DNA from: Pezizomycotina sp. ARF18
Lineage: Eukaryota > Ascomycota
Assembly: GCA_002224055.1 (NCBI GenBank)
Contig: AZLU01000022.1
Span: 248,001 to 312,000, forward strand
DNA: 64,000 nucleotides
Direction of reading: 5' to 3'
Of the stretch, positions 1-64,000 are shown piece after piece; position 1 is the stretch's first letter; every line of letters starts with the position of its first letter. Under the pieces are notes generated by a model. It ran no database searches. It saw only the letters and a list, made by a program, of their open reading frames with translations, and was not told the origin of the DNA. The position numbers were made by a program, and so were the translations under genes.

Positions 1-1909
1 GGCGTGAGAGAAATTGGATGTGTTCTGGGAGTGGGACCGTTGGGTATCTCGCTAAGCGCGTGGCCCGTTCCATAATTGCAAGGAGGGTTCGGAACAGGCA
101 ACCGAGTAGGACCGGGACGGTGGACCGTGGAGTTGACTTGGGCTGCTTCCCTATTTCTTTCCCGTCATTCGTTTTTAAGGGAGGTAGACTGATGATCTTA
201 TCTTGGAGATATCGGAATCCGGAAAACGTATGAACCATTTGTTTAACCAAAATGGGGCCGCTAATGATCCTAGAAGCAGAGGCGGTTTGGAGCTAGAAGC
301 GGCTGGACGTACTTTCGTTTTTATAACCTTTGTTTCATCAATTCTCTCGGCACCTCCAGATATTAAAATTACAGCCTTATACTTCGAGAATCGAGAGCCA
401 CGTCATGGTACAGGAGTTTGAAACGGCTGGGGATACTTTGATTCAAGTTCCAAGGGTTTTCGGTATTTGGAACTCGTCGGTTCAGCCAGCAAAAGCAGCA
501 TCGTGGAAAAGCTAGCCTTTTCGGAGCTGGATATTGCTGCTAAAAGTGATTATTATCATTATTGCTCCACAGTAGTTTTTGTGAAAGGCATAAAAGTATG
601 ATACATTACGCAGGAATTATTAAACTTAAGAGGAGGAGGGTTTCCTTACCCTAGAATTGAGAAATTGGAGATGTCTTGGAAGACGTGAGCCAAGAGCGTT
701 TGTTCTTGACACTAAGCATTCTCGTTTAGTAAAAAATACGATTTGGCGAGCTAACCGTTTTCTCTTCATCCTAAAAAGCTCTATCCCATGTTACGAAAAA
801 AGGAACCTACAACTTACGAATACCAAAAAGAAAAAAAAAAAATAATAATAATACGATATATAGCACATTCAAGGGTTAACGGGCTTTCCTTTCTAGCCTT
901 TTTTTTTTTTCCCATGTCGGGTAAAAACAATTTCACGGGCTAATTCGAGGAAAGCTCGAGAGTAAGTAGGTATATTAAGTGTGTTGACGAGGATTTACAA
1001 TTGGCGTGCCATGGCACCAAAAAGAAAAGAAAAAAAAAGAAAAGAAAAAAAAAAACTTTACCTATGCTCTATAGGGACAAATATGCCCGCAATGATCGTG
1101 ACAAGATAAGGACGTGGGTATTGACTTGAGGTTAAGTTAGATTCGAAAGCTGTATGAAAGTCGGTAGCTTGAATCAATGGGGTTTTTTTTTTTTTTTTTT
1201 TTTTTTTCTTGTCGCCCTTGCTAGCAAGATCACCTCGAAAAAAATATAGTCGAGCTATACTAGGCTATCTTTAGTAATATCTATGACTAGCCTAAACGAA
1301 CGAAATTGTTACTTAAAACCTCATCGCTCCTGAGTCGTAATAACAATATCTTTTGGAATAAATTTTATCAGCGATGTTTTTCTGATGGTCATTTAATGCG
1401 TTGTCCGCTTTCGCATGACATTCGTCGGTGAAATTTGAGGCCGGCGCTAAATGATTCACAGCACTGCGGTTACGTAATTACCCAGACACGAGAACTTGCA
1501 GTTACAGAATATTTAATAGAAGAATCCTTAAAAGAAAATAATAATATAGCACTAAAAACTGTAGCTTAATTTAGAAGATTCTTATATCCATTCTCTTCAG
1601 TAGTATTTATTCGCTTTCTATGGCACCGATCAGTCCATCATGTCTGAATTACATACATACCATGCAGCGAATACTAGTAAAAGTTGAGATACAAGGGTAG
1701 ATATATACGCAGCAAGCCAAATGGATCGCTATGTGAAACTCTTTTTTTTTTTTTTTTCGATGCTTCGATGTTTGGAAATTACAATCTGGTTGGTAGAAGG
1801 ATGAGAAGCAAAGTAACTAAGGCCAGGAAGAATGCTGCTATTATTACATTATTATTGCCATCTTGAGCTCGGAGGGCTTGCAAAACTTTGTCCGGGATGG
1901 AAACGAAGA

Positions 1910-1953
<44 letters not shown>

Positions 1954-2268
1954 ATCGAAGGGAATCAGCGAGTAAAGTGGGCACGATAAAAACAAACGCA
2001 CTTATCGAGTGATTTCAATGATGTCGGGAATAGAGGAAGGCATAGAGAAACATCAAAACACAATGAAAAGATATGAAGCCAAAACATCATAAATCATAAA
2101 AAACAAATAATAATGAAGAAAAGAGTATAACTCTTCGAAGCCCATCCTATTTTTCCCCTCGAAAATCAAACGAAATAATAAAAACATCCTTCAACCCATC
2201 AGTGGCTCCCGAACGGCGACCCGAGCCAGCGAGTAGGCTCCGAAGTCCCCACCGAGCTAGATTCGTTC
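1..2268. other. Intergenic, no supported gene
   Basis: Several 60-70 codon open stretches occur in the first 560 bases on the plus strand, but none has a recognisable domain and they overlap in different frames, so I call no gene. The rest is AT-rich with many mononucleotide runs, notably T-runs near 1183 and 1740 and an A-run of about 40 bases ending near 1952. Confidence 0.6.
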
Positions 2269-2854
2269 TCACCGGGACTCCTCTACTTTCATCTTACTAC
2301 TATTAGAACCATCATCCGCAGCGGATGCGTCCTGGCCGGCTGTACCGAAATCTCGCTCGCACCTTGCTCAACTGCACCGGCAGCGTCGCTAGCGCCGTGC
2401 GCAACCGCACCTAAAGCCTTTCCAATAGCTCCCGCGACGTCACGACGCCTTGTTGGACACTACCAGCAGCGTCTCCCGCAGCTTTACCCACCGCCCCCGC
2501 GGCGTCGCTGGCGCCCTGTTCAACAGTTCAACCGCGTCCCAGCGGCTTGCTCTACCGCACCAGTCGCGCTCCGATTGCCTTCCGATCGAACCGGCCGCGT
2601 CGCTGACCGTACCTCCTACTTGATCCGCCGTACCCTTGACTGTACTCCCGACTTCTTTTGCTCCCTGTGCTATTTCGCTGCCGACCTGTTGGGCGCCCTG
2701 GGATATTTCGTTACGATTTGTGTAACGGCACTGCCTAGGGAGTCGCCGCCTTCTTGAACGGCTTGGACGAATTCGTCCCACAGTTACCCCGGACGTGGAG
2801 GGGTGCGGCGGCGGAGATGGCGAGGAGGAGGGCTGTTGGGATAAGGAACTTCAT
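2269..2854 (-). CDS. Secreted Ala/Gly/Gln-rich repeat protein (LEA-like), frame-broken
   Basis: The start codon at 2854 opens a clear signal peptide (MKFLIPTALLLAISAAA, then a likely cleavage site). The body is a string of short degenerate units of the form QGAxxxGxxV / SDAAGAVG, rich in Ala, Gly, Gln, Ser and Asp, as in LEA-like and CsbD-like stress proteins that form amphipathic helices. The C-terminus is acidic and ends at 2269. The repeat is readable almost throughout, but the frame changes about four or five times by one base; the coding pattern resumes at once each time, with no nonsense substitution needed. Alternatively the first change, near 2785, could be a short intron beginning GTAACT. 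Role: a secreted or cell-wall hydrophilic protein, perhaps protective; no catalytic motif is seen. The family name is a resemblance only. Confidence 0.55.
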
Positions 2855-4297
2855 TTTTTTTTTCTTTTTTTTCTTTTGGAGTAGTCTATGGTATAACTGG
2901 GTACCGGGAAGAAGTCTATCAAAGACTGTCGAGAATGGAAATATTAAATGACAAAAAGAATTAGTCGAAAAAAGAAGTCAGTCTATCAAGACTAGTGAAA
3001 GAAGTGAAGAGAACTGAAGATAAAACGTATAAAGCAACGGTACGAGGTGAAGTCCCTGCTCGTAGGAATAGACTAAAAATCGAAAGAAATCCCGACAACT
3101 AGGATCCAGAGGAGCGAAAGATACGCACCCTTCTTATACACTATTCCTAATTGTCCGTGCGTGCAAAATTATTGTTATTGTTTCCAATAGACACCGTCCA
3201 TAGCCCAGAACACGTCGCCCGTCGTCGGGGTAAAATTAATTAGCTATAGGAAAAAAGAGCAAGAGAGCTATGTAATACGTCGCCGTTGCCGCCGGCCTGC
3301 GTTTCGGAAAACACCCAAAAATATTCTAAGCGGAAACAGCGCCAAGAACTCTATACTAGATATATATGTAGCCTTGGCGCGGAACCCGACACTTGGGGTT
3401 TCTCGCGTAGAATGTACCCACCCACGAACCACGACTGTTTATAAAACCATTATCTTCATGCTTTCGATCGACATGGGCAGGGGGTATAAACAATAATATT
3501 ATCGATTTTAGATGCGTATAAGCGCTTTATGCATTCTTTTCTGGGAAATTTAGTTGGGGTTTCTTTTAGAAAGAGAATAATGTGGGGAATCATAGCGGTG
3601 GCGCGGCTTTTTCGACCTTTTTTTTTTTTTTTTTTTTTTTCTGGGACGGAGCTAGCTCGAGTTTCACCAGTTCATGAATCCAATTGATTAGCGTGGAAAC
3701 TTTCGGTGAAGATGTACATTAAGAAGAAGAGAAAAACATAGGAAAAGGAAAGGCAAAGCCCCTGTTATCAGTACCTACTTCTGTAGTTATACAAGATCCT
3801 TTCGTTCCGTTGCAGAAGTATCTACATATTATTACTATACCATGAGGCGAAGTTTAAACAAATCTACTGTTCTAACACAACAACAGTGATAGTTGGCGAT
3901 AAAATAACGCACCGAACAACAGCTAAGATGCTTCTGTATTATTATATATTGAAAGGCTATTAAGTAGTTCCAGCATCCCGGCAGTATCAAATAGATAGTA
4001 ATGACGATAAAAATGGTATTAGCTTAGCTTAGTTGTATGCTATTTCTCACAACATTTTGATTTTAATGTCTAGATTTAGTTGGCCGGTGAAGAGTTTTTT
4101 AATAGGAAATGCAATTTCCCATGCATTGTGGTCTGTTATTAAAGAATAGACGCCGACTTAGGCGGCATACGTATTAAGTAATTTAGTTTCTATTTAAATA
4201 ATTATCCCGATCCTGATCGCTGCAGCGATCGCGACCATTTCAACTACTATGGAAAAGAACAAGAAAGTGAACATGACTTCTCCACAGTAATGCGGAA
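2855..4297. other. Intergenic, no supported gene
   Basis: AT-rich DNA with T-runs just upstream of the gene ending at 2269 and at about 3618-3640. I see no coding pattern, RNA gene or repeat structure beyond the homopolymers. Confidence 0.6.
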
Positions 4298-5020
4298 TCA
4301 TTTGCTGCGGACGGGAAGCCCTCTGTGGTACCATAAATCGGTTCCTTGGCTTTCCTTCCTCTTCTCCTCCTTCCTCCCTTCTTGCCTCTCGCCGTCTCTA
4401 ATTCTCACCGATTCATCTGTATAAAGCGGAGGGGGCCCTAGAGGGTTCGGATGCTCGAAGAGTTGCTTAAGATATAGAACTTCAACCCTTTCGTCCAAGT
4501 CCTGCTGAACACCCGTCATCTTCCTCTCAAACTCGCCCCTAACCTCCCCCGGCAGCGATTCGTACCAACTCCTCTCGAAATCATCGCCCCTCTCATAAAC
4601 AGCAATCACTTCATCCTCCTCCACCAGATCACCGTACGCTATATCCTCCGCGGGTAAATATTCGCCATTACTCACTTTCAAAAAAAAACCACTCGCCGAA
4701 AGGAGTACCTTCGCCGCGCAAAGGTCCGCAAAAAACCTTTGCTCGCATGGGCCGTGGCCGTATTCGGGTAGAGGAGCATTACGTAGACGGCGTGGATATT
4801 GAAAGATAGAGTCCTGTTGAACTTGTGGTACGATTCGACTTGCCTTACGCCTCTGATCAGGAGCATATTTTACCCGGGCGAAGGGTCGCGACGAGCTCGG
4901 TTCGGTAGTCCCACCAGTTGCGCCCTCGGGGCGTCGACTACGGCAATTTCGGCATTTGGAGGTCTTCGTCGGAGGAGGTAGTATATTTTTGACTTTTTAT
5001 TGTGTGCGCGAGTGCGTTGA
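4298..5020 (-). CDS. Hypothetical protein, member A of a divergent pair
   Basis: The last 127 codons (to the stop at 4298) are one open frame containing EYLPAEDIAYGDLVEEDEVI and then an acidic-basic helix and a Glu/Arg/Lys-rich tail. The same frame runs unbroken upstream through about 4866, including a Tyr-Gly-His-Gly-Pro-Cys stretch. Further upstream the coding-looking frame changes by one base near 4875, and the N-terminus is not resolved; a block rich in Trp/Tyr/Arg suggests it starts near or above 5020. The C-terminal half resembles the protein at 5613-6224 on the other strand: both have YGxxPC, then an F-[LK]-[LK]-x-[SG]-x-G block, then EV[IL]AVY. I do not recognise the family. No signal peptide or membrane segment is visible in the readable part. 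Confidence 0.45.
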
Positions 5021-5612
5021 CCAGGCAGAGGTTTAGAGTAAGTAATGATAGAAAAGTTAAGGTTTAAAGCAGGCCGCAGGCTGACAGGTAAGAAACTCGG
5101 GCCTGGGTCTTCCACGAATATGGATAGTGATTGATTATGCCTGAGAGTAGAACAGCAGTTCATGAATAATATTAAAGTGGCGACAACCCCATCGGAAACA
5201 GTTAATATTGGTATAACGGCTCGAGAAAATCGTGACTCTCTTCAGGGCACTGCAAATGAGAGAAACAAAACATATTAACGTATTTTCCTTTGGAGGTCTT
5301 GGTTACAAGTGCGTATTTCCTTAAAGATTTGCCCAAGGAGGTTCGTTTGATACTAGAGGCCTTCTGGCCTCTGACTTTCAACCTTATTAGAAAAAACCTT
5401 TTTTTAAGGCTACTTCCGTATTAACCTAGGTTTTCCGAGCGCAATCTTGAATGCCCGGTATAGATTTTATTTACCACCAACGGTTCAAACTATAACGGAT
5501 CGCCGCTTTACTAAAGTCTCAGATTGATCACCTTAATCTTTCCCCGGGTCTTATACGCCTCTCCGGTTGCCCTTTCGAATGAAGACAGGCGAAATTCCAA
5601 AGGGTATAAGCC

Positions 5613-6224
5613 ATGTCGGATGGAATAAGTATCTACCCGTCCGATAAGCACGAGCCGCCCCCAGCCTTCACAGAGGCCACGAACCTAGGGGCGCTAGATG
5701 GAAAGGGCAGCAGCGATGACAGCTACTGCCCCACATCCGCAGAACACCTGCGCACTTTCCCAGAGCACCTCCTCGAGGGCTGGTCCGCCGAAGAATACCT
5801 CCTCAAACCTTCCAACTGCGAGCTCGTAGAACGCCCTATATCCTCCTACACCGACTACGCAAACCTCCACCCTACCTTCCAAAAACGCTGGGACCGCGAG
5901 ATAGTATTCGTCAAATGCATCGTAGCCGACAATCGCTGCCACAGCGCGGTAGTCTGGTATAAACCCCGCTGCCAATACTGCATAATGGTTGGAAACGCAG
6001 CGACCGCCCACTACGGGAGGAAACCCTGCTGCGACCCATTCGTGGAAGCGCGGGATGGAAAAGGAGATTATAGTTTACCGGGCGTAGTGGCGCTGTTTAA
6101 ATTAGGTTCAGGAAAGATCGTGTGGAGGGAGGATTGGTGCTGGGAGACGCTTTCGGATATGAAGGAGGTCCTGGCTGTTTATTCCAAGCCGAAGGAATCT
6201 CCGGATGTATCTTTCATGTTTTGA
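5613..6224 (+). CDS. Hypothetical Cys-rich protein, member B of a divergent pair
   Basis: An intact 203-codon frame, one of the few unbroken ones here. It begins with an acidic, low-complexity 40 residues, then a Trp/Tyr-rich globular part with nine Cys, including a KPRCQYC pair and a KPCCDP pair that could bind metal or form disulfides. There is no signal peptide, so the Cys are more likely intracellular. The second half carries the same order of short motifs as the minus-strand protein ending at 4298 (YGxxPC, a Phe-Lys-Leu-Gly-Ser-Gly block, EVLAVY). The two genes are divergent, with about 600 bases between them that could act as a shared promoter. I do not know the family; a duplicated pair is the simplest reading. 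Confidence 0.7.
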   Translation: MSDGISIYPSDKHEPPPAFTEATNLGALDGKGSSDDSYCPTSAEHLRTFPEHLLEGWSAEEYLLKPSNCELVERPISSYTDYANLHPTFQKRWDREIVFVKCIVADNRCHSAVVWYKPRCQYCIMVGNAATAHYGRKPCCDPFVEARDGKGDYSLPGVVALFKLGSGKIVWREDWCWETLSDMKEVLAVYSKPKESPDVSFMF

Positions 6225-6748
6225 ACCAGTCTAGATACGAGAGAGAGGAGAACGACAAGGAGGGCAAAGGACCGCGCCGATGATTTCGGGTATATAATTG
6301 TTGTTGTCGTGTGCTTTTGACGAAACACCCGCCCCAGCAATGTTCATTTCACTCATCCTGTAAAAAAAATGAGTTCAATGGACTTCAACGATGGCAGCGG
6401 CCCACTAGCAGAGAGTCTCCGCATGTGATGAGATTAAACCCCTGGTCAAGAAAAATAAGTAAGTTAAACATTCGAAATTTCTCTTAACGAGGTGATTACG
6501 ATAACTCACATTTCTAGTATTATCCGCGAAAGCCTGTCCGCCCCACTGAGGAGATAGAAACGGGGTTCTGTCCGGGCCTGTCATTGTCGTTAGCGTTAGT
6601 GAACTATTCTTGTCCGGAGGTGAAAAACTTCCGAAAGTGGTGATCATACCTTCAGTTGGTTAATTTGTAGTTGTTTGTTTGTGGATCGTCGGGATGTCAA
6701 TTTTTCTGTTTGCTGTGGAATGTTACCATCTGGTTAAGTAAGCTGTAC

Positions 6749-6780
<32 letters not shown>

Positions 6781-8306
6781 AGCATCAGATTAGCGTCAGA
6801 TTTCCTCCTGGAATAAGCGTATTTATTTAGGGTTGGCTACCAGAATAATGAAAGTGCTACGTTAGCTAACGATTTCTTATTCTTAGGTCGTTCTATAATT
6901 ATTACCTTATACTTGAGTATATATACGTCAACAAATTAGTAAACTAAGAGGCGTCGCGTTCACACAACTTGAGAACAATTATTAATATTTATTAATCCAT
7001 ATAATAATGGGTCTCTTCGCCTTGATGCATTTAGAATGGGCGCAAATCAGGTTCAATCAGAGCGTTCACGAACGGTATTACTTGCTCAGGTTTGTTCTTT
7101 ATCTTCATCTTGATCGGAGGACTTTACGAGAGCGAGTTTCAATTTGAAGGCTACTCAACTAGAAACCTAAGGAAAATAGGAAAGGCCACGAAATATAATA
7201 TATATGGCTTTAGGCTGGATCACCATCTAGTTATCTAGGTACGGTTTTTTTCGCTTGATATAAATGTATATATATATGGTACATTAACTAGGATCATGTC
7301 GACTTTCAAACTAAGGCAACGGTCGTTTCGTAACTGGTGAATCAGAAAGTCTTCTAGAAAACGGAGGTATAAATCGTGTATTCAGTACAAATCATTTCAA
7401 ATACCGCGGGGTTGAAAAGGCGTTTGGAACTTATACTTGGAATATAGAAGAATCAATGATATCTTTATCCGGAAAACCAACAGAGCGTGAACAAAAAAGT
7501 ACCTAAGAGAAATTATTCCCCTAAGAGGAGATACACACATAGCGAACCCTTGGTGCGGAAATAATGAATTACACGGACAATATTCAAGACTATATATATC
7601 TTATATCTTTCAAGTCGACTTGCTATATTTATTTTACCTTCACGATTCTTCGTATACCGCATTGCGGAGGCTCAACAAAGGTTTATCGGACTTCTCCAAT
7701 TCGCTAGAAAAAGCTCCTCGTTACTGTGCTAGAATGTTGGAGAACGCAAACCCTTTCTCCCCGCGCCGTCCACTACCTAAGCCAAATGCTCCTTATTAAG
7801 CACCTAGAGCGACACTTCTGTATCCCTGCCGTTTACGGCCTCGTGGCCCGAAGGACCCTGATGTCATTGTTCTTTTCTTCCGGAGAAGCTTTTCCTGCTT
7901 TTTCTCCAAACCCATGCTGAATTAGGCTTAAGCAGCCGAGTTTATAAAAAAAAAGCTTAGCCCCACACCCCTTGGACGAAAATCGCAATTTTATTTCAAT
8001 CTCGACTGAGCGCTATGAGGCTGATGTGGCTGTGACGTCGTTCGAGGAGTCGCCATTGGATGGAAGCGCACGATAAGGTCGTTAAAAGGAGTTTAAAAAA
8101 CAGGGATCGTGAAGTGAACTAGTTCAGATGAAAATGAGGGGTTAACGGTTGTGAGGTATATATATGAAAAGCGTTGAGACGATGACGATGTTGATATATT
8201 TTAAAACCTCCGCTGTATTACTTCGGACATCGTCAACGGACAACAATATCTCTAAGAGGAATGGTAAACTTGCTATAACACTAAAACCTCAGACTATCTA
8301 TCCATC
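6225..8306. other. Intergenic, no supported gene
   Basis: AT-rich spacer with an A-run of about 28 bases near 6749-6776 and short TA-rich patches near 7200-7280. Small open stretches (for example 6405-6647 minus and 7726-7920 plus) have no recognisable content. Confidence 0.55.
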
Positions 8307-9127
8307 ATGAATCCCGAAAACGCTACTCCAGCAGCAGAAGACGTAATAACGGAAGAAGAACCGCACCCCGAATTTCCCCCTTCCTCCTCAAAATCCCTCC
8401 TCTCCTTCCGTATATTCAAAAAGCTACGGCTTCCCAACGTCGTTCTCCTGGTCCAACCCACCGACGTACCTCCTAATACCACAACAACCTCCTCATCGTC
8501 TCCTCCGCCAGCACCCCACGGCGTTCCATCCTACCACACGACCCCTTTATCCTTCCTGCACCTCCCGCCGTACCACCATCCTTCACCCTCCTCCTCGGCG
8601 GCGCCACCTCCAACGATAAACCCCGCGCGAAGCTATCTTTCCACCCGCACTTCTCCGGCGTAGAAATTAAAATATCCTTCCTCTCCGACACCGACGCCAC
8701 AACGTCCCTCGGCTACTCAACATCCCCACCACCACTACCCACCGCTGTATGTCATAGTAGTTGGACTAGAAGAATATACGAATTCCAATTACCCGGTAAT
8801 TGCAGGTGTATATGGAAGGGAACAAAAACGCACGCGAACGATTTATCACCTACGAGGGAGAATGAGGATGGAAGTACGAGCGGGAGGGGAATTTGAAGCT
8901 TGTGGCGGAGGATGGAGTCTTGTTGCGGTGTTTAGGAATATGACGGATATGGATACGCTGGGTTGCTTACGGTTGATACGGCGGGTTGTGTGGGACTGTT
9001 GGCGGAGACTAAAGTAGAGGAGACGGTAGCGATGTGCGTTGCGGTAGTGGTGCTCGAGAGAATACAATATAAAGGGTGGGTCGGCGGACTGGGAAAGAAG
9101 GCGAAGGAGGGGAGAGATGACAGTTAG
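8307..9127 (+). CDS. Tubby-C-terminal-like fungal protein, frame-broken
   Basis: Starts at 8307 with a Pro/Ser/Glu-rich leader, then a globular part readable across several frames. Recognisable blocks are GGATSNDKPRAKLSF, a 'YEFQLPG..CRCIWKGTKTH' strand pair, 'LKLVAEDGVLLRC', and a hydrophobic helix near the end (ETVAMCVAVVVLER) before the stop at 9127. This order (strand, WKGTK, VAEDG, long C-terminal helix) resembles a family of fungal proteins related to the tubby C-terminal / LURP-one fold, where the last helix sits inside a beta barrel. About four one-base frame changes interrupt it (near 8480, 8890, 8930 and 8960), with coding character kept on each side. Molecular function is unknown for this family in fungi. 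Confidence 0.5.
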
Positions 9128-9497
9128 TTTTAAAAGTGGAGATGACGATGTATGTTTCACGATTGACAAGTAGAATAGAGCTATAACCTTTCAAGTTGTC
9201 ATTTTTTTCACGAACAGCGAGCGTTTTCGATCTAATTTCAGGAACCTTTTATTATTAATTAAAAATTTTACTAATTTCCTTTACTGTATTTTGTAACAGC
9301 CGGAAGCTTTTCAGTTGGACAATATCCTAAGAACAGCCCTTGTCATTTGAGAAAATTCGGATCCTCATACTATAGGAATGCTCCTTGTAATTTCCTAATA
9401 TCGTGAAGCCGCGAGCGTACGCCGACATATCCTAGCTGAGCCAATTTCCTTCTCAATCCTATCGAAGCGTGCCTTCCCGAGATTCATTCTATATCCC

Positions 9498-9713
9498 GTG
9501 CTTCTTCCGTCTCGTGGTAACAATTCTCTCTATCGCCTGGTTATTCTCATTTTGTGTTGTGGTTTCTGCTATTGCGCTTATCTCCCGTCTAGCTTTCTGT
9601 CAGCCCTCGATTCAGCGAAAATTGTTTATGGCAAAAATACCCCCCACTTTATCTCCTATCGCTTCAGCCCGATTGTTGCGCGAAAGCTCTATGATGGCGG
9701 CGACGAAATTTGA
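9498..9713 (+). CDS. Possible small secreted or anchored protein
   Basis: A 71-codon frame with a strongly hydrophobic stretch (LVILILCCGFCYCA) after a basic N-terminus, followed by a short polar tail. It could be a signal peptide or anchor. An overlapping frame (9469-9723) also has a hydrophobic stretch, so composition alone may explain both. No homology recognised. Confidence 0.2.
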   Translation: MLLPSRGNNSLYRLVILILCCGFCYCAYLPSSFLSALDSAKIVYGKNTPHFISYRFSPIVARKLYDGGDEI

Positions 9714-9812
9714 CTATTCATAATGGTATACCTTATTACCCTGCCCGGGTAAGATAATAATTCTATGGATCCTTTGGTTCCGAAGCCTTCAACGAGTATT
9801 AGTACTACCGAC

Positions 9813-9848
<36 letters not shown>

Positions 9849-10224
9849 TTTGGCTCTAGGAAACAGAAATTTAGCCCGATTTAGCGCGTAGAAAATGAAA
9901 ACCGCAAATAGCGCGAATCCCATCTCACGAAGCTTCTCCTCAACTGCCCAAACTATAATAGTATACCTTGGTCCTGATACTAAGGCTTAGATGTCAATGT
10001 TAATTGATCTAGAGAATTAAAACTCCCATCTTGTCATCTCTCCTCCCGAATCTCTCTGGGTTATGTTAGGGGTCATCTTAATATGATCAAGAGTATTCTG
10101 TTTCTTCAACTTCCTTTAAGAAACCGGTTAAGCGGAAACGGTGATATTATAGCTCACTCTGCCCGCAATGTCCTCCTGAATCTAATCGGGTTATATAAGT
10201 AATTCCTCATAACCTTAAATGATC

Positions 10225-10784
10225 AATTCTTAGCCGTAGTGGTTCTTGTGATTCGTCCGGAAAGTGCGCCTGCTTACAGGCAGGGGTACCGGTTGTCAGT
10301 CAAACAGTGACCGTTGCTCGGGACTACCCTGCGTCAACGGCGTCTGTAAAGCGGTATCAACGACGTCTTCGGAGGAAGCCGTACTGCCACCGGGTGGTTC
10401 TCCAACGGCCTCGATTCGATATTGCTTACAACTTCTGAGAGTAGTACCTGTACTGATAGTAGGACCTCGACTGAGAGGAGTGCCTCGACTGAGAGTTCAA
10501 CGGCAGCAGCCTCCGGTTCAATATCGCTTACCACTTCAGATGATAGTATATCGGCTGAGGGTTCATCGGCAACACTTTCCGGTTCAACACTGCCTAACGC
10601 AACTGAGACTCAACCGTCAGATGATGCTTCTTTGACAACGACACCGTCTCATACGACACCAAGCTGCCCTCAGGGACAATGCGACGCAACTTCTTCCTTC
10701 GTATTCACGACAATTGACACCGAGACAACTGCTGTTTCGTCCGAATCATCTGAGCACCTTTCCGACTCCCGGCCGCCGTGTTAA
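10225..10784 (+). CDS. Cys-rich plus Ser/Thr-rich cell-surface-like protein, 5' end unresolved
   Basis: Around 10225-10350 a Cys-rich block reads GSCDSSGKCACLQAG, then one base later GCQSNSDRCSGLPCVNGVC, spacing typical of small disulfide-bonded modules. It is followed by about 120 codons very rich in Ser, Thr and Glu with repeated TSTERSAS/TESS units, as in O-glycosylated fungal wall proteins. The frame ends at 10784 with a Cys near the C-terminus. No signal peptide or GPI signal is seen; upstream exons may exist, as a possible intron with TTCTTAG acceptor ends near 10233. At least two one-base frame changes are needed. Function inferred only as extracellular or cell-wall. Confidence 0.4.
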
Positions 10785-10870
10785 TGCTTTCATAAGTTAT
10801 GGAAGACCTCTGTTAACTTTCGATAGATCGCTTATGAAGAATTTCTCCAAAATAAGGTCAATATGTTTTT

Positions 10871-11690
10871 CTAAAAAATAACTCGGAGCTTGCTTTGGCG
10901 TCCTTGTATAAATTGTTTGTGGTACTGTAAATTATGAATCTTGGTAAATACATGATATGGCCATCCCGCTTTTCTCCTCTCCCTTTTCTTTTTGTCCCCA
11001 TTCACCTGTAAATATAGAGTATAACTGTAGTTATCTATATAGAAGAAATCCCAGGCAACAGATCGAATTTTATCCCTATCGTAAGTGGATTCACCCTTGA
11101 TACAGCCGTCATTGGCGGATTCTTCAAATATGCCTACACCGTCCAGCCCCGCCACTGCGAGGCTCTGAGCTTCTCGTGGACCCAAGGCAATTATTTCCTT
11201 TCCGCTTTTTGAGATTACTCGGAGAATGGGTATGATCGGCCGGCCGGCCTTCATCGCCCAGAGTGTCCTGGACTTTGGTATGGGTACCGGAAAACATCGC
11301 GTACCGTGAATTCCGTTACCGGCGTTAGTAAGTCATTATACTGCCCGGCCTCAGGGAATCGCTCAAAGGGCCCGAATCGCCCTTTGTAAAGCCAACAGTC
11401 TGTCGATAAGTCTGGATCTGTTTATTGTAACCCGCAGCATCGTTAGTATATGCCGTGAGTCGCTCTTGGAGACGGCGCGCTCGTCGCTTAGCTCGACGGT
11501 TCCGGTTGCAACTTTGGATGTCCTTGATTTCATCTCGAAGAGAAATTCGCCGCTCGATGAGGCCAGCGAGTTGAGTGCGAGCGTGGTCTAGCTCGAGGGA
11601 CAGGTGGCGTAGTGCTAGTGCGCACAGGCGGTTCTCGAGCTCGACGTAAGGCTTAGAGGGGATTCTTGAGAGGCGTATAATCACAAGCAT
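10871..11690 (-). CDS. Membrane-anchored coiled-coil hypothetical protein
   Basis: From 11690 a hydrophobic N-terminal stretch (IIALVIYMLVII when read a little upstream of the first ATG) is followed by a long charged helix of Glu, Arg, Leu and Gln in heptad spacing (about residues 20-90), typical of a coiled coil. After a one-base frame change near 11328 the reading continues into a smaller globular part with a 'GKEIIALGPREAQSLAVAG' block and ends at 10871. I do not recognise it. It could be two adjacent small genes, but the open frame of the second part extends back to exactly the point where the first ends, which favours one gene. Confidence 0.4.
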
Positions 11691-11990
11691 GTAGATTACA
11701 AGGGCGATAATGGCCGTAGATTGGCTATAATGAATGTAGCGAGGGCATGGACGACAGAGGCGAGTTCAATGGCTTAAATATCACTCTTTATACAACTTTG
11801 CGCTCCTCCCTGATGTATTGATAAATATAGAGCCACATAAATAAATATGACCATCCTATAGCATTCACTTAGGTTGGTAGGAAAATCAAGCCATTATACA
11901 AAATATTCGAAGCGGAATATTATCTAGTATAAATGCCAATACACCACGCAACCTGAAACAGGGGATTTGGAAGAGTACATATATACATCT

Positions 11991-13187
11991 TTAAAGAATA
12001 CCAATGTAATAATAAGCAAGTCGCCTGTACTCGTTCCAGTACGCGTTCCAAAAGCCTAGCTTATCGGCGGGTGGTCGAATTGCAAAACAGTCTGACCAGC
12101 TGTGGGCTGCATCTCCTGTGTAAGTGGTCATATTACCTAGCACGGTCGCTGAAATTGGCCCGAAGCTATCGATAACCCAATATGATCTGGGCTTGGTCTG
12201 TTGAATGTAGTGCAAAGGAACGAAACGGCGAAGTCGATGACGCTGAAGATAATTGACGTGACGCATATCAGAACAATAATAATCTTACTCCTCAGCTCTT
12301 TCCTGTCCTTTCCGTTCCGAATGCGTATGGTGGCCCCTCCGTGGGCTCCCTCACACAAACCCAGATACAGAAATTGATTAAACAGAGGCCTGTTACCAAT
12401 AGCACGAGAGCTACTAGAACTAAGGCGCCGTATACTACTTCCCCTGTGCCGATGATGTTTGAGCTGTTGGATCGATGGGCTTCGAAGGAAAGATATCACT
12501 TGCGCTTAAGCCGCAACCCACTTGGCTCAAGCGCAAGTTCGTGTCGCAGCCGTTAACAAATATGGGACAGTTCCCTCCTCGGATGACATATTTACCGTAC
12601 CAAAGTGCGGACTCCTTCCATCTTCCGAAGCCGGAGACACACATTGCGATATAAGTGGTTACTGCATTGAAAATAGCTAACCATCTATAGAACCGGGGAG
12701 TGGCTGCATCAAAAACAAACGGAAGTGTGGACGAAAATAATGCTGTGAGCGTTGATACCGTCGTAAAGCGAGCCGAGTTGTTATAAGCCGCCCGACAAGT
12801 GTTGAAGAATCCTAAGAGAGTGCGCATGGTGGAAAACAAAAGCATCGGGAGTTTTATCATGCGCTGGCAATTTGTCCATCCAAGCTTATCGTCATCCAAA
12901 GCAGGGACCAGGCCTAGGTCCTCCGGCACCAATTCTATTGGTTCAGGGGGCGTGCCTGCAGAATGACTATGAGATCCAGGTGTCCATATGTGATGTCCAG
13001 TAGCGGTATAGAGACCGTAGATGAGAACCAGGAACGAAAATAAAAAGCTGGCTAATATATATGGCCAAGGCGTTGGTAGGGTACTGTACTTGTACACAAT
13101 GGAGGTATTGGAAGTATGGAAACTAGAGTGCTTTCCGTACTGTAGCCCGGTGGACTCGAAAGGCGAAATTGAGGAGGAACTGGCCAT
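11991..13187 (-). CDS. Multi-pass membrane protein, hypothetical
   Basis: Starts at 13187 (the adjacent plus-strand DNA has a TATA-like box about 150 bases upstream). The first 250 codons are open and contain at least three or four membrane segments: WPYILASFLFSFLVLIYGLY (about residues 41-60), a stretch near residues 110-130, FTTVSTLTALFSSTLPFVF, and a segment around WLAIFNAVTTYIAMCV. A conserved-looking loop with Trp, Cys and Gly follows (GGNCPIFVNGCDTN). After a one-base frame change near 12495, two more membrane segments read clearly (YGALVLVALVLLVTGLCLI and IIIVLICVTSIIFSVIDFAV), then a soluble Trp/Tyr-rich tail ending at 11991. Probably six or seven segments in all. The general plan (N-terminal loop, Cys-containing outer loop) is common among fungal hypothetical membrane proteins; substrate unknown. 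Confidence 0.55.
12498..12538. repeat. Inverted repeat inside the membrane-protein gene
   Basis: A 15-base arm (acttgcgcttaagcc, 12498-12512) is repeated inverted at 12524-12538 with one mismatch and an 11-base loop. It lies in the coding region of the multi-pass membrane protein, just beside a frame change. Confidence 0.75.
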
Positions 13188-13335
13188 GTAATTGCAATTG
13201 CTTAATTAATATATGTTATTACCAGTGGATTACCAATAGATTTATATAATGATAAAAAAAATATTCCTCTTATGTGAGAAAGCGTGATGACCGTTGAAAG
13301 AAAGAATAATGGCCACTCGACTGGTTCTTCGGTGG

Positions 13336-13345
13336 CTATATATAG
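13336..13345 (-). promoter_or_regulatory. TATA-like box
   Basis: CTATATATAG about 150 bases upstream of the start codon at 13187, in a position suitable for a core promoter. Sequence match only. Confidence 0.3.
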
Positions 13346-13392
13346 GAGAACGTAAACATGAGATGTGATGCTATTCTATTTTCTTTATTTAC

Positions 13393-13394
13393 TT

Positions 13395-13465
<71 letters not shown>

Positions 13466-13471
13466 TTTTTT
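13393..13471. repeat. (ATTT)n microsatellite
   Basis: Nearly perfect tandem tetranucleotide repeat of about 19 units upstream of the membrane-protein gene, followed by T-rich DNA. Confidence 0.9.
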
Positions 13472-14121
13472 ATTATCGTTAATATTTTTTTTTCTTGTCC
13501 AGTTTATGTGAACACACAATAATATGCTCTCGCCAATACTGTAATATAAATGGCAGTTTGAAATCGATGATCTATAGTTGATATAGCCACGTCGTTGTAG
13601 GTCCTTCTAGCAACGTATCATACCACATCATCGGTTTTGCAAAGTTCGAAACATCCTTTACCTTTGTAGCCATATGGTGGGGCTTTTTATATTTTATTTA
13701 GTTCAGAGACAGAAGTTAGCAACGGGATTGGAAAGTGCTACAAACTGCAGTCTAAAGAAACGGAAGGCCTAGATCATTCGACTCAAGCCTTGGCATTAAA
13801 AATCCAAGACAGCGGGGAGATCCGTTATCGAATCGGCCCGCTTTTATGCCGAAAAAGGGATCAACAAAAACGTATATAAATACGATCCATCAATAAATCC
13901 TTAGAGTGTTTTTCTCTGCCGGGAACAAACGGGAATCCCGGTGCAAATGGCCGGAACGCCACAATGGTGATATCTTAGGCCACAAAAACCACTCTAATCA
14001 TCCGAAAAGCGAAGGATGGATTGAGAAGTACTGTTTTTCTGTCCTTCGGTGCCGTATCCTTCCCAAATATCTCAGTCTTGAAACTCCAAACACCACTACC
14101 GTCGTCGGCTACCTTTTATAT

Positions 14122-14156
<35 letters not shown>

Positions 14157-14641
14157 CCCAGACCTCTAGTGCAACTTGACTGTCGTACAATAGTATCTAC
14201 AACGAAAAGGTGACAGCCCAAACGAACCATTGTACCCGAAAAGCTCCTTTACAAACAAAATCAGAAGGATCAAAGGCCACACCAAGGTTGGCCGAGATCT
14301 CCAAAACACTATCGTGCGTCTGTATACAAAATAGGCGATACAAGAATGTAAAAATACATATTTTAAACAGAAAAGCACATACCCTATGGTTCTACTAAAG
14401 CCAGGTGTTGCGAGGAACCAAATGGACGATAGTATTCGTCCAAGATCACTGATATTCTAATAGACTATCTGATCACGATCGACCTTGTTGTCCTCGTGAA
14501 GCGGAGACCCCCAAAAAAACCATTTTAAAAGCGTTCACCTGGGATGTACAGTCAGTAAGCATCAGTCAGTAAAAATGGCCGCCGTTAATGCCAGGCAGGA
14601 TAGTTTACTTACAGCAATATCTGGTATCCCATCTCAGAAAA
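13472..14641. other. Intergenic, no supported gene
   Basis: AT-rich spacer with an A-run of about 30 bases near 14124-14154. Short open stretches on either strand near 13906-14378 look like chance frames. Confidence 0.5.
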
Positions 14642-15359
14642 TTAATTTTCACCCCATCGAGATCGAGGAAATAACGGAGGTTGAATGCTATTATTAAGCA
14701 GCTCAAGCCTCTGTAGAAACCTCGCCTCACCCGCCATCGGCGCGTCGCATTCCTCCCCTACGACTGTTTCCGACCTTTCCGTCTCCTCCTTGACAACAGC
14801 AGCCCACGACCTAGACGTGTTTTCGCTCTGGCTGCTCAAACGAAGCTCTGCCAGCGGCCTCTCGACCCCAATACTACCTCCAAGAGCCGGAAAATCCTCC
14901 TCCCGCGGCTGATACCCCCTCTCCTTTCCTTCTTCCCAACCTGCCTCTCCAGCTCCGCAATCCTCTTCTGATCGTCGCGATGCCGTCGGATATAATCATC
15001 GATCAGCTGTTGCTTATCCGTGATCACCCAGTCCTTCGTCGCGATCTCGCTCCGGCACGAGCTCAGAGCCCTCTGGTACCCAGAAAACTGCCTTCGGCAT
15101 CCGGCGACACTCTTGGAAGCCTTCGCCTGCGCCTCTTCGTGCAAGGCGATTTCGAGTTTGTAACGTTGGATATCGTTTTTGTAGCAGGCGAACTGGCGCT
15201 CGTACCGCAGGAGGCGCTGCTGGTCGCTGATGCGCTGCCTCCTGTGCACGTCGACTAAAGAACGGCCTCGTCGAGCTGGTGGCTGATTTTGCGGAGCTCC
15301 TGCTCGAGCAGTTCGGCGCCGTCGTTGGTGGTGTAGCCGGAGAGAGGAAGGGAGGACAT
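14642..15359 (-). CDS. Coiled-coil hypothetical protein, frame-broken
   Basis: The ATG at 15359 opens MSSLPLSGYTTNDGAELLEQ, then a one-base frame change near 15255 leads into about 110 codons of Arg/Gln/Glu/Lys-rich helix with regular hydrophobic spacing (a long coiled coil) and several Cys. A second change near 14840 leads into a Ser/Glu-rich part and the stop at 14642. There is no membrane segment and no catalytic motif. It lies in the same orientation as the coiled-coil gene at 10.9-11.7 kb and the membrane-protein gene, but I see no clear sequence similarity between the two coiled-coil proteins. Function unknown; structural or scaffold role is a guess from composition. Confidence 0.5.
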
Positions 15360-16480
15360 GGTGAAGTGTAAGAAGGATGTGGCGACCGCCTTACTTCGGA
15401 GTTGGGCGGCGACGGTAAGTTTCTAGCGCCGTGGAGGACTGAGCACGAAGTGACCTTTCTTGACTTTCCCTCTCCTCACAGTAAGTTTATTTCCAGCTGG
15501 AGGATCCTTTTGCAGACGGTGGAGTCGCCGTCCAATCGGTGAAGGCTTTGAATAGCGTGATCTCCGAAGATGAAGAATGGTAAATAATAGCGATAAGGGC
15601 GGATGTAGATCATGAGAAAGTGAAAGGCCAAGTCCTTTCGTCCCAGATTGGGCAAGGGGCGCGATCATTTGTACTGTGATCTGAGGGTCAAATATTTAAT
15701 ATCTCATTTATTATTATTATATTATTATAAACATTGATGAATAAGAAGCGAGTTCTAGAAAAGGCCGTCGTTGACCGTTGCCCGAAAAAAAAGAGAAATA
15801 TCCAGGTGAGAGCTACACGCCCGATTAATGCTCTAAGTATGTTAAACCAACCGAGAAAAAGATCTTAAATGTGAATTTACATGCTGAGTGAATTAAACAA
15901 CAGCGGTTAAGAAAAAAAATCATACAACCCAGAGTCAAGTCGACAGCTCCTGCGAACTGATACAGCAAGCATGCTTTACACTAATTGATGCGATGTTTAT
16001 AAATATACCTATTATGGATCTTGAAGTCTTTCTGGAAATATATATCTGAGTAGCTGGGCCCGACTGCCACGATTCTATCAAGGGGATACGAATCCTCCTA
16101 CAGTTTACCAAGGAGGGGACGGCAATCGGGATATTCGACGCCTTGGTATCACTTTGCGCTGATGCGCTCCAACCCGGGAACTCGTAGAGGCTATTGTTGT
16201 CATTGGAATCCTCTCAGATCGAGTATGAAAACCCTTTGATTTCTTTCCGCGGCTTTAGTTTTTCTCCCGAGAATCTCCCGAGGACTATCGCTATTGCCCA
16301 ACGCCCGCTCTAACCCGTAAGTATTCTCTATAAAGCTAATGTTAAGAAAGTTATCTCTATAGCCGAACCCTATTTTCTCCGCGTCTCGAGCCTTCCTGTT
16401 AATTTAGCGTTAAGTCGTTCTTCGCTTTTATTTTCGCCAGTTATAGGGCTCCGAGGTCTAGTACGTTTAGAAGATATAGC
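15360..16480. other. Intergenic, no supported gene
   Basis: Mixed-composition spacer. The part from about 16040 to 16400 is less AT-rich and may be the edge of the decayed repeat block to its right, but I find no coding or terminal-repeat signal. Confidence 0.45.
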
Positions 16481-19330
16481 TAACTAGGGTCGCGTTAATT
16501 TAATAACTAAGTAAGCAGCTGCCGATTTGAAAGATGCTCTTCGATTTATCTCGTTATTATATATATATGTTTACTTCTGTTTTTTTTTTTTTTCTTTCTA
16601 TTTATTTTTCTCTTTTAAAAGTGTGCTTAGCTGAGAAAAAGAGTAGTGCATAGTAAGTAGTTTAGTAATTATATTTTTTTTTACTAAGCTAGTATTTAGT
16701 ATTAAAATACTTTTATATTTTACTTTTTAAGGTCTATTTTCTTTTTGTTTCTTTAAATTTCTTTTTTTTTTTTTTTTTTTTTTTTGAATATATTTACTTA
16801 AATATTTTCATTTTAAATACTTATAATTTTCCGAGCTATTTATAAGAGAGTTAAGCGAAAAATATTAGATCGCTTAAAGTTCTTGTTAAGTGAAAGATTT
16901 TACTTTTAAGCGGCGATTATGCTTGTTAAAGTAATAAATCTACTTAAAGGAGTAGTGAGAGACGATAAAGTAAATAATCTAGGGAAATGCCGTATTTATA
17001 TACTATAAAATTACCGTTCCTATATAAATTACTATGGGAGTAATAATTTTATAGTTAATGACTTTTTATACCCCTATTTTCTTTTTAATAAAAACTAAGT
17101 AAATCGTATTAAAAAGTATCGAATTCTCGATAAATAGCGCGTGATATTTGATGAATAGTTGCTATCTGTCTTATAGTTATATTAAATTAAAAAAAATTTA
17201 ATAAAATTGATAAAAATTGATGAAAAATCGATGTAGAGCGATAAAAACACGTCGGTTGTTTTTACCGCTTTTTTACTTTAAGTAAAGAAATAGATCAGGT
17301 ATACGTTATTTGTATACGTTACTTATAGTGTCTGCGTGCCGTCAATTAAACGGCCGAGAAATCATCGTATAAAAAGGGTCGACATCCTGTTGCTGCGGTT
17401 TTTGATGGGGGAGCGGATGCTGAGTTGTTCTGACAGGTAAGAGGCGTCTTTGATTTAATTTATTTAAATGTCCATCTAAGTACATGCAATTCGGGTAGCA
17501 CCTGACAGGCCAAGTTTGCCTAACAGGAGAGTTACTTACTTACATGCAAAAAGATCTTGCCGGGCGCCCAGCACAGGGAGCCTACTGTTCCACCATTTGC
17601 TAGTACTAATACTGAGTTTCCCTTCTGGGTCCCTCACAGATGATACGGCTGCCGCTCGTGGTCTGTTGCCGTGTCAGTTAGTATTAAAAGCATATAAAAA
17701 AGTGGATTGGGAGCATAGCATAAGTTAATATATAAATAAGATAAAAGAAATTCGTTAGTGTTTGTTCGTTTTGTCGCCCGTCTTTTTAAAACTTATACTT
17801 CGACTCTGCGGCAAGGCATTCGGCTCCTTGATGAGTCGTAATGAGTTCGTCCTACGTTATAATGTTTCTTTTAGCCCTTTGTGTTTGTTGAGTGCGCATG
17901 TGTAGAGGTGTCCTAGCGTCTTTTATTCTCCGTATCTGCAGCGTAGGATTAGGTTTCGTGTCTAAATTGCTCTTAGTAGTACGCGTAGTCACCGTATCCT
18001 AATCTAATTATATAAATTCTAGCTATAGCTATTCTTTAGATATTTAATCTCTAACTACTCTGACCTCTACGTCATATACCTCGTCATACCTACTATATCC
18101 TTTCCTAGTAGTACTTCTCCTTTTACTATTAGTACATACTATCTATCCTTCTCTTATACTTCCGCTATCTAGCTTTAGTCTATCCGTAGAGAGGATCCAA
18201 TCTTAAGCTAGGAGTCGAACTAGCTCTTAAATAGAGCTACTTATTTTTTCTTATTAGTTCCTCTGCTTATTAAGTAGATAGTATCTTTAAATGGCTAAAG
18301 TATTAAGAGGTCTAGCTACGGGCTCATTAGTAATAGGTCTACGCTTTCCGGGACTTTGAGGAGTCATTCCAGCCACTTCGCTATCCTAGTATACGGGAAT
18401 AGGTAATAAGGCCTACAGCTTTAGGTAATCCGTTATTATCCTTCTTTTCTTTAATACGCTTTCTATATTTAGCTCTCTTATACCTAATCTTATAGTAATA
18501 ATAGTATTTACCAGTAAACTTATAATTCTAGCCTTTACCTTATTTACCTCCTTAATTTACTATTTTGATAAAACAACGCCTTATTATCGTCTAAGATAGC
18601 ATATCCGGTTTATCGTATCTTACGCTTCGTCTCCTCGATGAGTAGCGCCTTCTCGAGTATCTCGAGGGTAGGTTCTTTAGCCATTAAATCTATCATCTAC
18701 TAAAAGTTGAGATAAACGTATTCTAATCCTTAGTGAGATTGTCGCAGATAAGATTAATAGTTTCTACCATAGCTATCGTAGTATTTCGTACCCATCCCTA
18801 AATTAGTCTTCTCCGCATTCTCCGTCTCTATTAATTCTACATTCGCGATTAAGAACGTAGTCGAGGCCGGCGTCGCCTTAGCCTTATAGTCTATATCGGC
18901 TATGATTTTAGCCTTTCTTTACTTTCTCTTTAGCTAGTTCGACTTAATCTATAGCTAGCGGTTAGGGCAACCTTCGGACATTTTTTTAGATGACTTGGTA
19001 GCTAAAAGGTCTAGAAGATTAAAGGGATACGTTAACGTCTTCTTCTTCCACGATCTTTCTAGAGTTTTCGAAGCCTAAGGGCTAAGAGAATAGATTAAGC
19101 GGTGTCTCACCCTCGGATTTACCCTAATATATACTATTCCTCTTACGCCTTCGAGATCCGTTTCACCGCCGCTAGAGTTTAACAAAGGTAAAGAGAAGGA
19201 ACTTAAATTACTTAAATAAGTCGAAGTACCTAAAAACTAAGATAATATAAGTGGCGACGATAGTGATAGCTCATAGCTTACCGCCATATCGGATAAGTAG
19301 CTAAGATAGAGTTACCAAAAGGGTAACTAA
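16481..19330 (-). mobile_element. Decayed, RIP-like Copia/LTR retrotransposon remnant
   Basis: Strongly AT-rich, TpA-rich block, as expected after C-to-T change on both strands. On the minus strand, around 18300-19300, a Gag-like part is still recognisable, including a Lys/Arg-rich zinc-knuckle-like segment around 18440-18540. No long terminal repeats were found, so it is a fragment and old. It is broken many times. A less mutated island (about 17330-17700) may be a separate insertion or flanking DNA. Confidence 0.5.
17430..17520. repeat. Repeat copy shared with 27.55-27.65 kb
   Basis: A stretch around GTCCATCTAAGTACATGC with similar flanks (TTTGATTTAA before; GGGTA and TTTGACA/CTGACA after) recurs near 27585-27640. 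Both copies sit at a boundary of an AT-rich decayed block. Confidence 0.45.
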
Positions 19331-20047
19331 CGCCGTCACCAAGAACCTCTTAGAGGGTCCGACCTTCCGGATAAAGGCGATGAAGGTGCCAAAGGAGATC
19401 GCGGACTAGACGCAGGTGGCCGCGAGATCGAAATCAAGCCGGAAAGCTTTGGTGTTTTCTAGCCAGACGCACCAGCCTACCTCCGCCCCGGCACAGTCGT
19501 CTATCAAAGAAGAGAGATAATCTTCCGTGACGTGGAAGCTTGGATCAAGCATATATTGGCGATGAAGGAAGTTGTGCTTCTTCATGGTCTCGCAGCAGAT
19601 CTGTACAGCCCGGAAATGACCGAAATCGATCAGAAGGCTCGCCGTCTTAACGATTCCGGAAACTTCAAGCACTGGATCTAGAAGTTTCGCGATCGTTTTT
19701 CTCTGAGCCAGATTAACGCCATGAACAAGCTTACGTGGGAGATGTACTCTCAGACGGACGCTCGCAACAGGCGCGAGCCCTCTCACTATGCAAACCACAA
19801 GCTTCTATATGCGAGGGCAGCCGGTCATAAAGAAGAGAAGACGCTAATCGCCGATCTCGTCAGCGGAATTGACATCAAACTAGGCGTCCACCTCGGACCC
19901 GCAGAGCAATTGGCCTCGACGGTACAGCTCATCAACCGCATAAACTCCGTCAAGGAGTTGTGGTTCGCCGAGTTCCCTCCGAACAAAGCCGCAATCTTCA
20001 AGATAATAAGCGACTTTCAACCAACCTCGCCCCCGTCGGAACATTGA
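19331..20047 (+). mobile_element. Gag-like retrotransposon remnant, little RIP
   Basis: Normal-GC DNA on the plus strand that reads as a Gag-like protein: a basic leader, then a 'W..KF.DRFSLSQ' block, DARNRREPSHYANHKLLYAR and a C-terminal helix ending in a Pro/Ser tail at 20047. This matches the general plan of LTR-retrotransposon Gag core domains. It is broken about once or twice. No pol or terminal repeat is joined to it. Its composition contrasts sharply with the adjoining AT-rich block. Domesticated Gag is an alternative but unproven. Confidence 0.4.
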
Positions 20048-20054
20048 TGAAGTG

Positions 20055-20262
20055 ATCGAGCCGATTTAACGTGAGTGAGCAGCGATCGAAAATGCAGCGA
20101 ATACAGCATTCGCGAAGAAAAAAAAAATTTTTTTTTCCTTTCACGGTGGGGTACATCCCATACCGTACCGGCGCCGTTCCCTTAAATTCTTGGGCGCCGC
20201 GCCATCCCGCATCGGGCATCGCCCCTCGCTTAGCACTCCCTCTGGCCGATCGCGAAATCGGC
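20055..20262 (+). repeat. GC-rich dispersed repeat, copy 1
   Basis: After a short A-run/T-run this copy carries a GC-rich core (ACCGGCGCCGTTCCC, then CGCCATCCCGCATCGGGCAT and CGCCCCTCGCTTAGCAC) that recurs at about 30195-30290. The upstream parts also match loosely (GTGAGTGAG, GCGATCGA, GCGAATAC in order). Probably part of a transposable element or SINE-like unit; family not identified. Confidence 0.7.
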
Positions 20263-20633
20263 CCCTTACTCCCTAAAAATAAAAGGGACACGGGTCAAAG
20301 AGGAAATCGGGCGCCAGGAGCACGCAGGGCGACGATCTATGTATATGTATGTATATATTCCTTTCTCTTTTAATGCTTCGCAGCCAGAGAAAACGTCACA
20401 TAATGTTCAGGCTCGGTGTAATTCCGCGACACTGAATCGGACAATGGAGACGAAATACGAACTTGGGTTAAAAAAGCAGCTCGGAGCTCCTAGCTTTTTC
20501 GAGCTATGCAGGAACACAAATCGGGTAGGACGAAATGGCATGTATGATGACAGCATGGTCCAGGCAAAACAGGGCACGAAAAAAGAGCCTCCGACAGCTC
20601 ATAGGAAGGAGACTCGCAACACGAAGGGAATTT

Positions 20634-20738
20634 GAAAAAAAAAAAAAAAAAAAGGGGGGGGGGGAAGGAAAAGGAAAGGAAAGGAAAGGAAAGGGAAGGA
20701 AAGAAAAGAAAAGAAAAGGAAAGAAAGGAAAAAGAAAA
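20634..20738 (+). repeat. 105-base pure purine tract
   Basis: An uninterrupted run of A and G: an A-run, then about 11 G, then GGAAA-type units. Mirror-like purine tracts of this length can form triplex (H-DNA) and are hard to sequence. Confidence 0.9.
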
Positions 20739-21419
20739 TATGAGGAATTAAGTTCTTAATCGGAAGCGTCCTCTTTGTATATTAAAAAGCCTGTGTAACA
20801 AAGCATGTCATGATTGCGCGGTTTAATCTTGACATGACTTTTTTAACGAATCATTGAGTTGATAAGTTGCCTGATTGTACCAACCTGTATAAAAACTCCC
20901 AGTTTTCCAAAGTCTGAGGCCGTGAAATATAATAATTTTAGATCTTACCGACAGTAAGGGTGGAACACGTAGACGAACACCTAAGTATGTATACACATCA
21001 AGAAACAGACGAATGCATTTTGTGTAACATCAAGGAATGACTAAGTTAAGTTATTTTGACAAGAAAAATCTATATATCAAAATCTTCCGAGGTTCAAAGC
21101 ATGCCAGTGTAACGAAGATAAAATTTACAAAGCCTCGATCTCTATCAAAGAAAAATAAAAAAAGCAGGAACTCTACGAAGCGCTTCCTAACTCCTCCTCT
21201 TATTTTTTCTCCCTTCACTTTCTTTATCTAAATATCTTTCAATCTCATATACAAAAAACGGAAGAAATTTTCTTTTTTTTGTTTTTCTTTCTTCTTCCTC
21301 TCTCTTCTTGTCTTTTATTTCTTTGTGTACATTCGAAGCTAAGATGCAACATGAAGTGGATTAACCAGACCGCTCATGACCGGCCGGGTCATATCGGCGA
21401 GAAAAAGAGGTATAAAAAG

Positions 21420-24400
21420 ATGGCAGAGTGGGAACGTATAAACAATTGATAACGGATTTACGCGTGACCCAGAACAAACCTCTCGAGGAAGTTATGAAGC
21501 TGGTTCGCGAAAGCACGGGGCTCGACGCCTCGCTTTTTCAGTACAAACGCGTGCTCAAGATTTGGGGCTGCTTCAAATATAGGAAGGGGCGCAGCGGAAG
21601 TCCTCATCAGGACCAACCCGTGCGAAACCTACTTCGCGCCGGAAGCCAAAGTGGGTGCGCAAACGACCAAACGGTGAAACCAGATCTGGGAACGTTCTCC
21701 TCAACGTCCTTCCCCGACGAAAAGCCGATGCTGCCGTAGGGAATAAGGGTCAGGCTCGTGGGTCGGAAATCGTGGCCGCTGCGAATGGTAAGTGCTTTAG
21801 GATTAAACAATGAAGATGGACAAAAAGGAACGTAGAACAAAGAAGATCAAAGAAGAATAAGAAGACTAAGAAAACATAGAGAAAGAAAAATAAAAATATT
21901 ATTAAATGATAAACGCAAAGTGGCAAGAAAGCCAAAAAAAAAAAAAAAAAAAAAAAAAAAACCCCGTCGAATGTCCTTCTAGTGCCTGAAAGAAGATATG
22001 ATGCAGAGATGAAAGACGATTCGCAATAAATCTAAACGGGTCAAGAAATTGACAAAAGTGAACCGCTATCTAATTTCCTTTTCTTTCTTCAGCTCGAGTC
22101 TTGCCGGATGCCATTCCGGCACTTTCGAGCACGTTTCCGGTGACGGTAGTCGAACTCACGTCTCAGGGCTCTTTAGGCGAAGAGGGCCTAATCTCTGCTG
22201 GCGACGACAGTGTCATCGCAGAACTTGCTTCAGTTTCAGTTCTACCTCCATGTCAACTTCCCGCATCAACGGCGACGAAGTACGCGATCGTAAGTTCAGG
22301 CTACGATCACAATCCGATCGGAATGAGTACGGTTTCGTTTTCAATTTCAGTGTCTTCAGATTCGTTCCGCGTTTTAACTTCGACATATCTGACAGGATAT
22401 TCAGCCTTTGATGAACCGACGTTCTGGGTATGAACTCTTCACTTCAGCTTTCGCCTGAAGGTTGGCCTGCGATGCCGCAGCTTTTAATATCGGCAACAAC
22501 AACAGCAGGCTTTGAAAGAGAGGTAAATCATTCAAATATCGCCTGGCCCACTCAAAATTCACTTTCGTCTCCATTGTTAGAATTCCCTTTTGTTCCTTAT
22601 TGTGAGTACTTCCTAGCCTGTGTATGTAGCACATCAAACTAATCTTGACTGGCGAACCCCTTTCAAGTCGAGCCTGCCGATTTCGGGGATCCTGTTAGCT
22701 GGCAAAATCTTTTCGACAACAGCATTATATACGAGTCCTTAAACCATAAGAACCCGGGAAGCATAAATACCGCCCCTTCGCGCCCACAAGCAGGCGAATC
22801 AGAACATGAACTCGTTATCCCACCATTGGAAAAGACACAGATATAGAAGAAGTCCCTCGCACCGAAAACCCGTTTTTCAATCTTCCTTGGTCAAACTTCC
22901 TCACTTTCGACTCGCTTACTAGCTTCGACGGAGTACTTCCTGGTTCAAGATGCCGATACCGTATTTCGAGCTTCAGGATATGCTTGCGAAAGAAGGTTAG
23001 TAATTTCTCCCCCCCCCCCCAACAATGTGCTACTTGTACATCAGAATGTGCAGCCATAACTGATGAAGTATGACCAGGCGTATTTTCGAATGTCGAAACC
23101 TCTACTTTGCATACTGAGGTGACTAATGCGTCAGCGTCAGCCGATGCCTCGGTTCGGCAGGGTAACGAACTGCCCACCGCAGTCGAATTCCTAGCGGACA
23201 AATTCTTACGTCTTAAGTTAAACGATAGATCTGAAGTTGAGGAAAGAGCTTGTCACCGAACTCGGCCTTATACTCCCGGAGAGAAATCAGGGCGAAATAT
23301 TGTCGAAGGTCCGACGGCTTTTAAATATATCTAACGCCTCTGCGTGTCTGCAGCAGATGTTTGAAATCGTTGCGTTCTACCTTGCGAGGCGTGATACCGC
23401 TGAGGAAACAATCCGAGCATTTTTTGAATGGGTAGATAGACAGGGGTACATGTCGATGTTTCTCGACTTTCTCCGTATCGGCTTCAACAGCGTGATCCTT
23501 CGAGCGCTGAGGGACTCCGACAAAGTGCTCGGGCGGCCGTAAAGGTAGGAAATTTGGATTTGTTCAAGGTGCTCCGAACGCCGGGTTCGAAGCTTTTCTA
23601 CATTGGATCCGATTGGTCTCAGCTACACCACGCGAGTTGCTGCGAAAGTTGGGACATCGCGAAGTTTTTGAGAGAGACGTCGTTCCCGTCACCCTTCGAA
23701 GGCGATGATTTTATCCTTGGCAAGGCCGCAAGATCACCTAACGCCCTAGAGTTCGCCAAAGCTCTTCTAGAAAAGGGCGTTAGTTTAAACGGCGGATCGG
23801 TGGGGAATATTCGTATCAAAGGTGAGGAAAAGAGTAAATTGATTAAGTATATTCTTGTTCTTCTTTCGCCTTATCTATTATCATTATCATTGATTGTCAT
23901 TACCATCTTATTGTTTAATCTTCACTTGCTCCTCGAACCCTCGATCGAGCGGCGATCAACGCTGGCGGTTTATTTCTAATTTCTGGCGATTCATAACATA
24001 GATGACATTGACAGCGGTCGTCTCTTACTTGCTCCATAGTACTAACTATATGACACCCTACTAAACTCTCTCTTTATCTAGAATGTAACGAATCGAAAGA
24101 TATTAGTGGCCTTCTGATTCAGAAAGGGGCTGCCAGTGTATCCACCGTGCTACTAGAAGCTGTGCGCTACCGCCGAGTAGAAATGGTGGAGCTTTTTCTC
24201 AATAACGGTGCAGATCCAAACTATCCCGCTAACCACCCCCCTTTCCGGGATATATGGCTGCCCACTCCCCTGTCCGAATTAGTTACGAATTTTAGCGGAG
24301 GTGACGCCGATTTCAGTTGCGCTTCCCTTCTTCTGAAACACGGTGCTAGTGTTCAACATTCCGTGGGCCTGGCGGCTTTCAGTGGTCATCGCAAAGATAG

Positions 24401-26008
24401 TATGAATATTCTGACCTACATTTCGATCAAAAATGACAAATTGTACGATTTTGTCCTGTCAATGATCAAAGACGAGGGGGACCCGCTTTAGCTCCTACGC
24501 CCAGCTTGAGAGCTATTCTCACCGCGGCGGAAAACGGGCCGGCCGTATTTCGGAAGTTTTTGCATTCCAACGAAATTACCTCTCAGGTACTCGAAGATGC
24601 CCTGCTCAAGTCCACCTACAGGGACAAGGATCAGAGCGCTTGCTGGAGCCTCGAAACTACCGCAGCGCTCTTACGCCACGGTGCCGATCCCAATGTCGCC
24701 CTGCAGAATATCGTAAAACACGAGGACGGCGCGTATGTCGACGCTCTGGCTCGGTGCTTAGTTAAAGCCGGCGCTACAACTACCGACAAGCCCGATCTGC
24801 TACGCGGCGTAATAGAACGCGGCCGACACTTTCAGGTTCTAGAGCTATTACTGGACGCCGGAGCCGATCTTGAAGCATACGGCGTCGACCTTCTTCTGTC
24901 TGCCGTGCGCGAGAAAAACGTCGCGGCCGCGGCCCTTTTGCTCGACAGGGGTGTGCCCTTGGAAATATACTTTAACAGGCTCACGCCTTTACAAGTTGCC
25001 GCGGGCGCTTCCGAGGGCGACTGTAGGATGATCGAATTTTTGCTGCGTCGAGGGGCCGACATAAACTTCCCGGCGCATCACGAGGGAGGAATGACGGCCC
25101 TGCAGGCCGCGTGCGATTCCGAGGACCTAGTATGTGTAAAGCTTTTGATTAAGCATGGCGCGGATGTAAATGCCGAGCCTGCCGAGCTTAAGGGTATTAC
25201 TGCTCTCGACGGGGCTCTTGGCCCGGGCTATTGCCCTCGACTGACCGAAAAGAGGTGCCAAATATTTCAAACCCTATTAGATCACGGTGCGGATCCCGTC
25301 CAGCGGAGCGGGGACAGAGAAAACCAACTCCTTCTCAGACTTTGTCAAGATGCCGGTTTGGAGCTTTTACGGCAAGTCCTCGAAATCCGCCAGCAAAAGG
25401 GTGCGAATCCAAACGAAGTGTTCTTGGCGAACGTCGGGGACTTTCACGGTAGCGTCCTGCAGTACGCACCGCGAATGGAAAGTTTAAAGGTATTTCAACT
25501 GCTTATAGAGTATGGCGCAGATATCCATTTACCTGCAGTTTCCTATCACGGGGAAACGGCTCTTCAGAGCGCGGCAAGTGAATTAGATTCTTTTCGTATA
25601 GTCAAATACTTGCTCGATCATAACGTGGACGTAAACGAGAAGCCGGCGGTGATCGCAGGTAAAACCGCCATGCACGGCGCCGCTATATGTGGAAGTATCC
25701 CTATCGCCGAGCTTCTATTGGAGAAAGGGGCCGACATTAACGCCGTAGTGGAAGGCAGTATCAATGATTGGCGCGACCCTTTGGAGGCTGCAGTTCATCA
25801 TGGGTCCTTGGATATGGTGTACTGGTTGGTAGAGCATGGCGCGACGGGAGATGTAACGTCCAGCAGTCCTTACGGGAAAGCCATAGAGAACGCGGAGGAA
25901 AAATATTCTGGATACTCTGAAATAGCGAAATACCTCAAGTCTGTTCAGCTCGAAAGAGAGATCGCCCAGCAGGCCAAGGAACTGGCCTCCGCCGTTCAAA
26001 ATGAATAG
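21420..26008 (+). CDS. Clr5-domain ankyrin-repeat protein
   Basis: The start at 21420 opens a Clr5 domain (W..YKQLITDL...L.EVMKLV....GLDAS..QYK....WG), about residues 3-55, known at the N-terminus of many fungal ankyrin proteins and of the fission yeast silencing factor Clr5. A basic linker follows. Three introns keep phase: 21788-22092 (GTAAGT to TTCAG), 22602-22667 (GTGAGT, branch ACTAAT, CAAG) and 23822-24081 (GTGAGG to CTAG). Exon 3 has a helical block (RKELVTELGLILPERNQGE) common in this class. Exon 4 has about ten ankyrin repeats ending in G-A-D-[IVP]-N/H units, the last 500 codons being open to 26008. About five one-base frame changes occur, near 21432, 21595, 22430, 23250 and in the G-run at 24478; the run of C at 23010 may hide another. 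Estimated length about 1,300 residues. Likely role: DNA or chromatin binding via Clr5 with protein binding via ankyrins; inferred. Confidence 0.8.
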
Positions 26009-27240
26009 TTGAAAGGCTTTTTTTTTTTTTTTTTTTTGGTAAGTGTGATAAATAGAACCTTTGGGACGTGACGGTTTTCATATGTACATCGCGGAAGCTC
26101 TAGCTAGGTAACATCCTTTTTGGCTATCTACTTACTAGGCCTCTTTGGCTTACAAGCAGAGCATTTTCCTTGTACCACCGTTGTTGTCTGTTGAGGCACA
26201 GCGCAAGAGTTGCCAGTGGTACAGCGTTCTGTTGATATTTCAATCGTATGCCCGCACCCGATATATTTTTCATTTTTCGTTGTGCACATTTTCGTTATCT
26301 AGGTATATTAGAAAGTCGAATAGCTTTGATACAATACAAAGTAAGTGGTTATAGCTGGGAGGGAGGAGAGTACATGTTAAGACCTAAACACCTAATGAGA
26401 GATAACTCAAAAAAAAAAAAAACAAAAAAAAAGTTCTCAAGCTCATACATTTTCGTTTTTTTTTTTTTTTTTTTTTATGATGTCATACAGCTAATAGCTC
26501 AAGTTACAAGATTCATAATTAGTATATTCGAGCTTAATTTAGAAAGATTTATATTTATTGACACTGAGACTTCATTGAAATATACGCCAACTTAAACTTA
26601 TTTAAAACTGTAGACAAAATTTCTTTAGAACATAAACAAAGAAACAAGGACAAAGTAAAAGAAAGATCGTTATATATAAATTGGCTCGTATCATTGAAGC
26701 GAATGAATTTACGAAACTTCTTTGATTTTCTTTCACGCCCTGCTAAATTGGATAGTCTTTATCACTTAGAGCCTTCATCAAGCTCCTATTCGTCTGGTTA
26801 CACTTGAAAGAGTAGGCTTTGTCTACAAGTTAATAGTTATCAACTTGCCTCGATAGCTCATGAATCAACTACTACTCTTAACCTCGCGGCACGCCTGCGG
26901 ACCGTGAAGCTGGTCTGCCGGCTCCTTTTAACGAAAACGAAAACTTCGGTTGACTTGACTTACTTTTCGGAAAAGCAGAATCCCATTTTCTCTAAAACAT
27001 CGTTACTATTATATCCTCACGGCCAAGGAAATTATATATAAGAACGCTAAAAAAAACTAGAAGCCGATTGAGTATTGACCAACTAGTGGTATTAATTAAG
27101 GACTTCTGCGAAGTTTTTAAAGTACCGATTCTATTATTTGACCTCTCTACTTCCGATAACGTACGTCCTGTCGTGTCACCATTGAAGGGGATGACAGTCT
27201 CAAAGCTATAATATATCGAGATGTCACAGGAGAACACCGA
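26009..27240. other. Intergenic, no supported gene
   Basis: AT-rich spacer downstream of the ankyrin gene, with T-runs near 26019-26037 and 26458-26476 and an A-run near 26410. No coding pattern seen. Confidence 0.55.
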
Positions 27241-27552
27241 CAAAATTTACCGTTGTAAGTTTCAGATTATCCTTCTCCACGCCGCCTAACTCTGGAGAGT
27301 CTTACACCTGTCGCCTCCCCGCATTATTCAAATTTATCCTTCTAATACTCTACCTCTCGTCCCGCTTGTCTAGCGACGATTCGTCCCTAAGATAAATGGT
27401 GCGTGATAACAATCGAGAAGTTAAACTTAATAACCTTTTGAAGAAGACTAAAGAGGGATATAACTCGCTGGCTACCCCGACGATATTAAGGAGTCTTAAA
27501 AAAGGCCAGATTAGATTAATTCTACGACCCCTAGATTCTATCCGGACCCTAG

Positions 27553-27650
27553 CCAGGTAATAAAGCGGATAATAATGATAATAATTTGATTTAAACGTCC
27601 ATCTAAATACATGCTTATCAAGGGTACCTATTTGACACCAGCCATCGCGA
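27553..27650. repeat. Repeat copy shared with 17.43-17.52 kb
   Basis: Carries GTCCATCTAAATACATGC with flanks like those at 17460-17510; differences are mostly transitions and small gaps. Lies within the decayed block. Confidence 0.45.
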
Positions 27651-28045
27651 TCCCCATCTAATAAATGCTGCTAAAATAATCCTTAATAGTAAAGAGCAAA
27701 AACAGCTGTAGGTTAAACAAGAGACGTTTTAGAACATCTTAAGAGTAAAAAAAAAAGATTAGTTAGTTCCCCAAGTGGGCCGTATAAGTTAAAAGAAGAT
27801 GGAAAGATGTTATCACGAGAATATTAAAACCGACGGCAACAAAAAACTAAGTAATACCTAGGAAACTTAAGATAGTTAATTTTAAGGCTTTTTTACGTAT
27901 TGACTACCCAAGATATTAGCGTTAAAGGTCTTAGCCGCTACGCGCTATATAGCCTTACTATCATTTTCATAATATAATACAAGAGTAAAAAGGTTTTAGA
28001 AACCTACAATTTTTTATTTATTTTTCGCGTTTGACGTACTGCGTT

Positions 28046-28219
28046 TAATTTGTTGGAGCACCGTGGAGAGGGATCGATCATTGTCTTGATTGATGTAGGA
28101 ACACCATTACCATAGATCATGTATATGCCTTATTGTACATAAATAGGGGAGCTTTCCTCCATCCTTATCCATCAATCAAGACAATGATCGATCCCTCTCC
28201 ACGGTGCTCCAACATAATT
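28046..28219. mobile_element. Palindromic solo LTR with target duplication
   Basis: A 164-bp unit (28051-28214) begins TGTTGGAGCACC and ends GGTGCTCCAACA, flanked by the direct repeat TAATT (28046-28050 and 28215-28219). Its ends are perfect 45-bp inverted repeats (28051-28095 and 28170-28214). The inner 121 bp (28094-28214) is the same LTR as in the Copia element at 48.0-55.3 kb, nearly unmutated. The extra 43 bp on the left is the reverse complement of the LTR's own right end. Confidence 0.85.
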
Positions 28220-29570
28220 TATACTACTCATATTCGCTTATTAGCAACACTCAGGAATACCGTTCTCCTAAGGACTTAAAGCCATATATAAAAACTAACT
28301 TTATAATGGTATAAATGATCTAATAATTAAATTAACTTATTGTGACTATACTCTTTCTAGGCTAGTAGAACTGAGGGTTGCCTGGCTAACTATAACTAGT
28401 TTTATAACCAAGAAACGTTAATTATAGGGGAGGTTAGAATGTGTATAAAGAACCTATAAATGTTAATGCATTCATAGCTAGTGGCTGTGGTAAAGATTTT
28501 CTACGAGGATTTTTACTTTAGATAAACTTTACCGATTTTAAATTTGAGTAGCTTTCTGGACTTATAAGATAATAGATTCTAAGAGTACATATTCTTTATA
28601 GATAGTAGAAACGATTTAGTAACGAACTTAACAAATATAAAAAAAATTTTTAAGTACTTTATAAGTAAAAGAAGAGCGAAAAATAGTTCAAAAAAATTCC
28701 AAAAAAAAAAAGAACGAGACAGTGACATGGTTTGACGCGAATTGTAGCTATTAAAAATACTTTAACCACTAATATTTACTATAGGCTTATAAAAGAAGAG
28801 TATGCCAATAATAGAAGGATATTTTATTACTAATATGTTATATAGCGTACCAAAAGGCCCAGATTAGGTTCATTTCCAGGTTCCTAAGCTTGCAGGAAAC
28901 TAGACTAAAAGGATTCAAAGCTCGGAAACGAATATATGCTATAGCTGGGAGAAAACATTGATTTTCATAGAGAAAGTAACTAATGGGTTTCTTGGTTTAG
29001 AAGATATTATAAGAAGAATATTATGAAAAAGGATTGTAGAATAACCGTTAAATATTAATAAAGTATAAATAATATAAAATAAAATATAAGGCCGATCTTT
29101 TAAGTAGACGCTCAGATTACCAGCTAGAAAAAAAGTATAAAGAACTACTCTTAGTATACTAGTAGGAGGAATACCTCCAAGTAAACTTAAGTATCCGATC
29201 TCATATATCGAGGCTCGATGATTCCTTCTCAAACTAAATTTCTTATAAAGTAATATTACACGTTCATATGCCTAGTTCTACCATAATATTTATAATCCTC
29301 CCGAATACTGATAGCGCTTTAGCTATTTATATACATCTTAATACTGGATAACGCCTCAGACTTTAAGGCGCGTTATATGTTCTTATGCTCTTTAGCATGC
29401 GAAGTACTTAGAGAGCTTCCCGCGAAGCCCTCCCTATAGCTATATACTCTGCCTTTGTACTGCTAGTCGCTACAGTACTACTAGTCGCTACAGTACGTTA
29501 TTTCTTCAAACAGGACGAGATGACTGTTTATTATATACTACGATATATCTAGTGGCATATCTGCGAGTGA

Positions 29571-30057
29571 GCTTACATCCAGCGAGTTGCCATTACTTCT
29601 CCTTTCTGCTTTTTCTTCCGTTCCTTAGCCAAACAGGCAGATCCTTGCCCACAGACGCCGTCTAATAGCCACGAACTGCCTATTTACTCCGTTTCTTTAC
29701 GTTTGCCTCGGGTTCCCACGATGGTTCTCCCGTCCTGCCTTCCAGGCTACGTGATATCCTCTTTTCTCATCGAAATCCAATATCGTGTCCATATCGTGTC
29801 CACTTCGTGCTCTGGTCCTCCACTCTTCGTGGTTCTCAACAGGGGAATGACTGTCGTGGCAACGCATTTGCACTTGTCACCGACCTCGCTGAACCCAACG
29901 GTGCCTCTGCCAGTACTGTTCCTCTGTCACTTTTGCGGGTGCCTCCCTTTCTTTTGTGCAATCCTTTCGGAGTCTGCTAACGTTGAATACTTTGTGGAGT
30001 TTTCAATGCTCTGGGATATCCAGTTCACGATGGGCGAATGAGCGAAACTGCGATACA
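29571..30057. other. Moderate-GC spacer, no supported gene
   Basis: Non-RIP-like DNA between the decayed Copia block and the dispersed repeat. A 112-codon plus-strand stretch (29703-30041) is open, but has no recognisable domain and could belong to the same element as the repeat that follows. Confidence 0.35.
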
Positions 30058-30292
30058 GCCATCGAGTTAGAGTGAGTAAGAGAGTGAGTGAGTGGCGATC
30101 GATCGGATTCAAGCGAATACAAGCGAATAGCTAGTAAGAAGCAATAAATAACCTAACTCTAAGTACGGGAAAAAAAAAAAAAAATAGGGGTTATTTCTTG
30201 TCACGGCGGCGTATATCCCGTACCGGTACCGGCGCCGTTCCCTGTGCCGCGCCATCCCGCATCGGGCATCGCCCCTCGCTTAGCACCACTCC
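30058..30292 (+). repeat. GC-rich dispersed repeat, copy 2
   Basis: Second copy of the unit at 20055-20262, again with an A-run in front of the GC-rich core (30195-30290). Upstream words GTGAGTGAG, GCGATCGA and GCGAATAC are in the same order as in copy 1. Followed by AT-rich DNA and a short (TA)n near 30423-30443. Confidence 0.7.
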
Positions 30293-31276
30293 AGGCTGCC
30301 TGACCACTGCCTTTTTTAAGTGCTTTAACTCTTATATAAAGTCGATTATACCGCGTGGTAAAATAAATTATTTATATAATTCTTAAGTAATATACTGTCT
30401 ATCACTTTTATTTCTTTTGATCTATATATATATATATATATATCTTAATTTTAATCTAATATGTTCTAGGTCCTCGGATAGATGAACATCCGGCGATATT
30501 TTGACAAATACGTTCGCTGATGAGATCGCGGCGCGTACTGAAGGTCTGAGTTGTATAAGGCTATCGCCAATCAGTGGAAAATCTTCCGGCTTGATGTATA
30601 TCTGTTGTCTCTGCGCAGCCATTTCACGCCACATGTAAGGACTCAACAGGTAAGGCATCTCCACCTGACTTCATTGGCTGATCTTCAGGTAATCGACAGA
30701 TATATTACTCAACGCATATACCACTTACTGCACATCCCCTTGGCTTTTCAGGATGTCATATAGCACATGTCATTGGCTCCCTAGCGGCTTGAACTATTTC
30801 TGTGGCGTCGTGCTACAATGCCAAGCCGGAACTAGCTTCTTCCGAGGCCAATTCTGATCGGCTGAGAGCAATTGCCGTTTAGAAGAGAAAGATTTGAAAC
30901 TGGACTGGACGCCAAGACGAAGGCTATTTTGACTTTTTTTTTTCAGCCCCACCGTTATTAGCTCGCTAAGGGCTTACATCCAGCGCCAGGGCTGAGAAAA
31001 GAGATTTATAAAAAACGAGGAAGATAAGGAAATTGTAACAGTAGCAGAACTAGGGGAAGGCTCGAGCGTGGGTGGAGAAGCTTAGGAGAGTATGGGATCA
31101 GTGCGCTGTTCGTAGTAGAGAACATGTTGAGATATAAGAACGGCTGATACCCTCTTCCCTCAGGGATTTCATCTTTTTGTTTACGTTTCCCTTAACCGTT
31201 CTCAATCTCTGAGTCTGCGAGGTTTCATAGCCGAAGATCACGAACGAAGCTCATTTCATACGAGAAACAGTTCAAG
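30293..31276. other. Intergenic, no supported gene
   Basis: AT-rich at first, then mixed composition. Short open stretches at 30422-30664 (minus) and 30551-30763 (plus) overlap and have no recognisable content. Confidence 0.45.
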
Positions 31277-31939
31277 ATGTTAACCCGTCTCCAAGTGATA
31301 AACTACATCCTGGTCCTCTTCCGTCGTGGCTACTCCTGATCTACGCGATCCTCTTTCCTCTACGTCAGCTCATCCTCTCACGAAAGGTTGATAGATACTC
31401 GACCCGCCATGTCTTGCCATACTAAACAGGACATGGTTCCCCCACAATACGTCCACGTTCTTCATCCTCGCAGTAACCGGAATTGCGATCGATGAGATCG
31501 TCCACTTAGCACTTTCGAAGCAATCGCTCGGCGTGCTGTACTTCACGCCCGTGGGCACGCTCGTTGCGCTGTTCGTGCACCACATCAGCATACTACGGGA
31601 CTTCGACATCGGTACTAATACCGCTTACGTACGCCGTCGCCGGTTCTTCTTCGGCGCTACTCTCCCCCGCTGGAGCGGGGGCCGCTGGTAGCGTACTGGC
31701 TCTTTGAGATCGCGGTTCAGAGCGGGAAAACGCACGAATTGGCGAGGCTGAAGGAGGTTAAGGGCGACGTGCCGAAGGATTATAAGCTGTCGAGGCAGAT
31801 ATTCGACGTCATTATAATTATTTGTCTGTTTGCGGTATTGTTGATATTGGAGTATTTCAAGGGACAGACATACCTTTGGCTGAAGAGGGGTGAAGGGAGA
31901 CCGAGGGACGTGGAGGATAGCGAGCCTATTGCTGTGTAA
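31277..31939 (+). CDS. Four-pass membrane protein, hypothetical, frame-broken
   Basis: The ATG at 31277 is the likely start. Reading across frames shows hydrophobic segments in order: WLLLIYAILFPLRQLIL, TFFILAVTGIAIDEIVHLAL, FTPVGTLVALFVHHI, and near the end DVIIIICLFAVLLILEYF. Between the third and fourth lies WLFEIAVQSGKTHELARLKE, which looks like a cytoplasmic loop. The last 66 codons (31739-31939) are open to the stop and end in an acidic tail. At least three one-base frame changes are needed, near 31290, 31445 and 31680. I do not recognise the family. Confidence 0.5.
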
Positions 31940-32442
31940 GTTTCATATCTTTGCCTTCATGAAATATATCTCTTGAATGTTTAAAAGGTTTTAGATTCAA
32001 TATCTCTGAACTAACCGCCGTGATTTTTTTTTTTTAATGGAAATAGACTACAAGTCGCAACCCGAAAGAGGAGAAAGCAGCACCTGTTTGAGCAGAGATA
32101 TCATATATTTTGGTAGGATGGTAATTGTTTCTTATTCGGTGGAATGAACATATTTTTTGTCTCTTTTAGTATATAGGTAAACGTGAATATATATCTATTA
32201 TACTAGTACACTATTCTACAAGTATAACAATATACTTCAAACCGAAATCCAGGTTGTCATCTAAAGATACAGGACACTTTATGTGTCTAATCTAAGACTC
32301 GCCAAAAGAAATATTAAGCCTGAGGGAAGACATGATCTGTCTAGAGGATAGCATTACTTACATCTTGAATACAGATTGAATATACTTTATTGAGAATCGT
32401 AACAATACAAAGCGTTTCAGCGAGAATGGCTAAAACCCTCTA

Positions 32443-34484
32443 TTGAATAACTCCTCGGCGCCAAATTCATACGAATCCCCATCCTGGTCTATTACTAGTA
32501 GGCCTAGCTCTCTCTGCCTGCCAGACTGGACAAAGCAAGTCAAAGTCATGCTGAAACCAAGGCTGGTTTATATTCTCATGCTGTTGATTTCCAGCGGCCC
32601 ATCTGTGCATTTTATCCTCTCTCCTTTACGCTTGACTTCATTTGTTGAATTTGCTGCTGTATTTTGTGGAGAATTGACTATTTTCTTTATTTCGGCGTTG
32701 AGCTCCTCGGATTCGATAACTTTGCCTGAATCGACGCCTAGTACCCAAGATTTATATGCCCAACATTTTTGCTTACGATTGTTGCCTTTACACGATGCTG
32801 TCCTCGGCTTTTATCTCTTATGATTGAATGGTTCTGGATATTTACATTCTCAACTAATGGACCGGCTGGGGTCCAATCCAACCCTGTTGATTCCAGCTCG
32901 TTCGATTTTCAACTCGTATGCTAGACGTTTACATTCAAGAAAACTGAAGCTGTATATGGACATTTACCAACACGTTTGTTATAAAATGTTCCCATCTATC
33001 ACAGGCCTTGTGGAGCCTCTACTTGGAGCATTTCTGCACCCACAGTCTCTCGAAGAGCTTGTTATATGCCAGGTATCTTTCCTGAAGACGTCCAAAAGCA
33101 CCTTGATCTAAAAACATTACTCCCACAAGGATCCATGCTGAAGATATTATGGTGTAGTTGTCTGACATTTGTTGGATCTGTAAGACTTGACGGTGTCGAA
33201 ATGGGGGAGATAACTACGCCTTTCCCTCTGCTTGAGGAAGTCCGATTGAATCTATTTGATAGGGAACTCGAAGACCCGGGGTCAAATTTTGCCCTCTCTA
33301 TGCCCAAATTGCAGAAATGCCGAAGGCTTGTCCTGGACACAGCCCCGCCCCCTAACGATATACAACTTCGCATGGATACATCTGATGAATGGCTTAACCA
33401 ATTCGCAGAGAGGCGATTTCGAAAACGGAAAGAAATTATGGAGAGCGTTGCGATCGCTATGCCATCATTGCAAGAATTCGAGTGGTTTGAAAGAACTCCA
33501 ATTTGCGACCACAAGTTCGTAATGGATATTAGCCGCAGTACTTTGCAAAAAGCGACTAAGCTAAGTTACAAGATTCGCAGAGAGTATACCCCAGATCATT
33601 TGTACAGGCAGGAGTATTCTTCTCAGGAGGTCATTGAGTATCCACCAGGAAATTTAAACAGGGTGTACGTGTTCAACAACGGCAAACAAAGCCCTGAGTA
33701 CATCAATACTAATTTAGGAAATAAGAGAGGCCCCCTAAGCGATGGGAGGCCGCAACGCGGAGGGAGGGCGTTGCGTAAGATATTGAATATCCAGTGTACT
33801 AGCTCAAATTACTGGATAATTGTTCACTTTACTCCTTTTATAATCGGTGTCTCTATATTATTTGATCGGAAACGAGATGCGATATCCTCCATGAAAAAGC
33901 CAGTGTCTGAACTATATGCGCCGGTAAGCGGGTTTGAAAGCCCAGGCGGCTTACTAGGCTTGTATTCTAAGCTCATGTGGAAGAAAATTACGAAAGGAAT
34001 ACCAGGCTTTCATAAAATACAAGTCGTATTACCCGAAGAGTATTACCCTCCTAGTGAAGCCGACAGTGACGTAATTTTCTGTCCAGGTCTGCTCGAGGAT
34101 GAAATAAATGCCTGGATAAATTATAGGAGCACGATCATTGTTATACCACTAATTACATTTCCTTTCTCTCCAAGCTCAACAGCATCGGAGAGATCAATTA
34201 TTTCGTGGATATTTACTTTACCATTTCGCGTTATTTTCATATATGAAATTATAACTTTGACAGTTACTTCGACCTCGGTAACTACGACGTGGAAGTTCTA
34301 CCGATGCCATCCGCTACGGGAAACATGCACCGCTCCCCTTATTTTATATCCCCACTCTTACTCTAACAGAGCGGGTTTCCTCGGACTACGACATCTAGAA
34401 CCTCATTGCTATGCGGGTATCATTATCGATTCTTGGAAACATTCCCTCAAATATGTAAGCGTACCGCTTTCAAATGCTCCATGA
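32443..34484 (+). CDS. F-box-like family, paralog 1 (no F-box exon seen)
   Basis: From about 32960 the reading matches the middle and end of the other paralogs: EPLLGAFLHPQSLEELVIC, a Leu-rich stretch, 'MPKLQKCRRLVLD', then 'MPSLQEFEWFE' followed by a basic segment, ending as homologous sequence near 33650. One frame change lies near 33075. The same frame stays open to 34484, about 280 more codons of unassigned sequence with possible membrane-like stretches; this may be a C-terminal extension, a second damaged copy, or chance. The F-box-like exon and the conserved intron are not visible upstream (32443-32960 is open but unlike the F-box exon), so this copy is probably 5'-truncated. Confidence 0.5.
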
Positions 34485-34691
34485 ATCCGTACTTCTAAAT
34501 GCTTAATCGGCTTCTTCAATCCCTTGAGAACATATATACAGGTGTTCTATATGGGATACACCTCAAATTTTAGTTCCATTTTCGTAGATAATCCAAGTGT
34601 TATTACTTTGTATTTGTAAATGAGATGAATTGCATGCGACGAGTAAGAGCGACCAGGCTTTCGAATCCCCGTCTTATGGATTCGACCCAGG

Positions 34692-34699
34692 TATAAATA
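34692..34699 (+). promoter_or_regulatory. TATA-like box of F-box-like paralog 2
   Basis: TATAAATA followed by a CT-rich leader, 183 bases before the start codon at 34875. A good core-promoter match by position; no other factor sites assigned. Confidence 0.4.
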
Positions 34700-34874
34700 G
34701 ATAAATAGTTGCCGGAGCGTCCTGCTTCTCGTTCCTTCATCTAACCAATCTCACATTACAACGATATATTGCAATCTAAATATTGGTAGCGTTCTGACTT
34801 TAAACAACCCTCCGCCCGATATCCGTTCTCGAATACTTTTGAGCATCTTAGCGTTGTTTCTGATCCTCTATCTC

Positions 34875-36307
34875 ATGGCCGAAACTCAAAGTATTTTGAA
34901 GGTATCCTTTTCTAAACCTTCTATTTCTCATCGATCCATCCTTAACCTCCCAACAAAATTAACTATCGACATTTTTAATCTTCTTCGCGATGAAGGCGAA
35001 CATGTCTGGCCACTAGCCCGCACCTCTAAACAACTGTGGTATTTAGCGAGAACTCATGTTTTATACGGCTTTACATTGGGAAATTCGATTATATCTGGAT
35101 CTCAAAGTTTGGAATTCCAAAGCGGTCCGGAAGAAATCAAGCTCCGGAGTTAAAAATATCGTAGGGACAATACAGAAGGACGTCCTAAGGGTTGGGGAGT
35201 TAGGTGTAGGTAGATCTGTCCGGTAAGCCTTTACGAAATATACCAATACAAACCTCGTGAGTATTCATATACAATCAGTTTACTAACCTCGGGGAAAATT
35301 CACCGGCTATGACCTAAAACTTAAATCTCGGATTCTTCGACATGTGGATATGCCAAAAGACGAGCGTACGATAATAGCACTTGTCGAACTATTGCTTTCA
35401 CAGCTTCCGGAGCTTGTTGAGGCACAAATCTATGGACACGATAAATTCCATCTTTACCAACGTACTCTTATCGCGTTTTCCAGATGGTGCCAGGATCTAT
35501 CCTCGCTCTCAATTTTCCGGGGCCGGGAATGGTTCTTCGCTTGGAAAAGAGGTTCAATGGGTCGTATTGTCGACTTCAACCTCGCCGAAATCAGCTTGCC
35601 TGGAAAGCGTCCGCAACTAAAGAGTTTGACTCTAGACTTTGATCTGCAGAACGGACGGATCACCAGACCTAAGATGCGATCTATCAGATGTATTATGGAA
35701 CCCCAATGAAATTATTCATGGGCAAGCTTCAAGAGTTAAACGCACGCATCCACTACGGTTCCACCAACTCACATCAATTAAAGATCGAACTACTCAAATG
35801 CTTGCCATCGAATCTACGCTAAGGAAGCTGGAGATTACGTGGGAGATGAATTGGTGGCCTGAAGAATGGAATTCCACGGATCTACCGGAGATTCTCAGTA
35901 GGCTTCCTTACTTCGAAGAGATATCCTTAGAGAGCCGTGACATGGCTTTCCTTATGCCTGAAGGACCTTTAGGCATCGAGTCGGCGTTTTCGAGGCTGCA
36001 GAACTGCCGTAGGCTCGAATTTATAGATCGCCGAACTCGAGGCCCTGCTTCTTTGAAAGATCTGAACCGCACAATAGCACCGCGGAAAAGGCCTTCCATT
36101 ACCGAAAAGATACCATGACCGAGATTGTGGAGGTTATGCCAGCTTTACAAACTTTACATGCAGGGCGATCTCAGGGAACGGTTTTGTTACGATGTCTCCA
36201 TAGAGGTGGGACGAGATGGATTAGACAGCCTCTTGTAGCCATTTTTCAAGCTCATCAAACAGAATAGATGGATCTACTCAAAGGACCGATCCCCAAGGTC
36301 CTCATAA
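34875..36307 (+). CDS. F-box-like family, paralog 2
   Basis: The first in-frame ATG is at 34875. Residues 25-65 form an F-box-like motif: LPTKLTIDIFNLL, then W-PLARTSKQLWYLART and a VLY segment. The first exon ends with a G-[R]-S-V-R segment and an intron donor GTAAG near 35222, the same place as in the other paralogs. The next exon has a Leu-rich region (ALVELLLSQLPELVEAQIYG), then YFEEISLESRD, LQNCRRLEFI, and the C-terminal 'EVMPALQTLH' block, ending near 36307. Three or four one-base frame changes are present. Likely role: adaptor that brings a target to an SCF ubiquitin ligase through Skp1; inferred from the F-box resemblance. Confidence 0.6.
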
Positions 36308-36428
36308 ATTACTCAGATAGAATTCTTAGCAAGCCTGGCTTGTAAAAGAAAATATAATTTTTTTGTGAGAGTATTGGCAGTGGCGCGTTAGCAAAATCAA
36401 CATACTGCTAAAGACATTTAAGAGCGTT

Positions 36429-36548
36429 GATTTTGTCAGAGCACCGTGTGTATAAGGGACCTCGCTTCCCCCATCCATCTCCATGGACATCTACAGACAC
36501 CAACCCGCAGATCCAACTCTCACATCTTCCCAGTGTTCCAACAGATTT
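36429..36548. mobile_element. Solo LTR, second family, with target duplication
   Basis: A 110-bp unit (36434-36543) begins TGTCAGAGCACCGTG and ends GTGTTCCAACA, flanked by the direct repeat GATTT (36429-36433 and 36544-36548). It has a TATAAGG-like promoter and a CT-rich downstream part, the same layout as the short Copia LTRs here, and its start resembles that of the palindromic LTR. No internal region is present. Confidence 0.7.
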
Positions 36549-37755
36549 TAGGTAAATATCTTCAAAGTTAAGTTTCTCGAAAAGGCTATACTACATTATA
36601 TGTTCATTAGGAAAGCCATTGACGCTGCCTGTACCTATCAGTTCCTAGATTCCCGAGTGTGCGCATCTGAATATAATCAATAAATCTTCTATAATCATAA
36701 TGAGCTACAATTTCCTGGCATGCTGCCTGTGCCTGGGTGTGTATACCCATGACTTAAAGGACGTTAAAATATCGTTAAGCTCTATATACCGGTACCTTTC
36801 TGGCGGGATCACAGAATACCTTCTAAAGGGAAACTATCATGTTAATGCTCGAGACAAAGAATGTTTCCGATATTCCACCTATAAGTCTTGTCGCGATATC
36901 ACTAATCACAGCAAGATCATTTTTATTAGTGAACGTTGCTTAAATGGTTGAATCAACGCAGCAGTTAGTAGTAGCAATCACGAAAATCTCTTTGTCTGCA
37001 AGGCTTCGTATATTGCTGCGACTTGTGATTGAAGCAATATAACCACACCGCTGTAAACTAGTACGAGCCAGTTGCTCGTGGAAATGAATTTTCAAGGCCA
37101 ATGTACTCTATGCCACATTAGGCGTAAGTTTTCGTTGGTGATTTCGAAGTTAGCTGTTCCTAAGTGCAAAAGCTCTAATGGGACAAATAGCTCAATCAAA
37201 TCGGATCGCACCGTACAAGCTTAAAAAGTAATTCCGTCTTCAGGTGTCTAATACCCAAATGTGAGGTCGATTCAAATATTTGAGGAGTTTGTATCGTTAT
37301 TTCTAGTATGAAGTAGTAGAGTCATTCAATCATTCAATCCTATTTCTGATACATTGCACGTCTTCATCAAAGCGGATATCGTAGAATCTAAATTCATGAA
37401 AGCTATAAAATTCTCGAAACGCATGCAAATTAAACCTAACCTAAGTACTATATAAAGCATTCGCCACGGCTCTTTGATATTCTTTTAGCCTAAATAGTCT
37501 ACCTTTATGCCTATTTGACAACAGACGCATAGCCATCTAGCAATTTCCCATTCACTCCACCGGAGACTCGTAAAGCCATAAGAATTACTAACTCAAATTT
37601 CATTACGGATCCACGTGTCTGCTTAATTGAAAATTGGAAAACTGTAGAAATACAATAGAAAGGATAGCGTAAGTTTCATGTCATTGAAAAAATCCCTCAC
37701 TTGAGATTTAGGAATTTAAAGTTTTTATACTAGATACATCCGCAGGGAGGTTAAC
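36549..37755. other. Intergenic, no supported gene
   Basis: AT-rich spacer upstream of paralog 3. An 83-codon stretch at 36700-36951 is open but unrecognised. A TATAAA near 37451 is too far from the start at 37756 to be assigned safely. Confidence 0.5.
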
Positions 37756-39187
37756 ATGGCTTCACCATTGGACAATTTCGAAGGTGTTGTGTCGTCTTTA
37801 AGTTCCCTGAATGTGCAAGGCGGAACCGCCAGCTCAAGTAAAGGTCTGCCCTTTCCAGCGGAGATCACGATTCAGATTCTAGAACTACTAGACGATGAGG
37901 ATTGCTGGGCGTTCGCAAAGGCATCCAAGAAGTGTTACCACGTGGCGAGAGAGAATGTTCTGTTCAAGGTTATAAGCTTAAATCATAATCCTGAATCAGA
38001 GGGCTTGGAAATATACACCGACTAGTAGAGCCAATAACGAGGAATCAGTTTGGCCATCTTGTTCGGTAAGTAAATAAGGCCACTGAGGTTGTCTCTCGTC
38101 CTTTAGATAAGAAGGAACCATTACGACACGACGGCGGGTTATTTCCCAGATATGAGAAGTAACTAATCGATATTTCCCCCCTGTCCCTTGCCCTTATTTC
38201 TTTGCAAGTAGAGAATTAAATTGGCGGTCAATTTCGGCGGGGATAATGATACTAAACATCGAGAAAGGATCATCATCAAATCTATCCTTCGACTAGCATT
38301 ACTCCTGCCTAATCTTCTAACTTTAGATGTCTGGGGAGACGAAAAAGCGGAAATCTTCAAGCACATAGTCAGCACGTTTTTACTTTCTTGTCCACTTATA
38401 CAGACGATGACAGTTTTGCGGGGATGAAAAGTTCGAAGCAGAGCCCAATGTATACCGCAATCGCTCGGCTACGGCTCTCTTCCAGCAGTGACTTCTCTCC
38501 GAACACTCGACATATGCTTATTATGGAACGCGCGCTGCAAGAGAATATACGAGCCAACCGCCGGAGCTAGAGCGGGAAAATTTTTTTCGGGATGCAATTG
38601 AACCAATTATGCTTTCGTCACTCGCAACACTCAGCCGTCTTCATGTTGTTACTGGATACGGTATAGCAAACCCAATCGACTGGTCGCGTTCTGGATCGAC
38701 CGATTCCAGACTCAAGCAACTTGACTACTACTATTCGGAGAACGAGTTCGACATCGAGTCCATATGCGCCAGCTTTCCCAATCTCGAATACCTGAGTCTC
38801 GGCGATTCCGTACCAGAAAGAACTCCGGAAATGTTGGCGCGCATCGTGGCCACAATTCCCAAGTTCAGTAAGTGCAAAATTGTACACTTATGTTTGAAAT
38901 AGACGGAGGCTCGAGGTCGAGAAGGTGTTCGGCCAACAGATGATGAGTCGTGGGCAGAACATGAGCGAACTAAACAAATTAACCGTTGTTGGAAGAAGGA
39001 TATTATGATTTCCTGGGCGAAACACATGCCAGCTCTCGAAGAATTAGGTTGGTCTTCCTCCGATTGGGTAATGGATGTGAAAAGGACGCCAGAGGGACGG
39101 GCCGAAAAGCTGGTATTTAAGAGATTTCAGTATTACCCTGATATCCCGACGGGCAAGTGTACTGCTGAGGAAATAATAAATCTTTGA
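37756..39187 (+). CDS. F-box-like family, paralog 3
   Basis: Starts at 37756 with a Ser-rich leader. Residues 30-75 hold the F-box-like motif LPFPAEITIQILELLDDED, with AFAKASKKCYHVA and VLFK following. Near 38060 the text reads G-H-L-V-R and then an intron donor GTAAGT (38066). The second exon (from about 38210) carries ILRLALLLPNLLTLDV, a Leu-rich region, FPNLEYLSLGDS, and the C-terminal 'HMPALEELGW' block before the stop at 39187. About four one-base frame changes occur. Same predicted role as paralog 2; the leucine-rich middle would be the target-binding part. Confidence 0.65.
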
Positions 39188-39961
39188 AGGATAGTTGCAA
39201 CATAGAGTACCAGGTGGGCCGTAAGCTAGATTCTGTCACTGGAGTGGCGATCAGGCGCGCACTATATCTGCCCCAGGATTTAATGAAGATAATGACGATA
39301 TCTAATCCTCTACATCGCAGTAATGAACAGAATATCCGGGCCTATAGTATACACTCTCAATTCTCTTTGCTATTCAAATAAACCCGCTTGAATGTATCAT
39401 CAGTATCTCATGTTAATTGCATACTCTGAAAAGCGGTAGTAAATTTAAATCACATCAGTTTGGATCTTGCATCAGTAGATAACACAACAAATACAACTTC
39501 TTTAAAGTGAGCTTCACTATCTTCACTGCTTCAAAGCAACATTTACATTTACTTACTACATCATTAGCTTAAATATTCAAGGCTTCGAGATCTATTAGGC
39601 GATACAGTGCAGTACTACACTGCTTTTCTAGGGTAATTTGTTAGTAGACAGCTAAAGACCTCCATCTTACCCTATTAATGGCCGTCTTTTTTTTTTTTTT
39701 TTTTTTTTTTGTTTCCCTCTTCAAAAATAAACCACTTCATGCCAAAACGAACCGACAAAATCATCACGGCCACAGAACTTTCTCTCCAGCTTCTAACCGA
39801 ACTCTTTGCAAGCCAACAGCCGACATAAGATTCAATCTCATCTCCATAAAGGGCAGAGGCGACAGCTGAGCTTGCAATCAAGTACATCTCGAGATAACGC
39901 CAATTTCGATCGCATTACCCTTCAAAGCCTCCTTCATATCCTCCCAAAGGGGAGAATAGCC

Positions 39962-41383
39962 ATGGCGAACGAAGCCTCCAAACAAACAATGCACGGTGTC
40001 GCCGCACCGTCCGACGATATTGCAGCACAGCTAGGTTCCATCTACCTCAGCGATGCCAAAGGGAGTAGAATCGGTCTGCACCTTCCAACGGAGATCACCA
40101 TCCGCGTTCTGGACTTGCTCTCTGGGGAGTCGAAGGATCTTTGGTCGTTCGCTAGGACGTCGAGGAAATGCTACGAGGTTGCTCGAGCGGAAGCCTTGTT
40201 CAGGAAGCTGAGGATAGGTTCCTACCGAGAGAAGGACTTCGTCATCCCAGGAGGAAGCCTTTTCCAGTGTGCGGACGATGCTGGAACGATCGCGAGGAGG
40301 GTAGTGGCGGACGCAGAGTTTCTGAAGGTTGACGGAATCGGCGGGCTTGTTCTGTAAGCGATCTCAATAGCTGAGTTCACAAAAATTTGGACTGCTTCTC
40401 TATTTTTTTTTTTTTCTCTTCTTTTTTTTTTTTGGCTTCCGCTCTATAATTTTACCTGGCCCGAGAACAGAGAGCTTCGATTTTCGTTCGAGATCTGGAA
40501 CGATGAAGAACCAGACAGCACGAAAAACGACGATGCCCTCGTCGAAGAAATCATTCTCTTCATCCGAAGCCTTCCGAATTGAAGGCCGCCGAAGTCTGGG
40601 ATCTAACAAGACGAAGCTCTTCTAGAGTATCCTTTCGGCTTTATCCGAATCGTGTAATCAACTTTCGTCAATTTCGATCTCGTAGAAGTGGGAAACGGAA
40701 ACCGGGATTGATCTTTCTTCCCTCGCAAAGCGTATCCCCCTCAAGAGCCTCCGAATTGGCGTGCGCCCTAGCGTGGTCCACATGCTGCAAGGCGAGGACA
40801 ACCTTCAGCAGGGCATGGAACCTTTACTCGAAGCTTCCCTTGGTGCCCTGGAGACGCTCGACATCGCGTGCGGCGGGCGGGACGGCTATGAGCATGGCAT
40901 CAACCGGACTGGCTTTTTCAACATCCAGAGCTGCGTGAAGAAGCTGGACTTCACCGTGATCTCCAACCGTTACGGAACAGAAGGGCTCGAACAGCTCTGT
41001 GGCATCAGCGGAATCTGTAAAGCTCTACCGCACCTAGAAGACGTCCTCTTCGAACTATCAACTGGCAAAGAGATCACTCCGGAGGACATCGACAACCTCA
41101 GATCCTCGCTCTCCCGGCTCAGAAATGTAAGAAAGTACATTTCTGCTGGTCCATGGATCCCAGTTTCGATGACGAACCCAAGGAGATTGCGGACAAGGAT
41201 ATTGAGGAAGCGTTAGGGGAGAGAAATGGCGTCATGACAGCTCTGGCGATTATTATGCCCTCGCTGGAGCAGTTCACTTGGTTCGAAACCCAGGTTCCCT
41301 GTGCGCCTACGAAATTGTCATGGTCGTTGAAAGGACGGCGCTTGGGAAAGCGGCAGCGGCGAAATTCAAGAATACCAGTATAA
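39962..41383 (+). CDS. F-box-like family, paralog 4
   Basis: Best-preserved member. ATG at 39962 in a good context, then LHLPTEITIRVLDLLSGESK and WSFARTSRKCYEVAR, the F-box-like motif at about residues 40-75. The first exon ends GGLV just before a GTAAGC donor at 40354; the acceptor is near 40465. The second exon begins with an acidic segment and EEIILFIRSLPN, then a Leu-rich region with SVVHMLQG, EASLGALETLDIACG, LPHLEDVLFEL, LSRLRNVRKYI, and the C-terminal 'IIMPSLEQFTWFE' block. Two or three one-base frame changes follow the intron. A T-run of about 25 bases lies 250 bases upstream. Confidence 0.7.
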
Positions 41384-42429
41384 GTAGTACGATGAAACCG
41401 CCGGTGTACAGGTTGGAAAGCTTGGAGACGGTTCGAGAATTCACCCTTTCTCTTTGAATAAGATTTGACACTTCTCTATGGGGCGTTATTTTTTTTCTTT
41501 TTTTCCCCTAGCTTTTCGCCATTCTGTTGGTATTCTATTATTCTTCGCTACTCTCCACCTTTTGACGATCTCATAACGATACGTCGTTGTTTTCCTTCAA
41601 AACCTTTCCCCAAATATTTGCTTTGCTAGATTTCTTCTTTTCCTCCTTTTTTTTCTTAAAAAAAAGGTTTCTTCCTTTGTTTTCTTTTATGTGTTCTTGG
41701 AGCAGCAATACGCCGCGGATAGAAGGCTTCACTCTTCGACTTTTCTCTTTGAGGTCGGATAAACATAGATATTAGTGAATAAAAATTGACTTCGAGACAT
41801 CTCGCGATTGACCTGAGTGGTCAAGAGTGGGAGCTGCTCTTAAGCCATTAGGATTTTTCTCTGCCTACGCAATAAAATAACGTCGTAGTGGCGATAATTG
41901 TTTCAAAGAATATTAGTCCTTTTTTCGGCCTGCTTACAAAAAGAAATATAGGAGGATGTCACGAAACGTAGAGCTCAAATGTCACGAGCAGTTGAACTGT
42001 AAGATCCCATGTGAGAGCTGGAGCAGTTATCAATTCGCTTTATAAGACCATCAACCAATATATACTATACAGGAGAAAAAGAAGATAAAAGAGAAAAACG
42101 AAAGTCCCAAAGGTGATTCCGCTTTTATGAACAAATGGGTAGAGGAAATCAAAGTACAAAACCGCCGCCCAGACACGCCAGACACACCTACCCCAGGAAG
42201 TACGGTACAGTGAAATCGAATAAGTGTACGAGAAGAGAATAAAGAAGAAAGGAATGGATAAATTAAAAAGTAGAAAAGGAAGAAAGGAATAAAAGATGGA
42301 ATGGAAGGATACTACCTCGAAACACTAGAGAAGAATTATTCAGTGAAGATCTCTCAAATGCGTAAGGTGGTGATAGATGCAACTCACCTAGACCGTTTCT
42401 CCCAATCGATTTACGTCGTCCTATCGCAT
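41384..42429. other. Intergenic, no supported gene
   Basis: T-rich then mixed-composition spacer between paralog 4 and the Gln-rich gene. No coding pattern recognised. Confidence 0.5.
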
Positions 42430-43301
42430 TTAACATCCCCAATATGAACGTAACCTCATCGTCACCGTCCTCAAACACGACCTTAGAACAGACGAAGCCG
42501 ACGATGAAGACGGGTCCTCATCGTCAGATGCGGCGCGAACTGCCCCTCTTCCATCGACGTCTGTGGCTCCATTTGCATCCGCGAAGCCGTCGAACCACTA
42601 CTCTGACTATAATAACCCACCCACGTCCCCTACAGTTATTATAGTTCCGTCCCCACGGCGACTACTGCGGTACCTACCACCCCTGTACCACCTCTGCTGC
42701 TCCTGAAAGAACTGCTGCTGCTGCCGTAATTCACCTGCTGTTGCTGATTGTAGTGCCCCTGCTGAGGAAACTGCATCTGCGGCATCAAGGGTAGCGAAGG
42801 GTTGAAGAAACTCTGCGGCGGAAAGGGATACGGCTGCTGTTGTTGGTTCACGATGCTGGGCCCGATTTGATTCTGTAGCTGCTGCTGGATTATGTAGGCT
42901 TGCTCTTGCATCGTTTGCATCATCTGGTTGTAGTGATCCGAGGAGGCGAAGGTTTGATACGTCCCCAGCATTGGTCCGGGGAAGTTCTGCTGCCATTGGT
43001 CGGTGTGTTGCTGGTGCGGCGGGTTGGCGAAGTACTGTTGTGGAGATGTCGGTGGTATCTGCTTCTGTTGCGGTGGTCGGTCAGGGAGCTGGTATGGCTG
43101 TTGTTGGTGAGAAGGAGAGCGGGAGGGCGTCCCCTTCGCGGCGGCCTCCGGTTCTGCAAGCATGTTAGGCCTGCCCAGGGCTATCAAGGCCGTGGGCCCT
43201 CAGAGATCACAGATGGAAGAGGATGAACAGGTAAAAGTAAAGGTGAGTTCATTAGTGTACCTACCTGGAGCTGGATTAGCTTTAACTCCCTCCGGCGTCA
43301 T
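42430..43301 (-). CDS. Gln/Pro-rich low-complexity protein
   Basis: The ATG at 43301 opens MTPEGVKANPAP. A 111-base intron (43264-43154, GTAGGT to TTGCAG) joins in phase to EPEAAAKGTPSRSPSH. The next 150 residues are prion-like: Gln runs, Pro, Asn, Tyr, Phe and Met, with few charges. The main frame stops at 42639; coding-looking Ser/Gly/Gln text continues after one-base changes (SDDEDPSSSSASSV) to as far as 42430, so the C-terminus is uncertain. Such regions are common in fungal transcription and RNA-granule proteins; no folded domain is seen here. An upstream exon is possible because an acceptor-like TTTAG and open sequence (YLSNTIRND) lie just before the ATG. Confidence 0.55.
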
Positions 43302-46300
43302 GTCGTTTCTGATCGTGTTGCTGAGGTACTAAACGGGACGGACAAATAGTAGGGATGTTTATCAATATTTCAACTAATATTTTATTTATTTTACATAGGT
43401 GAGCAGAGCGAAAATTGCTGAAACAAGAGTTTAATATAATGGAATAAAACAAAAAATAAGATAAAATAAAATCAAGTAACTAACGGCGGCGTTTGCTGAA
43501 CGTTCTTCACACTTAAATACCTGTTTTTTTTTTAATACGAATCCCTCATAGCTAAATACTTACCTAGGTCAAATATTAAATTGTTACGCTATTGTAACAG
43601 AATCCTGCACTTATCATTGTACCGCTGCTTTGCCTTATTTTCTTTAAGCTGAATCGTGGAGGTTTAGATCGGTTGGAATTAGATACACATATACGCATAG
43701 CTCCGTATCGGGACGGGGGCGGGAATAAGAAAAGACGCTTGAGCATTATTGAAAATAACCTGTGACCCTAAAGACTACCATAGCAATACAGTACTTAATG
43801 GTTCGGCATGAGCTTTGATAAAGAAGTCTCTCGATAGATGCTATAAACCGTGCGAAAGTATTTCACGTTCGATCCTCGTCAGCTATAATGCGATCTTCTT
43901 CCATACGTTATTACGCCAGGCGAGTCACTGCGGATATCGAAGCTACAAAGGCATTCCGGAGGTTTTCATATCGATCTAGGCCATGCTGGAGACCTCTTAA
44001 ATAGAAGAATCTCAGGAGTAAACAGCATTGCTGAGGGATACGGGCAAGTCATAGAGAGACCTAGCTGTTCTACCATCGCAGTACATAATTACGCAAACAG
44101 GGTGACTAAAAGATACACCAGATGTACTTGAAGTCAAAGACCTGTCTCCTTCGGTAGATATTTCTACATCCACGCAGCCTACCTGGAGCGATAACCTGGA
44201 GCGATATTTTGAAGGAAGCGAAATCGACGGATTGCAAAATATAAGAGTTAATTGTTGCAGAATTGATACTGGAGAATGACAGAATCCACGAGCTAAAAGC
44301 GCGACATATCGATATATAACCGTGATTACCCTTCCAAGTCCTAAAAGTAGGGCGAAGTCATTATAATGTACATCCCTGATTATGACACTTTTCATCGGAA
44401 CTCGCGCATACCTCAAGCGTGGTATTGCTAAGTCTAAAATAAAAACGAGCCGGTTACAACAGTAACGGCATTGGAAAAAAAGAAGAAAAAAGGGAGGGGC
44501 AGGGAGAAAGAAAGAGAAAGAGATAAAATATAACGCAATTGCCAAAGCGAATTAACCTGAAGTTCACGACAGCTCGTCTTTATTCCCATATTCTTTGCGC
44601 ACTTGCATTGTTTTTATTCTCGTTTAACATCACGGAACGGTCTACTCATTATAGACCAAGTTTTCGTGATTTTCTTCTGGCTTGCAAAGTGGTATATCTC
44701 GCTGTCGGTCAATAAACGCTCGGAACCGAATCGCCAACAAATGTCGGCATTTCGCTCGACTGATAAAGTAACCCCCAAATACTTGTGCAAACTTGCCGAT
44801 AAATAACAGCTCAACTGGAACTTCAGCCTTTTATGTTTATGTGCTCTACTGGAAGACCTTGTAACGACTCGAGAGGTGGCAGTGTAGCGAGCAGTTCGTA
44901 CTAGTTACACTGCAGTTCCTGAGAATGATATCAGGTGGAAATCCTCCTACGACGCACGAAACATATTCACGCTCGAATACCGAATCAAACGAATTATGTA
45001 AAGCATAGTAGTTATTAGAACAGCGAGATTTGTTAAGATACACGAGACGAAGAAAGGTAGCTCGTAGAGGCGATAGGAGGTCACGATCGCCATGTTCACG
45101 GAATACCCCGGATCAACATCGTCTAAATATATGGTTCATGCCTTAAATCAACAACACACGCTTGATATCTTTTTTTTATCCAAATCGCCTAGCCTATAAT
45201 TAGTGGACTTGCTCATTCGTACGTCCAAATTGCGAAGGAAGCCATTTACATTACCTTGAAACCGAATCTCAGCAGGCTTCATAGTAGTTCTAATTTGACA
45301 GATCGACAACGACATCCTATAAGAATTGCTAAGGATGCCGGAATAACCGATATCACGAAAGTGTAACCCGTAAAAAGGAAGGACTACATCCCACGAACCA
45401 GTATCTGTGAGCAAAAATATGCTGCTATCGAGCTAGCGCATGCTTATAAGCCCGCAACTAGAGCAGTTCGAGCGCATGAAAGGCTACCCTCGAGTAACTC
45501 TTTGGTAGTAATAGAGAAATAAAATGCCTATGGAGACTAGAGTGCTTTGCAAGCAAACTATACTTTCCAAAAAAAACTAAAAATTGTGAATTCATGCCTC
45601 CTAGGTGCCCTTGCACTTGGCGTCTAATTTTCCTCATCTCCAGTTGAATTCTACCTAAGGGCTTCTTGCATTGACATTTAGCCCACATAATTCGTTAGGA
45701 GAAACATTCCGAAAAGCATAGAAACTTCAAGGCGACGCTAAGTACTCTTATGACGCCGATCCATGCGTATCAGTGCGTCGCTCTTCTTCAGGTGAATGCA
45801 GAGAAGAATATGTAGGGCGTAGAATATTTCCATCAGCTGGCAAGACGTAATTTTCCCGCAACGCCCGACCAGTTTTATAGGCCTATCTCATAAGCGTTAT
45901 TGTTGCAACAAAAAAACAACACAGTAGGCACACTAAGCGCTTCTTGCATTTCCTATTATATTCGAGCAAGCGACGATAGCTAATTTTCGATGAACCTAAC
46001 GCCGCACCTGGATACTTGGGCGGGCAATACCTTAAGCCGCACCCACTATATCGATTGGAGTTGGACGCACTTCTCATACGTATTTAGTCAACCTATTTCG
46101 ACTGATACTAGCTCTTCTCGCCATAGCGACCACATATTTTCCGCCTGTTTCTGCACATCGAATAGATTCATTTAGACACGTGAATTTCGAGAGATTATTT
46201 TGAACGAGTATAGGCGCTAACGCTCCCAAAGAGTGAGGCACATCAAGGACACAAACCATGCCTAGGTATCCTCTACCCTCACCAAGAAGAATCACGATTC

Positions 46301-48009
46301 CTAATGATGAGGGATATTGTTACGTAGATTAGTAATACACTATTTACACACACACAATTATGCGTGGAAGAGCTTTTTTTAGTGCATTGACATGGAACTA
46401 ACCCGATCTTGAAGAGACAAATAAAGTGGTAGGATGATATAGTTTCTCCAGAGTGTTCCCTACTTCGAACTTCGGGATATATATCGACTCCGAGATCTGG
46501 AGTAACTAATATCGGTTTACCTACTCGTTCGATCCCGAGAAGCGTAATTTCGATCAATTGTATTTAGTTCTGAGTAGACTACCTAGGAGAACTTACGCGA
46601 GCACGATATTTCTTTAGGTGCATCCTCCGAAACCGTCCAAGTATGAAGCCTGAAGCAATACATATATCGGGCTTTTAGGAGGTTTAGGATCCATCCACTT
46701 CCAATAATCGAAGGAAACACAACTGGCACAGATGTCACCCGGCGAGTCATGGTAGTACAAGTTTCGATCGGGCACCACGATAGTACTAGTTATTCGAGTG
46801 TGGATGTATTAAAACAGAGTACATACCTTCAAAAACTATGAAACATAGATGGTTAATCAGTCTCCAAAATCTCTTAAGGTTTTGGCCGTATACAGTCATC
46901 ACAACGAATCACAATTCGACCGAATTCACTGGGATCATAGCCCCCGCCCCGAATTTATTTAATACCTAAATATTTCTACTTTTTCCTACGCGACTGATAA
47001 CAATTTCACCGTTACGTGGCCGTTCTTGCCGATTTAAGAAACAGCAACGTAATATCGAAGGATTAAAACTTCTTGCATGTGTAAACATGTAAGGAAGTAC
47101 GTTTATATACATATAATTAATGTTTATTTATTAGGCTGATGTCCTGTGAGGAAAGCCCAGTTGGTCGAAAAGACTCGCAAGCTCTCAGGAATTGAGCCAC
47201 CTACATACATTGGCGCAAAAAATGCTAGGAGGTTTTTTTTTTCTTAGAAAAATTTCTTTATTTTGTGCATGGAGTTGGGTTGATGATAATGGTTCTCACT
47301 TTTATAATATTATTTATGCATAATGCAGTGCCTTTTATAATCACTCACACAAAGTAAACGCCTGTCAACAAGCCCGACTCTACGCCCATAAGATCGCAGG
47401 TTTTATGCCATAGTAGGCTCCAATATTTCCAATGTAGCAAGTGAAACCGTTCGATCAGGAATGAGAGGCTGTTAGCGCGTGCAGAACCTATACATCAATG
47501 AGAAACACGTAGCCAAGCGAAAGCTCTATGCAGAGACATAATAGGTTGCCCACGGCCACAAGATGATGGCTGAATATTTCCATTACATGTACGGAATGCT
47601 TCAAAGGTTCCGGGCGCATTCATAAGAGTTTATAGAGTGAATATTTCAGGATACTAGTGGTTCATGAATTTTCTTCACTTTTCAATCAGTAATCTAGCAT
47701 GCATTCGCTCTTGATAGAGATACGATCCGACTCCAACAGGATCGCATCAAGGTAGTTGATTAAGCTGAATAGATATTGTAGAATCGAAACAGACTTCGAC
47801 GGACTTGTCACAAACACGGCGTAGTGGTGGCTTTATAGATGAGCGAATAGCAAGTCCTAAGGATATACTACTAAGACGGCGGTACAAATTATGCGTTATA
47901 CGCAGATAGTTAATATTTAATGGACAAATTACAAGTTTAAAAGTCGAATTCAAGTCCCTGCGCAATAGCTAATGAAGATGGACAGAAATATCACAACTCC
48001 AACAGTGCG
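43302..48009. other. Gene-poor stretch, unassigned open frames
   Basis: Several minus-strand open stretches of 60-180 codons follow each other (46557-46279, 46295-46074, 45688-45458, 45414-45148, 44545-44012). They could be pieces of one or two damaged genes, but I recognise no domain with confidence. Composition is less AT-rich than the retrotransposon to the right. Confidence 0.4.
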
Positions 48010-48014
48010 ATACC

Positions 48015-48136
48015 TGTAGGAACACCATTACCATAGATCATATATATGCCTTATTGTACATAAATAGGGGAGCTTTCCTCCCATCCTTATCCATCAATCA
48101 ACACAATGATCGATCCCTCTCCACGGTGCTCTAACA
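48015..48136 (+). repeat. 5' LTR of the Copia element
   Basis: 122 bp, TG...CA ends, with a TAAATAGGGG promoter-like core and a CT-rich stretch. Matches the 3' LTR and the core of the solo copy at 28094-28214. Confidence 0.9.
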
Positions 48137-51100
48137 GGTTATAAGCCCGGTAGACGTTCTACTACTCTTTAACCGATTATAAGTTACGATATAATCTCTT
48201 AAAATTTTAAATTTAAATTATTAATTACTATCTTATTTTCTTATCTACTAAGCTCCGTCGAGGGGAGCTTAAGTCCGATAGACTAGTTTACTACTTATAT
48301 ATTATAATAATATACTGAGAATAGCTAACGTTTGAGGCTAGTATTAATATATAATCTTACTATCGGGTACTTTAATAGCGCGAGTATATACTTAATTTAG
48401 TAGTTAATTAATAATATTAAATGAAAATTCTAATACCGAGAACGTAGGTATAATAAGCTATAAAATTCTATAAGATTATATATATTACCCTACTATAAAT
48501 CTCTAATTCTAGCTTAACGAGATTATAAAAATTATCGTAATCTTCTAACGATACTAATATAAAATAGAAAATTATATTCGCCGACGGCTCTTCTCGATAA
48601 AATTTAATAGTAAAAAATAGCCGACGATATCGGACGATAATACCGATATACTATTATTTATAGTAATTAATATCTAAGCACGATAAAAGCTTAAAAAAGT
48701 ATAAATATAGCTAAGTAGTACCTATAATAGAAGGGACCTAACGATAAAATAATAATTTATAGCTTATTTTACCTTTATCTATAGACTATAGCTATTAATT
48801 ATTATATATCTCTTAATAATTACGTATATCGATAATATCTTCTAAACTTATAAATTCTTTACCTATTATAAGTATAGGACTATTAAACGCCTTACTACCT
48901 TAAATTACCCGCGCTAGCTCTTAAGTATTAAAGCTATACTTTAATCTATTAACGCCTAGAAATACTTTATTAGTACTACCGTTAAACCTAAACGCTATAT
49001 CGTTAAATATAGGCCGTCTATATCCACTTTAATAATAACGCTAAAGGCGCGTTTTAACCGGTTAAAAACGCTTTAATTATATTAAGATTAACCGACCCAC
49101 ATAAATAGTCTAATATAAGAAGGGTAATAAGGTATAGGGCTTATTTAATAGCTCTCTATCTACCGACTATTAATAACTAATTAATCGAGATATATTAATA
49201 GTTAAGGCTATAACTATTATTAAAAATAAATTTAATACTAGTGCTAATAAGTAGATACGCGTATAACTAATTAATAAGTTCTACGCTATAAAAATATAAA
49301 AGAATAAAGATATTACCGCTTATTATTTTTAATTATAACTTACGCGTTAATAGTTTTATAGAACTATTTAAGATTAACCGATAATAATATTTAATTAAAC
49401 TTTTTAATAGCATAACCTTACTATTTAGCGTATATTATTAGAATATTTTAACTCGCTAGACTAATCGCTTAAAAATACGCTATAGCAGCTATTTTATACT
49501 AAAGCCTAATATAAAAATAATAAATTAATTAGTTAATAATTATTAATATTAAACGCTAAAGCTAACTATATCGCTAGACGTAATAATAAAAATATTAAAC
49601 TCTTATACTCTTACTACTCTAGCCTATTTCTATATAAGAAACGCCTATTTAAAGAATCGATCGACTTTTATTAAATAAATAGACTTAACGATTAGCGTAA
49701 CTACTAGTACTACGGTAGGTATAATATATTAAAAAAAACTATAAAACTAAAATATATAATAATAAACGAAAGTAAAAATTTTATAATAAAAAGCGAGCGT
49801 TATATTATAATGATCGGTAAATAAATAGAATAACGGTTATAAGGTTAAAAATCTATAAAATAGATTAATAATCTTAAAATTAATAATTTATTAACGTACG
49901 TTACGAATTAGAGAGATTTTTATAAGCTAAGTTTAACGGGGCTTCCTTTCTAGAAATCTTAATAACTAAAATATAATTAATAACTATTAACGATAATCTT
50001 TAAATCTTAGACTCGAGCGCGTCGGTATACTTTACTATACGTAGAAATAATCTCTAAAATTACTAATAATTCTTAAAACCTCGCGAAGTACTACTTAGTA
50101 ACGATTACTTATTATTATTACCTAGCTACGGTAATATATAACTTATATTAATATATACTTAAAACGCGTCTAGTAGGTACTAGGTCTCTTTAGACGTCTA
50201 ATCTTAACTAGTAGTCTATATCGATTAGAATATAAAATTATAATAAGCGATAAAATAGAGATAATTAAAGGTATAATAATTATTACGATAGTATAAAATA
50301 TTACTAATAACGGATTATAAGCTATCGTTTATAAGGAACTTTATTTTACCGTTATAAATTAAGTTAAACCGTTAATAATCTTTAATTAAATACCCGCTAT
50401 ATCGATTATAGTAATTGATTAAAAGAAACCCGTATTAATAGCGCTTAGAGCCGCGAGTCTATAAGACTAGTATATACGCCTTAGATACTTTATTACCGCG
50501 TAATCTTATTACTTTTTAAGCGATTATAAATATTAGTATAAGAACTAAGATCTAATAAGATATTATCTTAGTATAAAATCTATTAACGATTAAAAGCGCG
50601 TACCGCTATAAAAAGTAACTATAAAAGCGAGCGCTATTCCCGCTAAAACTAATCTATTTTAATATATATAGCCTAATTACTCTTTTAACGATTAATAAAG
50701 GCGCTTAATACTTTATTATTTTTATCGACGATTATACTTAATAGTATAAGATTAATACTATATAATATAAAATTAAAGTTAAAACTTACTTTAAAGCTTA
50801 TTAATAAAAATAACGGCTTTATAATTAAATAAAGCTAACGGTAAGAAGATATAATACTTTTACGTAGATAATGGCCGCGGAGAGTACGTTAATAAAGATT
50901 TTTAAAAAATACTAACCGATAGTAGTATACGATAGAAACTAAGTCTACTATATTATATATTATTAAACGGCGTCGCTAAGTAAATAGATTAAACGCTATA
51001 TTAGATAGTAATAGCGATACTAATATAATCTAATCTACCGCTAGATTTTAAGGCGAAGTTATTAAGATAGCGACCTATATTTAAAATTAATTATTAATAA

Positions 51101-53899
51101 AAGGTAACGTTAATTATAAATCTTCTTATAAACTATTCTACTATTATAAGCCGACGATTATATATCTTAGACTATTTAGATATAAGACGTATATTTACCT
51201 ACCTAAGTAACGCCGTTATAACGGAAAATTAGTAATTATATACGTATAGCGATTATAATCGGCTACGTTAAACGATTAATATTACTATATAAACTATATA
51301 ATAGACGGGATTTTATTATTACCGATAATATATAGTTTAATAAGAGATCTTTTTCTAGAACGGTAGTATTAGATAAACGATCTTATACTAGATTTTAAAG
51401 AGTACCGACGATTACTAAGAAATTAGTTATATCTATTAATTAAGTTAAATTATTATTAATATAACCTACTAATAAAGCCTCGGGTACTAAATTACTAAGA
51501 AGTAGTAATTGGCTATAGGTCCTAGAGAATAAAGCGTAAAAAGTAAATAATAGGTAATAATAAATAAATTATTACTTAGCCTTTAACGTCTACTACTATC
51601 GATAAAAAATAAAAATCCGTACGTTTAAGCGGTCGTAACGGTACGAAGGCTCTCGCTATTAGTAGAGAAAGCTATAACCTATCTACCGATAGAATCCGGT
51701 TAATTAGTAAGAGTTACGCCTTACTTAGATAATAGATTATAATAGAGTTACTAATAAATATTACCGGTTTAAACTCTTAAATAACGCTATATATAATTAT
51801 TAATTAATTAAACTATTTATAAATAGGCTATATATACTATAATAATCGTATAGCTACTATAAGACTCTTAGTCGCTAAAAAAGCGATAAGTTAAGATAAT
51901 ACTAATCGATAGTTCTTAGCGATAATTAATAAGTTATAATTAATTTAAGATAATAATTATTATAGTATTTAAAGCCTCCCGACGTATATAATAGCGTTAA
52001 AATATAAATAGGTATATATTATTAAACTAGGCGTTATTAATATAAGCTATCGATATAAGATACGGTTAGTTATATATAGAGACTTATAAGAAAATAGGAT
52101 TTAAGACCTACGCCCCGTTACTAAACTAGTTATCTTTTATATACTATTATCGATAGTAGCTACTAATAATATAAAACTTAACGGTATAGATATAATAACG
52201 CCTTTTTATATATACTAACGCCTAACGATTAAAAATCTATATAGAATTTCTTTACTACTATTAACGCCTATTATTAATAATACTATTTATATACGCTATT
52301 AAAACGCGTCGTTAATCGATACGGAATAATAAAAGTATATAGCGCCTTTAAAAGCCTTATATAGCCTTAAGTAGATACTAAAGGTATAAAACGATAAATT
52401 ATAATATATTAATTACGTAGGCTTAAACGATTAGATCTTAATAAAGGTTTATATATTTAATCGATAGCTATTAACGATATCTACTATATATTATTATATA
52501 TAGACGACTTACTTATCGTAACTAAATAATAATTAATTATTTAAGAAATAAAGAAGCTTCTAGTAGTAAAATATTATATAAAAGATCTTAGTAAGATATA
52601 GTAGTTCTTAGATATATAATTTAACGTTATCGATAAAAACAAACGATTATTTTATATTAATTAAATACTATACTCGCTACTTTTAATTAATTTAGTATAA
52701 ACGGTATCGGTTCTATATTAATATTAATATAGAGGGTATACCGTTTACTACCGACGATAGTAAAGCGTTAGACTTAAAAGGTAGCCTCTAGTTTCGCTAA
52801 CTATTAAGCGTATTACTATAGTTTATAATAGCTATAAGACTAGATATTATATACGCTATAACGCGTCTCTTAAAATTTACTACTTTATTAATAACTATAT
52901 ATACTCTCGTATTAAAAACTATATTACATTACCTACTAGGTATATCGCGCCTAGGTATAATTATTACCGCTTAACGATCGAGAGCCTTTAACGGTTATAA
53001 TAATATAGACTTCGCTACAGACCTAATAACCTATAAATTAGTAAAAATATACTATTTTATACTTTAAGGACTAATAAACGACGTTAATAGTCTAATAAGC
53101 TAGCGCTTAAAATAATAGTCGGTTATTATAGTATTAACGATAAATCTAAGTATATTACCGCGAAAGAAGCCGCGAAGAGGCTATCTTTTTTCGCGCGTTA
53201 ATTAGCGTATTAACCATTATTATCCTTAATAATATTATATATTAATAATATAGCTATAATTATACTAACCGTATAATAAAAATTATAATCGAGCTAAGTA
53301 TATCGATATAAAATTTTATTTTATCTACTTTCTTATTAATTAAAAGCTATTATCGATTATATATATCGCCTTAAAAGAGAATATTACTAATATCTTTACT
53401 AAAATACTACCGTTACCTTAATTCGGTTATTTATATACTAAGTTAGATATAATTACGCTAATATCTAACGATAATACTTTTTTCTTACTAGTATAACTTT
53501 TTATAGGGTTTTATATATAAGATTTTAATAAGTTATTTAACAATTAATAACGATATATAGTAATAATATATAATTTTTTTAACTCGCTCCCTAGCTTTTA
53601 TATATTTAACGATCGACTATATTATTTAATAAATTAAGATATTAAAAATTATAAAGTATAAATATAACGGTAGTAATAGTAATAAAGTATATATAAATAA
53701 AGATAAACGACGGAAACGATATAAAAAGCTTTAATCGAGATAAGTATATAATTATAAGCGATAAAAAGTACGATTATCCTTTAAGTATATATTATATATA
53801 AGGAACACGCACGAGTAGAAAAAAGAAAATTAATTAATATTTTTTAAAATTAAATAGAAACGATAAAAAGATTATAGAAAAAAAATACTAGAACTACTA

Positions 53900-54890
53900 T
53901 ATAAGTATTAATAACATATATTAATAATTCAATAATATATATTAATTAAGTAATCAGAATAGAGGGAATAAGATTATTACTATTATCGTTCTTAGGGTTT
54001 TTATAGTTACTACGCCTATTATCTTAAAGGTCTTTCTCATTAGAGGATTCTTCAGCTCGTTATTAATATTTATATTATCGTCTTTATCTAATAGCGGATC
54101 TATATCGCGTTTTTAAGGTTTTATTAGTTTAATACTACGTCTCGATCGCGTCAACGATAGTATAATAATATAAGAAAAGATACCTCTACGATAGTTTTAC
54201 CTATTAAAAGTATAATTATTATACTTATTTATAACGTAAGAGTCTTTATTTTTATAAATAGCCGTTATACGCTAAGCGATTAAAAGTATATATTTATATC
54301 GTTTAAATAGTTTTTACTTTTTATAATAACGTTTATACGGTATATTAGCTCTATAGCCGGTAATAGAGATAAATACGCCTTCCTATAATATAAGTTAATA
54401 TAATCGACTATAATATTAATATTAACGATTATATATAATAAATATAATTAAATAGAGTAGACGATAACTTACTTATACTAAGCGAGCTTTAAGCTTCTAT
54501 TATAATATCTAGACCTATAGAATAGAGAGTATACCCTTTATAAAGCTTAATTAACGGTATTTTACTATTATTATTATAACGGTTAGAATATTTATAACGA
54601 TTAAAAGAGGGATTATAAAAATATAACCTATAGTTACGATACTTAGGGTTATTTATATTACTATTAGACGCTTTACCGTTATCTTCTACTAGTAGTACCT
54701 CTTTATCATTAGTATTAGTCGGTTCCTTCTCTTTACCGCTATTATCTTCCCCTCCCTCCTACGGCCTAGCCTAACGCCTCTTTTTACGCCTATTATTACG
54801 TTATCCGTAGGATCCCGCGTACGCTTAATAGTCTTCTTAGGAGGTATCGTTTAATATAATCGATAAGTAAGAATAGAAAATATAAGAGAA
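53900..54890 (-). other. Antisense coding-like region inside the Copia element
   Basis: Between the end of pol and the 3' LTR, the minus strand has an unusually open stretch of roughly 70 codons (about 54520-54745) in DNA where stop codons are otherwise dense. It is rich in Lys, Glu, Asn and Asp, then Tyr/Asn/Arg. Part of a heavily mutated extra reading frame, or chance. Not joined to any other part. Confidence 0.3.
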
Positions 54891-55178
54891 TCAATAATAA
54901 TATATAATAATAGGAAATTATAGACGGGAAGATATAATTAAGGGAAAGAGAGAGATAAAGCTATAAAATATAGGAGACCCCTTTCTTTATACTATAATCG
55001 TTTACTAGTATCGATAGTTTTTTATTTACTATTTCCTAAGCTATTACTTATATATCTATAAATTATCGATAATTTATATTTTTTTATTCCGTTTTACTAC
55101 GTATACGCGTCGATAAACGCGTCTTAATCGACGCGCGCTTATAATTACAGTATTAGTAATACTGCGCTCGAGTAGAAG

Positions 55179-55297
55179 TATAGGAACACTATTACCATAG
55201 ATTATGTATATGCCTTATTGTATATAAATAGGGGAGCTTTCCTCCATCCTTATCTATCAATCAACACAATGATCGATCCCTCCACGGTGCTCCAACA
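55179..55297 (+). repeat. 3' LTR of the Copia element
   Basis: 119 bp, aligned over its full length with the 5' LTR, followed directly by the ATACC target duplication. A purine-rich stretch (GAGTAGAAG) lies just before it, in the polypurine-tract position. Confidence 0.9.
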
Positions 55298-55302
55298 ATA
55301 CC

Positions 55303-56588
55303 TGATCTAATCAAAAAAGGGAAAAGCTTTTTTTGCTGGACCTGACCATAAATTGGCTAAATCTGTCACACTGGTCATTCGTAGAGCTTAAGGAGAGTAG
55401 ATGCTAATACGATTAAAGCAAGAAGAAAGCCATACTTGCATGGAAGATATTCTTCAAGCTCGTCACAAAGAAAGAGGGAAGATTCGAGAATCAGATAGAA
55501 AGGAGTACGCACTATACATGTCTTACAAGCCGTATGACCTGCCTAATCATTCTCTTTCTCTCTGTCCACCTCTCTATCGTTCATCTATGTATTGCTATGA
55601 TAATTATGATCTTGCCTTCGTAAACGACGCCCAGTGATGTCGCAATCCTCTTGAAATGACGGGGAGTGGTAATATCAGTTTTCCGGCACCACACTAATGC
55701 AGGCTTTATATATATAATATATGAAAAAAAAAAAAAAAAAAACTGCCCTTATACTTTAAAATTGTAGATTAAGTTAAAGTACAAATGAGGGGTTTGACTA
55801 AAGCGATTTCGCTCAGATCTCTTTTTATTACCAGGTCTTGAGAAAACTCGTTGTCAAAAGTCTTGAAAGCTTTCGTTGCAGTACATGTTATGATCGTGTC
55901 GAGTAAGATGCAAAGTCCAAGAGGAAGTTTTCTACATTGTATATGCTGTTTTCTGAAAGGTTACCTGGACTTTAACTACAAGTTTTTCTTTGCAACTCAA
56001 TCAACGATTAGGGACAACTGAAGCGATATATTTTCAAAAGTGCTGTGCTAGAGATCATAAGTTAGTGGTCCCCTGTTCTGAAAGTGTTTCACTTAGGCTG
56101 ATAGCAGTTGAATTGATCCAAAATCCCTATATTGTAGCAGCGTTGTGATTTTATGTATTCGTCATTATCACCTTTATTTGGAAAGAAAAGAGGGTGTTTT
56201 CTGTATTCTTCTTCGCGAATTACTTACTTAATTGTCCAACCTTTCTCTACTCATTAGCTTATTTCGATTTTTTTTTTTTTTGTGCGCACCGTTATTACCA
56301 GCTCAACAATAAATTCGTACAAAGCTGGATGCTTCAATTAATAAAATCCCTCTTGTATGAACTATTTGCCATAGCCATAACTTCAAAACACCAATCCCAA
56401 CGAGGAACCTTCGAGACGAATCGTTGGCTCTTACATATCCACCTACTACTGTACAAGTTTAAAATTGCTCAAATCACCAACTCCCTTTCTTTGATCTAGC
56501 GAACGGGGTACTCAGCGTTCAGGGCTAGTAACGACACAACCGACTTCATCCCTGGCCCACGACTCCTCAGAACTGACACGCGACGACA
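55303..56588. other. Intergenic, no supported gene
   Basis: Normal-composition spacer after the retrotransposon. A 78-codon plus-strand stretch at 55401-55637 is open but unrecognised. An A-run lies near 55724-55742 and a T-run near 56270. Confidence 0.5.
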
Positions 56589-57943
56589 ATGAATCTCGCA
56601 CGATCCAGAACGACCCGAGTAGGAGTCTACTTCTGGCTCTCCTACAGAAATCATTGCAAAGATTCTCCAGGAACTAGGCAGGTATGCTCACTGGAAGTGG
56701 CGCTGACGTGTCGCAAGCTCTATCAGATCGCGAAGGAGTTCGTTCTCTTCAAAACGGTTCGTTTTCAGTACCTGAATTGTTCATTCTGGGAATATTTGGT
56801 GGTGCGGAGGACGCCTTCGTATCAGACGAGTCGGCAGATTACCAGGCGGCTCGCTTCGGACGCCAAATACATTGAAGAGAAAGCAATCGGAAGATGTGTT
56901 CGTAAGAAGAGTATCTATCCGCTATAATAATGAGAGCGACGTCACACGCAAAAGAAAGAGAAACAATAATGGGCATCAGCAGAAGCAAGAGTCTGCTTTT
57001 CTTTGCCATTCTTTGCCTTTTTCCTTTTATCAAGTCACAAAGTTTTCCGTCTATGAAGTTATTTCGGTTGCTGACGTCAAGGTTAGCGAGCTCGTTATCC
57101 GGATCACCTGGTTCAAGCCTGTATTCTACGACAAATCACTGCCCTACGAAGAAAGCTTGACGAATCCATGCTCACCATGTTCTCATGCATGCCAAATCTT
57201 GAATCCGTGGAGATCTCCGCTCAACAAAAGCAATTTGTACCGGCAGATGATCTCCTCTTTGGCGACGTGCTGCGAACGCCTCACCTCGCTTGAGCTGAAC
57301 TGGGAATGGAACTACGAGTCGGAAGAGATCTCGACGCCTCGCCAAAAAATAGAATTACTATCTGTGCCGGCTCGGCTCAAGAAGTCAAGTATCGCTCGAA
57401 TCAATACGGGTACCGAAATAAAAAGAGGGCAAAGACTTCATGGCAGTCCCTTCGAGCCGATCATCGCTTCATCCTTATCTTACCCTAAAGTCTCTACAGC
57501 TCACCCATCGTAACCGCGCTGGTGCGACTGGCCGAAATTTTTCAGTCTCGGTAACAACCTAAAAGAATATCTTACAGCTATCACCCGCTAATTTGGACGG
57601 GTATATGCTCGGAATCGGCGGCATCTGCACGGCGTTTCCCATGCTCGAACGGCTGGACCTGTTTTGCTCCGATACATGGCCGAGGAAGAAGTCGAATCTC
57701 TCGTCGAGTCCCTCGATCCTTGATCAGGTGCAAAGTACCTCTTTCTTCGTAAGACTACCTTCTGATTTTGGCCATCTCGACAGCATCGCCAATTACGATG
57801 ATTATAATTATGAGACGCCATTGAGGATGCTTACTTACCCCGCAAAGATCTCGTGTGGACTCGGAAGTGCTAAGCCTTCCTTGGAGCGTTGCGATTGGAT
57901 GTGGACGCATGATCATATGTCGTCGTCCCTTTATATGGCTTGA
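56589..57943 (+). CDS. F-box-like family, paralog 5
   Basis: ATG at 56589. The F-box-like motif is readable as PTEIIAKILQELGRYAHWK, then, one base later, ALTCRKLYQIAKEFVLFK. The first exon ends with RRLASDAKYI and G-R-C-V-R directly before a GTAAGA donor at 56902, exactly as in paralogs 2-4; the acceptor is probably near 57035. The second exon has CMPNLESVEISAQQ, CCERLTSLELNWEW, ICTAFPMLERLDLF and ends after KPSLERCDW at 57943. Four or more one-base frame changes are present. It is separated from the main cluster by the Copia element and gene-poor DNA. Confidence 0.6.
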
Positions 57944-59426
57944 AAGGAAGGAAGAGCTGAGATCTTGGAGTTGAAGTTCAATGGATTTCAGGTGTATTGC
58001 AATTCCAGGAACGGAGGCCGTGACGTGGAAGCGCGAGTTTATCGTGCCTGTTCCTCGCGTTTAAATTGCGATCTCATTTCTTCCCTATCTCTTTTTCTTT
58101 CTCTATCCTCCCTTCCTTCTCTATCCTTTCTCCTTTTTCTTTTGTTTTCTATTCCTCGCGTCTCTTCTCCATGTTGCTTTTTCTTTCACGCTTCCCCCAC
58201 ATTGCCGAAGAGATTGCTACGATAGTTTGGAATCCTTGACAGGTTACTTTATCTTCAAAAGAATTAACTGGCACAAGAAGAAATTTACCCTTAAAATTCG
58301 CAACCACCACTTCATACGTAAAAAATCTCTTCCCTCTATTTTCTTTCTTTTCTTTTTTTTTTTTTGTTTTATCCACGCAATTTGTCCATTACCTAAAGCA
58401 GCAACCATAGTATCAGGTCTCAATTTGAACGCCTGTACTTTAAGACGAACTTTAAAATCGAAGACTATCGATTAGAATTCACGTTCGAAAAAGACGACCG
58501 ACTCGTCGACGAGGAGGTGGACCGTATTTATTCTACAATGTCTTTGTATTCATCTCTCGACCCTACCGTACTTACAACGTCAATGGCGCTAGTACCTACG
58601 ATTAACCAAAGCCGGGGTATCAAAACGTCTTAGTAACACTCACCGTAATCGCTATCATCCTACCGGTCTTTGTAACTTTTTCTATACATCAAATTATACC
58701 AATGCGAGACATATCACAGTTGCTTAGTAAAGAATTAATATTTAACAGGGAGATCTAGTCTCCCTTTATATTATTTAATATTAATAGTACGGAATACTAA
58801 AATAATAGTACTACTAATGTCGATCTTAGTTGTTTTAATCTAGGTAGTTGTTTTGAGAAGAGTGTAGGGGAAAGAGCGTGAGAATGAAAGCAGAATGCTG
58901 ATTCCTAGTGAAAATGCAAAAGAAAAAAAAGAAGAAAATTTTTAGCGTAGATGCAAAGACAGAAGTCAGAAAAAATAAGAAAAACATATTCGCGCTGTTT
59001 AGATGACTGAACGAGAAACAATTGAACGGAGGAAAAAGTAGAAGAAAAAAAAGGAAAGACGTTTTAGAACCATATGGATGAAGCATTTGCTAAAAGAAAA
59101 TAAAAATATATATAATCAATATGCAAGAACTAATAATGCGTTTTAGAAGGAAAGGAGGTGGCTGCAAGGTGTAGAAGAACGTGAGAGGTAGGAATGTTGG
59201 AAACCGTAACACACAAAAATTATCGACATAAATGAAGCTAGAAAGAAAAACACCATGAAAAACAAAAAATGGAAGAGCACGAATATAGAACAGACGAACA
59301 AAGAAACGAACGCAAGGAAACGAGAAAAACTAAAATAACGATTCTCCTAATATGAATGAACAAACTTTTTTTTTTCATTATTGATTATTACTATCGTTTT
59401 TCATAAATATTTATTTAGGTCCTTTT
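57944..59426. other. Intergenic, no supported gene
   Basis: CT-rich then AT-rich spacer with T- and A-runs. No coding pattern recognised; the part near 58690-58850 is TA-rich and may be repeat-derived. Confidence 0.5.
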
Positions 59427-61046
59427 TCATATTAACAACAATTCTTCTGCGTAAGGCTCGTGGGTGCTGTTTTTATATCCCCTTAATCTTACCGTCGCAG
59501 AACGAACACCTCCAGAAGGCATGCCTCTGGATCCCATTCCTGTCAAAGTCGCTAGCCGATATCTGGTTGCTGCAACCCCATTGTTGGCCGCAGCCTTGCG
59601 ATGAAAGTTTAGCGTTAACGGTGTTGCTGCTGCGTTGTTGTCTCCAAATGTCCCGCAAATTGCGCCACCGGAGGCAGCAACGTGCTCGACGTGGATTGTA
59701 ATCTCCCTCTCGCTGACGACGGCCTCTTTGTTCTTGTATAAAATTCCTGGTCCCCCTTCGATCTGCTCGTTACCGTGCCGCTGCGCTTGACGTGTCGGCG
59801 CGGGTATCGTTTCCGGTGCCACTCCCGCGCTATTGTTGAAAAAGGAATTGAGGTTCGGACTGGATCGCATCTCCATCAGGCGCGGAGTTGATGGTGAACG
59901 TTCATCAGCCTCGCTGTGGCAACTTCGAGCCCCGCTGAAGCCGGACGGGGTGGTGGGGCGGAGCGAGCGCGACGTGTGCATGTAGCTTTCCTCCTCGTAT
60001 GAATCGTAGCCGTCGCTGAAGGTGAAGCTGGCGAGAAGCGATGCTCGATGCGTCGTCCAAGCCTAAATCCGGCGTTGAAGCGATGAAGTCTAGTTCCGGT
60101 TGATGATGGGCTGGATCGGGAAGCCGTTTCCCGCGTAATCCTGGTAGACGTCGATGCGGGAGTGGTCCACATCGTAATTCGATTCAGTGTCGATTCGAGT
60201 AAGAGCGTCGCCGGCGTATTTATTAGGTTCGGGAGGTGAGGAGAAAGGTCATGTTTACCGACGCGGAAGTTTGAATACGGCTTGCGGAATTGCGGGTTTG
60301 TAGGAAGATGCTACTTCGGCGGCTGGTCTCCACTTCGGTGTTGAAATGATCGGATTTGGCTGATGAAGCTCTGCTGAGGACGGAGCTGCGCTTCGGACCG
60401 CAGCTAGGTTTTCTTCGCGTTGGTGAGAGAATATGTCGAGCGTGAAGGTCTAAGGTACGAGACGCCAGCGCTCAGCTTCTTCTTCAACGAACCGGCCGCC
60501 GATACCTTCCGGTAGTTAGTTCCGGCAGAGGCTTCTCCTCCACTCTCGCTTCGACTTTCTTGTAGTTTAGCTTGTCGCGAGACCTTTCGTGGTCAACGCT
60601 GCGGTAAGGGAAGTTATCGCCGAACACGCAACGAAGATCCTCTTATCCTTTTTCGACTGGTACGGCTCGTCGGAGTCATTTTCAGCTGACCTCCCCAACC
60701 ACAGAACGTCGTCTTCCTCCATCTTCTGCCACGCAGCGTCGTCGATGAAATTGCAATCTACGCGCGGCGTTGCAGTCGCAGCTTTGGTTGGGACGGGCTT
60801 CGCACCCACCGGGGAACCTGCAGTAAGCACAAACCGGAAAGTTATCCAGCCAAGCTGCTGCATCTCCACTCTTTTGCTAGAGGTCGGCAGGAACGGCAAA
60901 TAAGAATCTTCGAGCAGAGGCAGTTGCAGTAAATCTTGGTGTCGTCTCGCGAGTTTTTGTCGTTGTTCTTTCCACCACCGTGACTGCCCTGAAACTGCGG
61001 CGTGCGAGTTGCCCGAGGTCAATGAACTGCGTCCTGACGAGCTCAA
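59427..61046 (-). CDS. Disordered Ser/Pro-rich hypothetical protein
   Basis: ATG at 61046 opens a Ser-rich leader, then a basic helix with RWWKEQRQKLARRHQDLLQL and 'LPLLEDSYLPFLPTSSKR'. A short in-frame stretch with GTGCTTACTGCAG could be read through. Acidic block WQKMEEDDVLWLGRSAENDS follows. Further on, across about five one-base frame changes, come VSAAGSLKKKLSAGVSYLRP, LDFIASTPDLGLDDASSIAS, and a Ser/Pro/Arg-rich tail (PTTPSGFSGARS, EMRSSPNLNSFFNN). The C-terminus is open to 59427 but an alternative frame there is equally plausible. No domain is recognised; long disorder and short linear motifs suggest a regulatory or scaffold protein. The Ser-Pro sites could be phosphorylated. Confidence 0.5.
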
Positions 61047-61248
61047 GGCGTTGGTTTATACTCCGTCAAAACATTCGATGATGAGGTTAACCTTGGTAAT
61101 TCAATGTAGTGCTTATCGCAAAGTCGGAGATCGGGGTAGGATCCATGCATGTCGTCGTCCCGTGTCACATTCCTGAATGCGACACAAATTTGGTAATTAG
61201 CACATGCCTTGCAGAGAACAATTCCATGAAAAATTTCCCATCACACAC

Positions 61249-61686
61249 TTACTCATTTTTCAAGCAGGATAGCTTTTTTCCGCGCGGTTCCCATTGGCGA
61301 GAACCGTTTTGGAAACGTAAGACATACGCAACAAAGTGATGAAAGAAGTGGAAAGAAAAAAGTATGATTTTTTTTGGGGGGGTGGAAGCAAGCAAGGGAA
61401 ATGAAACGTACGAAGCAAAACAGCTCCTCGCACCAAACGCAACGCCACGACTTCTGCTCGCGGCAATCGTGCCCCCACGGCCTCGGATCGGCAGGTACCG
61501 GAGGCGGACGATCTGGAAATGTGGCAGGCCAAGAGTGCCCCTCGCGAGGCCTAGTACCTTTGCAGCAGCCATGAGGAACCTTCCCTTCTTAATCGTGGCT
61601 GGGCGATTGTTGGAAGGTGTGATGCTTTCGGACGAGGAATTTTGAAGACCGCCGTCGTGAAGCAGTCGTCGCTGAGATGAAGTCAC
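61249..61686 (-). CDS. Possible small gene upstream of the disordered-protein gene
   Basis: A 145-codon minus-strand frame. Its first half (Ser/Asn/Arg-rich, then a stretch with KKGRFLMAAAKVLGLARG) looks coding; the second half is T- and F-rich and probably noncoding. Overlapping plus-strand frames of similar length make the strand uncertain. It may be a 5' exon of the gene to its right-to-left downstream. Confidence 0.25.
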   Translation of the reverse strand: MTSSQRRLLHDGGLQNSSSESITPSNNRPATIKKGRFLMAAAKVLGLARGTLGLPHFQIVRLRYLPIRGRGGTIAASRSRGVAFGARSCFASYVSFPLLASTPPKKIILFSFHFFHHFVAYVLRFQNGSRQWEPRGKKLSCLKNE

Positions 61687-61956
61687 TGCAGTAACAAAAT
61701 GTGTACGGTGACGAAATCCAACCAGAGCTGCTCGTTGCAGGCAGCTTTGAGCCTCTATTCCTTTTTTTTTTTTTTTTTTTTTTTATCGGCGGAATCCGGC
61801 ACCGATCAATCAGAATGCTCGTAGTATCCTTGGTAAAAAGAACTCTCCGACCTTTTTGATGTCTTAGAAAAGAACGAACTGATCTTGAAAAAAGAAAGCG
61901 TTTCAAAACGGGAAAAAAGAAGTCTGGAAAAACCGGCCGAGATATTCAAAGAAAAG

Positions 61957-61982
61957 ACAGGAACAGGAACAGGAACAGGAAC
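61957..61982. repeat. (CAGGAA)n short tandem repeat
   Basis: About four units of a 6-base repeat in purine-rich intergenic DNA. Confidence 0.8.
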
Positions 61983-62430
61983 CAGGAAGGAAACGACAAC
62001 GACACCCAGAATATTTAAAGACCAAACACAACAAGTAGGTAAAACGCCGAAAAGGAGAAAGGGGGGAGATATATGTGAGGTGAAGTGTTTAAATTTTTTG
62101 TCCACTGCCGTAGTGATTCGACAATTTGAGAGAGGGGTATGAATGTGTGATAGTATGAATTATTACGTGGTGGTGAGTGACGTTGGCGATGTGAAGCTTC
62201 TTGTGAGTGGTGACTCTGTGAGCGGTGATGGTTAGGTAGCGGTGATTAACAACCCGCACACAACGACCCACGAATATTACCAGCAAAAAATAAACCCAAT
62301 AATCTTTCTTTTACGCTATATACAACAAACCCCGAACGGAACCAGAAAGCAGACCAGAAAAAAAAAAAGAAAAAAAAAAAAAAACAAAGCAACAGCCAGC
62401 AAGAAAAACCTATACTACCACAGGAAGAGA

Positions 62431-62463
<33 letters not shown>
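62431..62463. repeat. (ATT)n microsatellite
   Basis: About eleven perfect trinucleotide units. Confidence 0.9.
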
Positions 62464-62464
<1 letters not shown>

Positions 62465-63105
62465 GCTGCTTTCTATCGAAAAAAAGCCTGGGTTTGAAGA
62501 CCTCTAGCGGCCGACGCCGTGAACGGGGAAGTGATGGGAAGTGATGGGAAGACCGCCAAGCCAAGGATTCTCCCATGCAGGTACGGTGGAAAGTGAGCTG
62601 GCAGACGGGCACCTTTAGCTTCGCATCGTTGATTTGACGGTTCGGAGGGTTGACAGCGAAAGAACTGGGAAGGAGGGATCAAATCAGACAGGGACAGATG
62701 GTGCCTATCTATTAGGTGAATTTTTTTCTTCTCATCTGCTTCTTCTTTACGATCCAGAAAGTCACGCCGTCCGAATTATATACTCGGAAAAGAACAGTGA
62801 AGAGGGACAGAGGTATTTTTTTTCCCTTGTCTTTTTTCAATTCCAGCTTGTACTACTCATAACAAACCGTCGTCGAGGCGAAAAGGCGTATCCAGCTCAA
62901 TGGCGCCTTCACAGCAAGCAAGCAAGAGAAGGGAAAATGGGACGATTACACAATCTCAACCTCATTGTTTCCCTTCCAATTGGGGAGAAGGGTCGGCGAA
63001 GTTATAGAAGACAAGGAGAAAAAAAAAAAAAAAAAAAGAATAGACACAGTACTAATCTGAGGCATGCTCCCGTAACAACCCACTTTTCCTGTTCCACAGA
63101 GCTAA

Positions 63106-63142
<37 letters not shown>

Positions 63143-64000
63143 AATGTTCTTTGGGAGTTCCAAAAAGACATGATTTCACCGCAGTATACCGGTAACAGCC
63201 GACTGAGATGGAATTACATATCAGCCTATCTTTCTTTTGCCGTGAGAGGACAAAATGCTGTCCTTCATCTCGGCGTTCCTAATGAGAGAGCTGCGAAGCC
63301 TGTGAGTCGTGCGGATCCTGGTCCTGTCAATCCCTAACTGTTTGGGCCAAAAAGAAGCAAGAGCTCTTTCCCCCAATCTAATATCATTAACAATTTTCAT
63401 CTGAGAATGTGGACCTATCTATCTACCTTTTTATATATATATTAAAAATCTTCCCTTTGTTATACGTTCCCTTCATCTCAAACAAGGCTGTACTACTTCA
63501 ATTATTGTTTCGTTTATGGACTTTCTTCCTTCTCTCCTGATACATGATTGCGCATCCGTGTGACCACCGTACCTGAGATATAGAGATTGAGGCTAATTCA
63601 TATCCTTTTTTTTTTTTTTTTTTTTGACCAAAGAAAAAAGTTAGCCACAATCACGGCAGTTCATCATGCAAACAGGCCCGTCTTTTAGCTGCTCATTTTA
63701 CTTTAGAAACAAAGGAATTTGTCATATCTTTAGCGAGTCCTTCTGAATGTTTGCTAAAAAGACACTCGCGTCGCTTGAAGCATTTGCTTTTGCTGGTAGG
63801 AGCTCGCGACGCGACGTTGGACCTTTTTTTCTCGGCAGGGGCCGCTTTATGACGTTTCCGAAAGGTACGCGCCTTTTCTTGCAGTTCTACCTAAGCCATC
63901 AGCAGAACGTGGTTTTTTTTTTTTTTTTTTTTTTTGCCTGAAGCAGGTGAGGTGAGTGGGCCGTGCCTACGGTATGCCCATCGAACGGATTTACCCACTG
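62464..64000. other. Intergenic, homopolymer-rich
   Basis: Contains an A-run near 63020-63037, T-runs near 63109-63135, 63606-63625 and 63912-63935. A 167-codon plus-strand frame (62634-63137) ends inside a T-run and has simple composition, so I do not call it. Confidence 0.5.

Follow-up and report, generated by a model that had tools for sequence, protein, structure and literature searches.

Within a 64,000-nt stretch of Pezizomycotina sp. ARF18 DNA (the window), a Copia-type solo LTR carries at its left end an inverted copy of its own right end, and the resulting armed unit is enclosed as a whole by a 5-bp target-site duplication (TSD). This unit is real and was found once. It most likely represents the fossil of an end error in reverse transcription and shows no sign of mobility. 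We assign a probability of about 0.62 to a Copia-type end error followed by normal integration, the fold-back form discussed below included. More specifically, the unit may record in the genome a first-strand transfer that failed: strong-stop DNA would have been captured at the opposite cDNA end, and a molecule with two U5 ends would have been integrated; this version is advanced tentatively and is rated below even odds.

If the strong-stop version is true, errors of first-strand transfer can integrate and leave a readable trace, and the arm marks the R boundary, that is, the transcript start of the element, without RNA data. Counting armed LTRs in many fungal genomes could then make strong-stop errors in vivo a measurable class of error. 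As a one-off, the armed LTR has no evident consequence for the host.

Anatomy of the armed unit

The sequence-only reading had described a 121-bp LTR extended by the inversion of its own right 43 bp, with perfect 45-bp ends and TAATT outside them, and the sequence is as described (Table 1). The 43-bp left arm amounts to 45 bp of pairing when the TG shared with the LTR start (28094-28095) is counted: the arms at 28051-28095 and 28170-28214 are complementary at 45 of 45 positions and lie 74 nt apart. They form the sole close pair outside low-complexity sequence among the 25 longest of 1066 inverted repeats in the window. Folded as single-stranded DNA, the unit reaches -59.6 kcal/mol, compared with a shuffle mean of -16 (z = -16), a value equalled by 0 of 200 shuffles.

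Table 1. Coordinates of the armed unit, its parts and its relatives in the window.
Feature	Position	Strand	Remark
TAATT, left copy of the 5-bp TSD	28046..28050	no strand	read from the sequence
Armed unit	28051-28214		starts TGTTGGAGCACC, ends GGTGCTCCAACA
Extra left arm, 43 bp	28051..28093	-	reverse complement of LTR positions 79-121
Complete 121-bp LTR, TG...CA, solo	28094..28214	+	no PBS after, no PPT before
TATA-like box CATAAATAG	28138..28146	+	LTR positions 45-53; putative role
Inner edge of right arm, putative R (transcription) start	28170..28172	+	LTR positions 77-79
Right arm, end of LTR	28170..28214	+	R-U5 in the proposed reading
TAATT, right copy of the TSD	28215..28219	no strand	read from the sequence
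5' LTR of RIP-like degraded relative (~7.3 kb)	48015..48136	+	PBS GGTTATAAGCCCGG directly after
3' LTR of the same relative	55179..55297	+	

TAATT stands immediately outside both ends of the unit and the arm is thus located inside the TSD; a 5/5 match of the flanks by chance is estimated by us at ~0.1-0.2% at this composition. The 2-base TG overlap reported earlier at the junction of left arm and LTR is real, and 2-3 bases of microhomology are present at both arm junctions. In BLAST comparisons within the window, the stretch 28094-28214 alone corresponds to the two LTRs of the degraded relative (matched at 48015-48136 and 55181-55297), while the first 43-45 bases of the unit match these other LTRs only as their inverted right end. 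No PBS or PPT is found within the unit. The putative R start is situated ~31 bp below the TATA-like box and after a pyrimidine-rich stretch, both of which are suggestive only, and the distance from the box is compatible with other nearby start positions too. No paper of the literature searched showed the fungal start-site consensus considered here.

A variant base distinguishes the armed LTR (AAGACAATG) from the other two LTRs of the window (AACACAATG), and the variant (AAGAC) is found in both arms. It had been taken as a mark of this copy, and hence as a sign that the left arm was copied from the copy's own right arm. Its presence in both arms and the separation of the window's LTRs hold. A private mark of the armed copy was rejected, as AAGAC is common to a further LTR (L003, C12:216075-216196), which has no matching 5-bp flanks. 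The variant is therefore weaker evidence than claimed: self-copying from the armed copy is supported, not proved, and AAGAC in both arms fits all copying models.

Copy number and family of the LTR

The search for further armed copies proposed by the sequence-only reading was run on the whole genome (46.36 Mb, 408 contigs) and yielded a single occurrence. The genome searches gave at least 40 LTR places, drawn from the best 40 of 69 candidates. A 27-base pattern of the U5 terminus, allowing up to 3 mismatches, produced 55 matches (0 for the reversed control), of which 54 fall within LTRs, full or partial, and the last corresponds to the extra left arm. Altogether, 59 LTRs of the family were inspected (46, plus 11 short fetches and two partial right-hand LTRs). 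The inverted arm is absent from all 58 others found in the genome, the flank of 11 of them (L083-L093) having been read over ~20 bases on one side and 50-70 bases on the other side only. Allowing up to 3 mismatches, the junction pattern occurs in the genome as one exact match and two matches with 3 mismatches (L036, L037), and at neither of the latter loci was an LTR match found. This assembly holds no second copy of the insertion site, as both 451-bp flanks match only themselves. With 0/58 other LTRs armed, the normal form is the LTR of 121 bp, and within the reach of the search the arm is a one-off; the converse order, with the armed LTR as the ancestral form, was rejected on the same count. 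No palindromic or armed LTR unit is described in the titles and abstract openings among the matches listed from the open-licence PMC literature.

The 46 LTR places comprise nine 5' LTRs (GGTTAT next), six 3' LTRs (purine tract before) and 31 others. Two of the others (L010 and L039) are probably 3' LTRs, the tract upstream of each resembling a mutated purine tract (PPT). Subtraction of these two and of the armed unit from the 31 places without adjoining PBS or PPT leaves 28 other solos, and in 25 of them an exact 5-bp TSD directly adjoins the short LTR (exceptions: L003, L038 and L044), though L075, which is among the 25, sits in a poly-A run and is little informative; the 11 short fetches are outside this count. 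The LTR is bounded by TG...CA, as in Copia-type LTR retrotransposons, and 10 of 12 bases at its two ends match in inverted orientation.

The PBS of the family begins at the first base after the LTR. Its first 14 bases in two relatives, L048 (see below) and L050 (described in the last section), are complementary to CCGGGCTCATAACC at 14/14 positions, and those of the degraded copy in the window at 13/14. CCGGGCTCATAACC is the spliced anticodon half of an intron-containing tRNA-Met(CAT) gene of the same genome (L096). The tRNA pattern that detected this gene had four matches, two of which were examined: ARAGORN calls L096 as tRNA-Met(CAT) with an intron and L095 as tRNA-Leu(CAG) with an intron, and the two look alike by eye. 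From its sequence, we read L096 as the probable initiator tRNA gene; a pattern for an intronless initiator tRNA has one match in the genome, with one mismatch, and no tRNA was called there.

Of four stretches of the full-length relative L048 (C250:9220-16539, 7.3 kb) that were searched against Pfam, one contains a copia-type gag domain (PF14223, E 1e-7), another shows a zinc knuckle below the Pfam cut-off and two are without matches. RVT_2 (PF07727) was found at C250:12038-12478, in broken frames. Matches to RVT_2 stop ~4.7 kb into the 7.3-kb element, ~2.6 kb short of the end of the 3' LTR, and one stretch beyond them resembles RNase H by eye, without a Pfam match, the remainder being unassigned. 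The earlier assignment of the armed unit to a Copia-type solo LTR is supported by the TG...CA ends, the 5-bp TSD, the relatives with gag and RVT_2, and the lack of an adjoining PBS or PPT.

Copia-superfamily elements such as Ty5 and Drosophila copia are primed at the anticodon half of the initiator tRNA. The present family resembles such anticodon-half-primed elements in its TG...CA LTR, 5-bp TSD, anticodon-half PBS for tRNA-Met(CAT), gag and RVT_2, whereas the armed insertion differs from them as a solo LTR with an extra inverted left arm. Priming by the anticodon half of the initiator tRNA is also described for some fungal Copia elements (PMC10886601). Two other fungal Copia groups are like the family of the armed LTR in host and superfamily and differ in priming: in the account cited, GalEa is described without a PBS and FunCo1 with an internal tRNA-Lys site (PMC5445492). 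Judged by its PBS sequence, of the tRNA-Met anticodon type, the family appears to fit neither, being set apart from both by these published descriptions.

Origin of the left arm

The position of the arm inside the TSD and the location of both junctions at natural ends of LTR cDNA favor an error that preceded integration. The arm's outer end coincides exactly with the LTR terminus, and minus-strand DNA begins at this same point, since the PBS follows the LTR directly. The inner junction of the arm lies exactly at the first bases of U3, and in the established retroviral cycle this is where completed minus-strand DNA ends. The overlap is TG. Reverse transcription supplies all ends of the arm without further assumption. 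The identity of the arms at 45/45 positions, both with AAGAC, is a further point for this reading, as is the TSD outside the arm, where 25/28 other solos have it at the short LTR. The earlier proposal of an aberrant reverse-transcription step before normal integration is accordingly upheld as the best reading. Against it, only one armed copy was found in the genome searched, so that there is no recurrence, and the 10/12 inverted match between the LTR ends would allow a replication switch to return exactly at the LTR edge.

In the course of events that we infer, minus-strand strong-stop DNA would join the end of the minus strand 3' to 3', and extension of both 3' ends would rebuild the left cDNA end as a second U5 terminus. 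Integrase would then insert both U5-type termini into the target, giving rise to the 5-bp duplication, and recombination between the LTRs would remove the interior to leave the armed solo LTR, unless the molecule consisted of the LTR only from the start. The left arm, read 5' to 3', would be minus-strand strong-stop DNA, provided that R starts at LTR positions 77-79. A partial parallel exists in HIV-1, for which abortive strong-stop DNA products are reported in vitro; intra- or intermolecular annealing of 3' ends is suspected in their formation, in one case possibly within U5, and earlier work cited in the same report indicates that HIV-1 reverse transcriptase can switch on 2 nt of complementarity (PMC4668388). 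Misplaced 3'-end annealing and extension would be common to both systems, but the HIV-1 products are abortive and were obtained in vitro, whereas the product proposed for the armed LTR would have been integrated and kept in the genome (PMC4668388).

The same product would arise in an alternative form, in which the end of the minus strand folds back onto its own 5' end. Here, the CA of the 3' end (...CCTACA) would pair with a TG located in the U5 of the same strand, and copying would proceed to the 5' end of that strand. This fold-back in cis is counted within the probability given above, as it is still a pre-integration error of reverse transcription for which the R start is irrelevant, but taken separately it is unlikely. 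It is nearly equivalent to the strong-stop joint, from which it is distinguished only by the factor that determines arm length, and accounts equally for the exact ends, the 2-nt overlap and the identical arms. However, it would then be fortuitous that the arm ends at the likely R start, and in full-length cDNA the 3' end would have to find a 5' end that is separated from it by 7 kb of sequence, while fold-back into the nearer LTR would copy PBS sequence too, none of which is seen in the armed unit.

Outside reverse transcription, the main rival is a template switch during host replication after integration, which we likewise consider unlikely. A nascent strand would snap back at the edge of a normal solo LTR, copy 43 bases and return through the 10/12 match between the LTR ends. 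Perfect inverted repeats are documented as frequent products of short-range template-switch mutations, including in great apes (PMC7954356), and the inverted match of the LTR ends as well as the microhomology at both junctions suit this explanation. On the other hand, such switches take place while host DNA is replicated, and one would not expect them to keep to the borders of LTR and TSD as the armed unit does. Two-jump events were enumerated on 16 real unarmed solos; 2 matching bases were required for the switch and 3 for the return, the copied length was 20-80, and the return had to fall no more than 2 bases from the point of the switch. The 16 come from a list of 18 solos, from which L019 and L024 were left out because their stored interval does not start with TG and end with CA. 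Both junctions exactly at the LTR edges are rare among the events enumerated (163/349,924). Because uniform weights are unfair to models with long return homology, a second count is given for events whose return has at least 10/12 matches, and 153 of these 2,556 (6%) give both exact junctions, a share that is not negligible because the LTR ends themselves match at 10/12 inverted bases.

Inverted chimaeras are a known artefact of sequencing libraries, and an assembly or library artefact at the palindrome could produce a false arm. It is nevertheless improbable here: one chimaeric switch alone would leave the left flank unrestored, the boundary with the LTR is exact and the TSD lies outside the arm. 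Furthermore, the 451-bp flanks are unique, and the contig is 321 kb long, with the site ~45 kb from its closer end. Two LTR copies joined as an inverted dimer that then lost ~78 bp internally would also leave the initial 43-45 bases of an inverted LTR beside a complete one. This origin is very improbable, as two events would be required and the deletion would have to stop precisely at the TG of the second LTR; in addition, there is no duplication between the two parts and no inverted neighbor beside the 58 other LTRs (read with short flanks for 11 of them). The suggestion that the unit resembles a MITE and might be able to move or spread, which its terminal inverted repeats and TSD had invited, is barely credible and was rejected as an active family on copy number, given that one copy was found, that its ends are those of a Copia-type LTR and not of a DNA transposon, and that it is a solo with no PBS or PPT, whereas retrotransposon integrase acts on cDNA.

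Inversions that accompany reverse transcription are known from LINE-1, in which twin priming, a second priming event during reverse transcription, yields an inverted 5' part. In contrast to the armed LTR, that process is target-primed and involves neither an integrase nor an LTR.

Irregular insertions and neighboring features

Two further insertions of the family depart from the regular form. L050 (C3:34465-34905) is a 441-bp insertion with the TSD CTCAG, in which an LTR is followed by a PBS, ~220 bp and a second LTR that begins at position 23; it is a miniature, TRIM-like derivative whose second LTR lacks the first 22 bases. L049 (C293:17690-18041, 352 bp) resembles it and ends at the right with LTR positions 93-121 only, between the flanks ATCTA and TTCTA (4/5 match). 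Irregular insertions of this Copia-type family therefore exist and were counted in favor of a reverse-transcription error, although plain deletions can explain both cases too. At C14:260967-263138, an insertion of ~2.2 kb carries two LTRs of the family (L073, L074) and the TSD CTTGC; it is much shorter than the copies of 7.3 kb and is probably non-autonomous.

The window's own copy (48015-55297) is strongly RIP-like, with a (CpA+TpG)/(ApC+GpT) ratio of 0.05 and a GC content of 0.25; RIP-like composition suggests a filamentous ascomycete. The armed unit, ~20 kb away, is without such bias, though it is short. Upstream of the armed unit, a 500-aa open frame at 24506-26008 encodes ankyrin repeats (Pfam Ank, E 9.7e-40).
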